A stretch of DNA of 64,000 nucleotides from positions 62,001 through 126,000 of the forward strand of contig NZ_JAEVLS010000006.1 of assembly GCF_016801985.1 (NCBI RefSeq), given 5' to 3'. Origin of the DNA: Steroidobacter gossypii (GTDB taxonomy: Bacteria > Pseudomonadota > Gammaproteobacteria > Steroidobacterales > Steroidobacteraceae). A program made the position numbers and the translations under genes. Under the pieces are notes generated by a model. It did no database searches. It saw only the letters and a list, made by a program, of their open reading frames with translations, and was not told the origin of the DNA. Of this stretch, positions 1 to 64,000 are shown one piece after another; position 1 is the stretch's first letter; every line of letters begins with the position of its first letter.

Positions 1-872
<872 letters not shown>

Positions 873-1018
873 TTACTCCAAAGGACAACGCTGTCAATAC
901 CTGATTTCGAGTGCCGGACGATGGCTGCCAGTTCAGGCTGAGCGTGTCATCACCCTCCATCAGCGGGTTCTGGAGTAAAGTGAGGAGTGTCGTAAAGCTT
1001 TGGCTGCAAGGTTGAGCA

Positions 1019-1759
1019 ATGTCGATCAATGACGAGCAGGACATCGAGGGGTTGAAGCGCGTGGGCGCTGTCGTAGCGGCCGCGCGTGACGCCATGGGCG
1101 CTCGTGTCGCACCGGGCGTGACCACCGCCGAGCTCGATGCCATCGGCAAGGAGATCCTGGATCGCCACGGCGCGCGGTCAGCTCCCCGGCTTGCTTATGG
1201 TTTCCCTGGCGTGACCTGCATCAGCGTGAATGATCAGCTCGCTCATGGCATTCCGTCGCCGGACCGTGTGCTCGCGGAAGGAGACCTGGTCAATATCGAT
1301 GTATCCGCGGAGCTCGATGGCTACTGGGCGGACACGGGTGCCAGCTTCCCGGTTGGCACGGTCTCGGAGCAGGCGAGCGCTCTACTGCATGCGACGCGTC
1401 TCGCGCTCGAGGACGGCATGTCTCAAGCGCGGGCCGGCTCACCTATCAGAAACATCGGCCGCGCCGTCGAGCGGCGGGCCAGGCAGTGCGGGTTTCAAGT
1501 CATTCGCAATCTCTGCGGACATGGCGTTGGCCGGAGCATCCACGAATCGCCCAGTGTGCCGAACACGTTCGATCGCCTGGATCGAACCGTGTTGCGCGCC
1601 GGGCTGGTTATCACCATCGAGCCGTTTCTGACGACGGGCGCCACGATGGCGGTGGAGGATTCCGATGGCTGGACGCTGCGCTCGCCGGACGGCAGCGTGG
1701 GCGCACAGTTCGAGCACACACTCATCGTCACCGGCGGACGGCCGATCGTCGTTACGTGA
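1019..1759 (+). CDS. map: Type I methionine aminopeptidase
   Basis: Pita-bread metallopeptidase of 246 residues that removes the initiator methionine from nascent proteins in the cytoplasm. The metal-binding set is readable in order: the Asp pair in VNIDVSAELDGYWADTGASF, His in GHGVGRSIHESP, Glu in ITIEPFL and Glu in QFEHTLIV. The substrate His is in LAHGIPSP. Length matches bacterial type I enzymes (about 250-260). It stands alone between a divergent GH9 gene and a convergent membrane-protein gene, not next to rpsB or glnD where the housekeeping copy often sits, so it may be a second copy. The ATG at 1019 follows a weak AAGG-like site. Its end overlaps the convergent gene by 8 bases. Confidence 0.93.
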   Translation: MSINDEQDIEGLKRVGAVVAAARDAMGARVAPGVTTAELDAIGKEILDRHGARSAPRLAYGFPGVTCISVNDQLAHGIPSPDRVLAEGDLVNIDVSAELDGYWADTGASFPVGTVSEQASALLHATRLALEDGMSQARAGSPIRNIGRAVERRARQCGFQVIRNLCGHGVGRSIHESPSVPNTFDRLDRTVLRAGLVITIEPFLTTGATMAVEDSDGWTLRSPDGSVGAQFEHTLIVTGGRPIVVT

Positions 1760-2603
1760 CGGCGTCCGCCTCTGATTGGCGCGGCGGCGCAGTCATGCCC
1801 ATCAGGCTGAGCAGCGCCATGATCACGAAATAAACGCTGAGAACGAACGGCTCCCATCGCTGCCAATCCAGCAAGATGAGCGTGAAGTTCAGCGATACGA
1901 ACACGACGCAGGCGATGCAGGTGTAGACCGCGGATTTCACGACCAGCCCGATGGTGCGCAGCCGGCCCGCATGGGTCTCGAGCGGATTGGCCTTCTTTCC
2001 GTACAACATCGCGTACACAACCAATGAGTTCAGCGCGTAGATCACGGTCATCGCGCCGAGGTTGACGAGTCCGGCGAATCCCGGAAACGGATGATTCCGG
2101 AGATAAAGCACGTACGCGGCAAACAGCACATAGCTCACGAAGGCCGCGACGACGGCGACGGGCGAGATGAAATCGAACAGCCCACGACGTTGCAGCACGG
2201 CCTTGCGTTTGCTCTCGACGACCGGTTGCTTGTGCGCCTTGTGAAAGCGGAGTCCGAGCCAGATCACGAGGCCTAGCGGCACCCCCATTTGCAACAGGAA
2301 ATACCCGCTCACCAGCGCTTCCACCGGGCCGTCGTTCCATTCCGGGCGTCGCATGTAGCCGAACAGCCAGACCAGCAGCAACAAACCGAGCACCGCGATG
2401 CCGATGCTCAACGCGCGGTATCGAGACAGGATGCGCTGTTGAGCAAGATGCAAATCGACACCGGGATACAACTGTTCGAGGCGCTCGGCAGGGAGGTTCG
2501 TCGTCAGCCCCCGCCAATACCTGATGAAGAACGTTGGATAGAGCAGCGACGTTGCGAAGATCTGTACCACGAACGCCGCGAAGAACGCATAGACCTCGAT
2601 CAT
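1752..2603 (-). CDS. Integral membrane protein of unknown function, YtrA-linked
   Basis: 283 residues with about seven hydrophobic segments: near residues 1-25 (IEVYAFFAAFVVQIFATSLL), then around 65-85, 95-115, 145-170, 180-200, 220-240 and 245-270. No signal-peptide cleavage site, no ATPase motifs and no recognised catalytic motif. It starts 9 bases downstream of the stop of the GntR gene at 2613-3005, with a good ribosome site (GAGGTG) inside the regulator's stop region, so the two are almost certainly one transcript. YtrA-type regulators usually control ABC transporters or membrane proteins, which supports regulation by the upstream gene. Function is not recognised. Confidence 0.8.
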   Translation of the reverse strand: MIEVYAFFAAFVVQIFATSLLYPTFFIRYWRGLTTNLPAERLEQLYPGVDLHLAQQRILSRYRALSIGIAVLGLLLLVWLFGYMRRPEWNDGPVEALVSGYFLLQMGVPLGLVIWLGLRFHKAHKQPVVESKRKAVLQRRGLFDFISPVAVVAAFVSYVLFAAYVLYLRNHPFPGFAGLVNLGAMTVIYALNSLVVYAMLYGKKANPLETHAGRLRTIGLVVKSAVYTCIACVVFVSLNFTLILLDWQRWEPFVLSVYFVIMALLSLMGMTAPPRQSEADAVT

Positions 2604-2612
2604 GACGGCACC

Positions 2613-3005
2613 TCACTTTGCCGGCGGCCGCCGGCTGATCGCGCCGGCGAACGCATTGCGAATCTCCGAATCAGTCACACCCGCTTCGCGCAACTCGGCG
2701 ATGGTTTCGCCGAGCTTGCGTAGCGTCCATTCCTGCAGGTTGAACTTGCAGTTCGCTTTGGCCTTAGGATGCACGTAAGTGCCGCGATAGCCCTTCGCTT
2801 CGATGATGGAATCCCGCTCCAGGAGCTTGTAGGCCTTGGCCACGGTTTTGCTGTTGAGCTCCAGGTCGTTGGCCAGCTGACGAATCGAAGGCAGCGCATC
2901 GCCCGGCTTCAACACGCCGGCCGTGACCGCGGCCTTGATCTGCTCGATGAGCTGCTCGAACTGGGGCACGGGATTGTCGATGTCGATGGTGATTTCCATC
3001 GCCAT
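2613..3005 (-). CDS. GntR-family transcriptional regulator, YtrA subfamily
   Basis: 130 residues. An N-terminal winged helix-turn-helix (residues about 10-75: PVPQFEQLIEQIKAAV, LPSIRQLANDLELNSKTVAK, YKLLERDSIIEAKGYRGTYV) is followed by only about 50 residues, the short tail that defines the YtrA subgroup and gives dimerisation without a ligand domain. Start ATG 3005 has AGGAG about 5 bases upstream; the in-frame ATG at 2999 is the alternative. It leads a two-gene operon with the membrane protein at 1752-2603. A perfect 7-bp inverted repeat lies 29-52 bases upstream and probably mediates autoregulation. Confidence 0.92.
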   Translation of the reverse strand: MAMEITIDIDNPVPQFEQLIEQIKAAVTAGVLKPGDALPSIRQLANDLELNSKTVAKAYKLLERDSIIEAKGYRGTYVHPKAKANCKFNLQEWTLRKLGETIAELREAGVTDSEIRNAFAGAISRRPPAK

Positions 3006-3033
3006 GGTGTGCTCCTATCTTCCGCGAATCAGG

Positions 3034-3057
3034 TGTACCACTTGTGCCCATGGTACA
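3034..3057. promoter_or_regulatory. Inverted repeat, probable YtrA operator
   Basis: TGTACCA (3034-3040) and TGGTACA (3051-3057) form a perfect 7-bp inverted repeat separated by 10 bases, a geometry of about two helical turns between half-site centres, suited to a GntR dimer. It lies just upstream of the YtrA-type gene in its only promoter space. Binding by that protein is inferred from position. Confidence 0.5.
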
Positions 3058-3218
3058 ACTGGCTTAAGAACGCTGCAACCCCGTTCTGCTGCAGGCGTGG
3101 AGATTGGTTAGCCGGCCTAATCGGTGCGTCCAGCGCGGGGCGGGTTCTCGTGGCTGCCGGCTGGCCTTAACTTGTCCTCCAGGTAACCAAACAAACCTGC
3201 ACATCGAGGACTGAAAAA

Positions 3219-4280
3219 ATGACTGCACTCGACCATTACCGCTTGCTGGGCCGTTCCGGTCTGCGAGTGTCGCCGTTGGCACTCGGCACCATGACGTTTG
3301 GAAAGGATTGGGGTTGGGGCGCCGATGCCAGCGAGGCGCGCCGCATCTTTGATCTATACGTCGATCGTGGCGGCAATTTCGTGGACACCGCCGTGAATTA
3401 CACGGATGGCGCATCAGAGCGCCTGCTTGGCGAATTCATGCGCGAGAAGCGCGAGCGCCTGGTGATCGCCACCAAGTTCACCATGGCGCGCGAACCGGGC
3501 AATCCCAACTCGGGCGGCAATCACCGTCTGAACCTGCAGCGTTCCGTCGAACAGAGTCTGCGGCAGCTCGGCACCGATCGGATCGATCTGCTTTATTTGC
3601 ATGCATGGGACTTCACTACGCAGCCCGATGAAGCGATGCGTGCACTCGACGATCTGGTGCGGGCGGGCAAGATTGTGTACGCCGGCATTTGCAATACGCC
3701 TGCGTGGCGCATCGCGCAGCTGCAGACAATTGCGGATCTGCGGGGCTGGTCTCCATTGGTGGCTTTGCAGATCGAATACAGCCTCATCGAGCGATCGGTG
3801 GAGCACGAGCTCATCCCGATGGCGGCGGCGCTTGGATTGGGCGTGCTGCCCTGGTCGCCATTGGGCGGCGGCGTGCTCACAGGGAAGTACACGCGTGCCG
3901 ACGTAATTGATTCACGCGAGGCCGCCGTGTCGGCGACGCGCAAAGGTGTCATGGCATCTAGCGGACAGCTCAGTGAGCATGCGTTGAAGATCGCGGATGA
4001 AGTCGGCGCAGTGGCGAAGGAGATCGGCGCGACAGCTTCGCAAGTCGCGCTGGCATGGGCGCTGTCGAACCCGGCGGTAACTGCGCCCGTCATGGGTGCG
4101 CGCACAATTGCGCAGGCGGAAGACAATCTCGGCGCGCTCAATGTCTCGCTCTCGAACGAGCAGCGCGCACGCCTTGACGAAGTGAGTGCGGTCGAGCCGA
4201 TATTCCCGGCACGCTTCGTCGACCGGCCGTTGGTTCAGCAACTGATCTTCGGCGGCGCCAACGTCGCGCGCCGAACCTGA
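3219..4280 (+). CDS. Aldo/keto reductase
   Basis: 353-residue (beta/alpha)8 NADPH-dependent oxidoreductase of the YajO/Tas-like group. The catalytic tetrad can be placed: Asp56 and Tyr61 in DTAVNY, Lys86 in IATKF and His128 in LYLHAWD. The C-terminal cofactor segment reads VTAPVMGARTIAQAEDNL. It reduces aldehydes or ketones; the natural substrate cannot be told from sequence. The ATG at 3219 follows a purine-rich GAGGACTGAAAAA stretch. The stop codon overlaps the first possible start of the next gene, so both are probably cotranscribed. Confidence 0.93.
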   Translation: MTALDHYRLLGRSGLRVSPLALGTMTFGKDWGWGADASEARRIFDLYVDRGGNFVDTAVNYTDGASERLLGEFMREKRERLVIATKFTMAREPGNPNSGGNHRLNLQRSVEQSLRQLGTDRIDLLYLHAWDFTTQPDEAMRALDDLVRAGKIVYAGICNTPAWRIAQLQTIADLRGWSPLVALQIEYSLIERSVEHELIPMAAALGLGVLPWSPLGGGVLTGKYTRADVIDSREAAVSATRKGVMASSGQLSEHALKIADEVGAVAKEIGATASQVALAWALSNPAVTAPVMGARTIAQAEDNLGALNVSLSNEQRARLDEVSAVEPIFPARFVDRPLVQQLIFGGANVARRT

Positions 4281-4291
4281 TGGAGAATCCG

Positions 4292-4663
4292 ATGAACCGC
4301 AAGACTTACCCGATGTTCCTCGGTATCGCTACGACGCTGTTGCCGGCGGTGGCGCCGGTACTCGCCGATAAACAGCCGACTCCATGCGCTGTGAGCGCCA
4401 CTTCCGCACCAAAGGAGCAAACGATGGCAACGCATTCGTATGTCGGGATGTGGGTCACCGACGACGGGCACATCCGCCACGAGCTGTTACCCAACGGCCG
4501 CTACGACGAAGCGCGCGGCCAGCGGCAAAGCGCCTATCAGGGCCGGTATGAGATTACCGGAACGCACATCGAGTACTGGGACGATACCGGCTTCACCGCC
4601 GACGGCGACTTCGTCGATGAGAACACTCTGCACCACGCGGGGATGATATTCCGACGTCGCTGA
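4292..4663 (+). CDS. Atu4866-family small exported protein
   Basis: About 123 residues. The N-terminus has a signal-peptide-like segment (FLGIATTLLPAVAPVLA). The C-terminal 75 residues match the Atu4866 family: YVGMWVTDDGHIRHELLPNG, RYDEARGQRQSAYQGRYEI, DDTGFTADGDF and a final GMIFRRR. This is a small beta-barrel fold of unknown function that is often found beside aldo/keto reductases or SDRs, as here. An ATG at 4280 overlaps the previous stop, but GGAG at 4282-4285 is six bases before the ATG at 4292, which I take as the start. Family copies without the signal would start near 4424. Confidence 0.82.
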   Translation: MNRKTYPMFLGIATTLLPAVAPVLADKQPTPCAVSATSAPKEQTMATHSYVGMWVTDDGHIRHELLPNGRYDEARGQRQSAYQGRYEITGTHIEYWDDTGFTADGDFVDENTLHHAGMIFRRR

Positions 4664-4772
4664 GTCGGCACGGAAGGTGCGCCGCGCAGCGTAGCGGCGC
4701 TCCTGGTGGTGGAGGAACCATTGACGTGGACAGGGGTTGAGGAGGAAAGCACCAACAACGGGAGAGAATTCC

Positions 4773-5828
4773 TTGGAGACCGCGCTTGCCATCACCGGCT
4801 GGATCATGATCGCCGCCACGGTGCTGCCGTTGTCGCGATCGGCTGCCTGGTGGGTGCGCATCTTCGACTTCCCACGGCTGCAGATCACGCTGTGCTTCAT
4901 CGTCGTTTTTGCGATGTATCTGCTGGTGCGGGAGGACCCGGGCGCGGTCGACAACGTTTTCCTCGGCCTGCTGGGACTGTGCCTGGCCTACCAGCTCTGG
5001 CGAATGTACCCGTACACGCCGCTGGCGCGTGTGCAGGTGGAGTGGAGTTCGAGGCATCGGCCCGAGGCGTTGTTGGGCATCTTCATCTCCAACGTGTTCA
5101 TGGACAACCGTCGCGCCGAATTGCTCCGGAAGCGCATCGTCGAGAACGATCCGGACATCATCCTGGTCGTGGAAACCGACCAGTGGTGGGAGCAGGCGCT
5201 GCAGGACCTGGAAGCCAGCCATCCGCATGTCGTCAAGTGCGTGCTGAACAATACATACGGAATGATGTTGTTCAGCCGATTCGAGTTGCTCGGCGCCGAG
5301 GTTCGGTTCCTGATCGAGGACGACGTGCCGTCGATCGCCACCCAGGTGAAGCTGCCCTCAGGGGATGCGATTCAGCTCAGGTGCGTGCATCCGCGACCGC
5401 CTGCGCCGCAGGAGAACGAGCGCAGCACCGAGCGCGACGCCGAGTTGCTCGTCGTCGCCAAAGAGTTGCGCGGGCGCGACGAGCCCGCCATCGTCGTCGG
5501 CGATCTCAATGATGTTGCCTGGTCTCGGACCAACCATCTTTTTCAAAAGATCAGCGGCCTGCTGGATCCCCGGATCGGTCGAGGCTTCTTCAGCACGTTC
5601 AACGCGAACTGGCCGCTGCTGCGCTTTCCGCTCGACCACGTCTTCTGCTCGAAGCACTTTCGCGTCCGCGACTTCAAAGTGCTTAGTAAATGCGGCTCGG
5701 ATCACTTCCCGGTGTTCGCCCGGTTGAGTCTGGAACCCGACGCGACTGCTGCGACCGAGGAGCCCACGCCATCGCCTGACGACGAAGCAGAAGCGCGCGA
5801 GAAGATCGAGGATGCGCGCGAAGACTGA
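4773..5828 (+). CDS. Membrane-anchored endonuclease/exonuclease/phosphatase-fold protein
   Basis: About 351 residues. Two to three N-terminal membrane helices (ALAITGWIMIAATVLPLS, ITLCFIVVFAMYLLV, VFLGLLGLCLAYQLW) precede an EEP domain. The domain shows NDPDIILVVETDQWW with the metal-binding Glu, NTYGMMLFSRF, the core VVGDLNDVAWS (Asp and Asn), FPLDHVF and the closing GSDHFPVFARL with the catalytic Asp-His pair. Such proteins cleave phosphodiester or phosphate-ester bonds outside the inner membrane; the substrate is unknown. The start is TTG 4773, chosen because GGAGAG lies eight bases upstream; a TTG at 4737 is less convincing. The C-terminus is acidic and low-complexity. Confidence 0.88.
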   Translation: METALAITGWIMIAATVLPLSRSAAWWVRIFDFPRLQITLCFIVVFAMYLLVREDPGAVDNVFLGLLGLCLAYQLWRMYPYTPLARVQVEWSSRHRPEALLGIFISNVFMDNRRAELLRKRIVENDPDIILVVETDQWWEQALQDLEASHPHVVKCVLNNTYGMMLFSRFELLGAEVRFLIEDDVPSIATQVKLPSGDAIQLRCVHPRPPAPQENERSTERDAELLVVAKELRGRDEPAIVVGDLNDVAWSRTNHLFQKISGLLDPRIGRGFFSTFNANWPLLRFPLDHVFCSKHFRVRDFKVLSKCGSDHFPVFARLSLEPDATAATEEPTPSPDDEAEAREKIEDARED

Positions 5829-5845
5829 CTGACGCGGACGCCGAG

Positions 5846-6955
5846 CTAGCGATACAGCGCCAGGAATCTGGTGCGGAAGTCTTTCTCCAACACCATCGGG
5901 ATGCCGCCCTCCCAATCGTCGTTGCCTTCGATGATGGTGGGGCCGTCCGGCGTGATCGCCACGTCCCAGCCGATCGAATGGATGTCTCGCAAGTAGCCAT
6001 GCAATCGGGACACCAGCTCGATGGCCTCGAAGAAATACGGGATCTTGAAGCCTTGAAACTCGATGCCGCTATCCGGGTGGCGCCAGGCACGGCCGCCGTA
6101 GCCCGGTTTGTAAAAGCCTTCGCCGCGCAATTCACCACGTTGCGGATCGATGCTGATGATCAAGCCGCCCGCCGCCCAGTTGTCGACGCTTTTGCCGTGA
6201 GTGCCGACTCGGAGCGCGGCGGCAAACAGTTCGACGCTCGTGGCCGTCGCGAATGTGATGAGTCGAACGGTATTGACCGAGCTCGGATGGAGCGCGCGCA
6301 TCGTGTCGTGTTGAATGATTCTTTGCTGTAGCAGGTAGCGATCGGTGAGGCGCTCGGCGAGCTCCGGCACCGTGATCTTGTCGTGACCGACATGGAGCGA
6401 GCCGCCCTCGATGCGCAATGGGAAGGCGCCGTCGCCCTGTATGCCGCCGAGCTTCTTGCAAAAGCCGTCGAGCGTGACATCCGGCCGCTCGACGATGGCG
6501 GCGAGCGGCACTGACTGATTCGTGTCCAGCCATGTCACCTGGCTCGCATCCAGCAGCGCCAGACTGCGCGGCGTCGCCAATCCCAGGCTGCCGACGAACT
6601 GCGAGAAAACAAACTTGTCCCGGAGCAAGCAAACATAGTTGAACGGCGCCCGCCCGGTGCGGAAGTTGCGGCGGTTGCGAATGCGACGGAAGCGTCGGTA
6701 GGGCAGCAGTTCGCGAGTGCGATCGACAGACTTACGGTCCAGGCCGTAAACATAGTAGTAGCCATTGATCTCGCCACTGCGCAGCAGCCACCACAGCAAC
6801 TCAGCCAGCACCCGCGGTTTGCTCTTGGTCGGCTCGTCCGGATAGTAGGACCGGGACAGTTGGCGATCCGTCACCAGCCCCCAGATTTTTCTGACGAGCT
6901 TGGCGGGCCCGTGCTGGGCGCTGCGCATACGACGAGTCATGATCGAGGCATTCAT
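5846..6955 (-). CDS. Sugar-transferase-associated ATP-grasp protein
   Basis: About 369 residues. The central and C-terminal part matches the ATP-grasp family linked to sugar transfer and hexapeptide transferases: LPYRRFRRIRNRRNF, APFNYVCLLRDKFVFSQF, YLLQQRIIQHDTMRALHPSS, VNTVRLITF and DVAITPDGPTIIEGNDDWEG, whose Glu and Asn are expected Mg-ATP ligands. Such enzymes ligate a carboxylate to an amine or similar group, probably in surface-polysaccharide decoration. ATG 6955 is preferred over the GTG at 6970 because GGGGAG ends six bases upstream. It converges on the EEP-domain gene with 17 bases between stops. No glycosyltransferase genes adjoin it. Confidence 0.85.
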   Translation of the reverse strand: MNASIMTRRMRSAQHGPAKLVRKIWGLVTDRQLSRSYYPDEPTKSKPRVLAELLWWLLRSGEINGYYYVYGLDRKSVDRTRELLPYRRFRRIRNRRNFRTGRAPFNYVCLLRDKFVFSQFVGSLGLATPRSLALLDASQVTWLDTNQSVPLAAIVERPDVTLDGFCKKLGGIQGDGAFPLRIEGGSLHVGHDKITVPELAERLTDRYLLQQRIIQHDTMRALHPSSVNTVRLITFATATSVELFAAALRVGTHGKSVDNWAAGGLIISIDPQRGELRGEGFYKPGYGGRAWRHPDSGIEFQGFKIPYFFEAIELVSRLHGYLRDIHSIGWDVAITPDGPTIIEGNDDWEGGIPMVLEKDFRTRFLALYR

Positions 6956-7215
6956 CGCCGGCTCCCCCACAGTCCGAGCATGGTCCTTATGGCTCTAGCC
7001 GGCGCGACATTGCTGGTCGCGCCCGTACATACAATATAGCGGCGCGCCACAGAATGCTCCTTCGGATTTGACCCGACAGACGGCTGCTCGATCCGATGCT
7101 GCGGCGCGCATAACGGCGCGGGCGGAAAAGGCAAATCGTCCTTTAGCCCCTTGCGCGAGCCGTGATGGCCCGGCGACATTGCGCGGCCGAGTATTCGCCA
7201 GTGATCGCTCCAGGC

Positions 7216-7776
7216 ATGCCTGAGTTTTTCGAACACGAGTCTCCTCGCCTGCGCTTGATGGCCTGGCAGGAGCGACACATCGCCCCGTTCATCGCCATGA
7301 ACTGCGATCCGGAGGTGATGCGGTATTTCCCATCGCTCATCGATGAGCAGCAGTCGCGCGCCAGCATCGATTTTTGGATGAGCCAGTTCAGCGAGCGCGG
7401 CTGGAGCAACTGGGCGGTGGAATTGAAGCAGACCGGCGAGTTCATTGGCTTCGTGGGTCTGTGGACGCCAAGGCTGACCATGCCGTTTTCACCTTGTGTC
7501 GAAATCGGCTGGCGGCTGGCTCGTCGCTTCTGGGGACAAGGCTACGCAACCGAGGGAGCCGAGGCGTCGCTGCGGGCCGGATTCGAACAATTGGGGTTGA
7601 CTGAAGTCGTCTCCTACACCGCATTGTCGAACAAACCATCGCGCGCGGTCATGGAGCGCATCGGCATGCGCAACACCGGCGAGGACTTCGACCATCCTGC
7701 CGTACCGCTGGACAGTCCGTTGCGCAGACACTGCCTGTACCAGATCACCCGGGAAGCCTGGGTCCAGGGGCGCTGA
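7216..7776 (+). CDS. GNAT N-acetyltransferase, RimJ/RimL type
   Basis: 186 residues from ATG 7216. The GNAT fold is complete: ESPRLRLMAWQERHIAPF at the start, PEVMRYFPSL, FIGFVGLW, EIGWRLARRFWGQGYATEGA (acetyl-CoA pyrophosphate loop) and TALSNKPSRAVMERIGM, the region that binds the coenzyme adenine end. This subgroup acetylates small amines or the N-termini of proteins. The reading frame is open back to GTG 7162, but the family usually begins just before the SPRLRL strand; neither start has a strong ribosome site. It is followed 35 bases later by a Nudix gene on the same strand. Confidence 0.88.
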   Translation: MPEFFEHESPRLRLMAWQERHIAPFIAMNCDPEVMRYFPSLIDEQQSRASIDFWMSQFSERGWSNWAVELKQTGEFIGFVGLWTPRLTMPFSPCVEIGWRLARRFWGQGYATEGAEASLRAGFEQLGLTEVVSYTALSNKPSRAVMERIGMRNTGEDFDHPAVPLDSPLRRHCLYQITREAWVQGR

Positions 7777-7811
7777 GTCGCCGTATTCCTTTTTTATCGA
7801 GTGTCAGTTTC

Positions 7812-8402
7812 ATGAGTGTTGCTAATCGCGTTCGGGTAGAAGATGTCGTCACGTTGTCTGATGATTGGTATGTCCTGAAGAAGACGCGGTTCTCGTTTCT
7901 GCGTTCCGACGGCACCTGGCAAACGCAATCTCGAGAGACCTACGACCGAGGGGACGGGGCGACCATCCTGCTCTACGATGTGACCCGCCGCACCGTGGTG
8001 CTGGTGAGGCAGTTTCGCTACCCGGCGTTCGTGAACGGACACGACGATTTGCTGATCGAGGCGCCCGCGGGCCTGCTCGACGAGCGCGATCCTGCAAAAG
8101 CGATCCGGGATGAGGTTCAGGAGGAGACGGGCTTTCACGTGGGCGACGTTCAGCGGATATTCGACGCCTTCATGAGTCCGGGCTCGGTCACCGAACGCTT
8201 GCATTTTTTCGTGGCGCCCTATCGATCGGACGACCGTCGCTCGGATGGCGGTGGGGCGGTGGAAGAAGGCGAGGATATCGAAGTGCTGGAGCCGACCATC
8301 GAAACGGCGCTGGCCTGGATCGCCGAAGGCCGGGTTCGCGACGGCAAGACCATCATGCTGCTACAGTACGCCGCGCTCAATATTTTCGGTAACCGGAAGT
8401 GA
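7812..8402 (+). CDS. Nudix hydrolase, NudK/ADP-ribose pyrophosphatase type
   Basis: 196 residues. The Nudix helix-loop-helix is PAGLLDERDPAKAIRDEVQE followed by ETGF, with the metal-binding REVQEE-like cluster intact (one Glu of the loose consensus is Asp). RQFRYPAFVNG and FMSPGSVTERLHFFVAPY are typical of enzymes that split sugar-nucleotide diphosphates such as GDP-mannose or ADP-ribose. Cytoplasmic housecleaning or recycling role is inferred from the family. The ATG at 7812 has no strong ribosome site. The stop overlaps the next start by 4 bases (8399-8402), so translation of the two is coupled. Confidence 0.92.
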   Translation: MSVANRVRVEDVVTLSDDWYVLKKTRFSFLRSDGTWQTQSRETYDRGDGATILLYDVTRRTVVLVRQFRYPAFVNGHDDLLIEAPAGLLDERDPAKAIRDEVQEETGFHVGDVQRIFDAFMSPGSVTERLHFFVAPYRSDDRRSDGGGAVEEGEDIEVLEPTIETALAWIAEGRVRDGKTIMLLQYAALNIFGNRK

Positions 8403-9067
8403 TTGCTGTTCGCCGGAATCGGCCCGCGGACCTGCCGCGGTTGTATGAAATCTGGCGGAGCGCGGTCGAGGCGACGCATGGATTCGTGACGGCCGAGGAC
8501 CTGGCGATCATCGACGCGATGGTGCGTGAGCAGTATCTGCCCGACGCCGTATTGCACGTGGCGGTGGATGGCGCCGATCGGCCGCTGGGGTTCATGGGCC
8601 TTTGCGACGGCGTGATCGACGCCTTGTTCGTAGACCCGGCGTGTCATGGCCGAGGGGTCGGTCGCTCGCTGGTGGAGCTGGCGAGAGCCTCGGGTCAGAC
8701 GCTATCCGTTGCTGTCAACGAACAGAACATGGGCGCAAGGAGCTTCTACGAACGGCTGGGTTTCATCGTGGTGGCCCGCTCCGAACGCGACAGCTCGGGA
8801 TGCCTTGTCCGCTGCTTCACCTTCGCGACTCGAAGGGCGCCGACTGAGCAGCAGACCCAGCGTGAACGGCACCAGACCGAAGATCGCAAACCAGAGCAGA
8901 TCCCAGCCGAGCGGATGGTCTGCGTCCATCCTGATCCGGTGCAGGCCCAGCAACCAATGAAATACAAAGCCCTCGCCCACATTCCAGGCGCCGAATCCGA
9001 TCAAGGAATGACTCAGCAGAGTTCTGAACGCTCGCAGATCCGGACTGCGCCGGCCGCGCCACAGTGA
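8399..9067 (+). CDS. GNAT N-acetyltransferase with a run-on C-terminus
   Basis: The GTG start sits inside the previous stop (overlap 8399-8402). The first ~145 residues form a compact GNAT domain: VRRNRPADLPRLYEIW, FMGLCDGVIDALFVDPACHG, RGVGRSLVELARASG (coenzyme loop) and NEQNMGARSFYERLGFIVV. This resembles the YjaB/YhdJ-like acetyltransferases of about 145-150 residues. After RCFTFATRRAPT the frame stays open for about 75 Gln/Glu-rich residues with no fold signal, up to the stop at 9065-9067. That tail, and part of the domain, lie antisense to the membrane-protein gene at 8702-9589. The extension is probably not functional. Confidence 0.82.
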   Translation: MIAVRRNRPADLPRLYEIWRSAVEATHGFVTAEDLAIIDAMVREQYLPDAVLHVAVDGADRPLGFMGLCDGVIDALFVDPACHGRGVGRSLVELARASGQTLSVAVNEQNMGARSFYERLGFIVVARSERDSSGCLVRCFTFATRRAPTEQQTQRERHQTEDRKPEQIPAERMVCVHPDPVQAQQPMKYKALAHIPGAESDQGMTQQSSERSQIRTAPAAPQ

Positions 9068-9589
9068 CCACAGGCCGGCGAGGCCGATGGCACCAACCAG
9101 CAGCAGAAAAATGCGGTCGGCCAGCACTTGAATCTCCATGTCTTGCAGTGCTTGCCACTGCAGGCCGAGCAGCAGGTGTTGCCACTGCAGGATGTGACGA
9201 AGCAGGATCGCTTCGAGCAGGCCTGCCAACGAAAAGCCCAGCAGGTAACCGGCCCAGGCGCCCTTTCTGGAAAGCTGGCGGCGCTGTTCGTCCCATTTTC
9301 GCTCGCCCCACAGCATCATCTTCGCCACGGGACGGCGCAGGAAAGGAACGTCCTGGGCAATCAGCAGCAGCCCGATCGGAAGGAATTCGATGCCGAGCAC
9401 CGGCAGGAACCACAGGAAGCTCGCCAGGATGAACAGAATGCCCAGCGGGATGCGAACCTTGCGGGACTTCGGATCGCGCAGCCAGTGAATGAGGCGACTC
9501 AAACGGTCGGGTGTCTGCTGCTCCAGACCGTCGAAGGCTTGCTCCAGCAGCTCTTCACCGCTGCCATCGGAATGAGGGCGGGTAGTCAT
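8702..9589 (-). CDS. DUF2243-like membrane protein
   Basis: 295 residues, about six to seven membrane helices. The N-terminal part (residues about 35-100) has IPLGILFILASFLWFLPVLG and a cytosolic AKMMLWGERKWDEQRR stretch. The C-terminal part (about 150-255) resembles DUF2243: ADRIFLLLVGAIGLAGLWSL, SLIGFGAWNVGEGFVFHWLL, GLHRIRMDADHPLGWDLLW and VPFTLGLLLSR. Function is unknown. The last ~40 residues, after the final helix, look disordered and lie opposite the GNAT domain of the convergent gene, so the natural end may once have been near 8840. Confidence 0.8.
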   Translation of the reverse strand: MTTRPHSDGSGEELLEQAFDGLEQQTPDRLSRLIHWLRDPKSRKVRIPLGILFILASFLWFLPVLGIEFLPIGLLLIAQDVPFLRRPVAKMMLWGERKWDEQRRQLSRKGAWAGYLLGFSLAGLLEAILLRHILQWQHLLLGLQWQALQDMEIQVLADRIFLLLVGAIGLAGLWSLWRGRRSPDLRAFRTLLSHSLIGFGAWNVGEGFVFHWLLGLHRIRMDADHPLGWDLLWFAIFGLVPFTLGLLLSRRPSSREGEAADKASRAVAFGAGHHDETQPFVEAPCAHVLFVDSNG

Positions 9590-9828
9590 CGCAGCGCTGC
9601 CGGCTCGTGGCCGGCGACAGATCGAGCGCGCATTGTAGGGTTTACCCGTTGGGCAAGGTCAACGATGGCATCCACCATGTGAGCACCATGATGCCGGAGG
9701 CTACGCTGAGTCAAACCGCAGCTGGAATCTTTCATGCTCGGGCTCGCAGCCGGTGTTCGCCGGTCACCAACAGCATCCATTCGCGCAACTTCCGCCGGAT
9801 GAAGGGGGTGGTCTAGGGTTCGGGCTCA

Positions 9829-11154
9829 ATGATCGCCGTCGCAACGTCACTGGCACCGGAGGAATTGTCTTCATGGCAGCGCCTGAAGAACATGCTCGGT
9901 GGCTCGGGCGGCAATCTGGTTGAATGGTTCGATTGGTTCTCGTACGCCGCCTTCTCGGTGTACTTCGCCTCGGTGTTCTTTCCCGAAGGGGACCAGACCA
10001 CCCAATTCCTGAAATCGGCGGTGGTGTTCGGCGTGGGCTTTATTGCTCGGCCGCTCGGGGCCTGGCTGATGGGCAGGTACTGCGATCGGGCAGGGCGCAA
10101 GGCCGGGCTGTTGCTGTCGATCGTCATGATGTGCTTCGGGTCGCTGATGATCGCATTGACCCCGGGCTATGCCGAGATCGGCATCTTCGCGCCGATCCTC
10201 CTGACCACTGCGCGGATCATTCAAGGACTCAGCCTGGGTGGCGAGTACGGCGCGTCCGCCACCTATATCAGCGAGATGGCGGGCGAATCACATCGCGGAT
10301 TGTGGTCCGGCGTTCTTTATATAACGCTCATTGGCGGGCAGCTGCTCGCATTGGGATTGCTGTCGCTGCTCCAGCTTCTGCTGAGCCCGGAAGCACTGCA
10401 GGCATGGGGCTGGCGAATCCCGTTCGTCGCAGGCGCGCTGTTGGCCATCGTGGTGTTGTGGATGCGGCGTGATATGGATGAAACCGCATCGTACCGAGCG
10501 GCCAGGATGGGGCAGGCCGAGCGCGGCTCGGCAATGACTCTGATCAGCACCTATCCCAGGGAAACTGCCTTCATCTTTCTGGTATCGGCGGCAGGAAGTT
10601 GCGCCTTTTACGTGTACACCACATACATGCAGAAGTTTCTGATCAACAGCGCGGCTGGCCCGATGGGTGAGGGGTTCAGCAAAGATCAGGCCTCGCAGAT
10701 CATGTTGTTTGTATTGGTAGCCTTCATGATCATGCAGCCGATCTCCGGCTGGCTGTCCGATGCGATCGGCCGACGTGCGATGCTGGTCGGCGCGTTCGGG
10801 CTCGGTGCGGCGGCGGCTTATCCCATCCACAAGTTGCTGTTGACGGCATCCACGCCGCTGGAAGCCGTGGCTCTGTGCACGATTCCGCTGATTATTCTCA
10901 GCGGGTACACCGCGGTGAGCGCGATCTTCAAGGCCGAGCTTTTCCCGGCGCATGTGCGCAGCCTGGGCGTGGGTTTGCCATACGCCGTGGCCTCGGCCTT
11001 CTTCAGCGGCAATGCCGAGAGCGGCGCGCTCTGGTTCAAGCACAGAGGCAACGAAAGCGGCTTCTATCTCGTGCTGTCCGCGTTGCTGGCCACAGCATTC
11101 GTGGCATCGGCGCTCATGAAAGATCCAAAACGGCACAGCCGGATTCTCAATTGA
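9829..11154 (+). CDS. MFS transporter, metabolite:H+ symporter (KgtP-like) family
   Basis: 441 residues, 12 membrane helices. The N-terminal GNLVEWFDWFSYAAFSVYFA is the hallmark of the MHS subgroup that contains the alpha-ketoglutarate permease KgtP, ShiA and ProP. The inter-helix 2-3 motif is MGRYCDRAGRKAGL, and GLSLGGEYGASATYISEM is the conserved helix-4 region. Likely function is proton-coupled uptake of a carboxylate or zwitterion across the inner membrane. It ends 16 bases before a secreted Ntn-type acylase gene, so it may import a product released by that enzyme. The ATG at 9829 lacks a clear ribosome site. Confidence 0.93.
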   Translation: MIAVATSLAPEELSSWQRLKNMLGGSGGNLVEWFDWFSYAAFSVYFASVFFPEGDQTTQFLKSAVVFGVGFIARPLGAWLMGRYCDRAGRKAGLLLSIVMMCFGSLMIALTPGYAEIGIFAPILLTTARIIQGLSLGGEYGASATYISEMAGESHRGLWSGVLYITLIGGQLLALGLLSLLQLLLSPEALQAWGWRIPFVAGALLAIVVLWMRRDMDETASYRAARMGQAERGSAMTLISTYPRETAFIFLVSAAGSCAFYVYTTYMQKFLINSAAGPMGEGFSKDQASQIMLFVLVAFMIMQPISGWLSDAIGRRAMLVGAFGLGAAAAYPIHKLLLTASTPLEAVALCTIPLIILSGYTAVSAIFKAELFPAHVRSLGVGLPYAVASAFFSGNAESGALWFKHRGNESGFYLVLSALLATAFVASALMKDPKRHSRILN

Positions 11155-11170
11155 GTAGGGGCGAAGAACC

Positions 11171-13558
11171 ATGTTGCGGACCTCGGTACTGCTCATCTTT
11201 ACCGGAAGCGCGTTACTGCAAGCGATCCCAGCTATGTCAAGCTCGACAGCGGTGCGCCAGGAGAATCGCTCCGTTGCTGGGCTACAGTCGCCCGTTGAGG
11301 TGCTCATAGATTTCTGGGGCGTGCCGCACATCTATGCGAGCTCGCGACGAGACATGTTCTTCACGCAAGGATACATAGCCGCTCGCGACCGGCTGTGGCA
11401 AATCGATTTCCTGCGCAAACATCGCCTGGGAAAGTTGGCCAAGGATTTCGGCCCTGCCATGGTCGAGCGCGATCGGGCAGCGCGTCTGTTCGCCTATCAC
11501 GGAGACTTGGAGCGCGAATGGGCGAGTTATGGGCCCGAGGCCCGGAGCGATGCCAAGGCATTTGTCGCGGGCATCAACGCCTACGTTGCAGAAGTACGCG
11601 CTGGCAAACAGCCGTTACCCGAAGAGTTCAAGCTGGTCGGTACGCAGCCAGACACGTGGGAGCCTGTCGACATCGTGAGAGTTCGCTCTCACGCCCTCAC
11701 GCGCAATGTCGGCTCCGAATTGAAGCGTGCACAGGTTGCGTGCGCGGCCGGGCTGGCCGCAGACAAGCTGCGCGCGCCGCTGTCGGCGTCGTCGTCGACC
11801 AAGGTTCCCGCTGGACTCGATCCCTGTTCGATTCCCGCCGATGCGCTGCGCGACTACAGGACTGCGCTGAACGAGGTGACGCTGAGCCCTGATGGCAAGG
11901 TCGCGGCCTTGGACAGCGATTTCAACTTCTTTGCGGAGACCGGCGACTTCAACCGCAATGGTTCGAACAATTGGGCCATCGCTCCATCGAAGACAGCGAC
12001 CGGGCGCCCGATCCTCGCGAACGATCCACACCGGCAATATACCGTCCCCGCCCTGCGGTACATCTCGCACATCAATGCGCCGGGCTACTCCGCGATAGGA
12101 GCGAACGAACCTTTCATTCCGGGCATCGCTTCCGGTCACAACGGAAAGATCGCCTTCGGTTACACCATCTTCGCCATCGATCAGGAAGACCTCTACGTTT
12201 ACCAGACCCATCCCGCCCATCCCAACCAATACCGTTACAAGGATCGATGGGAGGACATGCGAATCGTTACTGAGACAGTTGAAGTGAAGGGGGAGGCGCC
12301 GCGACAGGTGCAGTTGAAGTTCACTCGCCATGGACCGGTGACGTACACGGATCCAAACAACCATCGCGCCTATGCGGTGCGCAGTGTGTGGTCGGAGCCG
12401 GGCACCTCCGCCTATCTGGCGTCCAGGATCTATAACACCGGCGCCAACTGGAAGGATTTCGGCGAGGCACTGTCACGCTGGGCAACCCCGACGTTGAACT
12501 TCGTCTACGCGGACACCGACGGCAACATCGGCTGGCAGGTCGCAGGGCTTGCTCCAGTGCGTCCGAATTGGGATGGACTGATGCCGGTTCCAGGCGATGG
12601 GCGTTACGAATGGAGTGGCTTCCAGCCGCTGGATAAACTGCCCAGCCAGCTCAACCCGGCCAACGGCTTCGTAGCGACGGCGAACGAGATGAACATGCCC
12701 GCGGATTATCCGAATGCGCAACGCAAGCTGGGTTTTGAGTTTGCCGATGGCTCGCGTGCCAACCGCATCCAGTCGGTATTGGCGGCCAAGGCCAAGCTCA
12801 CTCTGCAGGATTCCATGGCTCTGCAGATGGATGATCACAACTACCTGGCCGAACGGCTGACCGGACTGCTGGCAGGCGTATCCCCGACTGACTCGAGCCT
12901 CAAGGCTGCTGTGACTTTGCTTCGAGAATGGGACAAGAACGATTCGCGCGATAGTGCCGGCGCCGCGCTCTACCAAGTCTGGACGTCGCGCCATCTGGGA
13001 CGCACCGTGGTCGAGGCCGTTGCACCCAAGGCCAGCGCCATCATCGGTTCGGGTAACTTAGGAGGGATCGTCGACTATTTGGAAACATCGAGAGACAAGG
13101 CACAACGCGAGCGCCTGCTACTGTCCTCGCTAAGCGATGCACTGAAGGATGTCGAACGTTTGCTGGGGCCTGACATGCGTCAGTGGGCGTGGGGCAAGAT
13201 CCATCGCGCCGCCTTTCAACATCCGTTCGCAGCCATGGGCCATGCCGCGTCCCGCGAGCAATTCAGCATCGGCTCGCTGGCCTTGGGCGGTTCGGGGCAG
13301 AGCCCGCACGCGGCGTCGTATGATTCGCGCACGTTCAACGTCACGTCCGGCGCTTCCTGGCGAATGGTGTTGGACGTGGGCGAATGGGACAATAGCCGCG
13401 CAATCAATACGCCCGGGCAATCCGGCGATCCCCATAGTCCTCACTATCGCGACCTGTTCCCACTGTGGGCGGAAGGGCAGTACATCCCACTGCTGTTCTC
13501 GCGAGCGGCGGTCGAGTCGGCGACCAATCTGCGGATGAGCCTGTCGCCGGAGTCGTGA
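11171..13558 (+). CDS. Penicillin/acyl-homoserine-lactone acylase family Ntn hydrolase
   Basis: 795 residues. A signal peptide (LLIFTGSALLQAIPAMS) is followed by the alpha-chain region (WGVPHIYASSRRDMFFTQGY, AARDRLWQIDFLRKHRLG). The autocatalytic cleavage site precedes Ser265 in NRNGSNNWAI, the N-terminal nucleophile of the beta chain. Further family motifs are ILANDPHRQY, GIASGHNGKIAFGYT, FVYADTDGNIGWQVAG and, near the end, GASWRMVLDVGEWDNS with NTPGQSGDPHSPHY. These periplasmic enzymes split amide bonds of penicillins, acyl-homoserine lactones or acyl-amino acids. The substrate cannot be assigned. It shares a likely transcript with the upstream MHS transporter. Confidence 0.94.
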   Translation: MLRTSVLLIFTGSALLQAIPAMSSSTAVRQENRSVAGLQSPVEVLIDFWGVPHIYASSRRDMFFTQGYIAARDRLWQIDFLRKHRLGKLAKDFGPAMVERDRAARLFAYHGDLEREWASYGPEARSDAKAFVAGINAYVAEVRAGKQPLPEEFKLVGTQPDTWEPVDIVRVRSHALTRNVGSELKRAQVACAAGLAADKLRAPLSASSSTKVPAGLDPCSIPADALRDYRTALNEVTLSPDGKVAALDSDFNFFAETGDFNRNGSNNWAIAPSKTATGRPILANDPHRQYTVPALRYISHINAPGYSAIGANEPFIPGIASGHNGKIAFGYTIFAIDQEDLYVYQTHPAHPNQYRYKDRWEDMRIVTETVEVKGEAPRQVQLKFTRHGPVTYTDPNNHRAYAVRSVWSEPGTSAYLASRIYNTGANWKDFGEALSRWATPTLNFVYADTDGNIGWQVAGLAPVRPNWDGLMPVPGDGRYEWSGFQPLDKLPSQLNPANGFVATANEMNMPADYPNAQRKLGFEFADGSRANRIQSVLAAKAKLTLQDSMALQMDDHNYLAERLTGLLAGVSPTDSSLKAAVTLLREWDKNDSRDSAGAALYQVWTSRHLGRTVVEAVAPKASAIIGSGNLGGIVDYLETSRDKAQRERLLLSSLSDALKDVERLLGPDMRQWAWGKIHRAAFQHPFAAMGHAASREQFSIGSLALGGSGQSPHAASYDSRTFNVTSGASWRMVLDVGEWDNSRAINTPGQSGDPHSPHYRDLFPLWAEGQYIPLLFSRAAVESATNLRMSLSPES

Positions 13559-13665
13559 TTCGGGCCTGATTGTAGCCGCTAGAAGGTAGGCGATAATGTC
13601 AAGTAAGCGCAGGCACCCAGCACTGCCTACGTTTGTTCGTCGCGGACCGACAACTTACTCCACTT

Positions 13666-13677
13666 GCAAGCGCTTGC
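13666..13677. promoter_or_regulatory. Perfect 12-bp palindrome, LacI/GalR-type operator candidate
   Basis: GCAAGCGCTTGC is a perfect palindrome with the central CG that LacI/GalR-family dimers commonly recognise. It sits about 105 bases upstream of the M28 peptidase start, in the 223-base gap after the acylase gene. No LacI-family gene is present in the window, so the link is only by motif type. Confidence 0.35.
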
Positions 13678-13781
13678 GCGCCGATTGCGCATTTACATGC
13701 AGTTGGCCGTTAGTGCGCGAGCGTGGCTTGCGCGTATGCAAAACTAGGGAGCTCTAATCCACACGAAAAGGAATCGATGAC

Positions 13782-15422
13782 GTGCGTCACCGCGCCGGGC
13801 TTCATGCAGTTCTCGCAATCACATTCGGGTTAGGCGCGCAGACAGTACTGGCCGAAGCCATGGCGGTCTCCGGCGCGGCGATCAAAGCGCACACGGCCTT
13901 TCTTGCTGATGATCTGCTGGAAGGTAGAGAAGCGGGAACGCGAGGCTATGACATCGCGGCGGCGTATGTGGCCACGCAGTTTGCGCTACACGGGCTGAAG
14001 CCTGCGGGCGCGAACTCGGATTTCTATCAGAAGGTGCCGCTGCGTCGCCGTTCGCTGCAGCCCGACGGCGTGCGCTTCGAGATGCGAACGAAGAGTGGTT
14101 CGCAGCTTTATCAGAACGGGAAAGACATCGCGGTAGATGCCAGCGCCTATACGCTCGACGAAGTGGTCGAAGCGGACGTGGTTTTCGCGGGCTGGGGCAT
14201 CAGAGCTCCGGGGCTACGGCACGACGATTTCGCGGGACTGAACGTGAAGGGCAAAGCCGTCGTGATTCTGGAGGGCGCGCCCGCCAACTTTCCCGGTGCG
14301 CTGCGCGCGCACTATAGCTGGATTCAGCAAAAGGAACGCATGGCGGCCGAAGCCGGCGCAGTCGCTCTGTTGACGCTCAAAACGCCGGAGCGTGAGCGGT
14401 TCTCGCCGTGGGAGCGAGCACGACAGGCTCGACCTTTGCCTGCGTTCGGATGGACCGATCCGGCGCAGCGTGAGAACACGTCGCTGATCAAGGCGACCAT
14501 CACTCTGGGGCCAGAGGTGGCGCGCTCGTTGTTTGCTCAAGGAGGTCGCAACCTCGATGAGATCTATGAGCAGTCGATTTCGTCCTCTCCGCGCGGCTTC
14601 GATCTACCGGCATCGATACGATTAGCTCGAAGATCGGTCCACGAAGACACATCGAGCTCGAATGTCATTGGCGTGCTGCCCGGTACGGATGCCAGACTCA
14701 AAGACGAATATATAGTGGTCGTCTCGCATCTGGACACTTGGGTCGGACCCAAAACGGGGCCGGATACTATCTACAACGGCGCCGTGGACAACGCAGGCGG
14801 CATCGCGGCGATGTTGGAGGTCGCGCGAGTGTTGAAGGCCGGCGGCGGAGCGAAACGTTCGGTGCTGTTCCTCGCCACCGCGGCGGAGGAGAAAGGGCTG
14901 CTCGGCTCCGACTATTTCGTCGCCCGTCCTCTAGTTCCACTCGACAGAATCGTCGGCGTCGTCAGTGTGGATGGTCTCATGGCGTTCCACGACTTCGCAG
15001 GTATCGTCGCGTTAGGCGCCGAGCATTCCACGCTGGGTGAGGTATCTCTCGCGGCCGCTCGATCCATCGGCGCGATCCACGAGCCTGATCCAATTCCCGG
15101 TCGCGGCAATCTGGCGCTGAGCGATCAGTATCCGTTTCTACGTGTCGGTATTCCGGTGCTGTTCCCGAATCCGGCCCGGGGAAGTAGCAGGGGCGGCGGC
15201 GAAGATGTAGCGGCGTGGGACGAGTACGAGTCTCATCACTACCACCAGCCCTCTGACGATATGACGCTGCCATTACGCTGGGACGTGGCGCAGCGATGGG
15301 GGCAATATATATACGCGGTCGTCGCAGGCGCGGCGAATGGGTCGCGTCGGCCTTTGTGGTACGAGGGGGACGAACTTGCGGCCGTGTTCGCTCCGACGGC
15401 CGATCGCGCCAGGCGCCCATAG
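13782..15422 (+). CDS. Secreted M28-family zinc metallopeptidase with PA domain
   Basis: 546 residues. Signal peptide (GLHAVLAITFGLGAQTVLA), then LADDLLEGREAGTRGYDIAA, a typical M28 start. A protease-associated insert occupies roughly residues 130-240 (ADVVFAGWGIRAPG, GLNVKGKAVVILEG). The co-catalytic zinc site follows: His316 and Asp318 (SHLDTW), bridging Asp336 (GAVDNAGG), Glu369/Glu370 (TAAEEKGLLGS), the Asp in VVSVDGL and the late His in ESHHYHQPSDD. M28 members are aminopeptidases or carboxypeptidases acting in periplasm or outside. GTG 13782 is chosen for AAAAGGA nine bases upstream. The secreted propeller gene follows after 49 bases. Confidence 0.92.
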   Translation: MRHRAGLHAVLAITFGLGAQTVLAEAMAVSGAAIKAHTAFLADDLLEGREAGTRGYDIAAAYVATQFALHGLKPAGANSDFYQKVPLRRRSLQPDGVRFEMRTKSGSQLYQNGKDIAVDASAYTLDEVVEADVVFAGWGIRAPGLRHDDFAGLNVKGKAVVILEGAPANFPGALRAHYSWIQQKERMAAEAGAVALLTLKTPERERFSPWERARQARPLPAFGWTDPAQRENTSLIKATITLGPEVARSLFAQGGRNLDEIYEQSISSSPRGFDLPASIRLARRSVHEDTSSSNVIGVLPGTDARLKDEYIVVVSHLDTWVGPKTGPDTIYNGAVDNAGGIAAMLEVARVLKAGGGAKRSVLFLATAAEEKGLLGSDYFVARPLVPLDRIVGVVSVDGLMAFHDFAGIVALGAEHSTLGEVSLAAARSIGAIHEPDPIPGRGNLALSDQYPFLRVGIPVLFPNPARGSSRGGGEDVAAWDEYESHHYHQPSDDMTLPLRWDVAQRWGQYIYAVVAGAANGSRRPLWYEGDELAAVFAPTADRARRP

Positions 15423-15471
15423 TTTTGGGTGCGCAAAGTAGGCGAGCGGGCTCATCTCGGAGGAGCGAAAC

Positions 15472-16545
15472 ATGAAGGCCTTGTCGAGCACTGCGTCCGC
15501 GTTGGTATGGATGATTTCGCTCACCGGCGCGGCGTTGCCCAGCAACGCCGCCGACGTCTCCGACTGTCCATCGGACGAGCGCGCTGCATATATTTGCAAT
15601 GTACGGAACGCGGAAGATCTGGTGGCCGTCCGTGACACCGCGTGGGTGATTGCCGGCCGAGTGACTGATCCACCGACCCAGGGCGGCTTCTATCTCATCG
15701 ACGCTCGCAGCGGCGCCGCCAGTCCCATGGCACCTGATTTCAGGGGAGCGACGGCGCCGATCTACTCCGAATGCCCCGGCGCGCCCGGCAAAGATGAGTT
15801 CGCGGCCCACGGCATTGCCATTCGCTACGGGACGGGATCGAAGCATGAACTGTATGCCGTGAATCACAACGGTCGGGAATCGGTCGAGATCTTCGATCTG
15901 GATGTGAGCGGGGAGCGGCCTGAGCTGATCTGGAAAGGCTGCGTCGTCGTGCCGCGCGCCGTCATGCCGAATTCCGTGGCGCCTGTGTCCGGCGGCGGAT
16001 TCATGGTCACCAGCTTTGGAATCCGAACTGACCCTGAGACCTATCAAAAGGCGCTGGCCGGCGGCATCAGTGGATTCGTCGCGAAGTGGGCGCCCGGGCA
16101 AGGCTGGTCGGAAGTTCCCGGTACGCAGTTCTCCGCCAACAATGGCGTCGCCCTCTCGGAGGATGGCAAGCGATTGTTTGTAACGGGCTGGGGCGACCGC
16201 AAGCTCCACGTGGTCTCGCTCGGCGAGATGCCATACACTCACCAGGCTGTGGAGCTGGGCGCAGTCCATCCCGATAACATTCGCGCCACCGACGACGGCA
16301 GGCTGCTGATCGCGGGCCAGGCGGCAATGCCGGCAGACATCTTTGCCTGCACGAAGCTCCCGACTTGCGAAGTGGGTTTCAAAGTCATCGCAGTCGACCC
16401 CCGTTCTCTGTCGGTCGAGCCGTTGCTCGATGAGCCCGGCAGCCGCTCGTTCGGCGGCGCCTCCGCCGCAATCTTGGTCGGCAATGAGATTTGGGTGGGC
16501 ACGTTCAACGGCTCACGGATCGCTCGTTACCCGCTGCGGAAGTGA
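15472..16545 (+). CDS. Secreted SMP-30/gluconolactonase-like beta-propeller protein
   Basis: 357 residues with a signal peptide (SALVWMISLTGAALPSNAA). The rest reads as a six-bladed beta-propeller: GIAIRYGTGSKHELYAVNHN, SVEIFDLDVSGERPELIWKG, VMPNSVAPVSGGGFMVTSFG, ANNGVALSEDGKRLFVTGWG, HPDNIRATDDGRLLIAGQ and a final NEIWVGTFNGSRIARYPL. Related proteins include lactonases and strictosidine-synthase-like hydrolases, but the metal-binding residues cannot be confirmed by eye, so activity is open. Cys pairs near residues 32 and 42 suggest a disulphide. GGAGGAGCG before ATG 15472 is a strong ribosome site. Confidence 0.8.
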   Translation: MKALSSTASALVWMISLTGAALPSNAADVSDCPSDERAAYICNVRNAEDLVAVRDTAWVIAGRVTDPPTQGGFYLIDARSGAASPMAPDFRGATAPIYSECPGAPGKDEFAAHGIAIRYGTGSKHELYAVNHNGRESVEIFDLDVSGERPELIWKGCVVVPRAVMPNSVAPVSGGGFMVTSFGIRTDPETYQKALAGGISGFVAKWAPGQGWSEVPGTQFSANNGVALSEDGKRLFVTGWGDRKLHVVSLGEMPYTHQAVELGAVHPDNIRATDDGRLLIAGQAAMPADIFACTKLPTCEVGFKVIAVDPRSLSVEPLLDEPGSRSFGGASAAILVGNEIWVGTFNGSRIARYPLRK

Positions 16546-16697
16546 CGGTGGCGTGACACGATCAGCGTGGTGCAACTGTCGATGAATCAGAATGAGGACT
16601 TGATCGCTTCAATCTCGCAACATCATGGGTAACCTCCGAGCGGTAGTCGACCTTATCAAGACAAGTCGAATCGTCGAGCAGCGCTTGGAGGCAAGGA

Positions 16698-17255
16698 ATG
16701 TCGAGATATGTCATCCCCCACATGCAACAGGACGGCAAAAACTGCTGGTGGTGGGCGATAAAAATGATCAAGCATTATCATCGGCGGCTGGGGGAGAACG
16801 ATTCGATCGACATTCTGCTCAAGCGATTGAAGCTTATTTTCAAGTCGCCAGCAGGGGGCTTGTCTCCCGACGAGCTAACCAAGCTGAAAAATTACAAGTT
16901 TGCTCCCGTGCCGCTCACCATGTTCGGTCCGGAAAAATGCTCTGCTGCGGATCTCGCGACCACGTTGGAGCGATTGGGCCCTCTGTTCTGCGGAGTGTTC
17001 ACCACGCAATTCTCCTGGAAGTCCAATCACGCATTGGTCATTTCTGGCGCGGAGTACGACGAAGCGAAGCAGGAAGGAATATTCTGGTTCAACGATCCGG
17101 CGAGTGAAACCGGGCCCAATCAGTGGCCGCTGGACTTTCTTCTGATGCTTACAAAGTTTATCGATCTCGACACTGGAAAGCCCATTACGCCAACGGTCAC
17201 TCCACTTTGGTACTACGCGGGGGCGAGGTTGGGCATTCATCAGGGTGAAGGTTGA
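16698..17255 (+). CDS. Papain-like cysteine peptidase domain protein
   Basis: 185 residues with no signal peptide. The N-terminal MQQDGKNCWWWAIKMI places Gln11 and Cys16 as the oxyanion Gln and nucleophile of a papain-like fold; His111 in SNHALVISG and Asn132/Asp133 in FWFNDPASE complete the triad. This is the bacterial papain-like (C39/C70-related) module often found in polymorphic toxins and secreted effectors, though single-domain cytosolic versions exist. GGAGG lies six bases upstream of the ATG. It opens a patch of small unrecognised genes (to about 18830), one of which resembles Rap1a-type immunity proteins. Confidence 0.75.
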   Translation: MSRYVIPHMQQDGKNCWWWAIKMIKHYHRRLGENDSIDILLKRLKLIFKSPAGGLSPDELTKLKNYKFAPVPLTMFGPEKCSAADLATTLERLGPLFCGVFTTQFSWKSNHALVISGAEYDEAKQEGIFWFNDPASETGPNQWPLDFLLMLTKFIDLDTGKPITPTVTPLWYYAGARLGIHQGEG

Positions 17256-17350
17256 AAGAGCGTTCCGGGGCTGCATTGGCGTGATCTAACGTCCAGCTGG
17301 GTTCGTGCGCTGCGCGGACCCGTGCGGCTGATGGGATGGGGCTAGCCGAC

Positions 17351-17701
17351 ATGACTGACATCACGTTCCTGTTCCAGTCTCTCGATGCGTTGATCGCAAA
17401 GTATCGTCTGCTTTCCTTCGCAGATTGGAAGGAGCGGTTCGATTCCGGCGAGCAGCTGCACGACTACGCTGAATGCAATGAAGCATCAGAGCGATGGTGG
17501 CAAGCACACACTGACGTGCTTGAGATCGAAAACGATGAGGACGGAAGACAGTACGCACTTGTGGCAGTAACCATCTATCCTTCTGGCGTGCACTCGTCCC
17601 CTCCTGCGCCATCCACAAGATTGAAGGTATATGAAGATGGGACGGTCATGGGCGCATGGGCCGACGGCAGCAGGTTCTCTTGGCTGCAACATGTCGGCTG
17701 A
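17351..17701 (+). CDS. Hypothetical protein
   Basis: About 116 residues, acidic, soluble and without signal peptide. Readable features are ADWKERFDSGEQLHDYAECN, an alpha-helical Trp-rich stretch, and a beta-hairpin-like end (RLKVYEDGTVMGAWADGSRF). No family recognised. Starts at 17336 and 17351 are both possible; 17351 gives a cleaner N-terminus and has GGGG upstream. It sits between the papain-like peptidase and the Rap1a-like gene, so it may belong to the same accessory cassette. Confidence 0.55.
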   Translation: MTDITFLFQSLDALIAKYRLLSFADWKERFDSGEQLHDYAECNEASERWWQAHTDVLEIENDEDGRQYALVAVTIYPSGVHSSPPAPSTRLKVYEDGTVMGAWADGSRFSWLQHVG

Positions 17702-17838
17702 CAAGCATGACTTCCGAGCGCGTATACACCAGGTCGAAAGATTCAAGGCGTGGGAGGACCAACCTCAGCCGGCGATGGCAGATCCATCGCTAGCGGCGGG
17801 CTGCGCATGTCAAAGTTTTCTAATGGTTGGAGATAGTT

Positions 17839-18192
17839 GTGAAAGATGGAATGTTAGCGATCATGCTGACTATCGCAATAACGCCGCTCGGACAGGCAGC
17901 CGAAGAGGAACCAAGGCATATAGCGGCGGGCATCGGAGTGCTCGGTTGCAAGGACTGGAAGGAAGGGCGGTCCTTGAAAACCTCCGACATTGACAACGTA
18001 TTCGCGTCTTGGATTCAGGGGTATATGAGCGCGATTAACATAGAGAAAGTCGCCGCAGGCGAACCCACTGTTGCCATACCGAAGGTGCCGGACTTGTTAG
18101 CGCATGTAGATGCGGTATGCAAAGTCGAATCATCGAAGACAATCTTCGTGGTCGTTAGGGACTACTATGCTGAGCTCAGAGGCATGAGGTGA
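17839..18192 (+). CDS. Small exported protein, Rap1a/Tai immunity-like
   Basis: 117 residues from GTG 17839, chosen for GGAGA five bases upstream. It has a short signal peptide (MLAIMLTIAITPLGQAA). The mature part carries one Cys near the start (GVLGCKDW), a central FASWIQGYMSAINIE helix and a second Cys (HVDAVCKVES) before a C-terminal helix. This small helical, two-Cys pattern with an xFxxWIQGYxSxxN core resembles the Rap1a/Tai family of periplasmic immunity proteins against type VI amidases. The match is by pattern only. Its stop overlaps the start of the next gene (GTGA). Confidence 0.6.
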   Translation: MKDGMLAIMLTIAITPLGQAAEEEPRHIAAGIGVLGCKDWKEGRSLKTSDIDNVFASWIQGYMSAINIEKVAAGEPTVAIPKVPDLLAHVDAVCKVESSKTIFVVVRDYYAELRGMR

Positions 18193-18683
18193 CCCGGCCC
18201 AACAAAACTCCGATGCGAGTGATAGCCGAATCCCAAGGAAGAATATACATATCGGTCGAGATCGAGCGGCCCGACGAGTTCGCGTCGCCATTCCCAGGGG
18301 CGCTGTTCCCCTGCCTCATTTGGTATCATGGAAGCCGGTTTGGCGCCGAAGAGCGGTCCGCTTTGGCGCGTGCTCTCCTCGAGGGTGGTTGCCGGTACGC
18401 TGTTTGTGGTGGCGTGCGTTGCAAGGACTGGCACGATGCCGTCGACAGCGAGTTCGTGAAGAACCACATGGATGACCCAGACGAGGCGCTAGACGAAGTC
18501 CACGTCATGACAACTTGGCACGAGAACGAATCAGCAGACGATGTGGGCTTCTTCTTTGTCCTGCATACAAACTTCGACTTTCATGACTTTGATCGGTACC
18601 TGGTCCTACATGTCGGCCGTGGCCGAGAGGTGGAGCATGTTGATGCCGCTGTGCGCAAGTACGCCCTCGGAGAAGAGGTCTAA
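18189..18683 (+). CDS. Hypothetical soluble protein
   Basis: 164 residues, rich in Asp, Glu and His, no membrane segments. GTG 18189 overlaps the previous stop by 4 bases, so it is translationally coupled to the Rap1a-like gene; ATG 18213 is an alternative start. Visible segments are FPCLIWYHGSRFGAEERSAL, CRYAVCGGVRCKDWHDAVD, DEVHVMTTWHENESADDVGF and FFVLHTNFDFHDFDRYLVL. The domain looks like a small alpha/beta fold of uncharacterised proteins; I cannot name the family. It is followed directly by an AraC-type remnant. Confidence 0.6.
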   Translation: MTRPNKTPMRVIAESQGRIYISVEIERPDEFASPFPGALFPCLIWYHGSRFGAEERSALARALLEGGCRYAVCGGVRCKDWHDAVDSEFVKNHMDDPDEALDEVHVMTTWHENESADDVGFFFVLHTNFDFHDFDRYLVLHVGRGREVEHVDAAVRKYALGEEV

Positions 18684-18687
18684 CCTG

Positions 18688-18831
18688 ATGTTGAACGCCA
18701 GTGGCGGTCTGGCGGATGTTGCTCAAGCGACCGGCTTTGCAGACGCGGTGCACCTTGGTCGGGCGTTCCGCAAGATGACTGGCGCTACGCCAGCTGCTTG
18801 GAGTATCGACCGGCTGACTTGGGAAGGTTGA
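18688..18831 (+). pseudogene. Remnant of an AraC-type regulator (C-terminal HTH)
   Basis: 47 codons read GGLADVAQATGFADAVHLGR, then AFRKMTGATPAAW, which is the second helix-turn-helix of an AraC/XylS protein. The first helix-turn-helix and sensor domain are missing, and upstream sequence in this frame is the shadow of the preceding gene. It cannot bind DNA as a normal AraC protein and is best read as debris left by a rearrangement. Confidence 0.7.
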
Positions 18832-18853
18832 CGGGCCGCCCGCGCACAGTCAT

Positions 18854-19513
18854 CTATTCGATGCGCGCGCTGGGTCGGGCCGAGCGGGTCGATGCGTCTG
18901 CTGCTGCTGAAGCCTCGAGCTGTTCCCGGGCGAGGCGAAGCCAGAACGTCAGAGGAGGGCACTGCATGTCAGGAAGCTTCCCGGCGTCATCGAGTTGCCG
19001 CAATTGGATGATGTCTGCAAGGTTGGGTCGTCGTCGGTATGCAGCCGACTCAGCGGCTGTCATGGGGCCGCCTTGTTGCGCGAGTGTGACGCGACTTGCA
19101 TGCGACAGCCTTTCTGCATATCCCTTGCTGACGGCGCAAAGATAGCGCTTCGCGCGTACGTGCTCCCGAATGACTTCCACGATCCTGGCGGAGAACCCGT
19201 GCTGCTCCAGAAAATCGGCGCCGAGGTCGCTGTGCCTCGAGTAGCCATAGGCATCGACCGCGTCCAGAGCCTTGTCGCGGGCGATGAAGTGCCCGATGTC
19301 GTGCAGGAACGCGGCGAGAGCGAGCTCCTCGTCGAGTCCTCGCTCAAGCGCCAGGGTCCCGCATTGCTGTGCGTGCTGAAGTTGCGTGCAGTCTTCGCCG
19401 TAGGTCTCGTGACCGTACGTCGTGAACATTGACTCGATCCGCGCGATGACGTTGGTGATGCTGGTCGTCTGGCTCATTGGTCTATACCACATGGAGCGCG
19501 GAGCATACTGCAT
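18854..19513 (-). CDS. phnZ: PhnZ-like HD-domain diiron oxygenase, phosphonate degradation
   Basis: 219 residues. HD-domain ligands fall at His47 (QLQHAQQ), His71-Asp72 (FLHDIGH), His94 (RHSDLGADF), His118 (REHVRAKRYL) and Asp175 (QLDDAGK). The separations (24, 22, 24 and 57) nearly match those I recall for PhnZ. The block KRYLCAVSKGYAERLSHAS with LAQQGGPMTAAE is characteristic of HD proteins associated with phosphonate operons. PhnZ cleaves the C-P bond of 2-amino-1-hydroxyethylphosphonate to glycine and phosphate, using the PhnY product. ATG 19513 has AGGA five bases upstream; the family length fits ATG 19477 better, but that start directly abuts an operator-like site. Ala/Ser-rich tail. 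Confidence 0.82.
   Translation of the reverse strand: MQYAPRSMWYRPMSQTTSITNVIARIESMFTTYGHETYGEDCTQLQHAQQCGTLALERGLDEELALAAFLHDIGHFIARDKALDAVDAYGYSRHSDLGADFLEQHGFSARIVEVIREHVRAKRYLCAVSKGYAERLSHASRVTLAQQGGPMTAAESAAYRRRPNLADIIQLRQLDDAGKLPDMQCPPLTFWLRLAREQLEASAAADASTRSARPSARIE
19478..19489. promoter_or_regulatory. GntR/UTRA operator-like site 1
   Basis: TGGTCTATACCA, an almost perfect 12-bp palindrome of the HutC/DasR/PhnR type recognised by GntR regulators with UTRA domains. It lies at the 5' end of the PhnZ-like gene: inside codons if translation starts at 19513, immediately before the start if at 19477. Binding by the GntR protein at 21850-22581 is inferred. Confidence 0.6.
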
Positions 19514-19570
19514 CCGGTTCCTGATCCAAAGGCGAACCTGATTGCAGCCGGCATCGCGTCTGTCGCGTGA

Positions 19571-19586
19571 AGTGGTCTAGTCCAGT
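19571..19586. promoter_or_regulatory. GntR/UTRA operator-like site 2
   Basis: AGTGGTCTAGTCCAGT matches the site at 22671-22686 in 15 of 16 positions. It lies between the divergent PhnZ-like and MFS genes, 58 and 66 bases from their starts, where it could control both promoters. Confidence 0.7.
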
Positions 19587-19651
19587 CATGGAACTGCCAC
19601 ATTGGGTGCGTAAGGTGCTGGAATACCCTCCATCCAGAGTGCCTCGCCACC

Positions 19652-20953
19652 ATGAGCCGCCCTCAGCGACTCTCCCAGCTGCGCTTGCTCGGTTTCACTC
19701 TGTACGCGACCTCGGCCGCGTTTCTCACCTATTTCTCGATGTACGCCTTTCGCAAGACGTTCGCGGTGGCGAGTTTCGAGCACGTCGATGGCTGGTGGCA
19801 CGATGTGGACTTCAAGACGGCGATCGTCATCGCGCAGGTCATCGGCTACGCTCTTTCCAAGTTCATAGGCATCAAGGTCATCTCCGAGATGGCGCACGCA
19901 CGAAGAGCGGCCGCCATCGTGGCGCTGGTGATGTGCTCGCAGGTTGCGCTGGTCCTGTTTGCCGTCATGCCGGCGAGCTGGAAACCCGTTGCGCTGTTCT
20001 TGAACGGCCTGCCGCTCGGGATGATCTGGGGGCTGGTCTTCAGCTTTCTCGAAGGGCGTCGGGTTTCGGAGGTGCTCGGCGCCGGGTTGAGCGTCAGTTT
20101 CGTACTGTCATCCGGGGTGGTCAAGAGCGTCGGAAAATGGTTGGTCATCGAAAGAGGCGTGAGCGAGCTGTGGATGCCGGCCGTGACGGGCTTCCTGTTC
20201 ACGCCGCTGCTGCTGCTCGGTGTGTACCTGCTTTCGAAGGTTCCAGCGCCCTCTGCAGCGGACCGGCGAGAGCGCAACGAGCGAGTGCCGATGACTGCAG
20301 ACGATCGCAAGCGGTTTTTCCTGCGCTACATGCCTGGTCTCGTGGCGCTGATCCTGGTCTATATGCTGCTCACCGGGATGCGAGATTTCAGCGACAACTT
20401 CTCCGCGGAAATCTGGGCCGGTCTCGGTTTCGGCGATACGCCCAGCGTATTTTCCACGACGGCGCTGTGGACATCGATTCTCGTGTTGATTCCGCTCGCA
20501 ATGGTGATGTTCGTGAGGGACAACCTGCGGGCCCTGTTGACCAATCACGCCCTCGTTCTGTTCGGGATCGTGGTTCTCGGTTTCAGCACCCTGATGTTCG
20601 AGCATGACTATCTCGGCAGCGAAACCTGGATGATCCTGCATTCGACAGGCATCTATCTGGCCTACATACCATTCAACTGCCTGCTGTTCGATCGCATGAT
20701 CGCTGCCGTGAACGACAAGGCGAATGCAGGGTTCCTCATCTATCTGGCCGACTCCATGGGATATGCGGGGAGCGTCGGCATTTTGCTCTACAAGCAGTTC
20801 CTCGATGTCGAGCTCAGCTGGGTCCGTTTCATGATCCAGAGCTCATGGTTGCTCAGCATCCTTGGCGTGCTGCTGGTTGCATATTCGGCGTGGTACTTCC
20901 AGCAGCACTTGTCGTCTCGAGCCGGGCGGCGGGAACTCCCAGTCGCCTCGTGA
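19652..20953 (+). CDS. MFS transporter, DUF5690-like, probable phosphonate carrier
   Basis: 433 residues, 12 predicted membrane helices. The start RLLGFTLYATSAAFLTYFSM, then YAFRKTFAVASFE and KTAIVIAQVIGYALSKFIGI, resembles the DUF5690 group of major-facilitator proteins. Other marks are GLPLGMIWGLVFSFLEGRR in helix 4 and YIPFNCLLFDRMIAAV in the second half. Substrate is not established for the group. Position inside the regulon, divergent from the PhnZ-like gene and sharing operator site 2, suggests inner-membrane uptake of the phosphonate or export of a by-product. The ATG at 19652 lacks a strong ribosome site. It converges on the dioxygenase gene with 24 bases between stops. Confidence 0.85.
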   Translation: MSRPQRLSQLRLLGFTLYATSAAFLTYFSMYAFRKTFAVASFEHVDGWWHDVDFKTAIVIAQVIGYALSKFIGIKVISEMAHARRAAAIVALVMCSQVALVLFAVMPASWKPVALFLNGLPLGMIWGLVFSFLEGRRVSEVLGAGLSVSFVLSSGVVKSVGKWLVIERGVSELWMPAVTGFLFTPLLLLGVYLLSKVPAPSAADRRERNERVPMTADDRKRFFLRYMPGLVALILVYMLLTGMRDFSDNFSAEIWAGLGFGDTPSVFSTTALWTSILVLIPLAMVMFVRDNLRALLTNHALVLFGIVVLGFSTLMFEHDYLGSETWMILHSTGIYLAYIPFNCLLFDRMIAAVNDKANAGFLIYLADSMGYAGSVGILLYKQFLDVELSWVRFMIQSSWLLSILGVLLVAYSAWYFQQHLSSRAGRRELPVAS

Positions 20954-20977
20954 GAATGGCTCCGAGGGCAGCGCGGC

Positions 20978-21853
20978 TCAGCGCGCTGCCGTGCTGTGAG
21001 AAGTCGGAGTGGCGATATGGAATCGCGGGTTGCCGAAATCGGCGCGCTTGCTCCTGTAGTACTCCTCGTAGTGATCTCCGGCCGGCGCGAGATTGAAGGT
21101 AAAAAAGAATGCCCGGCGCGTGCGTTTCGACCGGTTGGTGTCTGAGCGATGAGGAACGTATGAGTTGAACAGCAGAACATCGCCTGGCTCGGCGCACACG
21201 GTTTTCCACGTGAGCTGCTCCTCGAGTTCGGCAAGGATGCGTCCGTTGCTGGCGCCGCCCTGGTAGATGGGAAAGATGGGAAACCTGCCAAGCTCGGTAT
21301 CGCGCCACTGCAGGAGCGGCGAATGCAGCTCCAGGTAGTTCGATGAGAACTGCAGGGCGCCGTTCTCCGGTGTGGCAGGATCGACGAACAAGGCTGCGGT
21401 CACGTGCAAAGTCGGGCCGAAATCCACGTAGGCGAGGATGTCCTGGTGTGCGGTGAACGCTCCGCCGCCGGGACTCTTCATGTTGCATTTGTCTTTAAGC
21501 AGCGAGAACCGCCGGTGGGTGATCGCTTCCAGACGCGCCTGACATGTGGGAATGATGCTGTCTCGAAACAGCGCAGAGCTTCCCTTGATGTACTCGTACC
21601 GGCAGGTTTGCAGCGGGTTGCCAGACTCGGCAACGGCGATGAACCTCTCGCCGCTTCGCTGGTAATACTCGGCGTAGGAGCAGGCCTGGTCGCGGATGCT
21701 GCGTAAGATATTCGTAGCGCGCTGTGCGAGAGCGTTGGTTTCCGCATCAAGTTGCGCCAGGTCGCTGCCTTGGATCGCTCCCGGAAGGTGGCAATAGCCC
21801 GCAGACAGCAATTGATCTGCTTCATTCATGGACGAGCGCTCATCGGTGCTCAT
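20978..21853 (-). CDS. PhyH-family 2-oxoglutarate dioxygenase, PhnY-like
   Basis: 291 residues. A phytanoyl-CoA-dioxygenase (PhyH) double-stranded beta-helix with iron ligands His136 and Asp138 (TAHQDILAY), His235 (YVPHRSDTN) and the 2-oxoglutarate-binding Arg247 region (RSKRTRRAFFFTF). PhnY-type members hydroxylate the alpha carbon of 2-aminoethylphosphonate, making the substrate of PhnZ. Pairing with the HD protein at 18854-19513 supports that role; other PhyH substrates cannot be excluded. ATG 21853 overlaps the stop of the GntR gene (ATGA), so the two are translationally coupled. The frame stays open upstream through the regulator but has no coding sense there. Confidence 0.85.
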   Translation of the reverse strand: MSTDERSSMNEADQLLSAGYCHLPGAIQGSDLAQLDAETNALAQRATNILRSIRDQACSYAEYYQRSGERFIAVAESGNPLQTCRYEYIKGSSALFRDSIIPTCQARLEAITHRRFSLLKDKCNMKSPGGGAFTAHQDILAYVDFGPTLHVTAALFVDPATPENGALQFSSNYLELHSPLLQWRDTELGRFPIFPIYQGGASNGRILAELEEQLTWKTVCAEPGDVLLFNSYVPHRSDTNRSKRTRRAFFFTFNLAPAGDHYEEYYRSKRADFGNPRFHIATPTSHSTAAR

Positions 21854-22581
21854 TCGCCTGAGATGCTCGTTGTGAGCGCGATGTTGAGCACGTCGTGACG
21901 CCAATACTCCTGATCGAACTCGACTACCTGGCCGTGCGAATCGCGGGCGGTGCGAGTGAGCAGCAGGCCTGGCGTGCCGGAAGCCACCCAGAGCGCATCT
22001 GCTTGCGGGCCGAGGAGCGCGGTGGAGGTGAGGACGATCCGTGAGCGGTGCGTGCGCACACCGTAGCGCTGCGCGAGCACTTCGCTCAACGAGCCGTCCA
22101 GGTCGGCCTTCAACAAACCCGGGTAGCGTTGCGCGATCAAGAAGATGTCCTCGATCAGAACCGGGCGTTCGTCGATGCAGCGTCGGCGCTGCAGGCGGAA
22201 CACCGCTGTACCCACGCGAACGCCGAGATGGCTGGCGAGCCAGGGGCTTGCTTGCAACTTCTCCTTGAGCAGCGTTTCGGTTTTGGGGGTGCGCCCCTGT
22301 CGGCTCACGTTGCGCATGAACCCTGCATCTTCCACGGGATCGTAGTCGAGGCGCCGGGCGGCGACGAACCAGCCGCGGCGATTCATTCGATACACGAGGC
22401 CTTCGGTTTCGAGCTGCTGGAGTGCTTCGCGAACGGTGACCCGCGTCATGCCACATTCCTCGCTCAGCTCGCGCTCCGAGGCGAGCTGGCTGCCCGGCTG
22501 CAGATCTCCTGTTTCGATCCGTCGCGCCAGAATGTCTCGCAGGGAAGGGCGCCGCGCGCGATTCGCATCCTTCTTTTGCAT
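21850..22581 (-). CDS. GntR-family repressor with UTRA domain
   Basis: 243 residues. N-terminal winged helix-turn-helix (residues about 10-80: RDILARRIETGDLQPGSQLA, SERELSEECGMTRVTVREAL, QQLETEGLVYRMNRRGWFVA). The UTRA ligand domain follows (VFRLQRRRCIDERPVLIEDI, LTSTALLGPQADALWVASG, LLLTRTARDSHGQVVEFDQE, YWRHD). This is the HutC/PhnF/PhnR type. ATG 22581 has GGAG six bases upstream. It is divergent from the TonB receptor gene and coupled to the PhyH gene. Operator-like site 3 lies 90 bases upstream. Likely represses the whole locus until a phosphonate-related ligand binds the UTRA domain. Confidence 0.92.
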   Translation of the reverse strand: MQKKDANRARRPSLRDILARRIETGDLQPGSQLASERELSEECGMTRVTVREALQQLETEGLVYRMNRRGWFVAARRLDYDPVEDAGFMRNVSRQGRTPKTETLLKEKLQASPWLASHLGVRVGTAVFRLQRRRCIDERPVLIEDIFLIAQRYPGLLKADLDGSLSEVLAQRYGVRTHRSRIVLTSTALLGPQADALWVASGTPGLLLTRTARDSHGQVVEFDQEYWRHDVLNIALTTSISGE

Positions 22582-22670
22582 TCGGTTCTCCGAAAGGGTG
22601 GACGCCCATTGTAACGAGATGACCCGGTCCGTAGCACCAGGGCGGCGACAGACGCACCCGGCTTGAGAAA

Positions 22671-22686
22671 ACTGGTCTAGTCCAGT
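22671..22686. promoter_or_regulatory. GntR/UTRA operator-like site 3
   Basis: ACTGGTCTAGTCCAGT, arms ACTGG/CCAGT around TCTAGT, in the divergent region between the GntR gene and the TonB receptor. A plausible -35 (TTGAGA, 22663-22668) on the plus strand overlaps its left side, and an AT-rich TTAATAC follows at 22686-22692, so binding would block the receptor promoter. Confidence 0.7.
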
Positions 22687-22759
22687 TAATACGGGTGTCA
22701 CAGAACTTGGCTTCAATGCGCGTCCTCGACCGCATTCCTTTGCATACTCGGAGCTCGCC

Positions 22760-25693
22760 ATGCAGCCCTCGGTTCTTTGCTACGCCGTCTCGACCTCGCT
22801 TGCATTTGCCGCACTCGGCTTGGTACCCGCCCAGCGCGCGCTGGGGCAGGACACGACGCTCCCAGCCGCCGAAACGGCCGAGCAGGGTCGTTCTGCGGCG
22901 GCGAATCTCCCTTCAGGTCCGATCGACGAAATCGTCGTGTACGGTGCGGGGGTGCAGCAGGAGCGCGCCATCGATCGCAAGCGCGAGAACAAGCAGATTT
23001 CGGATGTGATTGGCAGCGACGCGCTCGGCAAGCTGCCCGAGAGCAATGTCGCTGAGTCCGCGGCGCGCCTGCCGGGCTTGAACGTGATTCGCGATCAGCA
23101 GACGGGCGAGGGCGCATATCTGTCGATTCGCGGTCTGGATGCGACGCTCAACAGTTACAGCATCAATGGAGTGCGCATGGGCCAGTCCGGGAGCAACCGC
23201 GCGATGCGCATGCAGGTGCTGCCGCCCGATGGCGTGAAATCGATCGAGGTGAGCAAGACCCTGACACCGGACATGGACGGCGATGCGCTCGGCGGCGCAG
23301 TCAACATCGAACTGCCGAACGCCTTCGACTATGACGGTGCACACATGAGCACATCGGTTGATGGCGCGTATCACGAGCGCTCGGGGCGCCACGGCAATAC
23401 GGTCTCGGTCGCAGCGTCGAATCTGTTCGGCGACAACCTCGGTGTGTATGTTGGTGCGTACTACGGCTCGCGCAAATCAGTTGCGGAAGAGACCGAAAAC
23501 GAAGGCGACTGGATGCCGTACCTGTGGGTGCCGGATGGCAACGAGTACATCGACTCGAAGTCCTACATGATGCAGGGCCTGGGACTCGACCTGTTCGAGA
23601 ACGAGCTCGAGCGCTACGGCGCGAACGTCTCCATCGATCTCAAGTATGGCGACGACAACTCATTCCACGTTCGCGGCCAGCACAACCGCTATCGGGATGA
23701 GGAGACGCACAACTACTTCGACGTTCGCACGCATAGCTCGGCGAGGCTGGTTCAGACCGACCCCAATCGCACCGATCTCGCCAACCCCCTCAGCATGGTG
23801 ATCGGGCAGGATGCCACGCTCGGTCGCATCTACGGATTCACGACGGCAGACATCGTCGATGCCGACGGCGACGGCCGCATCACCGACGCAGACCGCACGG
23901 GCAATGGCTTCTACAGCATGATCGGTCGCTCCGGCACCTGGGATCCAGAAGGTGTGCGGCTCGGGCGCGGCGTGGAGTACGGTGTCGAGGAGGAGACGCA
24001 GAGCACCTTCTCGATCGGGGGCGAGAACAGGTTCGGTGCCTGGTTGGTCGACTACGATGTCGCATACGCACGCGCCGAATCGGAAATTCCTGAAATTTAC
24101 GGCCTCGACGCCGGGTTCAGGCAGTCAACCCCGTGGCTCGGCAACCGCGGCATCCCCTTCAGCTTCCCCGATCCGCGCTATCCGCAATGGCAATTCAATC
24201 AGGCGGGTTTCGCGGGCCTGTACGATCTGTCGAACTACCCGATCGGCGGCGCCTGGGCGGAGAGCGAGCAATCGGAGAACGAGCAGCAGACGGTACAGTT
24301 CAACGTGACGCGTGCCTTCGACGCAGGCGCGTTCCAATCAGTGAAGTTTGGCGGGAAGTACACAACGTCGGAACGCGACTCGCGCTCGGGCACGCTCGCC
24401 TCGTTGGATGCGATCGACGGATTGACGCTTGCGCAGAGCGGCCTCGCCGGCCGCAATTACAGCGAGTTCTTCGATGGCGAGTACAGCGGTGGGCATGGCT
24501 TCGGCAACGTGCTGTCCGCACGCGGCGTCGTCAATGCGATTCGCAGTTGTGACGCCTCGATCTTCGTGAACGATAACGGTACCTGCGGCTTCGACGCGCA
24601 GGCGATCAGCTCGGATTCGCGCGTTCAATTGGAGGAGGACGTCACGGCCGCGTATCTGATGGGCACGTGGCGCTTCGGAGATGTGGAAGTGATCGGTGGC
24701 GTGCGCGCCGAGCGCACGGAGCTACAGAGCACGACGTATCGCCAGGTCGATCTGCCACAGGATGCGCTCGCCGCGCTACCGCCCGGACAGCTTCCGAACA
24801 ATGGCTACGTCTCGCAAACGCACTCGTACAACAACGTGCTGCCGAGCCTGCATCTGAGCTGGTTTGCCAACGACAACACGATTGTGCGCGGTGCGGTGTG
24901 GACCAGCTTCACGCGGCCGGAATACAGCTATATCGCGGGCGGCGAGCAGTTCGGTTACGAAGTGCTGCGCGATGCTGGCGGCAATGTGACCGGTGTGCGC
25001 CTTGCCTCGGTCAATCGCAGTAACCTGAAGCTCGATCCGCAGCGTGCGCTCAACTTCGATCTCAGCTACGAGTACTACCTGAACGACAAGGATGGCATGC
25101 TCTCGGCGGCGCTCTATCACAAGCGCATCAAAGATTTCCTGGTCGTGGATGCGAGCCTCGAGCGCGACGTAACCGATGACCAGGGTGTGCAGATCAGCGA
25201 GCCGAAGAATCTCGACAGCGCCGAGCTTACCGGCCTGGAGCTAGGCTACACGCAGCGTTTCCGCTTCCTTCCCGAACCCTTCGATGGGCTTGGCCTGGTC
25301 GCGAATATCACGCTCCAGGACAGCGAAGGCGATGCTGCGGCTGCCTGGCGCACCGATCGACCCTCGTTCGTCAACGCGCCGGATCGCATGTGGAACGTGA
25401 TCGGCTTCTACGAGAAGGCCGGCTGGGAGACGCGACTGTCGATTCAACACACGGGAGAGTACATCGAAGATCCGCGCGGCAACGGCGTCGACAAATACAT
25501 CCAGCCGACGACATTCGTGGATTTCTCGCTGAGCAAACTGTTCGCTCAACAGAAGGTGCGCATGTTCGTCGAGGTCACGAACCTGACTGAGGAGCATCTA
25601 TATTGGGCGACGCGCGGTCGGGCCGAGGCATTCCAGAAGGATTACGTAGAAGCGGGCCGTACGTACAACGTCGGCTTCAACTGGGTGTTTTGA
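22760..25693 (+). CDS. TonB-dependent outer-membrane receptor
   Basis: 977 residues. Signal peptide (STSLAFAALGLVPAQRALG), TonB box around residues 54-61 (PIDEIVVYG), plug domain (ISDVIGSDALGKLPESNVAE, AARLPGLNVIRDQQTGEGAY, LSIRGLDATLNSYSINGVRM), then a long 22-strand barrel ending in RTYNVGFNWVF with the C-terminal Phe of outer-membrane barrels. The plug type (LGKLPESNVAESAARLPG) is common in large Caulobacter/Xanthomonas-like receptors for organic substrates rather than siderophores. Context suggests a phosphonate or phosphorus-containing polymer or lipid. A secreted phosphoesterase-like gene begins 3 bases after the stop, and the operator upstream links both to the GntR repressor. Confidence 0.95.
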   Translation: MQPSVLCYAVSTSLAFAALGLVPAQRALGQDTTLPAAETAEQGRSAAANLPSGPIDEIVVYGAGVQQERAIDRKRENKQISDVIGSDALGKLPESNVAESAARLPGLNVIRDQQTGEGAYLSIRGLDATLNSYSINGVRMGQSGSNRAMRMQVLPPDGVKSIEVSKTLTPDMDGDALGGAVNIELPNAFDYDGAHMSTSVDGAYHERSGRHGNTVSVAASNLFGDNLGVYVGAYYGSRKSVAEETENEGDWMPYLWVPDGNEYIDSKSYMMQGLGLDLFENELERYGANVSIDLKYGDDNSFHVRGQHNRYRDEETHNYFDVRTHSSARLVQTDPNRTDLANPLSMVIGQDATLGRIYGFTTADIVDADGDGRITDADRTGNGFYSMIGRSGTWDPEGVRLGRGVEYGVEEETQSTFSIGGENRFGAWLVDYDVAYARAESEIPEIYGLDAGFRQSTPWLGNRGIPFSFPDPRYPQWQFNQAGFAGLYDLSNYPIGGAWAESEQSENEQQTVQFNVTRAFDAGAFQSVKFGGKYTTSERDSRSGTLASLDAIDGLTLAQSGLAGRNYSEFFDGEYSGGHGFGNVLSARGVVNAIRSCDASIFVNDNGTCGFDAQAISSDSRVQLEEDVTAAYLMGTWRFGDVEVIGGVRAERTELQSTTYRQVDLPQDALAALPPGQLPNNGYVSQTHSYNNVLPSLHLSWFANDNTIVRGAVWTSFTRPEYSYIAGGEQFGYEVLRDAGGNVTGVRLASVNRSNLKLDPQRALNFDLSYEYYLNDKDGMLSAALYHKRIKDFLVVDASLERDVTDDQGVQISEPKNLDSAELTGLELGYTQRFRFLPEPFDGLGLVANITLQDSEGDAAAAWRTDRPSFVNAPDRMWNVIGFYEKAGWETRLSIQHTGEYIEDPRGNGVDKYIQPTTFVDFSLSKLFAQQKVRMFVEVTNLTEEHLYWATRGRAEAFQKDYVEAGRTYNVGFNWVF

Positions 25694-25695
25694 AC

Positions 25696-27528
25696 GTGAG
25701 AATCGCGATTGTGACGAGCGCTCTGGTGCTGCTGTCGGCGGCGTTGCCGCCGACAGCGAACGCCAGCAAAGTCGCAGAGTGGCAGTTCCCGCCGGACTAC
25801 AGCTTGCCGATTCCGCGTGAGCGGAAGAGTGAGCAAGCGCCCTCGATCTCTGCGCCCGCCTGGCGGGCGCCGCGCCTCGCAGGCGAAGAGGCGACCGAAA
25901 CTCGTGAAGACCTGCTGCAAGGAGCAGCGGCGCCGAGCAATGGTTTCAGCATAGAGCTATGGCTGCTCGACCACGTCAATCGTCCGGTCGGGACGATGCT
26001 GGTCGCGCAACACGAGGGGCAAATTTCGTGGACGTTCGGCTATCGCGACGGCGCGCTGTTCTTCGGGCCGGCCGGCGAGCCGACCGCGGTGGGCGCACGG
26101 CCAACGATCGCACGTAAACGCGATGATGACCTCGAAGGCTACAAGGAAAGATGGCATCACTTGGTCGGCAGTTACGACGGAGCACGCTGGCGGCTCTACC
26201 ACAACGGAATATTGCTCGAGGAGCAGCAGGCGCCGCTTCCCTCGTGGACGCGGCTGGATCTTGCCGCATACACGCACGCCGAGCCGTACATGCAACTGGG
26301 CGACCTGGTGCAAAGTGTCGTCCTGCACGACACCGCGCTGACGCCGGAACGCGTCACTGCGGCTTTTGCAGAACGGACGCGGCTGCTCAATGAAGGCCGC
26401 CGCGACGCCGAATTTCACTTTACCGCTGGGCCCTATCTGAATACGCCTGATCCGGGCGAGATGTGGCTGGTGTGGGAAACCGATACGGCGGCAGGCGCGC
26501 TACTCGAATGGGGCGAGCGCGTTCCGTACGAATACAAGCTCGAGATCACTGCGCGCAACCGACTGCATAAACAGCGCTTGAAGGGGCTGAAACCCGATAC
26601 GCCGTACTTCTACCGTGTGACGGCGATCGGCGAGAACGGGAAGCGCATCGACTCCGGGCCGCTCACCTTCCGCACGCTGCCGCTTGCCGGCCAGCCGCTC
26701 GTGTTCGCAGTCGGTGGTGATACCGAGGCGCGACCGTTCATCAATGCACATATTGCCCGTGGCGTGTGGGAAGCCCGTCCGCATGTATTGCTCATGACGG
26801 GCGATCTCACCGACGGTGGCACGGCGGAGCATCGCTGGCAATGGACGCATGAGTACTTCCCTGGCATGACGCCGCTCACGAGCCGAGTGCCAATGCTCGC
26901 CGCGGCGGGCAACGGCGAGGGGGATCTCATCTGGTTCAATCATTACCACGATGTGCCGGGCACGAGCGGGTACTACAGTCGCCGTGTCGGTGACGTCGAA
27001 TTCTTCGTGCTCAACAGCAACCTAGTACAGCAGGAGCGCCGTGAGCCAGGCTTCCGTGCGCGCCAGCGGGCCTGGCTCGAGGCTAGCCTGAAACAATCGC
27101 GGGCCCGCTGGAAGGTCGCGCTTCACCATCATCCAACGTACAGCTCCGACGACGACGATTACGGCAATACATATGTCGAGCCTTCCGATCTCGGCGATGA
27201 GGAAGTGAAACGCGACTTCCTCGCGCTGTACGAGCGTCACGGCGTGGATATGGTGTTCTACAGCCATCTCCACAGCTACGAGCGAACCTGGCCGCTGGCC
27301 AACGGCAAGATCGATCCGGGAGGGGTGGTGCACGTGCAGGTGGGCGGCTTCGGCGGCAATCATGAGCGCAGCGGTCCAACGCATGCATGGCTCGACCACA
27401 CCGTGTTCAGCGGCTATCACTACGGCATTGTCCGCGTGTTCGGCGATACGCTAGAAATGAGCGTCTATGACGCGGAGCATAGGCTGCGTGACAACTTCAG
27501 CCTGCGACCACGAAGCGCGCGCCGGTGA
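25696..27528 (+). CDS. Secreted LamG-FN3-metallophosphoesterase protein with altered active site
   Basis: 610 residues from GTG 25696. Signal peptide (ALVLLSAALPPTANA). Residues about 75-220 form a LamG/concanavalin-like domain (SNGFSIELWLLDHVNRPVG, EGQISWTFGYRDGALFF). Residues about 235-330 form the fibronectin-like domain of purple acid phosphatases (MWLVWETDTAAGALLEWGE, LKGLKPDTPYFYRVTA). The metallophosphoesterase domain follows: Asp342 (GGDTEAR), Asp370 (GDLTDGG), Asn406 (AGNGEGD), ALHHHPTYS and His524/His526 (YSHLHSYER). The His expected after Asn406 is Gly, and Gly of GHxH is Ser, so catalysis may be modified. Likely releases phosphate from an organophosphorus substrate in the periplasm or at the surface. 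Confidence 0.85.
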   Translation: MRIAIVTSALVLLSAALPPTANASKVAEWQFPPDYSLPIPRERKSEQAPSISAPAWRAPRLAGEEATETREDLLQGAAAPSNGFSIELWLLDHVNRPVGTMLVAQHEGQISWTFGYRDGALFFGPAGEPTAVGARPTIARKRDDDLEGYKERWHHLVGSYDGARWRLYHNGILLEEQQAPLPSWTRLDLAAYTHAEPYMQLGDLVQSVVLHDTALTPERVTAAFAERTRLLNEGRRDAEFHFTAGPYLNTPDPGEMWLVWETDTAAGALLEWGERVPYEYKLEITARNRLHKQRLKGLKPDTPYFYRVTAIGENGKRIDSGPLTFRTLPLAGQPLVFAVGGDTEARPFINAHIARGVWEARPHVLLMTGDLTDGGTAEHRWQWTHEYFPGMTPLTSRVPMLAAAGNGEGDLIWFNHYHDVPGTSGYYSRRVGDVEFFVLNSNLVQQERREPGFRARQRAWLEASLKQSRARWKVALHHHPTYSSDDDDYGNTYVEPSDLGDEEVKRDFLALYERHGVDMVFYSHLHSYERTWPLANGKIDPGGVVHVQVGGFGGNHERSGPTHAWLDHTVFSGYHYGIVRVFGDTLEMSVYDAEHRLRDNFSLRPRSARR

Positions 27529-27660
27529 GTTACGACAGGATCGTTTCGAGCTGTGCGACTTCCCACGCGCGGCGCCAGGTTTTGCGCCTACTGCACTCAT
27601 CTACGCGGCAGGCGCGCGCACTCGTCCATTTAGCGCCGGACCATACCGGCCTACAATGAA

Positions 27661-28578
27661 TCAAGCAGCACTCTCAATTACCATCGGCAGGAACGCTTCA
27701 CTTGATAGCGGAGTGATGGCGAGCTGATCGAATCCGGGCACATCAGGTCCCGCGACGCTGTCCACTTCCATGAGTTCCACTTGATTGCGCGTGAGAGGAG
27801 GGCGCGGCAGGAGCTCGGCAACGCAGGCCAAGGCGTGCCACATCGAGAATGGGACCGGGACCAGTACCGTCCTGACCTGCGCCCGATCTTTAATCGTCTT
27901 CAGCAAGTCTCGATAGGTATAGAGGTTCGGCCCGGCGCATTCGAGCGTCCGGCCCGGGCTTTCCGGGATCTGGAGAAGGCTCGCAGCCGCTTGCGCCACG
28001 TCTTCGACATACGCGGGCTGCAGTCGTGTGTGGCCGCCGCCAAACATCGGATACACCGGCAGCCTGCGCAGGAGCTTGAGGATTACAGTAAGAAACGCGT
28101 CGTCCGGACCAAACATGACGGCGGGTCGGATGAAGGTGGCATGGGCAAACTCGGATTCCACTGCCTGTTCGCCTTGTCCACGACTACGAATATAGGGCGA
28201 GGACGATGCGGCGTCGACGCCGATCCCGGACACGTGCACTAGGCGCTCGAGGCCATTTCGACGAGCGATGGACGCAATTCGCCGGGCGGCTTCGACGTGA
28301 ACTGACTGAAACGTGACGCCGCCCTGCTCCACATATAGGCTCACGGCATTCACGGCGCCTCGTGCGCCCGACAATGCTTCGGCGACCGAGCGCTCATCGT
28401 GAACGTCCGCCGTGGTCGGCTCAACATTCGTCGTCCCAAACAGCTGACGTGCCCGCTGCGAGTGCCGGGTAGCGACCCGTACAGTGACATTGCGGTCGAG
28501 CAGGTGGCGCACGATGCGACGACCGAGGAACCCGGTGCCGCCAAAGACCGTCACAATGCTAGCGGAAGAAGGCTGCAT
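27661..28578 (-). CDS. NAD(P)-binding Rossmann protein, NDUFA9/complex I-like family
   Basis: 305 residues. The Rossmann motif is VTVFGGTGFLGRRIVRHLL, followed by the NAD(P)-dependent extended or atypical SDR pattern: ARGAVNAVSLYVEQGG, VHVSGIGVDAASSSPYIRSR, FIRPAVMFGPDDAFL and PAYVEDVAQAAASL. It matches the NDUFA9-like YMF-type proteins found in bacteria, whose exact reaction is not known. There is a Tyr-x3-Arg in place of the usual Tyr-x3-Lys (YIRSR), which argues against classical SDR catalysis and for a binding or assembly role. The membrane-protein gene at 28598-29185 lies upstream by 19 bases on the same strand. Confidence 0.85.
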   Translation of the reverse strand: MQPSSASIVTVFGGTGFLGRRIVRHLLDRNVTVRVATRHSQRARQLFGTTNVEPTTADVHDERSVAEALSGARGAVNAVSLYVEQGGVTFQSVHVEAARRIASIARRNGLERLVHVSGIGVDAASSSPYIRSRGQGEQAVESEFAHATFIRPAVMFGPDDAFLTVILKLLRRLPVYPMFGGGHTRLQPAYVEDVAQAAASLLQIPESPGRTLECAGPNLYTYRDLLKTIKDRAQVRTVLVPVPFSMWHALACVAELLPRPPLTRNQVELMEVDSVAGPDVPGFDQLAITPLSSEAFLPMVIESAA

Positions 28579-28597
28579 GGCGGACCATTCGTTTTGC

Positions 28598-29185
28598 TTA
28601 GCTCCGGTCGAAGAGACGGTCGAGCAGCAGGTGCATCGGCAGATAAACCACGAGAGGGAACATCACCATCAAGCACAGCACGAACAGCGGACCGGGAATC
28701 ATTGTTTGCTGCTGTTCGCCGAATCCGTACACCCAGTTGACGTTGTCGCGCGGGTTACTGAACAGATATGAAAGCGGCAGCACCACGGCAGCGACGATCG
28801 TTTGCCACAGCAGGGCGCGGCGATCGTAGCCGAGCCGGTGAAGCATCCAGATCAACAGAATTGGCAGTGCGACGTGGAATAAAGATAGGCCACGGATGAA
28901 CCAGGGAATGCTGGTGTCAAACATGTAGTTTGTCAGCCCGATTAACGAGACGCCGGTCGCCAGTCGAAAAAAATAATCGACGTTCCACGCCAATTCAGGC
29001 AGCAGGACAGCAAGCGCCATCATGCTGACGAGCAGCGGGCTCTCGAGCCAAAGCGCAGCCACGAGCGCGAGCAGCGCAATATCCGAAAACCAGAGAAAGT
29101 TTGCGGGCCCATACTGCCGCCAGTAGATCGGCACGAGGACACAGACAAACAAGTTGTATGCGATCTTGAGCCAGAGCGGGATCAT
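28598..29185 (-). CDS. Hypothetical multi-pass membrane protein
   Basis: 195 residues from ATG 29185. About six hydrophobic helices: IAYNLFVCVLVPIYW, FSDIALLALVAALW, LLVSMMALAVLLPELAW, LSLFHVALPILLIWML, LLWQTIVAAVVLPLSYL and PGPLFVLCLMVMFPLVVYL. A cytoplasmic or periplasmic NPRDNVNWVYGFGEQQQ loop lies before the last helix. The frame is open further upstream, but that stretch lacks coding character. Family not recognised; likely cotranscribed with the Rossmann protein gene downstream. Confidence 0.7.
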   Translation of the reverse strand: MIPLWLKIAYNLFVCVLVPIYWRQYGPANFLWFSDIALLALVAALWLESPLLVSMMALAVLLPELAWNVDYFFRLATGVSLIGLTNYMFDTSIPWFIRGLSLFHVALPILLIWMLHRLGYDRRALLWQTIVAAVVLPLSYLFSNPRDNVNWVYGFGEQQQTMIPGPLFVLCLMVMFPLVVYLPMHLLLDRLFDRS

Positions 29186-29531
29186 GGCTGTTGCGGCTTC
29201 CTTCCGTGTTGGCGTTTGGGTCGAGACCGCGCTCGACCGCTGGCTGGATATCGTATTGCAAAGGCGGGCAGCGGACGAACACGCCTGAATTGCTTTCGCG
29301 AGATTCACACGCCATCGAATCTGCAACACGAGATTTGCGTACACCTCGTCGGCATACCACAGGCGAAGCTGCGACATGGGCCCGTCGTCGAACTGTTGCG
29401 TAGGAAAAGCCGGTCGAGACCGGGGGACCTGCGGTACGGTTCATCAGATGGCTCATGAGCGCCCTCCCTCAGGAACCCAATCAAGGGCAGCGCGTTATTC
29501 CCACGGGACTGGATATTGATACAGGTGATGC

Positions 29532-29762
29532 ATGCAAGAGCCTCATACTTCGAGTGACGACCGAGAGTCAGCGCCCTTTCGTGATCCGGAGCACTGGAAG
29601 ACTGGCGATGAGCCGATGACAGCTGCACAACGATCGTACTTGGAAACGCTCGCCACGGAGGCGGGAGCGAGCTTCGATGAAGGCGAGGAACTCACCAAAG
29701 CCGAGGCGGCGTTGCGCATCGAGGAGCTGAAGAAGCGAACAGGTCGATCTTCTTCGAAATGA
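29532..29762 (+). CDS. DUF3072 small protein
   Basis: 76 residues, charged and soluble. The C-terminal half reads PMTAAQRSYLETLATEAG and LTKAEAALRIEELKKRTG, the DUF3072 pattern (a small helix-turn-helix-like fold also seen in plasmid-borne proteins). Role unknown. It stands alone, divergent from the membrane-protein gene, with no partner gene within 300 bases downstream. Confidence 0.8.
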   Translation: MQEPHTSSDDRESAPFRDPEHWKTGDEPMTAAQRSYLETLATEAGASFDEGEELTKAEAALRIEELKKRTGRSSSK

Positions 29763-30130
29763 TAGGACGAGCGTCAATGAGCAATCATGCGATGCGGAGT
29801 TGAAGGCTCTACAGTTCTACGTTGAAACAACGTGCGCTCTACGGTCGGCGACAGCCGGGAGCGGTCGCGAGAGCGGCCGCCGCCAATCACTGCGCAGTAG
29901 CGAGGGAAGTCACACGGCATCATCAAATAGGCATTTGCATCGACGTGGTCGTGCCGGAGCCTCACCCCCATCTAACAGGTGCAGGACTCTAGCCTCGGTG
30001 CGACCTGTTCGAATGCTACTCGAAGCACAAAGATGGTCGTGCCTCTTGTAATCGCGGGGCCGGGGCGGCAGCGATGATTGTTAGCTGAACCCTGACTTAT
30101 TGGCGGGTGCGCATGCTCCCGGCTCTGGGA
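29763..30130. other. Intergenic stretch without recognisable gene
   Basis: 368 bases between the DUF3072 gene and the stop of the response-regulator kinase gene. Short open frames here have no family resemblance or ribosome site. No convincing terminator hairpin, repeat or RNA gene was seen. Confidence 0.5.
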
Positions 30131-31534
30131 TCACTTGCCGATTGCTCCTGCGATGGGCAAACGGATCTTGAACGTCGTGCCCACGCCAAGCTGACTGTCG
30201 AAGCTCAACGTGCCCTGGTGCTGTTTGACCACGATCGCAAAAGCGATTGCGAGTCCTTGGCCTGTGCCGCGGCCCACTTCCTTGGTGGTGAAAAACGGAT
30301 CGTAGATCTTGTTCGCTATCGATTCCGGAATGCCGATGCCGTTGTCGCCAATTGTGACCACCACGTGGTCGCCGTCGACTGCGGTGGTAACCAGGATGCG
30401 GCCGGAAGCGGCGTCCTTATCAGCCGCTTCGACTGCGTGTGCGGCATTGACGATCAAATTGAGGAACACCTGGTTGAGTTCGCCGACGTTGCACACGATT
30501 GGCGGCAATTCGCCGAAACGGGTCTCGACCTGCGCCACGCTCCTGTACTCGCTGCGAGCGACGATCAGCGTCGAGTTCAGCGCTTCGTTGATATCGGCGG
30601 AGGCCGTCTCATGCTGGCTCGTGTGCGCAAACTCCTTCATGGCGCGCACTATGGTTGCGACTCGGTTGACGCCATCAAGTGCTCTTTCACAAGCGCGCGG
30701 AATTTCCTCGCGCAGGCTCGATAGGTCTGCGGCAGAGCGAGCCTCCTCCATCGCGGCGCGCACTTCCTCAGATTGAGCACTCAGTAGCGCTTCGTAGCGT
30801 TGATAGAGCGCGTCGCTCTCGGCGAAAGCGCTGCCAAGGAAGTACACGCTGTCACCGATGTATTGAATCGGAGTGTTTATTTCGTGTGCGACCCCGGCAG
30901 CGAGTTGGCCTATGCTCTCGAGTTTCTGTCGCAGCGCCAGCTGCGCTTCCAACTTGCGTCGCTCTTCGTTGGCTGCCTGCAGTCCACGGGTGCGTTCCTC
31001 CACCGCAGCCTCCAAAGTTGTCATTCGCGCGGTCGCATCGCTGGCCAATTGCCACTTCGCAGTGAGTGAACATGCGAGCTGGTAGATCTCGATGTTGTCG
31101 AACGGCTTCTTCAGAATTAGCAGACGGTCGCGCAGATCCAAGCGCGCAGCGATGTCTTCCCAGGAGTAGTCGTTGTAAGCGCTGCAGATCGCCACCTGCA
31201 GGCGCGGATCACATTTCCAAAGCTGCTCGATTGTTCTGATGCCATCCCACCCCGGTGGCATGCGCATGTCGACAAAGGCCATTGCATATGGCCGGCCCTC
31301 GGCGAGCGCGTGCGCAGCCATTTCAAGCGCTTGCTGGCCCTGATATGCGGAATTCAGCTCGAATCCTTCACGCACGATGTTCGCCGTATCGCCGAACAGT
31401 GCAGCATGCGTGGCAGCAAGCGCGCGTTCGGAATCGCTCGGGCCGCTCAGCACCTGCAGGAAGTCGCGGTGAATGTCTTCATTGTCGTCGACGATCAGGA
31501 TGCGGCGATTGTTCGCTGTGGCCGCGCTGGTCAT
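30131..31534 (-). CDS. Response regulator receiver-histidine kinase protein
   Basis: 467 residues. N-terminal receiver domain (RRILIVDDNEDIHRDF, phospho-acceptor Asp in AFVDMRMPPGWDG, conserved Lys in LILKKPFDN), a coiled-coil linker (residues about 165-205), then a kinase core with the phospho-His in AAGVAHEINTPIQYI and an ATPase domain (FLNLIVNAAHAVEAA, GDNGIGIPESI, GRGTGQGLAIAF). No membrane segment. Its ATG at 31534 overlaps the stop of the membrane kinase gene by 4 bases, so both come from one mRNA. It probably receives phosphate from that sensor and passes it on; no DNA-binding output is encoded nearby. Confidence 0.9.
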   Translation of the reverse strand: MTSAATANNRRILIVDDNEDIHRDFLQVLSGPSDSERALAATHAALFGDTANIVREGFELNSAYQGQQALEMAAHALAEGRPYAMAFVDMRMPPGWDGIRTIEQLWKCDPRLQVAICSAYNDYSWEDIAARLDLRDRLLILKKPFDNIEIYQLACSLTAKWQLASDATARMTTLEAAVEERTRGLQAANEERRKLEAQLALRQKLESIGQLAAGVAHEINTPIQYIGDSVYFLGSAFAESDALYQRYEALLSAQSEEVRAAMEEARSAADLSSLREEIPRACERALDGVNRVATIVRAMKEFAHTSQHETASADINEALNSTLIVARSEYRSVAQVETRFGELPPIVCNVGELNQVFLNLIVNAAHAVEAADKDAASGRILVTTAVDGDHVVVTIGDNGIGIPESIANKIYDPFFTTKEVGRGTGQGLAIAFAIVVKQHQGTLSFDSQLGVGTTFKIRLPIAGAIGK

Positions 31535-33366
31535 GATGTCACCGCCGATGCCTTCATGGGAATGGTGAGTGTGAAGACGGCGCCTCGGTCGACGCCGTCG
31601 CTGTGAACGTGCAGAGTGCCGCCTAGTTCGCGTGCGGCCATGGCGCTGCTGTGTAGCCCGAAGCCGTGGCCGTTCGGCTTGGTAGTGAAGCCGTGCTGGA
31701 AGATCTGCGGCAGGCTCTCAGGGTGAATGCCGACCCCATTGTCTGCGACTGACATTACGATGGTGTCCTTGTCCCGCCGCACTCGCAGGGTGATCATTTT
31801 GTCCGCCCGAGCGGACGCGCTGCAAGCATGCTTGGCGTTGCTGATGAGATTCACCAGGATCTGCAGCACGGAGTGCTTGTTCAAAGTAAGGGGAAGGACT
31901 GTGTCGAACTCGCGGACAACCTGGACGCTGTGGCGACCGAGAGCGTCGACGTTCATCTGTAAGCTCGTTTCCATGAGTTCGACGAGATCAACGTTCTCGC
32001 GCACGGCGGATACCTTGGCCAGCGACTGCTGCATCATCACGATCTGCCGAATGTGTTCGACACTGTCGCGCATCGAGGTGAGGTGGGTCATGCAAGCGTC
32101 CTGATCCGTTTGCAGGCTCTGGGCCAACTGCACCAGGTACATCGGCAAGTGCCGCCCGCGCGGATCGCTGCTGAGAAACTCGGCTAAGTCGTTTGGGTGC
32201 TCGTGTATGAGCGCGATCGCACGCGTAAGTCCCGACAGTTTCGTTTGCTTTAGCTTCTCCGCGACGACCGTTGCAGAGACGTTGACGCTGTTCAGAGTAT
32301 TCCCAACATTGTGCAGGACATTGGTGGCGATCTCCGCCATGCCAGCCTCGCGTGCGCTGATGATACGGGTGCGATGCTCGCGCTGCTGGCTTTGCGCGAC
32401 CTGCCAGCCCATCCAGCCCAGTGCAGCGACAAAGATTATCAGCAGCCCACTGCCTGATGCGGCGATCAGTCTATAACGGCGCACGCTGCCGCGCGCTGTC
32501 TCTAATTGCTCTTCCTGAGCGAGCCCCACCATCACCGAAAGAGGAAACAAACCGAGCTCGCCGGCGCTCACGTAACGACTCATGCCATCCCAGTCGCTAA
32601 CGACCAGCCCGCTGGCGGTGTCACTGACATGTGTTCGCTCGCTTACATGCGACCAATCAAATCGCCCTCCGGCCGAAACGTCATCACCGATCCGACGTAC
32701 CCGCACGGTGTCGTCGGTTCCGATGAGAGCCAGCACTCCGTGCCGGCCGAGCTTGTCGGAATCGTAACTGCTGACGAAGTAGGCTGCCTCTGCCTCGATG
32801 AACGCTACGCCGGCAAAGCTTCCGTTCGCACCACTGAGGCGCCGGCTGAATATCAGCTTCCAGTCTTGGCCGGTACCACTTGGACGCGAGCGATCGATGT
32901 AGAGCGCTTCGCTGCGTTGGGAGGCGATGAAATAGTCCGTATCGGAAACGTTCGCTCCTAAGCGGTCGCGCGTGCTCGCGATGACGACGCCATCCGCACT
33001 TGTGATTCCAACATCGACTATCAGCTGCGGAGGCAGAACCTCGAGTGCCTTGAGTTGATCGAGTGTACGAGGATCGTCGCTGACGCTGTGCGCGAACTGC
33101 ACGGTGCGCAGAGCCAGATCGATCTCACGAAGCGCGCGTACGGCATACGCTGCGTACGTCTGTAACAGCTCTTGGCTCGACGCTGCAGCCTGTTCCTCGG
33201 CCGCGCGCTGCTCTGCTCTGATCAAGGCGACGGTTCCGATCCACACCGCTGCAAGCAGCGCAACGCCGAACAGCACCGCCATGGAGCGCGGGTCCGAAGC
33301 CTTCCGGATAGCTCTTGCCCAATGTGGAGGCCGAGCTGAAATATGCTTCGGTTGCGGCGCCTTCAT
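31531..33366 (-). CDS. Membrane sensor histidine kinase with periplasmic Cache/PDC-like domain
   Basis: About 611 residues from ATG 33366 (a TTG at 33381 is possible). One membrane helix near residues 30-50 (MAVLFGVALLAAVWIGTVAL), a periplasmic double-PDC region (IDLALRTVQFAHSVSDDPRT, DVGITSADGVVIASTRDR, DTDYFIASQRSEALYI, GQDWKLIFSRRLSG), a second helix near 310-330, then a kinase core. The H-box is of the NVLHNVGNTLNSVNVSA type, where the His is followed by Asn, a recognised variant. ATPase motifs are ILVNLISNAKHAC, VADNGVGIH and GHGFGLHSSA. Likely senses a small extracellular ligand. Divergent from the porin/binding-protein/chemoreceptor genes. Confidence 0.9.
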   Translation of the reverse strand: MKAPQPKHISARPPHWARAIRKASDPRSMAVLFGVALLAAVWIGTVALIRAEQRAAEEQAAASSQELLQTYAAYAVRALREIDLALRTVQFAHSVSDDPRTLDQLKALEVLPPQLIVDVGITSADGVVIASTRDRLGANVSDTDYFIASQRSEALYIDRSRPSGTGQDWKLIFSRRLSGANGSFAGVAFIEAEAAYFVSSYDSDKLGRHGVLALIGTDDTVRVRRIGDDVSAGGRFDWSHVSERTHVSDTASGLVVSDWDGMSRYVSAGELGLFPLSVMVGLAQEEQLETARGSVRRYRLIAASGSGLLIIFVAALGWMGWQVAQSQQREHRTRIISAREAGMAEIATNVLHNVGNTLNSVNVSATVVAEKLKQTKLSGLTRAIALIHEHPNDLAEFLSSDPRGRHLPMYLVQLAQSLQTDQDACMTHLTSMRDSVEHIRQIVMMQQSLAKVSAVRENVDLVELMETSLQMNVDALGRHSVQVVREFDTVLPLTLNKHSVLQILVNLISNAKHACSASARADKMITLRVRRDKDTIVMSVADNGVGIHPESLPQIFQHGFTTKPNGHGFGLHSSAMAARELGGTLHVHSDGVDRGAVFTLTIPMKASAVTS

Positions 33367-34155
33367 GCGTTGATCGAGCAATGCGGATAGTCGTGGCTAT
33401 GGATGAAGTGTCAATCTGGCATCGGCACGTACCTGCCACGACTTGATCAGGCAGTCGATGAAACGATCAGCGTCGACGGTGCATGCGATGCACTGCTACG
33501 TCGGTCTCAAGCAGTGGCTCGTATCTGCGAAACGACTCCGCGGAAGAAATGAGGTGGTTTCACCGATATGTGCTCAGTGGCACTCTCGATCCGCTCGCAG
33601 AACTCGCAACGGCTACTGTGGCGCTCGGGGCGTCCAGCACTTGCTTCCAACCCTGGCCGAGCGCCGCCGGCTCCCTGCATGCGTTTCGGCCGGCACTGTC
33701 GCATCGGGAGCTACGCTCCGTGACCATCCCATTTCCTACAAGCGGACCTGCAATCTTGCGGCAACCGCGTAGTGGTAACGATGTACGAGATGCTTCGTGC
33801 GAAGTTGTGGACTGCGGCGCAATATGGGTGTGTTCCAGAGCAAGCCGGTGCGAAAACTCGTGACTTCGATCACTGGGTGGCCGGTTCAGGTCGGCTTTTT
33901 CCACGTCTTTTAGCTGGCGCCTGACTACGGCGTCGGCAGATGTCTCATGTCGCTAGTAGCAAGGCTACCCAAGCAGCCGATCTCCCTCACGAGCCGCCGC
34001 TCAATTCTGGAGCTAGTTCGCCGTTATGTGCGGCTGAAGATTAAACGTGCCGGTGAAGACGGTTGCGACGTCAACTCCGGAGAATGAGCTTGGGCCGAAG
34101 CGCATAGCCGCTCGTCGGTGCGCCGAGCTGTCTCGTTGTATATTTGAGGAAAATC
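33367..34155. other. Long intergenic region between kinase operon and porin
   Basis: About 790 bases. Open frames around 33440-33900 on both strands have Arg/Ser/Cys-rich composition, no family resemblance and no ribosome sites, so I treat them as chance. The region must hold the divergent promoters of the kinase operon and the porin gene, but no clear operator pair or riboswitch-like fold is visible. It may be decayed sequence. Confidence 0.5.
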
Positions 34156-35298
34156 ATGATCCGTAAACTGACTGCACTCAGCCTGCTGGGAATGGCTGCG
34201 CACTCCGCGAGCGTTCAGGCTCTCGATTTCGACCCTTCGATCTTCACGGTTAACGGCTTCGGCACGCTCGGCGCGGTGTACTCGAGCGAGGACAACGCGA
34301 CCTACTCAGGGCCCGGCTTCAACCCGCGCGGCGCTGGTGGCGATGATCGCATCAGCACCGACGTGGACTCGCGCCTCGGTATCCAGGTGTTGGGAAAATT
34401 CAGCAGCAAGCTGACCGCGACACTGCAGATCATTTCCGAGCAGGATTACCAGGGTAAGTACGCGCCGCACGTCGAGTGGGCGAACATCAAGTACGAGATC
34501 ACGCCGGATTTCAGCGTGCGTCTTGGCCGCACTGCCATGCCGAGCTATCTGTTCTCCGATTCGCGCAAGGTAGGCTATGCGATCCCGTGGGTGCGCGCTC
34601 CGCACGAAGTGTATGACCTGCTGCCGATCACCAACAGCGACGGGCTGGACGTCAGCTACAAGTTCCAGACCGGTGCGGTCGGCCACACTCTGCAGGCGCT
34701 CTATGGCGAGAACGTCACAGACATCAACGACGCTTTCGTTGGCAAAGCGAAGCACGTGTGGGGTGTGTTCGATGCACTCAGCGTTGGCGACCTCGTGGTG
34801 AAGCTCACGTATCAGGAACAGAAGCTTTACTATAACACCTACCAGACACCGAACCCGTTGCAGGCCGAGCCCGCGCAAGTGGAGTTCACGGCGCTGGGCG
34901 TTCATTACGATCCGGGCCAGTATTTCGTCGGTGGCGAATGGGCTCATCTGGTGATCGAAGACCAATTGTTCAGCCGGGACGTTGAGGCCTGGTATGTCAC
35001 TGGCGGCTATCGCTTCGGTGAACTGACGTCGTACGTCACCGTCGCCGATCACAATCCGAAAACGACAGCTTTCTTGGGCGGTTGGGATACGCAACAACGC
35101 TCGTACGCGCTGGGCGCACGCTGGGACTTCATGAGCAAGTTCAACCTCAAAGCCGAATATCAGTACGTCGATCTGCCGGCCGGTTCGCAGGGCCTGCTCG
35201 ACGTGCCGACGGATCCGATCACGTTCCGTCCCACTCCGGACTACGTGCCGGGCGAGAACTTCAGCTTGATCAGTTTGCAGATCAACTTTGTGTTCTAA
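34156..35298 (+). CDS. Outer-membrane porin
   Basis: About 380 residues from ATG 34156, with GAGGA five bases upstream. Signal peptide (LTALSLLGMAAHSASVQA). The mature protein reads as a 16-18-strand barrel with alternating aromatic strands: FTVNGFGTLGAVYSSED, DVDSRLGIQVLGKFSSKLTA, WANIKYEITPDFSVRLGRT, LDVSYKFQTGAVGHTLQALY, FNLKAEYQYVD and a closing ISLQINFVF with terminal Phe. It resembles general or DcaP-like porins that admit small anions. It heads a run with a PstS-like binding protein and a chemoreceptor. Confidence 0.88.
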   Translation: MIRKLTALSLLGMAAHSASVQALDFDPSIFTVNGFGTLGAVYSSEDNATYSGPGFNPRGAGGDDRISTDVDSRLGIQVLGKFSSKLTATLQIISEQDYQGKYAPHVEWANIKYEITPDFSVRLGRTAMPSYLFSDSRKVGYAIPWVRAPHEVYDLLPITNSDGLDVSYKFQTGAVGHTLQALYGENVTDINDAFVGKAKHVWGVFDALSVGDLVVKLTYQEQKLYYNTYQTPNPLQAEPAQVEFTALGVHYDPGQYFVGGEWAHLVIEDQLFSRDVEAWYVTGGYRFGELTSYVTVADHNPKTTAFLGGWDTQQRSYALGARWDFMSKFNLKAEYQYVDLPAGSQGLLDVPTDPITFRPTPDYVPGENFSLISLQINFVF

Positions 35299-35322
35299 CC
35301 GGCAGTCGTTCAGAGGTCCAAC

Positions 35323-35736
35323 ATGAGTATTTGCAAGATGATCAAGGCGACATTTCTGGTGGCAGCGCTGTTTGGGGCGTCAGTCGCGAATTCCGAGATT
35401 GTGATCGTGGTTCATCCATCGAATGCCGCAGCCTCGATGAGCGCCGAACAGGTAGCGGATGTGTTCCTGGGCAAGTCGACCGCGCTGGTGCCGGTTGACT
35501 TGCCGGAAAGCTCGGCAGTGCGCAAAGAGTTCTATCAAAAAGTGACTGGCAAGGACGTGGCGCAGGTCAAAGCGCTGTGGACGCGCCTGATCTTCACCGG
35601 CAAGGCGACACCGCCGAAAGAGGTGGCCTCCGGCGCCGATGTAAAGAAGGCGGTTGCCGCTGATCCTAAGGCGATAGGTTATATCGAAAAAAGCGCAATC
35701 GATGGTTCGGTGAAGGCCGTCTTTACTGCCCCCTGA
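35323..35736 (+). CDS. Short PstS-like periplasmic phosphate-binding-type protein
   Basis: 137 residues with a signal peptide (KATFLVAALFGASVANS). The mature part is EIVIVVHPSNAAASMSAEQV, DVFLGKSTALVPVDLPES, VRKEFYQKVTGKDVAQVKAL, WTRLIFTGKATPPKEVAS and AVAADPKAIGYIEKSAI, the pattern of the PBP-like (PstS-related) domain found as a half-length single unit. True PstS is over twice as long. It cannot form a full two-lobe Venus-flytrap by itself, and no ABC permease adjoins, so it may act as a ligand-presenting accessory for the sensor or chemoreceptor nearby rather than for uptake. It starts 24 bases after the porin stop. Confidence 0.85.
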   Translation: MSICKMIKATFLVAALFGASVANSEIVIVVHPSNAAASMSAEQVADVFLGKSTALVPVDLPESSAVRKEFYQKVTGKDVAQVKALWTRLIFTGKATPPKEVASGADVKKAVAADPKAIGYIEKSAIDGSVKAVFTAP

Positions 35737-35756
35737 TGCCTGCGACGTGGCGGGAA

Positions 35757-35784
35757 GTGGCCGCGGCTCGATAGCCGCGGCCAC
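35757..35784. other. Strong intra-operon hairpin
   Basis: GTGGCCGCGGCT (35757-35768) and AGCCGCGGCCAC (35773-35784) form a perfect 12-bp stem with a CGAT loop, between the binding-protein stop (35736) and the chemoreceptor start (35806). There is no T run after it, so it is not a standard intrinsic terminator. It could stabilise the upstream mRNA end or set the ratio of the abundant periplasmic proteins to the receptor. Confidence 0.7.
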
Positions 35785-35805
35785 ATCGTTGCGGTTGGAG
35801 TCAAT

Positions 35806-37410
35806 GTGACGTTCAAGAGCAAAATCTGGCTACTGCCGATCACCACAGCCATCATCATCTCCATAGGTATCGCCATCAACTGGAGATTGGCGGCGAATAC
35901 CTCTTCGGCTCTGCAGCGGGTCGAGGCTGTGCAGTACACCACGGTCGAGGCCGTGCGCGTGATGCGCACCGAGTTTTCGACCATCCAGGAAGCGCTTCAA
36001 CAAGCAGTGGCGGAAGGTGACGATAGCTCACTGGCGGTCGTCGAGCAGTATGCCTCGAAGTATCGAGAGGCGCTGAAGCAGGTCGATTCGTTGCATGCGG
36101 CGCAGTGGCAACGGTCCCGCGAGCTGCGGGACGGCTTTGAGGATTACTATGCCGTCGCGCTCACCTCCGCGCGCGTTCTGTTGGGCAAGCAAAGCGGCGA
36201 TACGTCGGCTGTTCTGAGCAAGCTGCAGACGCAGACGCAAGCCTTGGAGCGATCACTGCTCTCCGCTCAAGAGCAGGAGCTGCAACAATTTCGCGATCTG
36301 TTGACGATGAGCTCTGACAAGGTGAATCAAACGATCGTCGTTTCGGTCGCGAGCGCAGTCATCATGATGCTCGCGCTTGGGATGGGCTCGTGGGTCCTCA
36401 TCGGCAGTCTGTTCCGTACCCTCGGCGGCGAGCCTGAAGTGGCCGCATCGATCGTCCGAGGGTTAGCCGCTGGTGACTTCGCCAGCGAGGTCGCGCTGCG
36501 TCCGGGAGACACCAACAGCTTGCTGCACGATATTGCCATGCTGCGGTTGAGGCTCGGCACCCTGATTCGGGCCGTGCACCAGACATCGTTCCAGGTCGAT
36601 AAGGCTGCGCGAGAGCTCAATAATGGCATCGAGGAGCTCAGTGATCGTACCGCTGGCCAAGCGGCGAGTCTGGAAGAGACCGCAAGCAGCATGGAGGAAA
36701 TGACGGCCACTGTGCAGCAAAATGCCGGCAACGCTCAGAATGCGAACGACCTCGCCGCTGCGGCACGGGCTCGGGCCGAGGCTGGTGGACACGTCGTTAC
36801 TCGCGCGGTGAAGGCGATGGCGGAGATCAACACTGCAAGCAAGCGCATGGCCGACATCATCGGCGTGATCGACGAGATCGCGTTCCAGACAAACTTGCTC
36901 GCGTTGAACGCAGCTGTCGAAGCAGCACGCGCCGGCGAGCAAGGTCGCGGTTTCGCGGTGGTGGCGAACGAGGTGCGCAATCTTGCCCAGCGTAGCGCCA
37001 CGGCTGCACGGGAGATCAAACAATTGATCAATGACAGCGTCGTGAAGGTGCAGGACGGCGCCAAGCTCGTCGATGAGTCTGGAAACAACCTGAATGCGAT
37101 CGTCGACGCCGTCAAGAAGGTGGCGGGGATCATCGAAGAGATCTCCGCCGCCAGCCAAGAACAGGCGCGCGGAGTCGAGCAGGTGAGCGCGGCTGTTTCG
37201 AAGATGGACGAGGTGACGCAGCAGAATTCGGGCATGGTCGCGGCCACGTCCTCCGTCGCCCGCTCGATGACGGATCAAGCGGCTCACCTGACCGGGCTCG
37301 TCTCGCAGTTCAAGACTGATGCAAGCGAGTTTTCCGACGCGCAGCCATCTGAGACGCCGATCCGAGCGGCGCACCTGGCCGGAGCAGCACGACTGCGTTC
37401 CGCAGCCTAG
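35806..37410 (+). CDS. Methyl-accepting chemotaxis protein
   Basis: 534 residues. First membrane helix at residues 5-25 ([20 protein letters not shown]), a helical periplasmic domain to about 170, second helix around 170-195 ([20 protein letters not shown]), a HAMP-like segment ([17 protein letters not shown]) and the signalling domain with the hairpin tip [39 protein letters not shown]. No CheR-binding pentapeptide at the C-terminus (ends RLRSAA). It would relay ligand or binding-protein state to CheA. GTG 35806 has GGAG five to six bases upstream. Last gene of the porin run. Confidence 0.95.
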
Positions 37411-37622
37411 GTCGCCCGTCAGGCTGCAAAGTCCGGAATTCAAGGACAACAGTCGCGAGCCGATCTGGATCGAGGACGATTCAGTATTGGCTATCCACGA
37501 CCGGCTGCTCGATGAGCATGGAGCGCCTCCATCGCGCATTGGATCCGCAACTGCAGGTGAGTCCAGTTTGCTAAAACGACCAGTACGAGGAGCAAGTCAT
37601 ACGAAGCAGGCGTCGGCTCGTT

Positions 37623-38720
37623 TTACATGACGCTCACCGCGCGCCGCTGTTGGGCCGAGGCGTAAATCGCCTCCATGACACGTAAGTCATCGATCGCATC
37701 TTCGGCGCTCACTTGCGGCCTGGCTCGGCCGGCGATGCAATCTGCGAAGTGTTGGTACATCCGGGGCAACTGGTCTGTGACGGGCAGACCCAGCTCTTCA
37801 ATGCGATTCGGCCGTTCTAGGCCGACAGTGAGACGTTCGCCGATAACCGGCGTCGCAGGATCCAGGCACATCCAGGAATCGCGAGTGGCGACGTGCAGCC
37901 GGTTCTGCAGCCGATGCCGCCAGCTGGCAGAGCCCGTCGCGATCACGCCAGTCTCGAACTCGAATGTAAACGCCACATGATCCTCGATGGCCTGCGGCCG
38001 CGAGGCATCGTGACCGGTCACTGCCATCACCTGTTTGGGCACACCGCCGCCTAGCCACCGGCACAGTTGCACGCTATAGACGCCGATGTCGTACAGGCAG
38101 CCGCCGCCAGCCAGCTTCGGATCAAAGCGCCAGTTTCCGGCGGGCAACTCCATGCGGAAGCCCTTATGTGCATCGATGGCCACCAGCGGACCGTGCACTG
38201 CTTCGACAACGCGCCTGCGGACTTCCTGCACATGGGGCGAGAACCAGGCACGGTAGGCAGGCATGAGTACGCGACTGCGCTCGACCGCGAGTCGCGCCAA
38301 TCGACGGGCCTGCGTGCTCGAGGCGGCAAGCGGCTTCTCACAGATGACGTGCTTACCGGCGTTCAGCGCTTGCTCGGCGAACTGCGCGTGCAGGCCAACG
38401 GGAAGACAAATGTGGACCGCATCGATGCGCTCGTCCTGGGCCAGCCGGTCGAAGTTGGCGTAGGTGTACACGGCATCGGCGGGGATGCCATAGTCGCGGG
38501 CGAGGGGCGTGGCACGCTCCCTGTCACCGCTCACCAGGCCGGTAACTACGATTTGGGGTAGACCTCGCGTTCGCTCCATTACCAAGCGGGCGTAACTGCC
38601 GAGCCCGACCATCGCGACACCGACCGGGCGGGCCTGCCGCTCTGCTCCGGATGTCGTTGCAGCGGCAAACACGCCCGGTACCGCCAACCCTGTAGAAACC
38701 AACAGATCTCTGCGACGCAT
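37623..38720 (-). CDS. Gfo/Idh/MocA-family oxidoreductase, exported
   Basis: 365 residues from ATG 38720, with AGGAA six bases upstream. The N-terminus MRRRDLLVSTGLAVPGVFAA is a twin-arginine signal, so the folded protein is exported with its cofactor. Rossmann motif VGVAMVGLGSYARLVMER, then AVHICLPVGLHAQFAEQALN and AGKHVICEKPLAASS with the conserved EKP catalytic Lys. The C-terminal half has GGGCLYDIGVYSVQLCRWLG, matching glucose-fructose-oxidoreductase-like members. It oxidises or interconverts a sugar or cyclitol; substrate unknown. Divergent from the AraC regulator at 38803. Confidence 0.93.
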   Translation of the reverse strand: MRRRDLLVSTGLAVPGVFAAATTSGAERQARPVGVAMVGLGSYARLVMERTRGLPQIVVTGLVSGDRERATPLARDYGIPADAVYTYANFDRLAQDERIDAVHICLPVGLHAQFAEQALNAGKHVICEKPLAASSTQARRLARLAVERSRVLMPAYRAWFSPHVQEVRRRVVEAVHGPLVAIDAHKGFRMELPAGNWRFDPKLAGGGCLYDIGVYSVQLCRWLGGGVPKQVMAVTGHDASRPQAIEDHVAFTFEFETGVIATGSASWRHRLQNRLHVATRDSWMCLDPATPVIGERLTVGLERPNRIEELGLPVTDQLPRMYQHFADCIAGRARPQVSAEDAIDDLRVMEAIYASAQQRRAVSVM

Positions 38721-38802
38721 GTACTTTCCTGGATAATGCAGCCTTAGATCGGGCCATTCTGGCGCGCAGCCGGCGGTGGACAATGTCAGAACCGGTTCTG
38801 TC

Positions 38803-39861
38803 ATGACTTTGGAAAGCTTCAACACGTTGCTTCTGGCCCTGACCGGACCGGCGGCGGCGCTGCTGCTGGCTGCCGTGCTATTGACGCTGCGTCCGATGCG
38901 GGGCCCACAGGAGCTCTGGCTTTCGGTCTGGCTGGTGGGCCTCGCGATCCGTTTCGGCAAATCGACGTTGAATGCGCTGGTGGGACTGGAGAGTTGGGCA
39001 CTGAACATCGGCCTGGCGGGCATGGCTCTGGCTCCGCCGGCGCTGCTGCTGGCCATCAAGGCCAGCGCCGGCATGCCGTTCAATACGCGCCAGCTGATTC
39101 ATTTCGCGCCCGCTGCTGTTCTCGCCGTCGGCGCGGGCTGGATTCCAAACGTCAGCGGCGAGCCGATATCGGCTCTCATCTACATCGGGATCCTGTTGCT
39201 ATGGGCGGGATACACCTTGATGGCGTGGCGCCTACTGCTGACCGCCGGACCGCAGTCGCCTTCGGACCGCCATCTCATGAAGGTCATTGCCTCGGTCACG
39301 ACGGTTGCGGGATGTCTGTTCGTCGCGATCTTCGTCGGCCTGCCGCAGTTCTACTTGTTGAACTGCGCGGTGTTCTCTTTCGCGGTGCTTGGCTTGGCCG
39401 CGCTGCTGGCGATAGAGATATCGAATCGCCCGCGCCCACGGATACCCGCCACACGCATCGCGACGCCGGACCAGATCGCCCTCACCGATCGCGCCCGTGC
39501 CGTTCTCGCCGATCGACGGGTGCTGGCCAATCACGGCATGAGCCTCGCCTCCATGGCTCGCAAGCTCGGCGTGGCACAGAAGACGCTATCGACCGCGATA
39601 AACGCGGTGACCGGCGAAAGCTTTACCACTCTGATGAACACGGGCCGCATCGCAGTGGCGCAACGAGAGTTGCTGACGACAACGAATTCGATCGAAGTCA
39701 TCGCCGAGCGCTGCGGGTTCTCTTCGGCAAGCGCCTTCCATCGCACTTTCCGCCGACACGTACAGCTGACTCCAGCGGAATGGCGTCGGAACAACGGAAC
39801 TAGGCCCGCAGTTGGTCGAGCGGCCGCAGGGGTCGAAACATCTGACGCCGAAGCTCGTTGA
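38803..39861 (+). CDS. AraC-family regulator with N-terminal membrane domain
   Basis: About 352 residues. The N-terminal 215 residues hold about seven membrane helices (LLLALTGPAAALLLAAVLLT, LGLAALLAIEI at the end). The C-terminal 100 residues are an AraC/XylS domain: LASMARKLGVAQKTLSTAIN and AERCGFSSASAFHRTFRRHV, with the closing QLTPAEWRR. Such membrane-bound AraC proteins sense signals at the inner membrane and bind DNA in place. A GTG at 38776 could add nine residues. It is divergent from the oxidoreductase gene, which it may control. Confidence 0.9.
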   Translation: MTLESFNTLLLALTGPAAALLLAAVLLTLRPMRGPQELWLSVWLVGLAIRFGKSTLNALVGLESWALNIGLAGMALAPPALLLAIKASAGMPFNTRQLIHFAPAAVLAVGAGWIPNVSGEPISALIYIGILLLWAGYTLMAWRLLLTAGPQSPSDRHLMKVIASVTTVAGCLFVAIFVGLPQFYLLNCAVFSFAVLGLAALLAIEISNRPRPRIPATRIATPDQIALTDRARAVLADRRVLANHGMSLASMARKLGVAQKTLSTAINAVTGESFTTLMNTGRIAVAQRELLTTTNSIEVIAERCGFSSASAFHRTFRRHVQLTPAEWRRNNGTRPAVGRAAAGVETSDAEAR

Positions 39862-40097
39862 GCTGAGCGGTGGTTCATGGCTCACAACCGCTTGCAACCG
39901 ACGCGATGAACGGAACAGGCTGGGTGCGCACAGATGCCGATGAGGATTCCGTGCGCTGCCAAATATGATCTTTGCATCGAGGGCGCCCGGCTCGTCGAGT
40001 TCTTATCGAGGGCTTTAAACATCGTCGGCATGACGACCTTCGATTCTCGGCGATATGGAGGAACAGTCCAGCGGAGCGCCCAGCTCAGGAAACTCAC

Positions 40098-40410
40098 ATG
40101 GGACTTGTAGCTTTCAGTCTCAATGTCACTCTAGACGGGTGCGTCGACCACCAGGAGGGAATCGCCGCTGACGAGACGCACGCTTTCTTCAGGCGCCTCA
40201 TGGACGAGAGTGTGGCGATGCTACGGGGCCGCACCAACAAGAGATGATGAAGAGCTACTGGCCGACCGCCGCCCGCGGCGATGTCGAGGCACCGCCGACG
40301 GTGCGGAAATGGGCGATGAAGCTGCGGAATCAAGCCAAAGTACGCCGTGTCGTCGACGCGAACGGACCTCCCGTGGACCAATTGCCGAGTCATGTCGTCG
40401 CTGGTGGCGG
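40098..40410 (+). pseudogene. Frameshifted DHFR/RibD-C-like reductase
   Basis: The first 49 codons (MGLVAFSLNVTLDGCVDHQE, ADETHAFFRRLMDESVAML) are the N-terminus of a dihydrofolate-reductase-fold protein of the YwjB/RibD C-terminal group, where MLxGRxTYEMM is expected next. The frame instead stops at 40245-40247. The continuation (EMMKSYWPTAARGDVEAPP, TVRKWAMKLRNQAKV) resumes in the next frame from about 40240, so bases are missing near 40235-40240. After about 40410 the similarity fades, so the 3' half is gone too. GGAA upstream at about 40089 would be its old ribosome site. Confidence 0.75.
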
Positions 40411-40511
40411 GGCTGCTGACGCAGCCCCATTTCCCGTCAGCTTGTCGCCCACGTCCTACCGAGATCGTGAGCCTGGTGGTCGAAATCTCGTTGATGGAGC
40501 AACGCGCGACT

Positions 40512-41531
40512 TCAGATTGCCGATGAAGGCGCGGCCTCAAGCGCGATCAGTGTCGACTTGCCTGAGGCAGTGCGTAAAGCCGTCTCGGCAAGTTCCCAAT
40601 CGGTAGCGCGGGGCGTGTCGCCCATCACGCGCTCGATCATGCTTGAAAGAGCCGCGAGTGCTACTGCGAGGCTTTGTTCGTCCTCTCCATTGTTCGAATG
40701 GACCTCTATGAGCACCTCACCGTCGATCCTGCCGACTTTCACCGGTTCGTCAATGAGCGTGACTTTCGTTCCCACCGGCACCATTCGGAAGAGTGCCGCG
40801 ACAGCTTCTGGGTACATTCTGATGCATCCGTGTGTTACAGGCATGCCGATCGCGACGGGATTGTTGGTGCCATGGATGAGATACGTATGGTCATCCAGTC
40901 CAAGTCGCATCGTGAATTCGCCTAACGGATTGTCAGGTCCAGGCGGCACTACCCGAGGAAGCGGCTCACCCCTTTGGGCATGCTCACGTCGTATGGACTC
41001 CGTGGGATACCAGGAAGGCCTTTCGGCCTTGGCGATAACGGTCGTCTGCCCAATTGGAGTTTCACGGCCAGTTCCGCCCACGCTGACTGGATGTGTGATC
41101 ACCATTCGCGCCTGTCCTTTTCGCTTTTTCGGGTAGTAGTACAAACGATTCTCCGGCAAGTTGACGACGATGCCTTCGCGCGGCACGGAAGGCAGAATGT
41201 GTCTACCGGGGATCACGACCGAAGTGCCTTCGCCAGGAAGCCAAAGGTCAACTCCCGGGTTTGCCTTCTGGATTTCTTCGAAACCTATGCCGTGGCGACG
41301 CGCAATATCGAGAAGAGTGTCGGCGTGCTGGGCGGTGATCACGAAGTCATTGCCGACCACCGAACTATCATCGCTTTCCAGTTCAAATTCGGCAGCACAT
41401 ACCGCTGCTGACAGGAGACTGCAAAGCAGAGACACACCAGCCGAGGCGGTACGTGCCCAGCTGGTTACTGCCCTGGAACCTCCCAGTGGAGAATGTGGTT
41501 GGCGAAATCGAGAATGTTCTCGGCGCATCAT
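40512..41531 (-). CDS. L,D-transpeptidase (YkuD) with LysM domain
   Basis: About 339 residues. Signal peptide (SAGVSLLCSLLSAAVCAA). A LysM-like peptidoglycan-binding repeat at about residues 60-105 (HADTLLDIARRHGIGFEEIQ, NPGVDLWLPG). The YkuD catalytic domain follows (VVNLPENRLYYYP, HPVSVGGTGRETPIGQT) and ends with HGTNNPVAIGMPVTHGCIRM, where the Cys and His form the active site. It makes 3-3 peptide cross-links or attaches proteins to peptidoglycan in the periplasm. Length fits the ErfK/YbiS group. Start ATG 41531 has no clear ribosome site; a leader of about 70 bases separates it from the divergent LysR gene. Confidence 0.92.
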   Translation of the reverse strand: MMRREHSRFRQPHSPLGGSRAVTSWARTASAGVSLLCSLLSAAVCAAEFELESDDSSVVGNDFVITAQHADTLLDIARRHGIGFEEIQKANPGVDLWLPGEGTSVVIPGRHILPSVPREGIVVNLPENRLYYYPKKRKGQARMVITHPVSVGGTGRETPIGQTTVIAKAERPSWYPTESIRREHAQRGEPLPRVVPPGPDNPLGEFTMRLGLDDHTYLIHGTNNPVAIGMPVTHGCIRMYPEAVAALFRMVPVGTKVTLIDEPVKVGRIDGEVLIEVHSNNGEDEQSLAVALAALSSMIERVMGDTPRATDWELAETALRTASGKSTLIALEAAPSSAI

Positions 41532-41604
41532 TGGGGTCTCGTATCCTATTTGGTTCGTGGCTGATCTAAACTGTGTCGATCTGTGTGTGCAATGGACAAC
41601 GACT

Positions 41605-42531
41605 GTGGATCTCACGACCGCGCTTCGCGCCTTCATTCGCACCGTAGAGCGCGGATCCGTCACTGCGGCTGCGCGCGACCTGGGCGTGTCGCAGCCCGCA
41701 ATCACGAAGCATCTGCGCAATCTCGAGCGTGAAGTGGGCGCGCGCTTGATCGAGCGCTCCGCGCGAGCCGTGCGTCCCACATCGCTTGGTCAGACGTTTT
41801 ACGAGGCGACTCGAACCGGGCTCATGACGATCGACGCCGCCCTTGAATGTGTCCGACGCGACATGCGCGAAGTCGAAGGGTTGTTGCGGGTTCATGCGCC
41901 CACCTGTATCGGTGCAAAGCACTTGCACCCGATCGTGCTGGAGTTTCAACGCAAGCATCCGTCTGTGAGTGTGGATCTCGTTCTTGAAGACCGCACCGTC
42001 GATCTCGTCTACGACAATTTCGATATCGGCGTGAAGTACGGGCGCCCCGAAGGCAAGGACATCGTCATCCGCCGGCTGGGAGCAATCCGCCGCATTCTCG
42101 TTGCTTCCCCTGATTTCCTCGCCAAGGTTGGTCCCATCGAGTCGATTGACCGACTGAACGAAGTGCGCGTGACCACGACCGCCGCTGTCGCTTCGGCGCA
42201 GAGAACGCTCACGCTGACTCACCGCGATGGCGCTGTCATCGACGCGAAGGTGAAAGAGGTCCTGCGCACGAACAATCCGCAGGTCATCACGAACACGTTG
42301 CTGGGCGGCCACGCGGCCGGACCGGTCCAGCAGTTGCTGGTTCTCGAAGAGCTCGCTGCCGGCAAGCTCGTCCGCATCCTTCCGGAGTACGAGGTCAAGT
42401 CCAACGACGTGTTCTGGGCATATCCATCCGTTCGTTTCATGCGCCCGGCGGTCAGAGCGTTCACTGATTTCGTGATTCCAATGCTACGCGCCACCGAGGG
42501 TGTTGTCGTCGACGCGTCCCATCACGAATAG
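41605..42531 (+). CDS. LysR-family transcriptional regulator
   Basis: 308 residues from GTG 41605. N-terminal winged helix (LTTALRAFIRTVERGSVTAA, ARDLGVSQPAITKHLRNLER, LIERSARAVRPTSLG) and a periplasmic-binding-like effector domain (LLRVHAPTCIGAKHLHPIVL, ERTVDLVYDNFDIGVKYGR-type core). The open frame runs far upstream to 41161, but that stretch lies antisense to the transpeptidase and lacks LysR sequence. GTG 41587 is an alternative start. It precedes a SnoaL-like gene on the same strand, its likely target or partner. Confidence 0.92.
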   Translation: MDLTTALRAFIRTVERGSVTAAARDLGVSQPAITKHLRNLEREVGARLIERSARAVRPTSLGQTFYEATRTGLMTIDAALECVRRDMREVEGLLRVHAPTCIGAKHLHPIVLEFQRKHPSVSVDLVLEDRTVDLVYDNFDIGVKYGRPEGKDIVIRRLGAIRRILVASPDFLAKVGPIESIDRLNEVRVTTTAAVASAQRTLTLTHRDGAVIDAKVKEVLRTNNPQVITNTLLGGHAAGPVQQLLVLEELAAGKLVRILPEYEVKSNDVFWAYPSVRFMRPAVRAFTDFVIPMLRATEGVVVDASHHE

Positions 42532-42616
42532 TTATCGAGGTCATCACCGCAGACGCGTCGACGCGGCCAACATTCGACCGCACAGTACTGCTTTCGCGCA
42601 GTGCAGAGGATCGAAC

Positions 42617-43105
42617 ATGGCTCGCAAAGACGCTGTCGCAATCGTGGAAACCTTCTGGCGCGAAGTCTGGATGAGGCCGCAGAACCCGGACGCGATCGAT
42701 CGACTTGTCGCTGAAGATTTCGTGATCACTTCCGCAGGCCAGCAGATCCATGGGCGGGCCGCGTTCAAGCAGTGGGTCATCGAGTTCCAAAGCAAGCTCC
42801 TTGAGCTGGAATTCGAGGTCATCGAGACGTTTCAGAACGAGGCGGGCGATCGCGTTGCCTCGCGGTGGCGAGTCACGGGCAGAAACAACGGCATCCTCGG
42901 TACCGAGCCGGACGGGCAACCGATCTCGATGGTGGGCACAGCCGTGCTCGCGGTTCGCGAGGATGGAGTGCTGGCGCACAACTGGGTAGAGCGCAATGCA
43001 TGGGAGATTTACAGCCAGCTGCTGCTGAAGCAGAGCGAGCAGGGTGTTGCAACGCGCCAGCCGAACTCGAGTGGCGGGGAGAGGCGAGATGCGCGACGAT
43101 CTTGA
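42617..43105 (+). CDS. SnoaL/NTF2-fold ester-cyclase-like protein
   Basis: 162 residues. An NTF2-like cone fold: AVAIVETFWREVWMRPQNPD, AIDRLVAEDFVITSAGQQIH, GRAAFKQWVIEF, VASRWRVTGRNNG and ISMVGTAVLAVREDG with VLAHNWVERNAWE. These proteins bind small organic molecules and some act as cyclases or isomerases; function here is unassigned. ATG 42617 has AGAGGA six bases upstream. The last 25 residues (Gln/Arg/Ser-rich) are probably disordered. An AraC regulator follows 28 bases later on the same strand. Confidence 0.85.
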   Translation: MARKDAVAIVETFWREVWMRPQNPDAIDRLVAEDFVITSAGQQIHGRAAFKQWVIEFQSKLLELEFEVIETFQNEAGDRVASRWRVTGRNNGILGTEPDGQPISMVGTAVLAVREDGVLAHNWVERNAWEIYSQLLLKQSEQGVATRQPNSSGGERRDARRS

Positions 43106-43133
43106 GTCTCTGGCACGTGTCGCATTGTGATCC

Positions 43134-44027
43134 ATGGCGGCGCTCATGAGTGCTCTTGCTAGCTCGATCGGGGAAGTGACGCGTGTCGTCGGCGCGTCGC
43201 CGCCGCTGCTTCCGCAAACCCTTTCATGTGGCGCTCGGCTGAGTGCACGCTGGTTGAATCCGCCGTTCTCGGGATATCAGCGACCCATGGAGGAGCACGT
43301 CATCGTTGCGCATTTCGGCGGCTTCTCGCGTGGGACGGTAAAAACCGACGGCAAGCTGCACGTCGCAACCTTCGCTCCCGGTACCTTCAGTCTCTGCCCC
43401 ATGGAACGCGATGCCGTACGTGCGAGCGATCGCCCCATCGAAGTCGGAACGCTCTTTCTGGGCCCAACTCGCCTGCGGTCCGTGTCCGAGCAGTTTGCGG
43501 GCGATCGGCGCATCGAGCTGGTCGATCGGGTGACCTTCCGCGACCCGAAGCTGTTCAAGCTGCTGGAGTTGCTGTTCGACGAAGGCGATCCCGGCGATCC
43601 GGGCAAGCGACTGTTCATGGAGCAGTTGGTCGACCTGATCACCTTGCAGCTTCTCAGGGAGCATTCCGCGTTCGCGGGTCCGCTCGCATCGTCGCCACGG
43701 CGGGGCCTCGCGCAGTGGCAGGTCAAGCGCGTGACGGCTTACATGCAGGAACATCTCGGTGAGGAAATCGGGCTCGGCGAGCTCGCCGACACGCTGAACC
43801 TGAGCCGATATTATTTCTGCACGGCGTTCAGAGTGGCGACCGGTTATACGCCGCATGAGTGGCTGACTCGATTGCGAATGGACTTGTCGCGCAAGCTGCT
43901 CGCGGATCCGGCGATGCGCATCACCGATGTTGCGCTGGTGGCCGGCTACCAGACGCCTTCAGCCTTCGCCGCGGCATTTCGCAAACACGTGGGCGCGAGC
44001 CCCACCGAGTATCGCCGGCGACTGTAG
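43134..44027 (+). CDS. AraC-family transcriptional regulator
   Basis: 297 residues. N-terminal cupin-like sensor region (EEHVIVAHFGGFSRGTVKTD, HVATFAPGTFSLCPMERDAV), linker, then a C-terminal AraC domain: VKRVTAYMQEHLGEEIGLGE, LADTLNLSRYYFCTAFRVAT, ITDVALVAGYQTPSAFAAAF, RKHVGASPTEYRRRL. Soluble. ATG 43134 or 43146. It is oriented towards the SDR/cytochrome/molybdenum-hydroxylase genes at 44242-49250, with a 214-base gap that would hold their promoter, so it is the likely activator of that run. Confidence 0.92.
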   Translation: MAALMSALASSIGEVTRVVGASPPLLPQTLSCGARLSARWLNPPFSGYQRPMEEHVIVAHFGGFSRGTVKTDGKLHVATFAPGTFSLCPMERDAVRASDRPIEVGTLFLGPTRLRSVSEQFAGDRRIELVDRVTFRDPKLFKLLELLFDEGDPGDPGKRLFMEQLVDLITLQLLREHSAFAGPLASSPRRGLAQWQVKRVTAYMQEHLGEEIGLGELADTLNLSRYYFCTAFRVATGYTPHEWLTRLRMDLSRKLLADPAMRITDVALVAGYQTPSAFAAAFRKHVGASPTEYRRRL

Positions 44028-44241
44028 CTCGTCGTCGCCCCTGCGAATCGTCTTGCTCATAGCTCCCCTTGGTGCGGATGCCGAGCCGCGTCACTGAGCT
44101 GTCGCTCCGCCCAGACTTCGAAGCAGACCGGCCGCATCTTCAGCTCAGCAATAGCGAGACAGTGTGCGCAATCCCGGAACGGCGGGCCATCCGGAACGCA
44201 GATAGCTTGTCACTTCTCGCTCGAATCAATGGAGATGCGCG

Positions 44242-44979
44242 ATGCAGTGGTCACAACGAACCGCCATTGTCACAGGCGCCAGCCGCGGAATCGGAGCAGC
44301 AATCGCGCAGCGCCTCGCCGCGGACGGATTCAATGTGGTCGTCAACTACGCCGGCAGTGCTGCCGACCCCGAGGCGCTGATTGAGCGCATCCGTGCGGGC
44401 GGCGGGTCCGCGCGCGCCGCGCGTGCCGACGTGAGCAACCCAACCGCCGTGCGCGCGATGTTCGACGAGGCAGAGCAGGTATTCGGCGGGATCGATGTGC
44501 TCGTCAACAACGCCGGCATCATGCAGCTCGAGCTTATTGCAGATGCCGACGATGCGCTCTTCGATCGTCATGTCGCGGTGAATCTGAAAGGTGTGTTCAA
44601 CGGCATGCGAGAGGCGGCGCGGCGATTGCGCAGTGGCGGGCGGATCATCAGCTGCTCCTCAAGCGTCGTCGGGCTGTATCAGGCGACTTACGGCGTCTAT
44701 GCCGCGACGAAGGGCGCTGTCGAAGCGCTCACACACGTGCTCGCGAACGAAATGCGCGGCCGAAACATCACCGTGAACGCCATTGCACCTGGGCCGACGG
44801 CGACCGATCTGTTTCTGGAAGGCAAGCCGCCTGAACTCATCGAACGCTTCAAGAAGATTGCCCCGCTGGAGCGTCTGGGAACACCCGCCGATATCGCTGC
44901 CGTCGTTGCCTTTCTCGCCGGACCAGACGGTGCGTGGATCAACGGTCAGGTGCTGCGTGCGAACGGAGGCAGCGTCTGA
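44242..44979 (+). CDS. Short-chain dehydrogenase/reductase
   Basis: 245 residues, classical SDR. Cofactor motif VTGASRGIGAAIA, NNAG (LVNNAGI), catalytic Ser in SCSSSVVGLY and the Tyr-x3-Lys in YGVYAATKGAVEAL, followed by IAPGPTATDLFLEG. Basic residues after the first strand suggest NADP(H). Substrate is an alcohol or ketone, not defined. GGAG precedes the ATG by 8 bases. First structural gene of the run ending with the molybdenum hydroxylase; 60 bases separate it from the next SDR. Confidence 0.93.
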   Translation: MQWSQRTAIVTGASRGIGAAIAQRLAADGFNVVVNYAGSAADPEALIERIRAGGGSARAARADVSNPTAVRAMFDEAEQVFGGIDVLVNNAGIMQLELIADADDALFDRHVAVNLKGVFNGMREAARRLRSGGRIISCSSSVVGLYQATYGVYAATKGAVEALTHVLANEMRGRNITVNAIAPGPTATDLFLEGKPPELIERFKKIAPLERLGTPADIAAVVAFLAGPDGAWINGQVLRANGGSV

Positions 44980-45039
44980 TCGGCCGACAAGGTCCTTCCG
45001 TCGCAAGCAGATTCCGCAACATCCAATGGAGCAAGAATT

Positions 45040-45954
45040 ATGACGATCAAGATCATCCTGGTGACCGGCGCCTCGAGCGGTTTCGGTCGCCTCACAGCCA
45101 ATGCCCTCGCGGTATCGGGCCACACCGTGTACGCCTCGATGCGCGAGACGACAGGGCACAACGCGCCGCAAGTTCGCGACGTACAGGCGTACGCCCAGGA
45201 GCAGGGCGTCGATCTGCGAGCGCTCGAGCTCGACGTCGGCAAACAGGCATCGGTCGATGCAGCGATTGCGAACATCATGCAGGAGCATGGTCGCATCGAC
45301 GTCGTCGTGCATAACGCCGGACACATGGTCTTTGGACCGGCGGAGGCCTTTACGCCCGAGCAGTTCGCGGAGCTCTACGACATCAACGTACTGTCCACTC
45401 AGCGCGTGAATCGGGCAGTGTTGCCGTACATGCGCAGGCAGCGACAAGGACTGTTGGTTTGGGTGTCCTCTTCCAGCTGTGCTGGCGGCACGCCGCCTTA
45501 TCTCGCGCCGTATTTCGCGGCGAAGGCGGGCATGGATGCATTGGCGGTTCAGTACGCGCGTGAGTTGTCGCGGTGGGGCATCGAGACCTCGATCATCGTT
45601 CCGGGCGCTTTCAATCGTGGCACGAATCACTTCGCGCATTCGGGACGCCCCGCCGATGAGGCGCGTGCTGCGGAGTACGACGCAGGCCCTTACAAGGGCT
45701 TGGCGCAGCAGATCCAGCAGGTGTTCGACAAGATCATTCCTGAAGACGCCGACCCCGGACGAGTGGCGGGCGCGATCGCGTGCGTTGTCGATGCGCCGTT
45801 CGGCGAGCGCCCGTTCCGCGTGCACATCGATCCCAGCGAAGATGGCGCGTCGATCGCCTTCGCCGTCATCGATCGCGTCCGCGACGAGATGCTACACAGG
45901 ATGGGCTTCGCAGATCTTCTCAAGCCGAACGTCGTCGCGAGCGTGGCGTCATGA
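45040..45954 (+). CDS. Short-chain dehydrogenase/reductase, longer variant
   Basis: 304 residues. TGASSGFGRLTANALAVSGH cofactor loop, VVHNAGHMVFGPAEAF in place of NNAG, VSSSSCAGGTPPYLAPYFAA with the catalytic Ser and Tyr-x3-Lys (YFAAKAGMDAL), and IIVPGAFNRGTNHF. About 60 residues longer at the C-terminus than the upstream SDR. GGAG before ATG 45040. Its stop overlaps the start of the cytochrome gene (ATGA, 45951-45954), so they are translationally coupled, linking alcohol/ketone chemistry to the respiratory cytochrome. Confidence 0.92.
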   Translation: MTIKIILVTGASSGFGRLTANALAVSGHTVYASMRETTGHNAPQVRDVQAYAQEQGVDLRALELDVGKQASVDAAIANIMQEHGRIDVVVHNAGHMVFGPAEAFTPEQFAELYDINVLSTQRVNRAVLPYMRRQRQGLLVWVSSSSCAGGTPPYLAPYFAAKAGMDALAVQYARELSRWGIETSIIVPGAFNRGTNHFAHSGRPADEARAAEYDAGPYKGLAQQIQQVFDKIIPEDADPGRVAGAIACVVDAPFGERPFRVHIDPSEDGASIAFAVIDRVRDEMLHRMGFADLLKPNVVASVAS

Positions 45955-46535
45955 GCGCCCAACATTCCACATCCGCCGGACTCTGTGCGCTCGCGCTTGC
46001 GGCGTGTGCTCAGCCCTCAACAAGACACCATGCAAGCGACAGCGCCGCGATCGAGGCGTTCCAGACCGTGCATGCCGTCTTCATGCATCCGCGTTGCCAG
46101 AACTGTCACATTGCCGGCGACTCACCGCTGCAATTCGATGCGGGCGTGCCGCACGCGATGAGCGTCGTGCGCGGGCCGGATGGTCACGGCGGTGAGGGCT
46201 TCGCGTGCTCCTCGTGTCATGGCGAAGCGAACTCGCCCGCTCACATGGGCCCACACGCACCGCCCGGTGCGCCGCATTGGGGATTGCCGCCGCCGCATCA
46301 AAAAATGGCGTGGATCGGGATGTCGCCGCGTGAGTTGTGCGAGTCGATCAAGGATCCGCGCTTCAACGGCAATCGCCATCTCGCAGCGCTCGACAAGCAT
46401 GTTACGACGGACAAGCTCGTGCTATGGGGTTGGAACCCCGGCGGCAATCGCCCGCCAGTGCCGATCGCACACGAGGAATTCGTCGCGCAATTCCGGATCT
46501 GGGCCGCTGCCGGCGGTCCGTGCCCGACGAACTAG
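45951..46535 (+). CDS. Di-haem cytochrome c lipoprotein
   Basis: 194 residues. The N-terminus has [13 protein letters not shown], a lipobox with Cys for lipid attachment. Two haem c motifs, CQNCH (in [15 protein letters not shown]) and CSSCH (in [12 protein letters not shown]), are separated by about 40 residues, and Met/His residues nearby can be sixth ligands. The C-terminus reads [18 protein letters not shown] and [15 protein letters not shown]. It most likely accepts electrons from the molybdenum hydroxylase encoded next and passes them to the respiratory chain at the membrane. Translationally coupled to the upstream SDR. Confidence 0.9.
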
Positions 46536-46569
46536 TCACCGCGCACATTCGGCTCACGCTGGAGAAATC

Positions 46570-47028
46570 ATGCTGACACTCAACGTCAATGGCTCGACGC
46601 GCCACGTCGACGCCGATGGAGATACCGCACTGCTGTGGGTCTTGCGAGAGCATCTCGGGCTCACTGGCACGAAGTATGGCTGCGGCATCGCGATGTGCGG
46701 CGCGTGCACGGTGCACGTCGACGGTGTGCCGAAACGCGCGTGCATCACACCGGCGTCGTCCGTCGTCGGCAAGCAGATCACGACGATCGAAGGGCTCGCG
46801 CCAGCCGGCGATCATCCGCTGCAGAAGGCATGGATTGCGGAGCAGGTCCCGCAATGCGGCTACTGTCAGTCGGGTCAGATCATGCAAGCAGCCGCACTGT
46901 TGCAGCATGTGAAGCAACCGACGCGCGAGCAAATCGTGCGGCACATGGATGGCAATCTGTGTCGCTGCGGCACGTATCAAGGCATCGTGCGCGCAATCGA
47001 ACGCGCCGCGAAGGAGGTGGCAACATGA
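46570..47028 (+). CDS. iorA: (2Fe-2S) subunit of molybdenum hydroxylase, IorA type
   Basis: 152 residues. N-terminal plant-type ferredoxin domain with the cluster ligands in [18 protein letters not shown] and RACITP, and the second [2Fe-2S] helical domain with QCGYCQSGQ and [10 protein letters not shown]. This is the small electron-transfer subunit of the xanthine-oxidase family, closest in layout to isoquinoline 1-oxidoreductase alpha (IorA) and aldehyde dehydrogenases of the two-subunit type with no FAD subunit. GGAGA precedes the ATG. Stop overlaps the large subunit start (ATGA at 47025-47028). Confidence 0.93.
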
Positions 47029-49250
47029 GCACCTTCGCAGTGCCGCCTGGGCGATGGAGTCGGCGCGCATTCCTCGCCGCGAGCGGTGGCTTGAGTGTCG
47101 CGCTACTCGCCGATGGCGCAATCGAAGTGGCGAGCGCATCGGAAGCGCCGCCGGCCACGCACGCGTTGAACGCCTGGATCACGATCGACCGCGACGACAT
47201 CGTCACGGTGAAGTCCGGCTCGGCAGAGATGGGCCAGGGCGTGCTCACCTCGCTGCCGCTCATCGTCGCGGAGGAGATGGATGCGGATTGGTCGCGCGTG
47301 CGCGTCGAGATGGTCACGCACGATGCCAAGACTTATGGCAATCCGAAGATCTTCGGCATGCTGTATACCGCGGGCAGCACCTCGATCGAAGCGTACTTTG
47401 ATACCTTGCGCCGAGCCGGCGCAGCCGCACGGCGCGTATTGATCTACTCCGCCGCGCGTCACTGGGGCGTTGCTCCCTCGCAGCTCGAGTCGTCGAGCGG
47501 ATCGATCGTGCATCATCCGAGCGGACGCAAGCTGCGATTCGGCGAGATCGCTGTTCTGCGCGCGGTCAGCAGCGTGCCTGCGATCACGGATGCCGATTTG
47601 AAACCGCGCTCCGCTTATCGACTGATCGGCACGAACGTCGAACGCGCCGACGTGCCGCCAAAGACGCGCGGCGAGCAGCAATACACGATCGACATGCGTC
47701 TTCCAGGAATGCTGCATGCGGCCGTGCTGCGCGCGCCGGTGGAAGGCGAGGCGCCGACCGCGATCGACGCTGTGGCCGCGAAGGCTATCCCAGGCGTCGT
47801 AGACATCGTTCGGTTGCCTGAAGGTGTCGCGATCGTCGCAGAGCGCTGCGAAGCCGCACTCGCTGGAAAGGCGGCTCTGAAGGTCGAGTGGAGTCAGGCT
47901 TCGGAGCTTCGCTCCGCCGATAGCGAGCAGGATCTGCAAGCGGATGTTGCGACAGCCAAAGATCTGAATCGCCGCGGCGCCGCTTGGCGCGAACGGGGCG
48001 CGGCGCTCGCCGAGATCTCACGAGCCGAGCGCGTCGTGACGCGCGAATATGCAACCAACTACGTCTATCACGCGCAGCTCGAACCGCTGGCCGCCGTCGC
48101 GTCGGTGGGGGCGGACGGAAAGAGCGCGGAGATCTGGATCGGTACGCAAGCCCCGAGTGTCGCGCTCGGTGTCGCGACCCAGGTGCTACAAACGACGCCC
48201 GAGAAGATCCGTGTGCATCTGCTGCAAATGGGCGGCGGTTTCGGACGTCGCACGATGTTCACGCGCGAGCTGTTGCGCGACGCGCTCATCGTGTCGCGCC
48301 AGGTGCGACGCCCGGTGAAACTGCTGTGGACGCGCGAAGAGGATGTGCGCAATGGTTGGTTTCGCCCGGCGACCGCGCAACTACTGCGCGCGTCGTTGAG
48401 CACCGATGGGAACGTCGAAGCGTGGCATCACCGCATCGCGTGTCCGTCGGTCGCGGGCTACTACTCGGCAGAGAATCTCGCGCGTGCGAACAATCGCGAC
48501 CTGTTCGTCATGGAGGGTGCGGAGTTGAGTGAATACGGCGTGCCTCACTTGCTCGCGGAACACGTCATCACGACGCGGCGGGCGCGCATCGCGGCATGGC
48601 GCGGTATTGGCGCCGGTCACAACGCGTTTGCGGTCGAGGCGTTCATGGACGAGCTCGCGGCGGAAGCGAAGGCGGATCCGGTCGAGTTTCGCCGCCGGCA
48701 TCTCGCCGGAAATGTCCGTGCGCTCGCGGTGCTCGATCGCGTCGTTGCGATGTCGCAGTTCGGCGAGGCGCCGGAAGGGCGCGCGCATGGTCTCTCGCTC
48801 GCGCCGTACAAAGCGTCGATGGCGGCGGGCGTCGCGGAGATTTCCGTGGACCGCACGTCCGGCGTCGTGCGTGTTCATCGCTTCTGGGCGGCAGTCGACC
48901 CGGGCTTGGCGGTGCACCCGCGCAACATCATCGCGCAAGTCGAAGGCGCGATCGTGTGGGGACTGTCCGGGGCGCTGAAGGAGCGCATCACGATCAAACA
49001 GGGCGAAGTCCAGCAGAGCAACCTTCACGAGTACACGTTCATGCGGCTGCGCGACGTGCCGGAGATTCGCGTCGAGATCGTGCCGTCGAGCGCGCCGCCG
49101 AGCGGCGTCGGCGAGTTGGGCGTCCCGATGACCGGTGCTGCCGTTGCGAATGCCTTCTTTGCATTGACGGGCAAACGACTGCGGCACATGCCATTCGATG
49201 CCGAACGTGTACGAAACGCGCTCGACGCACCCGGAAATCATCAATCCTGA
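47025..49250 (+). CDS. iorB: Molybdopterin-binding subunit of molybdenum hydroxylase, IorB type
   Basis: 741 residues from ATG 47025 with AAGGAGG eight bases upstream. A twin-arginine signal ([13 protein letters not shown]) exports it folded with cofactor. Molybdopterin-binding stretches are [60 protein letters not shown] and the active-site Glu in [10 protein letters not shown]. With the IorA-like subunit and the cytochrome it forms a periplasmic hydroxylase that inserts a water-derived oxygen into an aldehyde or N-heterocycle. The open frame continues upstream to 46635 inside IorA, but that is not coding. No XdhC-type maturation gene is adjacent. Confidence 0.95.
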
Positions 49251-49379
49251 TTTGCTCGCGTTTATTCGCGACTGAAGTCGCATTCGCAATGGGCTGCGAG
49301 GAACGCCTCGCAGCTGCGCGAACGCGCGTTTCATCATTGACCAGAGGCGATTCGTCCGTGGCGGATCGAAGTGAATGCA

Positions 49380-49550
49380 ATGAACATCGCTGGACCGGAC
49401 GCATATTCGACAGACCGTGCAGCAGCGGACGATCAGTGGCTCGATGAGGCGCTCGCGGACTCGTTTCCCGCGAGCGATCCACTGTCTCTGTTTCACGGCC
49501 AATCGAACCCGCCCGAAGGCGAGGACGACGGCGACTCTGCGGCGCGTTGA
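49380..49550 (+). CDS. Small acidic protein with SFPASDP motif
   Basis: 56 residues. The core WLDEALADSFPASDPLSLFH matches a widespread family of short bacterial proteins built on a DEALxxSFPASDP signature, function unknown. It is rich in Asp, Glu and Ala with no membrane segment. No strong ribosome site is visible before ATG 49380. It lies between the hydroxylase operon and the integrase remnant. Confidence 0.6.
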   Translation: MNIAGPDAYSTDRAAADDQWLDEALADSFPASDPLSLFHGQSNPPEGEDDGDSAAR

Positions 49551-49609
49551 AGGCTTCAGATTCCGACCATAGGCCCGGGCATGTCCCCGGTCCATCCGCT
49601 GCCGCCTTG

Positions 49610-49741
49610 TCATGCATCTGTTCTTTCGCGAGCTGGAACCTGATGCTGGGCAAGAATCTGCTCTGGGTCGCCAAGCAGCACGGGCACAGCATGCAGACCA
49701 TGCCGGAGGTTTATGCCGCTTGGATCGAGGCTCGCAGGACG
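49610..49741 (+). pseudogene. C-terminal remnant of a tyrosine-recombinase integrase
   Basis: The frame reads SFASWNLMLGKNLLWVAKQ then HGHSMQTMPEVYAAWIEA, the end of a phage-type integrase: the HxFAS box (first His replaced), VAKQxGHS and the catalytic Tyr in VYAAWI. The core-binding and N-terminal domains are absent. It stops being recognisable about 180 bases from the 3' end of tRNA-Met, a classic integration target. Confidence 0.75.
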
Positions 49742-49917
49742 CCGATCTTGAGGCCTTTCGTCGGGCCATGGAGGCATGCCCCACGCAGCCAGGTCGCCCA
49801 CTCCCGCTGTGCCCAGTATCAGCCCCAGCCGTCCTCAGGTGTCCCTAGCATTTGGCACTAGTATGGCAGTAGGACCCCGCCATGAGGGGCTAAGTCGCGG
49901 ATGAGAAGGGAAATGTA

Positions 49918-49994
49918 TGGTGGAAAGGGAGGGACTCGAACCCTCGACCCCGGCATTATGAGTGCCGTGCTCTAACCGGCTGAGCTACCTTTCC
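49918..49994 (-). tRNA. tRNA-Met (anticodon CAU)
   Basis: 77 nt including an encoded CCA (49918-49920). Acceptor stem GGAAAGG/CCTTTCC, D-arm AGCTCAG with CCGGTTAGAGC, anticodon loop CTCATAA, T-arm GAGGGTTCGAGTCCCTC. The CTCATAA loop and lack of the initiator C1-A72 mismatch suggest the elongator methionine tRNA (an Ile2 tRNA with lysidine-modified CAU is the alternative). Its 3' end faces the integrase remnant. Confidence 0.95.
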
Positions 49995-50253
49995 AAGCCG
50001 TTGCCAACTGTCGGGGCGCCGAGCAAGGGCGGTCCCGGGAGGCGGGGGCGGCGATTCTCCTGGGGGCGGTCCGGGGTGTCAAGATCGCGGCGCCGGATTC
50101 CAGGTAAAAAGCTGCAAAGCGCTGGCTTCGGGCCAAAAACAGCGCCGAACCAGCCGAATGCGAGCCGGCCAGAACGAGAGCAACTACGCCGTTCCGACGG
50201 CTTTTCCGCAAGGCGCGGTTTGCTACAGTCGCCCCGGTTCACAGGGGGAAGGC

Positions 50254-51027
50254 ATGACCAGCAGCCAGCGATTTTCCGTAAAGGGTAAGGCAGTTTTGAT
50301 CACCGGCGCTTCGAGCGGCTTTGGCGAGCATTTTGCGCGCGTGTTGGCGGCGGAAGGGGCGAAGGTGGGGTTGGCGGCGAGGCGGGTGGAGGCGCTGAAG
50401 GCGATTGCGACGGAGATTCGCGAGGCAGGCGGTGTGGCCACGACGGTGAAGCTCGATGTCACCGATGCCGAATCGATCCGGCAGGCTGTGCAAACCGTCG
50501 CCGATGAGTTCGGCCGCATCGACGTCCTGGTCAACAACTCGGGTGTGTCGATCGGCAAGCCGCTGCTGGAGCAGACCGCGGATGATTTCGATGCCGTCAT
50601 CGATGTAAATCTGCGAGGCGCGTTTCTAGTCGCGACCGAGGTGGCGCGACGTATGCGCATGGACGGCAAGGGCGGCAGCATCATCAACATCGAGTCGATC
50701 TTGAGCTTCAGGCAAGCGGGGCAGATTGCGCCGTACGCGGCTTCGAAGGCAGGGCTGACGCAGCTCACGAGGTCGATGGCGCTGGAGTTGGCGCGTTACA
50801 AGATTCGAGTGAATGGCATCGCGCCGGGTTATTTCGCCACGGACATCAACAAAGAGTTCTTCGATACCGAAGGTGGAGCGCAGATGATCAAGCGCATGCC
50901 GTCGCGAAGGCTTGGCGAGCTGCACGAATTGGAAGGGCCGCTGTTGTTGTTGGCGTCGGATGCGTCGAGTTACATGAGTGGCGCGACGATCGTTGTGGAT
51001 GGCGGGCATCTGAATAGCACTCTCTAA
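50254..51027 (+). CDS. Short-chain dehydrogenase/reductase
   Basis: 257 residues from ATG 50254, with GGGGGAA three bases upstream of the spacer. Classical SDR: VLITGASSGFGEHFARVLAA, VLVNNSGVSIGKPL, catalytic Ser in NIESILSFRQ and Tyr-x3-Lys in YAASKAGLTQLTR, then NGIAPGYFATDINKEFF. Ends in GATIVVDGGHLNSTL. Likely NADP(H), acting on a carbonyl substrate; 3-oxoacyl-like members share this form. Monocistronic, with the OmpA-like gene 165 bases later. Confidence 0.92.
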   Translation: MTSSQRFSVKGKAVLITGASSGFGEHFARVLAAEGAKVGLAARRVEALKAIATEIREAGGVATTVKLDVTDAESIRQAVQTVADEFGRIDVLVNNSGVSIGKPLLEQTADDFDAVIDVNLRGAFLVATEVARRMRMDGKGGSIINIESILSFRQAGQIAPYAASKAGLTQLTRSMALELARYKIRVNGIAPGYFATDINKEFFDTEGGAQMIKRMPSRRLGELHELEGPLLLLASDASSYMSGATIVVDGGHLNSTL

Positions 51028-51191
51028 GCTCGCAGCGCCCAGCCCGCACAATTCGCCACATTCTTTCCCCACCTCGCCATAGCGCGCATCGGATTGCGTC
51101 CGCATCCGGGTCTTGAATAGCTCCCACGGGCAAACGTCACCCGCCTCCCGCAAGGGGAGCAACGACGGCCGGTTCGATGAGGAGCGCGACT

Positions 51192-51896
51192 ATGTTCAAG
51201 AAAGCTTTGATTGCAGCGGTGGCCATTGCGGTGAGCGGCGGTGCGGCTCATGCGGGCGAAAAGAACAAGTTCACCAAGGAAGAAGGCGTCGGCATGTTCA
51301 GCGGCGCGGCGGCGGGCGCCATCGTCGGCGGCCCGGTCGGTGCGGCGGTGGGATTCATGTTCGGCGGCATTCTTGGTGACAGCATCGGCACGGCGTCGCG
51401 AGCGCAGCTGCACGCCAAACAGGTGGAAGATCATTCCAAGAAGCTCGAGCAGGAGCTGATCGATACGCGCATCGCGCTGGCCAAGGCGAGTGAGCGTACC
51501 GGTGGCGACGAAATGCTCGACGCGCTCGCGCAGCGCCTGCATGCGGATGTGATGTTCCGTACCAACGAAGCGACGATGGATTCGGACGTGGTCACCAAGC
51601 TGGAAGATCTCGGCAAGCTCCTGGCGCTGCATGGTGAGTTGGAAGTGCAATTGCACGGCTTCGCCGATCCGCGTGGCTCGTCGGAAAAGAATCTCGAGCT
51701 CTCGTTGGAGCGCGCGAATGCGGTTCGTGAGGCGCTGATTCGCGGCGGCGCCGCGCCGGAGCAGATCCAGTTGGCGGCTCACGGCTCGGATCTGACCACG
51801 GCGCCGAAGGGAGATCTGGAGGCCTATGCCTGGGAGCGCCGGGTGAGTCTCTCGATCCGGCCGATGGCCACCTCCGCGGTGGCGCGCAACGAGTGA
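51192..51896 (+). CDS. OmpA-family protein with glycine zipper
   Basis: 234 residues from ATG 51192 (AGGAG eight bases upstream; the in-frame ATG 51177 is less likely). Signal peptide (FKKALIAAVAIAVSGGAAHA). A glycine-zipper segment (MFSGAAAGAIVGGPVGAAVG, FMFGGILGDSIGT) is followed by a coiled coil (residues about 60-95) and an OmpA-like peptidoglycan-binding domain (ADVMFRTNEATMDSDVV, LQLHGFADPRGSSEKNLEL-like core, ERANAVREALI). The layout resembles PdsO, the OmpA-like protein paired with proteobacterial sortases, but no sortase gene is adjacent. It probably tethers the outer membrane to peptidoglycan. An intrinsic terminator follows. Confidence 0.85.
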   Translation: MFKKALIAAVAIAVSGGAAHAGEKNKFTKEEGVGMFSGAAAGAIVGGPVGAAVGFMFGGILGDSIGTASRAQLHAKQVEDHSKKLEQELIDTRIALAKASERTGGDEMLDALAQRLHADVMFRTNEATMDSDVVTKLEDLGKLLALHGELEVQLHGFADPRGSSEKNLELSLERANAVREALIRGGAAPEQIQLAAHGSDLTTAPKGDLEAYAWERRVSLSIRPMATSAVARNE

Positions 51897-51909
51897 GCTT
51901 CGTTGCCAT

Positions 51910-51941
51910 GCGGCCGGCGGTGGTTCCGCCGGCCGCTGTTT
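51910..51941 (+). terminator. Intrinsic terminator after OmpA-like gene
   Basis: GCGGCCGGCGG (51910-51920) pairs with CCGCCGGCCGC (51926-51936), loop TGGTT, followed by TGTTT. It begins 14 bases after the stop codon. The T tract is short, so termination may be partial. Confidence 0.65.
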
Positions 51942-52020
51942 CGTGGCGGCATTTCTTCTGGCCAGCGCCGCGGTCAGCCTCTACAGTCGAGATCCTCGAA
52001 TGTGTTTAGCGAGCATCGTG

Positions 52021-52389
52021 ATGTCCGATATAACCAGTTCCTTGATCGTGGACTTCACGTCGGCGGTCCCCGAGACCAATCGTTCCAAGCCGCCGGTGGA
52101 GCGGCTGCTTGCGGGCAATCCCGAACAGGTGGCGCGCAACTATTTCAGCGATAGCACTGGCCGCTTTTTCGCTGGGATCTGGGAGAGCACGCCCGGCAAG
52201 TGGCGCGTGAAATATTCAGAAAACGAGTTCTGCTACATCACGCGCGGCCGCGTGCGAATCGAACATGAATCGGGTCGTGGCTGGACCTTCTCCGCCGGCG
52301 CATCTTTCGTCATTCCCGCGGGATTCAGCGGCGTTTGGGAGGTTTTGGAGCCCACCGCCAAGTTGTATGTGATCTACGAGCCGGCTTAG
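52021..52389 (+). CDS. Cupin-domain protein (EutQ/DUF861-like)
   Basis: 122 residues. A single cupin barrel: RFFAGIWESTPGKWRVKYSE, NEFCYITRGRVRIEHESGR, FSAGASFVIPAGFSGVWEV and LYVIYEPA. It has the Glu/His-poor cupin signature of the DUF861 group, which often binds small metabolites. Enzymatic role unknown. ATG 52021 is preferred because the upstream frame has no conservation; the ribosome site is weak. Confidence 0.85.
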   Translation: MSDITSSLIVDFTSAVPETNRSKPPVERLLAGNPEQVARNYFSDSTGRFFAGIWESTPGKWRVKYSENEFCYITRGRVRIEHESGRGWTFSAGASFVIPAGFSGVWEVLEPTAKLYVIYEPA

Positions 52390-52616
52390 TGCATGCCGCG
52401 GGTGGCGCGCCCCAGGTTGGGGCATGTGGGCCCGGGTTGCACCATCCAGAGCCGCCCCAGCGCTGGCTGAACGTGTTGGCATGCTTGCTGCATTGTGTGT
52501 TCTCGGGTGCGATTGTAGCTTTTCTGCCGCAGAATCGCGTGGATCTGGCCGACTAAATCAACTCGAAGCACATGCCGGGCACGGCGTGTTCCTTTCTCAC
52601 CACAAAGGGGAGACGT

Positions 52617-53318
52617 ATGCGTCAACTGAGGATTCTGGCTACTGTCGGATTACTGGGCGCGGCGGCGACAGCGAACGCCGATGTTTCGTCGACCTGGGCG
52701 TTGACCAACGAGTACGACTTCCGCGGCATATCTCAGTCGGCCAAGGATCCCGCCCTGCAAGGCAGCCTGGATTTTTCCATGGACAACGGCTGGTACGTGG
52801 GCGCATGGGCCAGCAACGTCGACTTCGATTCGGACGTCGACTACGAAGTGGACCTGTACACCGGCTTCTCCGGCGGCGCCGAAGACGGGCTCGGCTGGGA
52901 CGTGGGCTTCGTGTACTACGCTTATCCGGACGACTCCGACATCAACTACCCCGAGATCTACGGCAAGCTCAGCTACGACATGTTCTCCGGCGGCGTGTAT
53001 TACTCGAACGACTGGGGTAACACGGGCGAAAACTCCATCTACGTGACCGGCGATGTGAGTGTGCCCTTGTCGGATGCCTTGAGCTTGAACTTCCACGCCG
53101 GCTACAGCACCGGCGATTATTTCGAAGACCTGGACGCCGAGTACTTCGACTACTCGGTGGGCATCGGCTACACCGTCAACCAGTTCAATCTGTCGCTAAG
53201 GTACGTCGACACCGATCTGGATCGCGGCGACAACGGGTTCTCCGGCGACGACGTGTTCAACACCGAGGGGCGCGTGATTTTCTCGATCGCCACCACCTTC
53301 CCCTGGCAGAACGACTGA
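52617..53318 (+). CDS. TorF-family putative porin
   Basis: 233 residues from ATG 52617, GGGGAG five to six bases upstream. Signal peptide (LRILATVGLLGAAATANA). The mature part has the TorF/gcw_chp pattern: VSSTWALTNEYDFRGISQSA, NGWYVGAWASNVDF, YEVDLYTGFSGG, NYPEIYGKLSYDMFSGGVYY and SLRYVDTDLD, ending FSIATTFPW. It is an outer-membrane beta-barrel of unknown substrate, widespread in gammaproteobacteria. It is followed by a strong terminator that overlaps the end of the convergent GGDEF/EAL gene. Confidence 0.92.
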   Translation: MRQLRILATVGLLGAAATANADVSSTWALTNEYDFRGISQSAKDPALQGSLDFSMDNGWYVGAWASNVDFDSDVDYEVDLYTGFSGGAEDGLGWDVGFVYYAYPDDSDINYPEIYGKLSYDMFSGGVYYSNDWGNTGENSIYVTGDVSVPLSDALSLNFHAGYSTGDYFEDLDAEYFDYSVGIGYTVNQFNLSLRYVDTDLDRGDNGFSGDDVFNTEGRVIFSIATTFPWQND

Positions 53319-53341
53319 GCGACGGCGCAGGCGCCGACGGC

Positions 53342-56329
53342 TCAAGAGCCTCGCATCGAAAGGTGCGAGGCTTTTTTGTTGGACGACAGAGGCAGCTGCT
53401 TGATGACCGCCGCGACCGCGTTCGGCTTGGAAAGCAGCACCAGCTCTTGCGCGCGCTGTGCGGCGCTCGCCATCGCCGTGAACACCTGGTCCATGGGCAC
53501 GGGTCGCGATAGCAAATAACCCTGCAACGAAAGATCCTTGCAGCCGAGCAAACGTTCGAACTGCTCGGCGCGCTCCACTCCTTCGGCGGTGACCTGCAGG
53601 TCGAGGCCGTCGCACATATCGACAATGGCGCGAACGATGGAGCGCGAGCGCGGGTTGGTGTCGATGCTCTCGATCAAACTGCGATCGAGTTTGACGCGGG
53701 TCAGCGGCAAGCGCTCGAGCGAAGACAGCGAAGAGTAGCCGGTGCCGAAGTCGTCGAGCGCGATGGCGAGGCCGAGCGCGCGCAGTCGATGCAACTGCTC
53801 GATCGTGGCCGGGCCGGTTTGCAGCACCGACTCGGTCAACTCGATTTCGATGCAGCGCGCCGGCAAGTTGTATTCGTCCAATAGCTCGCGCACGCGATCG
53901 ACGAAGCGATAGTCGAGTAGCTGTCGCGGCGATACGTTGACGGCGATACGCGCTTGCGGCCAGGCGCCATGGTGCCACCGAGCGGCTGCGCTCACGGCCG
54001 TACGCAACACCCAGTCGCTGATCTCCATGATGAGCCCGGACTCTTCGGCCACGTTCAGGAACTCGCCCGGAGGCACATAGCGGCCGTCCGGCGTGCGCCA
54101 GCGGAGCAGGGCTTCGACCAGCTCGGTCTGCAAATCTTCGATGCTCACTTCGGGTTGGAAGAACAGCTCGAACTCATCGCGCTCGATCGCGCGGCGCAGG
54201 TCCTGCTCGATGCGGAACTTGTTGGAAGCGCCCTTGAGCAACTCGGGCGTGAACATGCTCACCCGCCCGCGGCCCAGCGACTTCGTGTGGAACAGCGCGG
54301 TGTCCGCGGCGATCAGCAGCGCTTCGGGATTCTGCTCGTGATCCGGATAGATGCTCGCGCCGACGCTAACGCCGATGATCAGATCCCGGCCGTCAATGTC
54401 GAGCGGGGTCTGAAACGCACGAATGATTTCTTCGCCGGCGGCGTGGACGTCATCGGTGCCGCCGACGCCTTCATAGATGACGGTGAACTCGTCTCCACCC
54501 AAGCGTGCAGCGAACCCCGCCGGCTGGGCGGCGCTCTGCAGCCGTCTCGCGATACCCCGCAGGACTCGATCGCCGAACGAATGCCCGACAGAGTCGTTGA
54601 TGTTCTTGAAGTTGTCCACGTCGAGAAACAACACTCCGACACGGCCGCCGGCGCGTGCGGCGCGTTCGATGCTCGCATTCAACAGCGTGAACAAATGACG
54701 CCGATTCGGCAGGCCGGTGAGCGGGTCCAGCTCCGCCAGCTCCTGCAGCTGGCGCGTGCGTTCGGCGACCTTCGCTTCGAGCTGATGATGCGCTTCGAGC
54801 GCGACGGCCTGTGCTCTGCCCAGGCGCTCCGCCATGTTGTTGAAGGCGACCGCGAGCGAGTCGAGTTCCTTGATGCCGCCGCGAGCGACCCGGGCGTCCG
54901 GCTCACCGGCCGCGATGCGCTCGGATGCTTTGATGAGGCGTCGGACCGGGATGACGACACTGCGCACGGTAGCGATGGAGATCCACAGGCACAGTACGAG
55001 CACGACGATGCTGATCCAGGCCACGAGGGCGCGATTCGAAGACTCCGCTTCGGGCTGCGCGATCGGCACCGGAGTTTCATCCAACGCTGGCGCTAGCGGA
55101 GATGTCGCGCCAGACCAGGGAGTCGGCGGCGCATTCGCATCGAGCGGGTTGGCCTGTGCCAGCGATTGAGTCGCCGAAGCGTTCGCATCCAGCGGGTTCG
55201 TTCTCGCCCCAGGCAAACCGGTCTGCGGAGCGCTCACGTCGAGCGAGTGCGTTGGCGCCCAGGGCGTGCTGTTCTTGGAGGGGTGAGGCTGCGCTGATTT
55301 CGATTCAACCATCGCGCCCGGCGTTCGCTGGGGAGCGGTCGAGTCGCTGGGCAGGGCCGCCAGCACTCGGATTGTCTGCGTGACAAAACGATTGCCGCTG
55401 GTGGTCAGCTCCCGATGGGTCGTCACCAGCGATGTGCGCAGTTTGACCAGGGTGGCGAAGTCTTGCTCCATGGCGGCGAACCATTCGTCGCTCTCGGCAC
55501 GCCGCAGGCTGCGGGAGTTGTCGAGCAGCGACTTCGCAAAGCTCGCTTCTGCCTTGCCCAATGCTTGGAAGATCTCGGGCTGGGTGCTCCAGGTGCGCAC
55601 GGCGGCGGCGAAACTGTCGCGCAGCCCACCCAGGCTGGTGTTGAGCTGAACCAGCGACTGCCGCGCCACCACTCGCCCGAAGATCTTGAACGCGCCATCG
55701 AGGGAAGCGTTAACGCGCCCATCCATGTGTTCCAGCGTTTCCGAATATTCACGCAACAGGCGGCGACGGCCCTGCGAAAGGTCGATCCACTTGGCGGCCT
55801 CGCGCTGGTGCTGGCGGAGCGAGGCCGGCAACGAGTCGTAAGCGGTCTCGCCGAACGCTTTGGCCTGAGCCGTGAAGCTCGCCGACGCGCGGTCCAGTTC
55901 ATTGCCGGCCTGGCGATAGCGCGCCTGTATTTCGATCGAGTCGGATTGGACGGCGGCGTAGACAGCTTCGTCGAAGCGTTCGAGAGCGCGGGTCAGTTCT
56001 TCCGCCGACAAGGTTTTGACGGGCGCCGGCGCTCGGACGGCGAGATCCACCTGCGCAGCGTTGATTTCGGCGGGCGGTATCGGCACTGGCGACGATGTCG
56101 CGCTGTCCGTCACAATGGACACGCCCCGTTCGACAATGAAGTTCGCGGCGGCCGCCAGGACGGCAACGCTGGCGAATGCGACCATCAGGCGCTCAGTGAT
56201 GCCCCATGGCGCTAAAACGCGAGAAAGCAGCGCCGAGCAAGCGCTCGAGATCGAGCCCAAGGTGGGCAGACTCGCCCGCGCAGTGGCCAGCCACCGGCGC
56301 GCGGCTTCGATGAAGCGCAAATAACCCAC
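53342..56329 (-). CDS. Membrane GGDEF-EAL (diguanylate cyclase/phosphodiesterase) protein
   Basis: About 995 residues if the GTG at 56329 is the start; ATG 56428 is equally possible and neither has a ribosome site. An N-terminal membrane helix (LMVAFASVAVLAAAANF), a long helical periplasmic domain, a Pro/Ala-rich linker with near-repeats of NPLDANA, a second helix (ALVAWISIVVLVLCLWISI), a HAMP domain, then GGDEF (RLGGDEFTVI, intact) and EAL (VEALLRW, DDFGTGYSSL, AEGVE, intact). Both catalytic signatures are present, so it may make and degrade cyclic di-GMP. Its last codons lie inside the terminator of the convergent TorF gene. Confidence 0.9.
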   Translation of the reverse strand: MGYLRFIEAARRWLATARASLPTLGSISSACSALLSRVLAPWGITERLMVAFASVAVLAAAANFIVERGVSIVTDSATSSPVPIPPAEINAAQVDLAVRAPAPVKTLSAEELTRALERFDEAVYAAVQSDSIEIQARYRQAGNELDRASASFTAQAKAFGETAYDSLPASLRQHQREAAKWIDLSQGRRRLLREYSETLEHMDGRVNASLDGAFKIFGRVVARQSLVQLNTSLGGLRDSFAAAVRTWSTQPEIFQALGKAEASFAKSLLDNSRSLRRAESDEWFAAMEQDFATLVKLRTSLVTTHRELTTSGNRFVTQTIRVLAALPSDSTAPQRTPGAMVESKSAQPHPSKNSTPWAPTHSLDVSAPQTGLPGARTNPLDANASATQSLAQANPLDANAPPTPWSGATSPLAPALDETPVPIAQPEAESSNRALVAWISIVVLVLCLWISIATVRSVVIPVRRLIKASERIAAGEPDARVARGGIKELDSLAVAFNNMAERLGRAQAVALEAHHQLEAKVAERTRQLQELAELDPLTGLPNRRHLFTLLNASIERAARAGGRVGVLFLDVDNFKNINDSVGHSFGDRVLRGIARRLQSAAQPAGFAARLGGDEFTVIYEGVGGTDDVHAAGEEIIRAFQTPLDIDGRDLIIGVSVGASIYPDHEQNPEALLIAADTALFHTKSLGRGRVSMFTPELLKGASNKFRIEQDLRRAIERDEFELFFQPEVSIEDLQTELVEALLRWRTPDGRYVPPGEFLNVAEESGLIMEISDWVLRTAVSAAARWHHGAWPQARIAVNVSPRQLLDYRFVDRVRELLDEYNLPARCIEIELTESVLQTGPATIEQLHRLRALGLAIALDDFGTGYSSLSSLERLPLTRVKLDRSLIESIDTNPRSRSIVRAIVDMCDGLDLQVTAEGVERAEQFERLLGCKDLSLQGYLLSRPVPMDQVFTAMASAAQRAQELVLLSKPNAVAAVIKQLPLSSNKKASHLSMRGS
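53348..53377 (+). terminator. Strong intrinsic terminator of the TorF-family gene
   Basis: GCCTCGCA (53348-53355) pairs with TGCGAGGC (53364-53371), 8-base loop, followed by six T (53372-53377). It works on the plus strand only. The whole hairpin is also coding sequence (about residues 986-995) of the convergent GGDEF/EAL gene. Confidence 0.9.
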
Positions 56330-56567
56330 TATGAATTCTGGACCAGCGCTGATCAATTGGGCGGGGGCATAGTCTGCGCAGCGCTGCTGCGAGGATCCAT
56401 GAGGCACTCTACAGTTTGAAGGATGCATCCCATTGGTGTTCGCCGCGGGCGGCCTGAGGGATGCGCGAGCCGCCCAAGTAGGGGACTGCCTACGTTGCCG
56501 AGCGCCTCCTGGATGGAGCCGGGTGCCGTCTATTATCCTAAACACACGACGTGCACCGGGGAGCGGC

Positions 56568-57116
56568 ATGAGTATAGACGTAGGCGGTCATTTGAAGGCG
56601 GTGCGCACGATGTACGGCCTGTCCCAGCGGGAGCTGGCCAAGCGCGCCGGCGTGACCAACGGCACCATTTCGCTGATCGAGCAGAACCGCGTCAGCCCCT
56701 CGGTGAGCTCCCTGAAAAAAGTGCTGGACGGCGTGCCGATGTCGCTGGCCGATTTTTTCGCCTTGGATTTGCAGGAATCTCCCCAAGTTTTCTACTCCCG
56801 GGACCAGCTCACCGAGATCGGCGACCGCGAAGTGTCGCTGAAGCTGGTGGCGGCCCAGCGGCCCAACCGCGCCATGAGCATCATGTACGAACGCTATCGG
56901 CCGAAGGCCGACACCGGCTCGGACATGCTCAGCCAGCAGGGCGAGGAGGGCGGCATCATTCTGAAGGGCCATATGGAATTGACCGTAGGTGGTCAAAGCA
57001 GAGTGCTCGGCCCCGGAGACGCGTACTATTTCGCCCGCGCGGTCCCGCACCGGTTCCGCAACGTCGGCGATGAGCCTTGTGAGATCGTCAGCGCCAGCAC
57101 GCCGCCGACGGTCTGA
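56568..57116 (+). CDS. puuR: XRE-cupin transcriptional regulator, PuuR-like
   Basis: 182 residues. XRE helix-turn-helix at residues 8-62 (LKAVRTMYGLSQRELAKRAG, VTNGTISLIEQNRVSPSVSS) and a C-terminal cupin (GEEGGIILKGHMELTVGG, YYFARAVPHRFRNVGDEP). It matches PuuR, the repressor of the putrescine utilisation genes. ATG 56568 has GGGGAG five bases upstream. It is cotranscribed with aguB 26 bases downstream, and a PuuB-type oxidase is at the end of the window. A likely promoter (TATTAT at about 56530) lies upstream, near the start of the divergent GGDEF/EAL gene. Confidence 0.92.
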   Translation: MSIDVGGHLKAVRTMYGLSQRELAKRAGVTNGTISLIEQNRVSPSVSSLKKVLDGVPMSLADFFALDLQESPQVFYSRDQLTEIGDREVSLKLVAAQRPNRAMSIMYERYRPKADTGSDMLSQQGEEGGIILKGHMELTVGGQSRVLGPGDAYYFARAVPHRFRNVGDEPCEIVSASTPPTV

Positions 57117-57142
57117 TTTCTACTTGCGAGCGCCCGAACACG

Positions 57143-58018
57143 ATGAAGACCACTGTTGCCGCCACTCAATTCGCCAGCACGCCGGACCGCGTCGCCAATC
57201 TCGCCACTGCCGAGCGGCTGGTGCGCGAATCGGCCAGGCAGGGCGCGAACATCGTGCTGATTCAGGAGCTGTTCGAGACGCCGTACTTCTGCAAGGAGCA
57301 CGATCCGAAGTGCTTCGCGGTGGCGATGCCGATCGCCGAGAATCCGGCCGTGCGCCGTTTCCAGGATCTGGCGCGCGAGTTGAACGTGGTGCTCCCTTGC
57401 AGCGTCTACGAGCGCGCGGGCAATGCGTTCTATAACAGCGTCGCGATCATCGACGCGGACGGCTCACTGCTCGGCACCTATCGCAAGGCGCACATTCCCG
57501 AGAGCCCGGGCTATCACGAGAAGTTTTATTTCTCGCCGGGCGATACCGGCTTCAAGGTGTGGCCGACCCGCTTCGGCACCATTGGCGTGGCGATCTGCTG
57601 GGACCAGTGGTTCCCCGAGTCGGCGCGCGCAATGGCCGTGCAAGGCGCCGAGATCCTGTTCTATCCCACCGCCATCGGTTCGGAGCCGCAGGATTTGAGC
57701 ATCGATTCGCGCGATCACTGGCAGCGCGCGATGCAAGGCCACGCCGCTTCCAACATCATGCCGCTGGTCGCGTCCAATCGCGTCGGCACTGAGAAAGGCG
57801 AGCATTGGACGGTGACCTACTACGGCTCCTCGTTCATAGCCGACCACACCGGCGCCATCGTGAAGCAGGCGGCCCGTGACAACGAGGCGGTGCTCACGGC
57901 GACCTTCGATCTGGATTGGATCCGCAACTATCGCAATGCCTGGGGCGTATTCCGCGATCGCCGGCCGGAGTTGTACGGACCGATCATGACGCTCGACGGT
58001 CAACAGCGCGCACGCTGA
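57143..58018 (+). CDS. aguB: N-carbamoylputrescine amidase
   Basis: 291 residues, carbon-nitrogen hydrolase (nitrilase superfamily). Catalytic triad: Glu in LIQELFETPYFC, Lys in YRKAHIPESPGYHEKFYF and Cys152 in VAICWDQWFPE. This converts N-carbamoylputrescine to putrescine in the arginine-decarboxylase route. AguA (agmatine deiminase) is not in the window. It sits just downstream of a PuuR-like regulator. Length and motifs fit AguB closely, though other nitrilase-fold amidases cannot be fully excluded. Confidence 0.93.
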   Translation: MKTTVAATQFASTPDRVANLATAERLVRESARQGANIVLIQELFETPYFCKEHDPKCFAVAMPIAENPAVRRFQDLARELNVVLPCSVYERAGNAFYNSVAIIDADGSLLGTYRKAHIPESPGYHEKFYFSPGDTGFKVWPTRFGTIGVAICWDQWFPESARAMAVQGAEILFYPTAIGSEPQDLSIDSRDHWQRAMQGHAASNIMPLVASNRVGTEKGEHWTVTYYGSSFIADHTGAIVKQAARDNEAVLTATFDLDWIRNYRNAWGVFRDRRPELYGPIMTLDGQQRAR

Positions 58019-58034
58019 TTTTCTATCTGCCAGG

Positions 58035-58054
58035 GGCCGCGCCTGTGCGCGGCC
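58035..58054. other. Hairpin upstream of rlmKL
   Basis: GGCCGCGC (58035-58042) and GCGCGGCC (58047-58054) with a CTGT loop. It lies 13 bases before the rlmKL start and could slow ribosome loading or limit read-through from aguB. There is no T run. Confidence 0.55.
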
Positions 58055-58066
58055 GAGAGCTATTTC

Positions 58067-60289
58067 ATGCAAATTTTCGTTTCGTGTCCGCCGGGCGTCG
58101 CGGATCTGACGGCTGCGGAGCTGCGCAATTGCGGCGCGACCCAAACGCGCGAGTTCAAGCTGGGCGTGCAGGCTGAGGGCTCGCTCGAGGTCGCCTATCG
58201 CGCTTGCCTGTGGTCGCGAACGGCCAGCCGTGTGCTGTTGCCGCTCGGGTCATTTCCCGCGGCCACGCAAGATCAGCTGTATCAGGGCATCGCGAGTATC
58301 GATTGGCAGCAGCACATGAATCCGAAGGGCACGATCGCCATCGACTTCGGTGGCGCCTCCAGTGGCATCACGCATACGCATTTCGGCGCGCTCAAAACCA
58401 AGGACGCCATCGTCGATCAGTTTCGAGAGCGCACCGGCGAGCGGCCATCGGTGCAATTGGAACAACCGGACGTTCGTATCGATGTGCGACTCGATCGCGA
58501 TCGAGCCACGGTCAGCCTCGATCTCTCGGGCGACAGCTTGCATCGCCGCGCCTACCGCGCGCGCGGTGTGGCGGCTCCATTGAAAGAGACTCTGGCGGCG
58601 GCGGTGTTGCTTCGCTGTGGTTGGCCTGCCATCGCGGAGGAGGGCGGCGATCTCGTCGATCCCATGTGCGGCTCTGGCACGCTGCCCATCGAAGCTGCGC
58701 TGATGGCGCTCGACATCGCGCCGGGCCTGCTTCGCAGCTACTTCGGTTTCATCGGCTGGCGTGGTCATGATCGCGCGTTGTGGGCGAAGCTCATCGAGGA
58801 GGCTCGAGCCCGACGCGAAGCCGCCGCGTCGAAGCGAATCACGCTGCGCGGCTACGACACCGATGCGCTCGCAGTTCGTGCCGCCATCGAAAACGTCGAG
58901 CGGGCCAGGTTGCGGGGCGTGGTTCACATCGAACGGCGCGATCTGGAACAGCTCACGCGACAGAGCGATGCGCCGACTGGATTGGTGGTCACCAATCCGC
59001 CGTATGGCGAGCGCATCGGCGAGCAGGAACGCTTGCAGGCGTTGTATCAAACATTGGGTGCGAAGCTGCGAGAGCATTTCGAAGGCTGGAAGGCGGCGGT
59101 GCTCACCGGCAATCCGCCATTGGCCAAGTCGGTGGGCATCAATGCACGCCGCACTCACACGCTGTTCAACGGCCGTATCGAGTGCCGGCTGCTGCGCTTC
59201 GATGTAACGCCGGGCGACTATGTCGGCGAGCGAAAGCCGCCGCCGGATGCGGCCGAGCTGCGCGAGCGGCCCGGTGCGCAAATGTTCGCCAATCGGCTGC
59301 GCAAGAATCTCAAAACCATGCAGGACTGGGCGCGCCGCGAAAACGTCGATTGTTTTCGCATCTATGACGCGGACATGCCTGAGTATGCATTCGCCATCGA
59401 TCAATACGGCGATGGCGAAGGCGAGCGCTGGGTGGTGGTGCAGGAATATGCGCCGCCGAAAAGCATCGATCCGAAGGCTGCGCGCCAGCGACGCAACGAA
59501 GCGCTGGCCGTGATTCCGCACGAGCTGGCGATCGAGCCGGAACGTTTGTTCATTCGCGAGCGACGTCAGCAGAAGGAAGGCGCGCAGTACGAGAAGCTGG
59601 ATAACGAGCGCGAGTATCAACTGGTGCGCGAGCAGCCCTATCGATTCGCGGTGAACTTCACCGATTATCTCGACACCGGTTTGTTTCTCGATCATCGGCT
59701 GACGCGACGCCTGGTGGGCGAAATGGCCCGAGGCAAGCGCTTTTTGAATCTGTTTGCTTATACAGGCACCGCGACCGTGTACGCGGCGGGCGGCGGTGCG
59801 ACCTCCTCGACCACCGTCGATATGTCTCGCACCTATCTGGATTGGGCCAAGCGCAACCTGGCGTTGAACGATCTCGCCGGGCCGGAACACGGCTTCGTTC
59901 AGTCTGACTGTCTGGCATGGCTGAAAGAGCAACGAGACAAGTCGCGTCGGTGGGATCTGATGTTCATCGATCCGCCGACGCATTCGCGCTCCAAGCGCAT
60001 GGAACAGGATTTCGACGTGCAGCGGGATCACGTGCAGCTGCTGAGCCTTGCTGCGCAGCTGCTGGCCCCGGGTGGCGTCATCGTGTTCTCGAACAATTAC
60101 ACGCGTTTTCGGCTGGACCGCGAGGGACTTGCAGCATTCGAAGTGGAAGACATCGGGCGACGCACGTTGCCGCGCGACTTCGAGCGCAACCCGCGCATCC
60201 ATGCTTGTTATGTCCTGAAGCTACGCGACACGAGCGATGCAGTTGCAGGAGTTACTGAAGATTCTGCTGGTGGCGCGGGCCGGCACTGA
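58067..60289 (+). CDS. rlmKL: 23S rRNA guanine methyltransferase RlmKL (m2G2445 / m7G2069)
   Basis: 740 residues, two methyltransferases in one chain. The N-terminal half has a THUMP domain (residues about 45-160) and the RlmL catalytic motif NPPYGERIG with GGDLVDPMCGSGTLPIEAAL. The C-terminal half is RlmK: NVDCFRIYDADMPEYAFAI, VNFTDYLDTGLFLDHRLTRR and FLNLFAYTGTATVYAAGGGA with DPPTHSRSKRM. It methylates 23S rRNA at G2445 and G2069 and is common in gammaproteobacteria as this fusion. Confidence 0.95.
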   Translation: MQIFVSCPPGVADLTAAELRNCGATQTREFKLGVQAEGSLEVAYRACLWSRTASRVLLPLGSFPAATQDQLYQGIASIDWQQHMNPKGTIAIDFGGASSGITHTHFGALKTKDAIVDQFRERTGERPSVQLEQPDVRIDVRLDRDRATVSLDLSGDSLHRRAYRARGVAAPLKETLAAAVLLRCGWPAIAEEGGDLVDPMCGSGTLPIEAALMALDIAPGLLRSYFGFIGWRGHDRALWAKLIEEARARREAAASKRITLRGYDTDALAVRAAIENVERARLRGVVHIERRDLEQLTRQSDAPTGLVVTNPPYGERIGEQERLQALYQTLGAKLREHFEGWKAAVLTGNPPLAKSVGINARRTHTLFNGRIECRLLRFDVTPGDYVGERKPPPDAAELRERPGAQMFANRLRKNLKTMQDWARRENVDCFRIYDADMPEYAFAIDQYGDGEGERWVVVQEYAPPKSIDPKAARQRRNEALAVIPHELAIEPERLFIRERRQQKEGAQYEKLDNEREYQLVREQPYRFAVNFTDYLDTGLFLDHRLTRRLVGEMARGKRFLNLFAYTGTATVYAAGGGATSSTTVDMSRTYLDWAKRNLALNDLAGPEHGFVQSDCLAWLKEQRDKSRRWDLMFIDPPTHSRSKRMEQDFDVQRDHVQLLSLAAQLLAPGGVIVFSNNYTRFRLDREGLAAFEVEDIGRRTLPRDFERNPRIHACYVLKLRDTSDAVAGVTEDSAGGAGRH

Positions 60290-60516
60290 ACGGAAGACGC
60301 TCACCGTGCGTGTCCATCCATTCACCGGACGGTGTCGGCGGAGGTCAAACGCCGCGGCAAATGGAGCTTCGAAATGGTGATTGCTTGCGCTTTTCGGCGC
60401 GGAAAACCGCTAAATAGGGGTGAAGCTCATTGCCATGACAGGGCCGTTGCAGCACAATTGCGCCCGCGTTACAGCCCACCCTCTCCCCAAAATCCGTCGA
60501 TTGTGAAGTGATTGTT

Positions 60517-60891
60517 ATGAGCGGCGATCCGTTCCAGGTTCATTTTCATCCCAAACTGGGCGTGGTGATCTACGATCCCGTCGCGCAGATGGGGTTGGCG
60601 CGCGAGCAGATGCGCCTGTTCAAGGTTGGCTCGATGACTTCGAGCACCTTCATGCGCGGCATCGTCAGCAAGGATCTGAACGCCTGCACCGGGGACGCGG
60701 CCAGCCAGAGCGCCGGCGCCGTGGATACTTACCGGACTGCCCGCTCGGGCCGTCGCAAGCCGTACTGCGAACAGTGCCGTCGTCACTTCGGCTCGGTGGA
60801 TTTCGGCGTTTGCAGCGATTGCAGCGGCATCCGTTGCACCTGTGGCACGTGTAGCTGCGTGTCCAGCTCGCGTCGTCGCAAGGCGGCTTGA
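60517..60891 (+). CDS. Small Cys-rich protein with zinc-ribbon-like C-terminus
   Basis: 124 residues from ATG 60517 (GTG 60508 possible). The first 75 residues are ordinary (FHPKLGVVIYDPVAQMGLA, REQMRLFKVGSMTSSTFM). The C-terminal 50 hold eight Cys: CEQCRRHFG, VCSDCSG and IRCTCGTCSC, a spacing suited to binding two metal ions, followed by a basic SSRRRKAA tail. I do not recognise the family. It stands alone between rlmKL and queD and is followed by two hairpins, the second an intrinsic terminator. Confidence 0.7.
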   Translation: MSGDPFQVHFHPKLGVVIYDPVAQMGLAREQMRLFKVGSMTSSTFMRGIVSKDLNACTGDAASQSAGAVDTYRTARSGRRKPYCEQCRRHFGSVDFGVCSDCSGIRCTCGTCSCVSSSRRRKAA

Positions 60892-60932
60892 GCCGTGCAG
60901 CTGCGCATCGGCGCAGCTTGATGAGATAATCG

Positions 60933-60960
60933 AAAAGGCGCCGCTCGCGGCGCCTTTTTT
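60933..60960. terminator. Bidirectional-type intrinsic terminator
   Basis: AAAAGGCGCCG (60933-60943), CTCG loop, CGGCGCCTTTT followed by more T (to 60960). It has A and T runs on both sides. A second hairpin (AGCTGCGC 60899-60906 / GCGCAGCT 60911-60918) precedes it. Confidence 0.9.
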
Positions 60961-60965
60961 CACAT

Positions 60966-61322
60966 ATGAACATCTTTCGCGTTTTCACCATCGAAGCGGC
61001 GCACCGCCTGCCCAACGTGCCGGCGGGCCACAAGTGCGCGCGCCTGCACGGCCATTCGTTTCGCATCGTGCTGCACTTGCGCGGCGAGGTGGATGCCACG
61101 TCGGGCTGGGTGATGGACTTCGCCGATGTGAAGGCGGCGTTCCAGCCGATTTACGATCGGCTCGATCATCACTACTTGAACGAGATCCCCGGGTTGGAGA
61201 ATCCCACCAGCGAGAATCTGGCGCGCTGGGTGTGGCAGCAGGCCAAGGCGGTGTTGCCGTTATTGGATAAGGTGGTGATTCACGAGACTTGCACGAGTGG
61301 CTGCGAGTATCGCGGGGACTGA
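60966..61322 (+). CDS. queD: 6-carboxy-5,6,7,8-tetrahydropterin synthase
   Basis: 118 residues, QueD/PTPS family, second step of queuosine precursor synthesis from GTP. Zinc-binding His residues are in [10 protein letters not shown] and LHGHSF; the catalytic Cys is in [10 protein letters not shown], and [13 protein letters not shown] with [10 protein letters not shown] complete the fold. Length fits QueD. The start lies directly after the terminator (6 bases), so its promoter must be close by or the mRNA is leader-short. Confidence 0.93.
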
Positions 61323-61348
61323 CCGGGTAGCTCAGCTCGTCTCGGGGC

Positions 61349-63382
61349 TCAGGCTTGGGCTTGGGTGAATGAGGCGAAGGTCGTCTGGATGTCGGTGAGG
61401 CTCACCGGCTTGACCAGGTGGGCTTCGAAGCCGGAGTCGGCGGAGCGTTGCTTGTCGGCGGCGAGGCCGTAGCCGGTGATGGCGATCAGGCGGGCCTGGG
61501 GGATCATGGATTTCAGGCGGCGAGCCACTTCGAAGCCGTCCATCTCGGGCAAGCCAATATCCAGCAGCACGAACTGCGGGTCGAACGTCGCAGCCTGCGT
61601 CAGCGCGTCGGCGCTGGAGTAGGCGGTGAGCGTCACGTGCTCTTCGAGCTGCAGTAACAAGGCCAGCGAATCGGCCGCATCCCGGTTGTCGTCGACGATC
61701 AGCACACGAGCGGAGTTTCCGTTCGCGTTCGCGGCTGCCGGTGTAGCGTCGACCATGGCCACTGCCAGCGGCATGCGGAGGGTGAACGTAGAGCCGCGAT
61801 CCACGCCGGGGCTGGTGCCACTGACGCTGCCGCCTTGCATCTCCATGAGCATGCGGCAAACAGCCAGTCCGATCCCCAGGCCACCGAGCGAGCGATCGAG
61901 CGAGCGCTCGCCTTGCACGAAGAGCTCGAACATCCGGGGAATGAGCTCCGCTGGCATGCCGATGCCGGTATCGCTGATCTCGACGACGGCAGCGCCATCT
62001 TCAGCGAATCCCCGCAGCCGAATCTCACCGCCCGGCTCCGTATATTTCGCCGCGTTGGTCAGCAGGTTCGCGATGCATTGAGCGAGCCGCACCTTGTCCG
62101 CATCGACCCAGAGAGGCTCGGCGCACAGCCCCAACGTGAGCCGATGTTGTTTCTCTTGAATCAGTGGCTGCGTGGTTTCGAGCGCCAGGTCGATGCACGA
62201 CTGCATCGTGAGCCGTTCGCGATTGATCTCGATGCGGCCGCGAGTGATGCGAGAAACGTCAAGCAAGTCGTCCAGCAACCGGCCGAGGTGGCGGATCTGC
62301 CGATCCACGATGCCGACCAGCGCCTGCTCTTTCTCTTGGCGCACCAGGCGTGACAAAGCCTGCGCCGCATTGCCGATGGCCGCGGCGGGATTGCGCAATT
62401 CGTGGCTCAGCATGGCCAGGAACTCGTCCTTGCGCTCGCTGGCCTCACGGAAGCGAGCTTCGCTTTCCCGCAGCAGCCGCTCGGCCTTGCGTTGCTCGGT
62501 GATATTGCTGCCCGAGCTGACGACGCAGTCGCTGCCCATGGCGAACAGGGTCACGGAAAAATCCTGATCGCCGTAGATCGTTTCGTAGCGAACCGTCTGG
62601 CGTGTTTCGACCGCCTGCAAGCACCGGCCGTGAAAAGCAGCTATCTGTTCTGGCTGCAGCAGCTGTGAGACACGACGACCCAGTGCTTCCTGTCGCGACA
62701 GCCCGAACAGTCGAAGGGCGTTCGTGTTCGCGTCTCTGAAGCCCCAGTCGCTGATTGCGCCGTTCTCATCGCGCACAGCCTGCAGCACCGTGAACAGCTC
62801 AGTGGGATGCTCGAAGATGGCGTGCAGTTGCTCATCACGCTCGGCAAGCGCGCTGGCGTAGCGCGTTTCTATTTCAGTGCGAGCGCGGGTCAGCGATGTA
62901 TTCAGCGCTTCGAGATGCCGACGGCGCTCGTGCAGTTCCACCAGCACCATCACTTTGGTGCGCAGGATCTCCGGCACGACTGGCACGGAGATGTAGTCGA
63001 TGGCGCCGACCTCGTAACCTTTGAGCTGATCGAGGTTGGAGATATTGATGCCGGTCACAAAGATGATCGGCGTGCGCTCCCAGCGCGGGTGTTCGCGAAT
63101 CATGCGCGCGGTTTCGAAGCCGTCCATGTCCGGCATGTTCACGTCCAGCAGGATCAGCGCGAATTCCTTGATCAGCAGCTGTTTGAGCGCTTCCCGGCCG
63201 GACGATGCACGAACGCATTCGATGTCCAGGCCGGCAAGGATGGCCTCGTACGTGAGCAGTCGCGCCGGCTGGTCGTCGACCAGCAGAACTCCCACGCGCG
63301 GCTTGCCAGGTTCGGTCTGCGCAGCAGGTTCAGCACCGGACGCGGTCGATGTCGCCGGAGCCTTGTCTGTCGCCTGTTTCAT
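61349..63382 (-). CDS. Hybrid sensor histidine kinase (REC-PAS-HisKA-HATPase-REC)
   Basis: 677 residues, soluble. First receiver domain (VGVLLVDDQPARLLTYEAIL, LILLDVNMPDMDGFE), a coiled coil, a PAS domain (LRLFGLSRQEALGRRVSQLL), the histidine kinase core with phospho-His in LAMLSHELRNPAAAIGNA and ATPase motifs (TNAAKYTEPGGEIR, ISDTGIGMPAELIPRMFE, GGLGIGLAVC), and a C-terminal receiver (VLIVDDNRDAADSLALLLQL, FVLLDIGLPEMDGFEVA). No membrane segment. Probably a cytoplasmic signal integrator in a phosphorelay. Convergent with queD. Confidence 0.93.
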   Translation of the reverse strand: MKQATDKAPATSTASGAEPAAQTEPGKPRVGVLLVDDQPARLLTYEAILAGLDIECVRASSGREALKQLLIKEFALILLDVNMPDMDGFETARMIREHPRWERTPIIFVTGINISNLDQLKGYEVGAIDYISVPVVPEILRTKVMVLVELHERRRHLEALNTSLTRARTEIETRYASALAERDEQLHAIFEHPTELFTVLQAVRDENGAISDWGFRDANTNALRLFGLSRQEALGRRVSQLLQPEQIAAFHGRCLQAVETRQTVRYETIYGDQDFSVTLFAMGSDCVVSSGSNITEQRKAERLLRESEARFREASERKDEFLAMLSHELRNPAAAIGNAAQALSRLVRQEKEQALVGIVDRQIRHLGRLLDDLLDVSRITRGRIEINRERLTMQSCIDLALETTQPLIQEKQHRLTLGLCAEPLWVDADKVRLAQCIANLLTNAAKYTEPGGEIRLRGFAEDGAAVVEISDTGIGMPAELIPRMFELFVQGERSLDRSLGGLGIGLAVCRMLMEMQGGSVSGTSPGVDRGSTFTLRMPLAVAMVDATPAAANANGNSARVLIVDDNRDAADSLALLLQLEEHVTLTAYSSADALTQAATFDPQFVLLDIGLPEMDGFEVARRLKSMIPQARLIAITGYGLAADKQRSADSGFEAHLVKPVSLTDIQTTFASFTQAQA

Positions 63383-63522
63383 TGACGCACTTAAAATTCA
63401 CCGACAGCCGAGGGCGGCCGCCAATCTGTTCTTGGGCGTGGGAGGTCTCGGCCTGCCAGACCTGCCGAGCGCATTTGTGGGAATGCGTGTAAAAAGGCGG
63501 AAGTTCCGCCGGCGCCTGAAAA

Positions 63523-64000
63523 CTAGAGCAGATCCCGAGCTCGATACCAGAGCATGGCCAACACCAGGGCCGGCATCCTGAGAAACTGGCCTCCGGGGAA
63601 GTTCCTATGGCTGATCCGGGTGAACAGATCGAAGCGTTCAGCCTGCCCGGCGATGGCTTCAGCGGCCAGGCGGCCCGCGATGCCGGTCAATGCGATGCCA
63701 TGCCCGGAGAAGCCCTGCAGATAGTAAATATGAGGAGCGATACGCCCGAAGTCCGGCGCGCGGTTCATCGTGATGTCAACATAACCTCCCCACGCATACT
63801 CGATCCGCACATCCGCCAGCTGCGGAAACACTTTCAGCATGCGCTTGCGGGTGGCGTTCGACGTGTTGAAGGGATCCAGCCCCGAATAGCTCACGCGCCC
63901 GCCGAACAGCAGGCGGTGGTCCGCCGAGCGTCGAAAGTAATCGAGCACGAAATTGATGTCGGTGACGGCGATGTTCTTGCGCATCAATCGATGCATGCGC
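63523..64000 (-). CDS. puuB: FAD-dependent amine oxidase, PuuB-like (C-terminal part)
   Basis: Runs off the right edge; about 158 residues of the C-terminus are seen. NFVLDYFRRSADHRLLFGGR, YAWGGYVDITMNRAPDFGRI and YYLQGFSGHGIALTGIAGRL, with AAEAIAG, match the end of gamma-glutamylputrescine oxidase (PuuB/OrdL), including the FAD-binding GxSGHGI segment. The FAD-binding GxGxxG and the rest of the protein lie outside. With PuuR and AguB in the same window it points to putrescine metabolism. Confidence 0.88.
   Translation of the reverse strand, partial: RMHRLMRKNIAVTDINFVLDYFRRSADHRLLFGGRVSYSGLDPFNTSNATRKRMLKVFPQLADVRIEYAWGGYVDITMNRAPDFGRIAPHIYYLQGFSGHGIALTGIAGRLAAEAIAGQAERFDLFTRISHRNFPGGQFLRMPALVLAMLWYRARDLL

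Follow-up and report, generated by a model that had tools for sequence, protein, structure and literature searches.

In its 2-aminoethylphosphonate (AEP) form, in the methylphosphonate version of Gimesia maris and in TmpA/TmpB, the oxidative PhnY*/PhnZ pathway pairs a PhyH-type hydroxylase with an HD-domain oxygenase; TmpA/TmpB are reported to form a two-gene operon (PMC10574752). A hydrolytic route is represented by PhnW-PhnX clusters with FAD-dependent Pbf enzymes (PMC8154272, PMC10590968). As for uptake, AepP of Pseudomonas putida is described as a major-facilitator AEP permease related to GlpT, with which it shares 27.75% identity (Murphy et al. 2021, PMC8316502). The statement of the first-pass annotation that described loci use ABC importers is thus wrong as a rule.

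The locus analyzed here lies within a 64-kb stretch of DNA, henceforth the window, from a host assembly of 7.1 Mb (97.6% complete). Like the PhnY*/PhnZ systems, it encodes a PhyH-type hydroxylase and an HD protein with the same active-site positions. Compared to the TmpA/TmpB operon and to a locus in which PhyH and HD genes accompany phosphonate ABC importer genes (L195, genome G1255), it adds a TonB-dependent receptor, a phosphoesterase and a DUF5690 permease. As for the hydrolytic clusters, most sister loci place DUF5690 beside genes of that type, often together with GntR, HD and similar operators, whereas the window locus lacks PhnW, PhnX and FAD enzyme and carries the oxidative pair alone. 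By its predicted products, the locus resembles a kit for surface capture of a C-P compound, its release from a larger molecule and O2-dependent C-P cleavage.

The locus and its DUF5690 permease

Profile searches confirmed six adjacent genes at 18854-27528 (HD, DUF5690 MFS, PhyH, GntR/UTRA, TonB receptor and phosphoesterase) at the positions given in the first-pass annotation, and the three operator-like sites it had noted were recovered with a pattern unique to them in the window. PhnX and PhnW above cut-off are absent from the host; hence, C-P cleavage would fall to the oxidative PhyH/HD pair.

The permease gene (19652..20953, plus strand) matches PF18943 with 522 bits (gathering score 25). 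No solved chain matches the protein by sequence at E<=1. Its predicted model (pLDDT 90) has G6PT/SLC37A4 as top solved matches in Foldseek (E 1e-8), with GlpT at rank 32. The alignment of the DUF5690 profile with GlpT reached an hhalign probability of only 4%. Arg34, invariant in 33 permease sequences, falls opposite GlpT Arg45 in a low-probability alignment, and a second arginine, Arg244, is matched solely by its place in helix 7. Judging from the predicted fold, which resembles that of organophosphate:phosphate antiporters, DUF5690 may be a phosphonate carrier, possibly a phosphonate:phosphate exchanger. It would share with AepP the standing of an MFS carrier found in AEP loci and related to such antiporters; yet it looks like another family, one set apart through GlpT and not through AepP itself. 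The possibility that DUF5690 is AepP was dropped, there being no clear sequence relation to GlpT, used as AepP's relative. A literature search found no publication on DUF5690 or PF18943.

DUF5690 loci in other genomes

Ninety-seven DUF5690 loci were compiled, 96 of them distinct (L129 is the same as L047). The 80 named loci are those ranking highest in permease similarity among at least 562, and they are not independent of each other; a second set comprises 16 whole-genome loci. The 20 control stretches derive from the whole-genome set and not from the genomes of the named loci; one of them, L168, shares about 2 kb with L046. PhnX, PhnW or a PhnZ-like HD gene was found in 63 of these 80 top-ranked loci (41 of the 49 longer than 20 kb) and in 10 of the 16 loci of the second set, as against none of the 20 control stretches; 17 of the same 80, eight of them longer than 20 kb, have none of the three. 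By gene content, then, DUF5690 is a marker of phosphonate loci, which suggests that this family of unknown function imports C-P compounds. In most sister loci PhnX, with PhnW or FAD-dependent oxidoreductases, replaces or joins the oxidative pair; representative PhnX, PhnW and two FAD oxidoreductases score above the NCBIfam cut-offs.

The closest sister locus, in Bowmanella pacifica, holds HD, DUF5690, PhyH, type I phosphodiesterase, receptor and GntR genes in one stretch with three operators. Its HD, MFS and PhyH genes have the order and orientation seen in the window, at 59, 65 and 55% identity respectively, but its phosphodiesterase is unrelated and its receptor of another type. The six-gene arrangement, for which the first-pass annotation had proposed a search, recurs there in its six functions; the exact set including the window-type phosphoesterase was found, among the loci compared, in the host only. 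The comparison of loci lends support to two further proposals of that annotation, namely that a pair of the PhnY*/PhnZ type breaks down phosphonates and that an MFS carrier is part of the system.

The oxidative enzyme pair

The gene at 18854..19477 (minus strand) encodes a putative PhnZ-like HD-domain oxygenase, assigned from TIGR03276, the TmpB and PhnZ structures, an active-site alignment and a tree. With TIGR03276 (Phn-HD) it scores 205 bits (E 6e-61), below the curated cut-off of 214.6; among 200 genomes from the family of the host, just 7 pass this cut-off, although many more matches there exceed 190 bits. The closest solved chains are those of TmpB (6npa) and PhnZ (4n6w, 4n71 and 4mlm), with E values from 5e-34 to 1e-33. 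Eight aligned HD proteins, TmpB and PhnZ included, all share residues Y26, E28, H35, H59, D60, H82, H106, K110, R160 and D163, which correspond to the two-iron ligands and substrate-binding residues of PhnZ. Relative to PhnZ and TmpB, the Tyr-Glu spacing is short by one residue. On these grounds, the HD protein would cleave an alpha-hydroxyphosphonate to release phosphate. The start codon is uncertain, with 19477, 19492 and 19513 as candidates.

The PhyH gene (20978..21829, minus strand) encodes a predicted Fe(II)/2-oxoglutarate dioxygenase resembling PhnY* (PF05721, 70.6 bits). Its 99 bits with NF052437 lie under the curated equivalog score of 500, in a model that covers the methylphosphonate version only. 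The HQD, distal PHR and RR motifs are kept, H128, D130, H227, R238 and R239 being invariant in five PhyH proteins, and the enzyme may well alpha-hydroxylate a phosphonate. The earlier reading had anticipated that HD and PhyH would fall within the PhnZ and PhnY clades. The HD protein forms a small clade of its own in a tree that is unrooted and includes one PhnZ and one TmpB without a distant HD outgroup; the PhyH protein was placed by profile score and neighbours.

PhyH is rare in this setting. Among the named DUF5690 loci (the 80 top-ranked out of at least 562; tblastn with the window protein, E<=1e-5) only Bowmanella has it, and searches of 369, 246 and 337 genomes (E 1e-15, 1e-12 and 1e-25) yielded one, one and two matches besides the host: G260, G901 (whose DNA is identical to L078), G1255 and G1385. 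No HD match lies beside PhyH in G260 (L075) or G1385 (L194). A pattern-based contig scan with PhyH alone gave no relative, missing even the Bowmanella homologue.

Receptor and exported phosphoesterase

The gene at 22760..25693 (plus strand) encodes a TonB-dependent outer-membrane receptor (TIGR01782, 554 bits). Its counterparts in six other DUF5690 loci are 33-40% identical to it (489-634 bits), while none of the eight regions encoding host receptors that were compared exceeds 190 bits in the same program. The Bowmanella receptor, at 87 bits (169 summed), is no closer to that of the window than the host's own; thus, even the closest sister locus does not preserve the identity of the receptor.

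The last gene (25696..27528, plus strand) probably starts at the GTG at 25696, two bases past the receptor stop, and combines, in terms of Pfam domains, LamG, an FN3-like segment (purple-acid-phosphatase-N-like) and a metallophosphoesterase. Its N-terminus, judged by eye, has the look of a signal peptide and the protein is probably exported. The nearest solved relatives by sequence are purple acid phosphatases (6gja, E 9e-14), which also come first in Foldseek, together with PhoD, for a weak model (mean pLDDT 64.5). In the same weak model the LamG part gives generic jelly-roll matches, and the assignment does not draw on these fold matches. Homologues with 42-47% identity occur in L100, L102 and L144; the gene adjoins HD in L100 and L144, and in L102 it follows the receptor immediately, just as it does in the window. 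A search without positive control through 327 genomes from a different class of the same phylum (that of G676) gave no homologue at E<=1e-60. In L133 and L135 it is a phospholipase C gene that adjoins HD. Altogether, exported phosphoesterases of three unrelated types occur in DUF5690 loci, at least one type being found in 27 of the 80 top-ranked out of at least 562. This variety makes an esterified phosphonate more likely as the substrate; the window protein is a candidate phosphonate-ester hydrolase. The first-pass annotation had suggested a phosphonolipid, polysaccharide or polymer, trimmed outside the cell, as the possible substrate.

Regulator and operators

A GntR/UTRA regulator resembling PhnR is encoded at 21850..22581 (minus strand; TIGR03337, 239.8 bits, below the cut-off of 296.75). 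Three TGGTCTAKWCCA operators head the HD, permease and receptor genes. The first, TGGTCTATACCA (19478..19489, plus strand), abuts the HD start; the second, TGGTCTAGTCCA (19573..19584, plus strand), falls within the divergent HD/MFS promoter region; and the third, again TGGTCTAGTCCA (22673..22684, plus strand), precedes the receptor gene. The pattern TGG[TA]nTAn[AT]CCA has these three matches and no others in the window, and exact TGGWCTAKWCCA matches are confined to them throughout the 7.1-Mb host assembly, where the pattern read backwards has one match per strand. PhnF-type operators are palindromic and TGGTnTAnACCA-like. The window shares with PhnR/PhnF-type regulation the GntR/UTRA family and a palindromic TGGTnTAnACCA-like operator, but the regulon here includes TonB receptors and exported phosphoesterases.

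Because the pattern was set after sites in the window and in L078 and L100 had been viewed, those three are not independent. It occurs 77 times in the named loci (the 80 top-ranked out of at least 562), 65 of the sites lying in the 32 loci with a GntR homologue, and is absent from 400 kb of control DNA. With the window included, the 80 sites compare with 1.8 expected and with a maximum of 4 in 20 resamplings; operator-like sites exceed chance. Across the 33 loci with GntR, the window being one of them, 62 of the 68 sites stand ahead of a listed gene, heading PhnW in 14 of 14 cases, phospholipase C in 9 of 12, MFS in 15 of 33 and HD in 10 of 26. Receptors of two clusters and of Bowmanella are operator-led in 17 of 21 cases, those of cluster TBDRc in none of seven. 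The 16 whole-genome loci have no GntR gene and one operator-like site in total. The recurrence of the operators across loci supports the earlier idea of one regulon tying the genes; together with the sister loci and the receptor similarities, it also speaks for the receptor and the exported phosphoesterase as members of the system. The simple TGGTnTAnACCA operator offers a handle for finding further members.

Proposed function

We consider it likely that the locus is a regulon induced by its substrate, an esterified aminophosphonate, and serves to consume it. The GntR/UTRA protein would repress from the TGGTCTAKWCCA operators, recognized by comparison, until an inducer arrives. The TonB receptor would then capture a phosphonate-bearing ester (a phosphonolipid headgroup, a phosphonoglycan or a fragment), from which the purple-acid-phosphatase-like protein, acting in the periplasm or outside, would free AEP or a close relative by ester hydrolysis; in sister loci, unrelated phosphoesterases take its place. 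The DUF5690 permease, judging from its modelled fold, may import the product, perhaps in exchange for phosphate made inside. By homology to PhnY*, PhyH would hydroxylate the alpha carbon and, by homology to PhnZ, HD would split the C-P bond with O2 into phosphate and, from AEP, glycine.

The same logic could serve a substrate other than AEP (methylphosphonate, trimethyl-AEP, hydroxy-AEP or an unknown phosphonate), a somewhat unlikely reading. Known enzyme pairs do vary in substrate (PMC10574752), and the HD protein scores 147.7 bits with the TmpB model and 108 bits with the Gimesia type. However, the closest PhyH beyond that of Bowmanella, with 46% identity over its N-terminal part, is an Azospirillum fusion to an AEP-transaminase-like domain, adjoining aepY, and PhnW and PhnX, both AEP enzymes, are found in sister loci. 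Against the methylphosphonate version, a Rhodococcus PhyH encoded next to an HD gene (L159) reaches 257.8 bits with NF052437, versus 99 for the window protein.

Unlikely as well, in our estimate, is that AEP is taken up free, the receptor and phosphoesterase scavenging general phosphate esters or widening the diet, with no larger ester involved. Bacteria are known to feed on free AEP and have dedicated carriers for it, 53 of the 80 top-ranked DUF5690 loci (out of at least 562) have none of the three exported phosphoesterase types, and TonB receptors are common in such genomes (a match in 3 of 20 control stretches). Small phosphonates, however, should pass through porins, so that one would not expect the shared operator to control a TonB receptor as well; the often operator-led receptor and phospholipase C genes, and the two bases separating receptor and phosphoesterase in the window, also argue against it. 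It is highly improbable that PhyH and HD act on non-phosphonates and that the genes are merely adjacent: PhyH and HD proteins are large families with many substrates and score here under curated cut-offs, but Bowmanella retains the HD, MFS, PhyH arrangement and operators link HD, MFS and receptor.

Receptor-fed, ester-trimming, MFS-imported phosphonate use thus gains support from the comparison of loci. More tentatively, and with slightly less than an even chance in our view, DUF5690 loci may constitute a widespread, unrecognized system of Proteobacteria and Bacteroidota for using phosphonolipids and phosphonoglycans. It would comprise, often under a PhnR-type regulon, a dedicated TonB receptor, one of several interchangeable exported phosphoesterases (of the phospholipase C, purple-acid-phosphatase or type I phosphodiesterase kind) to free aminophosphonates from biomass, a DUF5690 antiporter swapping them for phosphate, and an interchangeable C-P module, oxidative or hydrolytic. 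Much of the C-P in organisms is believed to reside in lipids and glycans, and to our knowledge little has been described of its retrieval from biomass by bacteria. If true, the wide reading would amount to a TonB-dependent form of phosphonate nutrition; a literature search showed no description of such nutrition among the publications listed, nor any publication joining aminoethylphosphonate, TonB-dependent and phospholipase. The locus and its sisters offer a testable function for DUF5690, and point to TonB receptors as candidates for phosphonate esters and to exported lipases or phosphatases as candidates for phosphonolipids.

Recent transfer of the locus into the host was also considered. 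DUF5690 is absent from all nine listed members of the genus; against transfer, the G+C content of the locus is that of the window (0.616, versus 0.615 for the rest).

A putative operator shared by genes of the locus

The locus extends from 18854 to 27528 and contains six genes: HD oxygenase (minus strand), DUF5690 MFS permease (plus), PhyH dioxygenase (minus) and GntR/UTRA regulator (minus), followed by the divergent TonB receptor and phosphoesterase genes (both plus). The phosphoesterase most likely starts from a GTG codon at 25696, 2 bases after the receptor stop codon, so these two genes should be co-transcribed. The three similar operator-like sites reported in the first-pass annotation were recovered as near-palindromic sequences at 19478, 19573 and 22673, preceding the HD, MFS and receptor genes, respectively, and such operators recur in sister loci. 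The three sites are the sole matches to TGG[TA]nTAn[AT]CCA within the 64-kb window; exact matches to TGGWCTAKWCCA occur at only the same three places in the 7.1-Mb host assembly. With this pattern, which was picked after viewing three of the loci, 80 sites were observed in the 80 loci closest by permease similarity plus 28 kb of the window, against 1.8 expected (maximum 4) from 20 first-order Markov resamplings. Sixty-five of the 77 sites outside the window fell in the 32 loci carrying a GntR gene, and 12 in the remaining 48. No site was found in 400 kb of control sequence, and a single one in 297 kb of whole-genome DUF5690 loci, none of which was seen to carry a GntR gene.

Counting the window, 33 GntR loci hold 68 sites, of which 62 lie at −80 to 250 bases before a listed gene. 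Operators precede PhnW (14/14), TonB receptors of two clusters and the Bowmanella type (17/21), phospholipase C (9/12), MFS (15/33), HD (10/26), GntR (9/33), the window-type phosphoesterase (2/4) and TIGR03364-type oxidoreductases (2/12). None was found before PhnX (0/26), TIGR03329-type oxidoreductases (0/13), TBDRc receptors (0/7), PhyH (0/2), type I phosphodiesterase (0/2) or LysR (0/1) in these loci. Since PhnX and the FAD enzymes mostly lie within gene runs, no operator of their own would be expected.

The HD and PhyH oxygenases

The HD protein (18854-19477) scored 205 bits to TIGR03276 (cut-off 214.6), compared with 37 bits for the family-wide HD model, and its nearest solved relatives are TmpB and PhnZ. 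Ten active-site positions, Y26, E28, H35, H59, D60, H82, H106, K110, R160 and D163, are invariant in the alignment; these correspond to residues that bind metal and substrate in PhnZ. Judged from sequence, the protein thus appears to belong to the phosphonate HD oxygenases, in line with its initial description as PhnZ-like. An unrooted tree built from 50 HD proteins, two rows of which have very long branches, places it beside the Bowmanella and Thalassomonas proteins (89/83); three Pseudoalteromonas proteins bring this group to six members (97/97), and TmpB and PhnZ fall elsewhere. Its Tyr and Glu are separated by one residue fewer than their counterparts in PhnZ and TmpB. The shortened spacing is also present in Bowmanella, Thalassomonas, Brevundimonas and Rhodococcus proteins and is perhaps a class marker.

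PhyH retains the HQD motif, the distal His and the Arg, so that the motif claimed to be intact is so. Its top relative is from Bowmanella (55% identity); the next (46%) is the N-terminal part of an Azospirillum fusion protein that also carries an AEP-transaminase-like domain and whose gene adjoins aepY in an apparent phosphonate biosynthesis cluster. These relatives suggest that PhyH may act on AEP-like substrates. The fusion gene (7968-9707 of L158, an Azospirillum thermophilum plasmid locus) also neighbours other aminotransferase genes; this likely biosynthesis cluster may yield hydroxy-AEP.

Receptors, phosphoesterases and sister loci

The window receptor matches those of six other DUF5690 loci (L100, L102, L131, L133, L135 and L144) at 489-634 bits (33-40% over its length) and, with the same program, eight host regions (selected among the best matches of a receptor search) at no more than 190 bits. 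The window-type phosphoesterase was found at 42-47% in L100, L102 and L144; it adjoins HD in L100 and L144, and in L102 it follows the receptor immediately, the arrangement also seen in the window. Phospholipase C adjoins HD in L133 and L135, and 13 of 17 phospholipase C frames have a twin-arginine-like start by eye. One of three exported phosphoesterase types occurs in 27 of the 80 loci, a count including weak phosphodiesterase matches (66-78 bits) in L102, L128 and L134. These comparisons suggest that the receptor and phosphoesterase belong to the locus. DUF5690 locus L126 carries two phospholipase C genes (14801-19057) with operators ahead of them.

The six-gene arrangement was sought elsewhere. 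Bowmanella pacifica (L078), of the same class as the host, has the order HD(−), DUF5690(+), PhyH(−), HAD(−), ureidoglycolate-lyase-like(−), type I phosphodiesterase with PA14(−), receptor(−) and GntR(+). Two operators separate HD from MFS, and a third lies in the gap from receptor to GntR. The Bowmanella receptor is of another type (best piece 87 bits, summed 169, against the window receptor). Thus, the six functions are kept, with the phosphoesterase family and receptor type swapped.

DUF5690 permeases and phosphonate genes

A literature search by family name found nothing naming DUF5690 (PF18943). A scan of genome contigs gave at least 562 confirmed relatives, of which the best 80 were retained; these loci are mutually related, and 31 are 20 kb or shorter. 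PhnX, PhnW or a PhnZ-like HD protein occurs in 63 (PhnX 48, PhnW 17, HD 37); of the 17 loci lacking all three, 8 exceed 20 kb. TIGR03364-type FAD oxidoreductases (presumably PbfD) occur in 36 loci, TIGR03329-type (presumably PbfC) in 15, a GntR protein in 32, a match to one of four receptor types in 42 and phospholipase C in 16. Representative PhnX, PhnW, TIGR03329 and TIGR03364 proteins score above NCBIfam cut-offs. The controls were 20 stretches, each 20 kb long, taken from 13 genomes that all belong to the whole-genome set (one control, L168, shares about 2 kb with L046); PhnX, PhnW, HD, GntR and phospholipase C occurred in 0/20, a TIGR03329-like protein in 1/20 and a receptor match in 3/20. 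Among whole-genome DUF5690 loci, 10 of 16 carry PhnX, PhnW or HD. Public annotation of plasmid records agrees: on a Novosphingobium plasmid, DUF5690 stands alongside phosphonoacetaldehyde hydrolase, a TIGR03364 oxidoreductase and a UTRA regulator.

The first match of the predicted DUF5690 structure (pLDDT 90) is the glucose-6-phosphate carrier G6PT; GlpT ranks 32. Permease R34, invariant in 33 sequences, aligns to GlpT R45 in a low-probability alignment.

In 12 loci (L045, L046, L048, L049, L050, L051, L074, L114, L139, L141, L148 and L155), the TBDR48 receptor type and a large TPR-sulfotransferase protein occur as a pair close to DUF5690; several of these loci lack a nearby phosphonate gene. 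A DUF5690-phnX-phnW run is annotated on a plasmid record of Parabacteroides distasonis (L163, 4267-7550), and DUF5690 is also present on one Bacteroides and one Phocaeicola record.

A proposed pathway

Gene content, operators identified by comparison and predicted fold are best read as a system for capture, release, import and oxidative cleavage of phosphonate esters. The receptor would capture a phosphonate-bearing ester, from which the phosphoesterase would release an aminophosphonate. DUF5690 would bring this in, perhaps against phosphate, and PhyH and HD would convert it to phosphate, plus glycine if it is AEP. Neither PhnX nor PhnW was found above cut-off in the host. A marine bacterium using AEP as nitrogen source is described as exporting phosphate (PMC8316502), which would suit an antiporter role.

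Published work already describes PhnY*/PhnZ, PhnWX with FAD enzymes, PhnR and AepP; as AepP is an MFS permease for AEP, the initial statement that described loci use ABC importers does not hold as a rule. As far as our literature search goes, the novel points are the link of DUF5690 to phosphonate loci, the inclusion of TonB receptors and exported phosphoesterases in a regulon for phosphonates, and the swapping of oxidative for hydrolytic cleavage inside one architecture. An ABC-fed form, useful for comparison, is seen in L195 (4350-8379), where genes for a phosphonate-binding protein, an ABC ATPase and a permease precede PhyH and HD. On a plasmid of Hymenobacter sp. NBH84 (L164, 1-16492), genes for PhoX, a Na/Pi symporter, an MFS carrier, a phosphonate HD oxygenase, SusC/SusD, a sulfatase-like protein and a member of the alkaline phosphatase family form a row resembling a SusCD-type locus for phosphonate utilisation.
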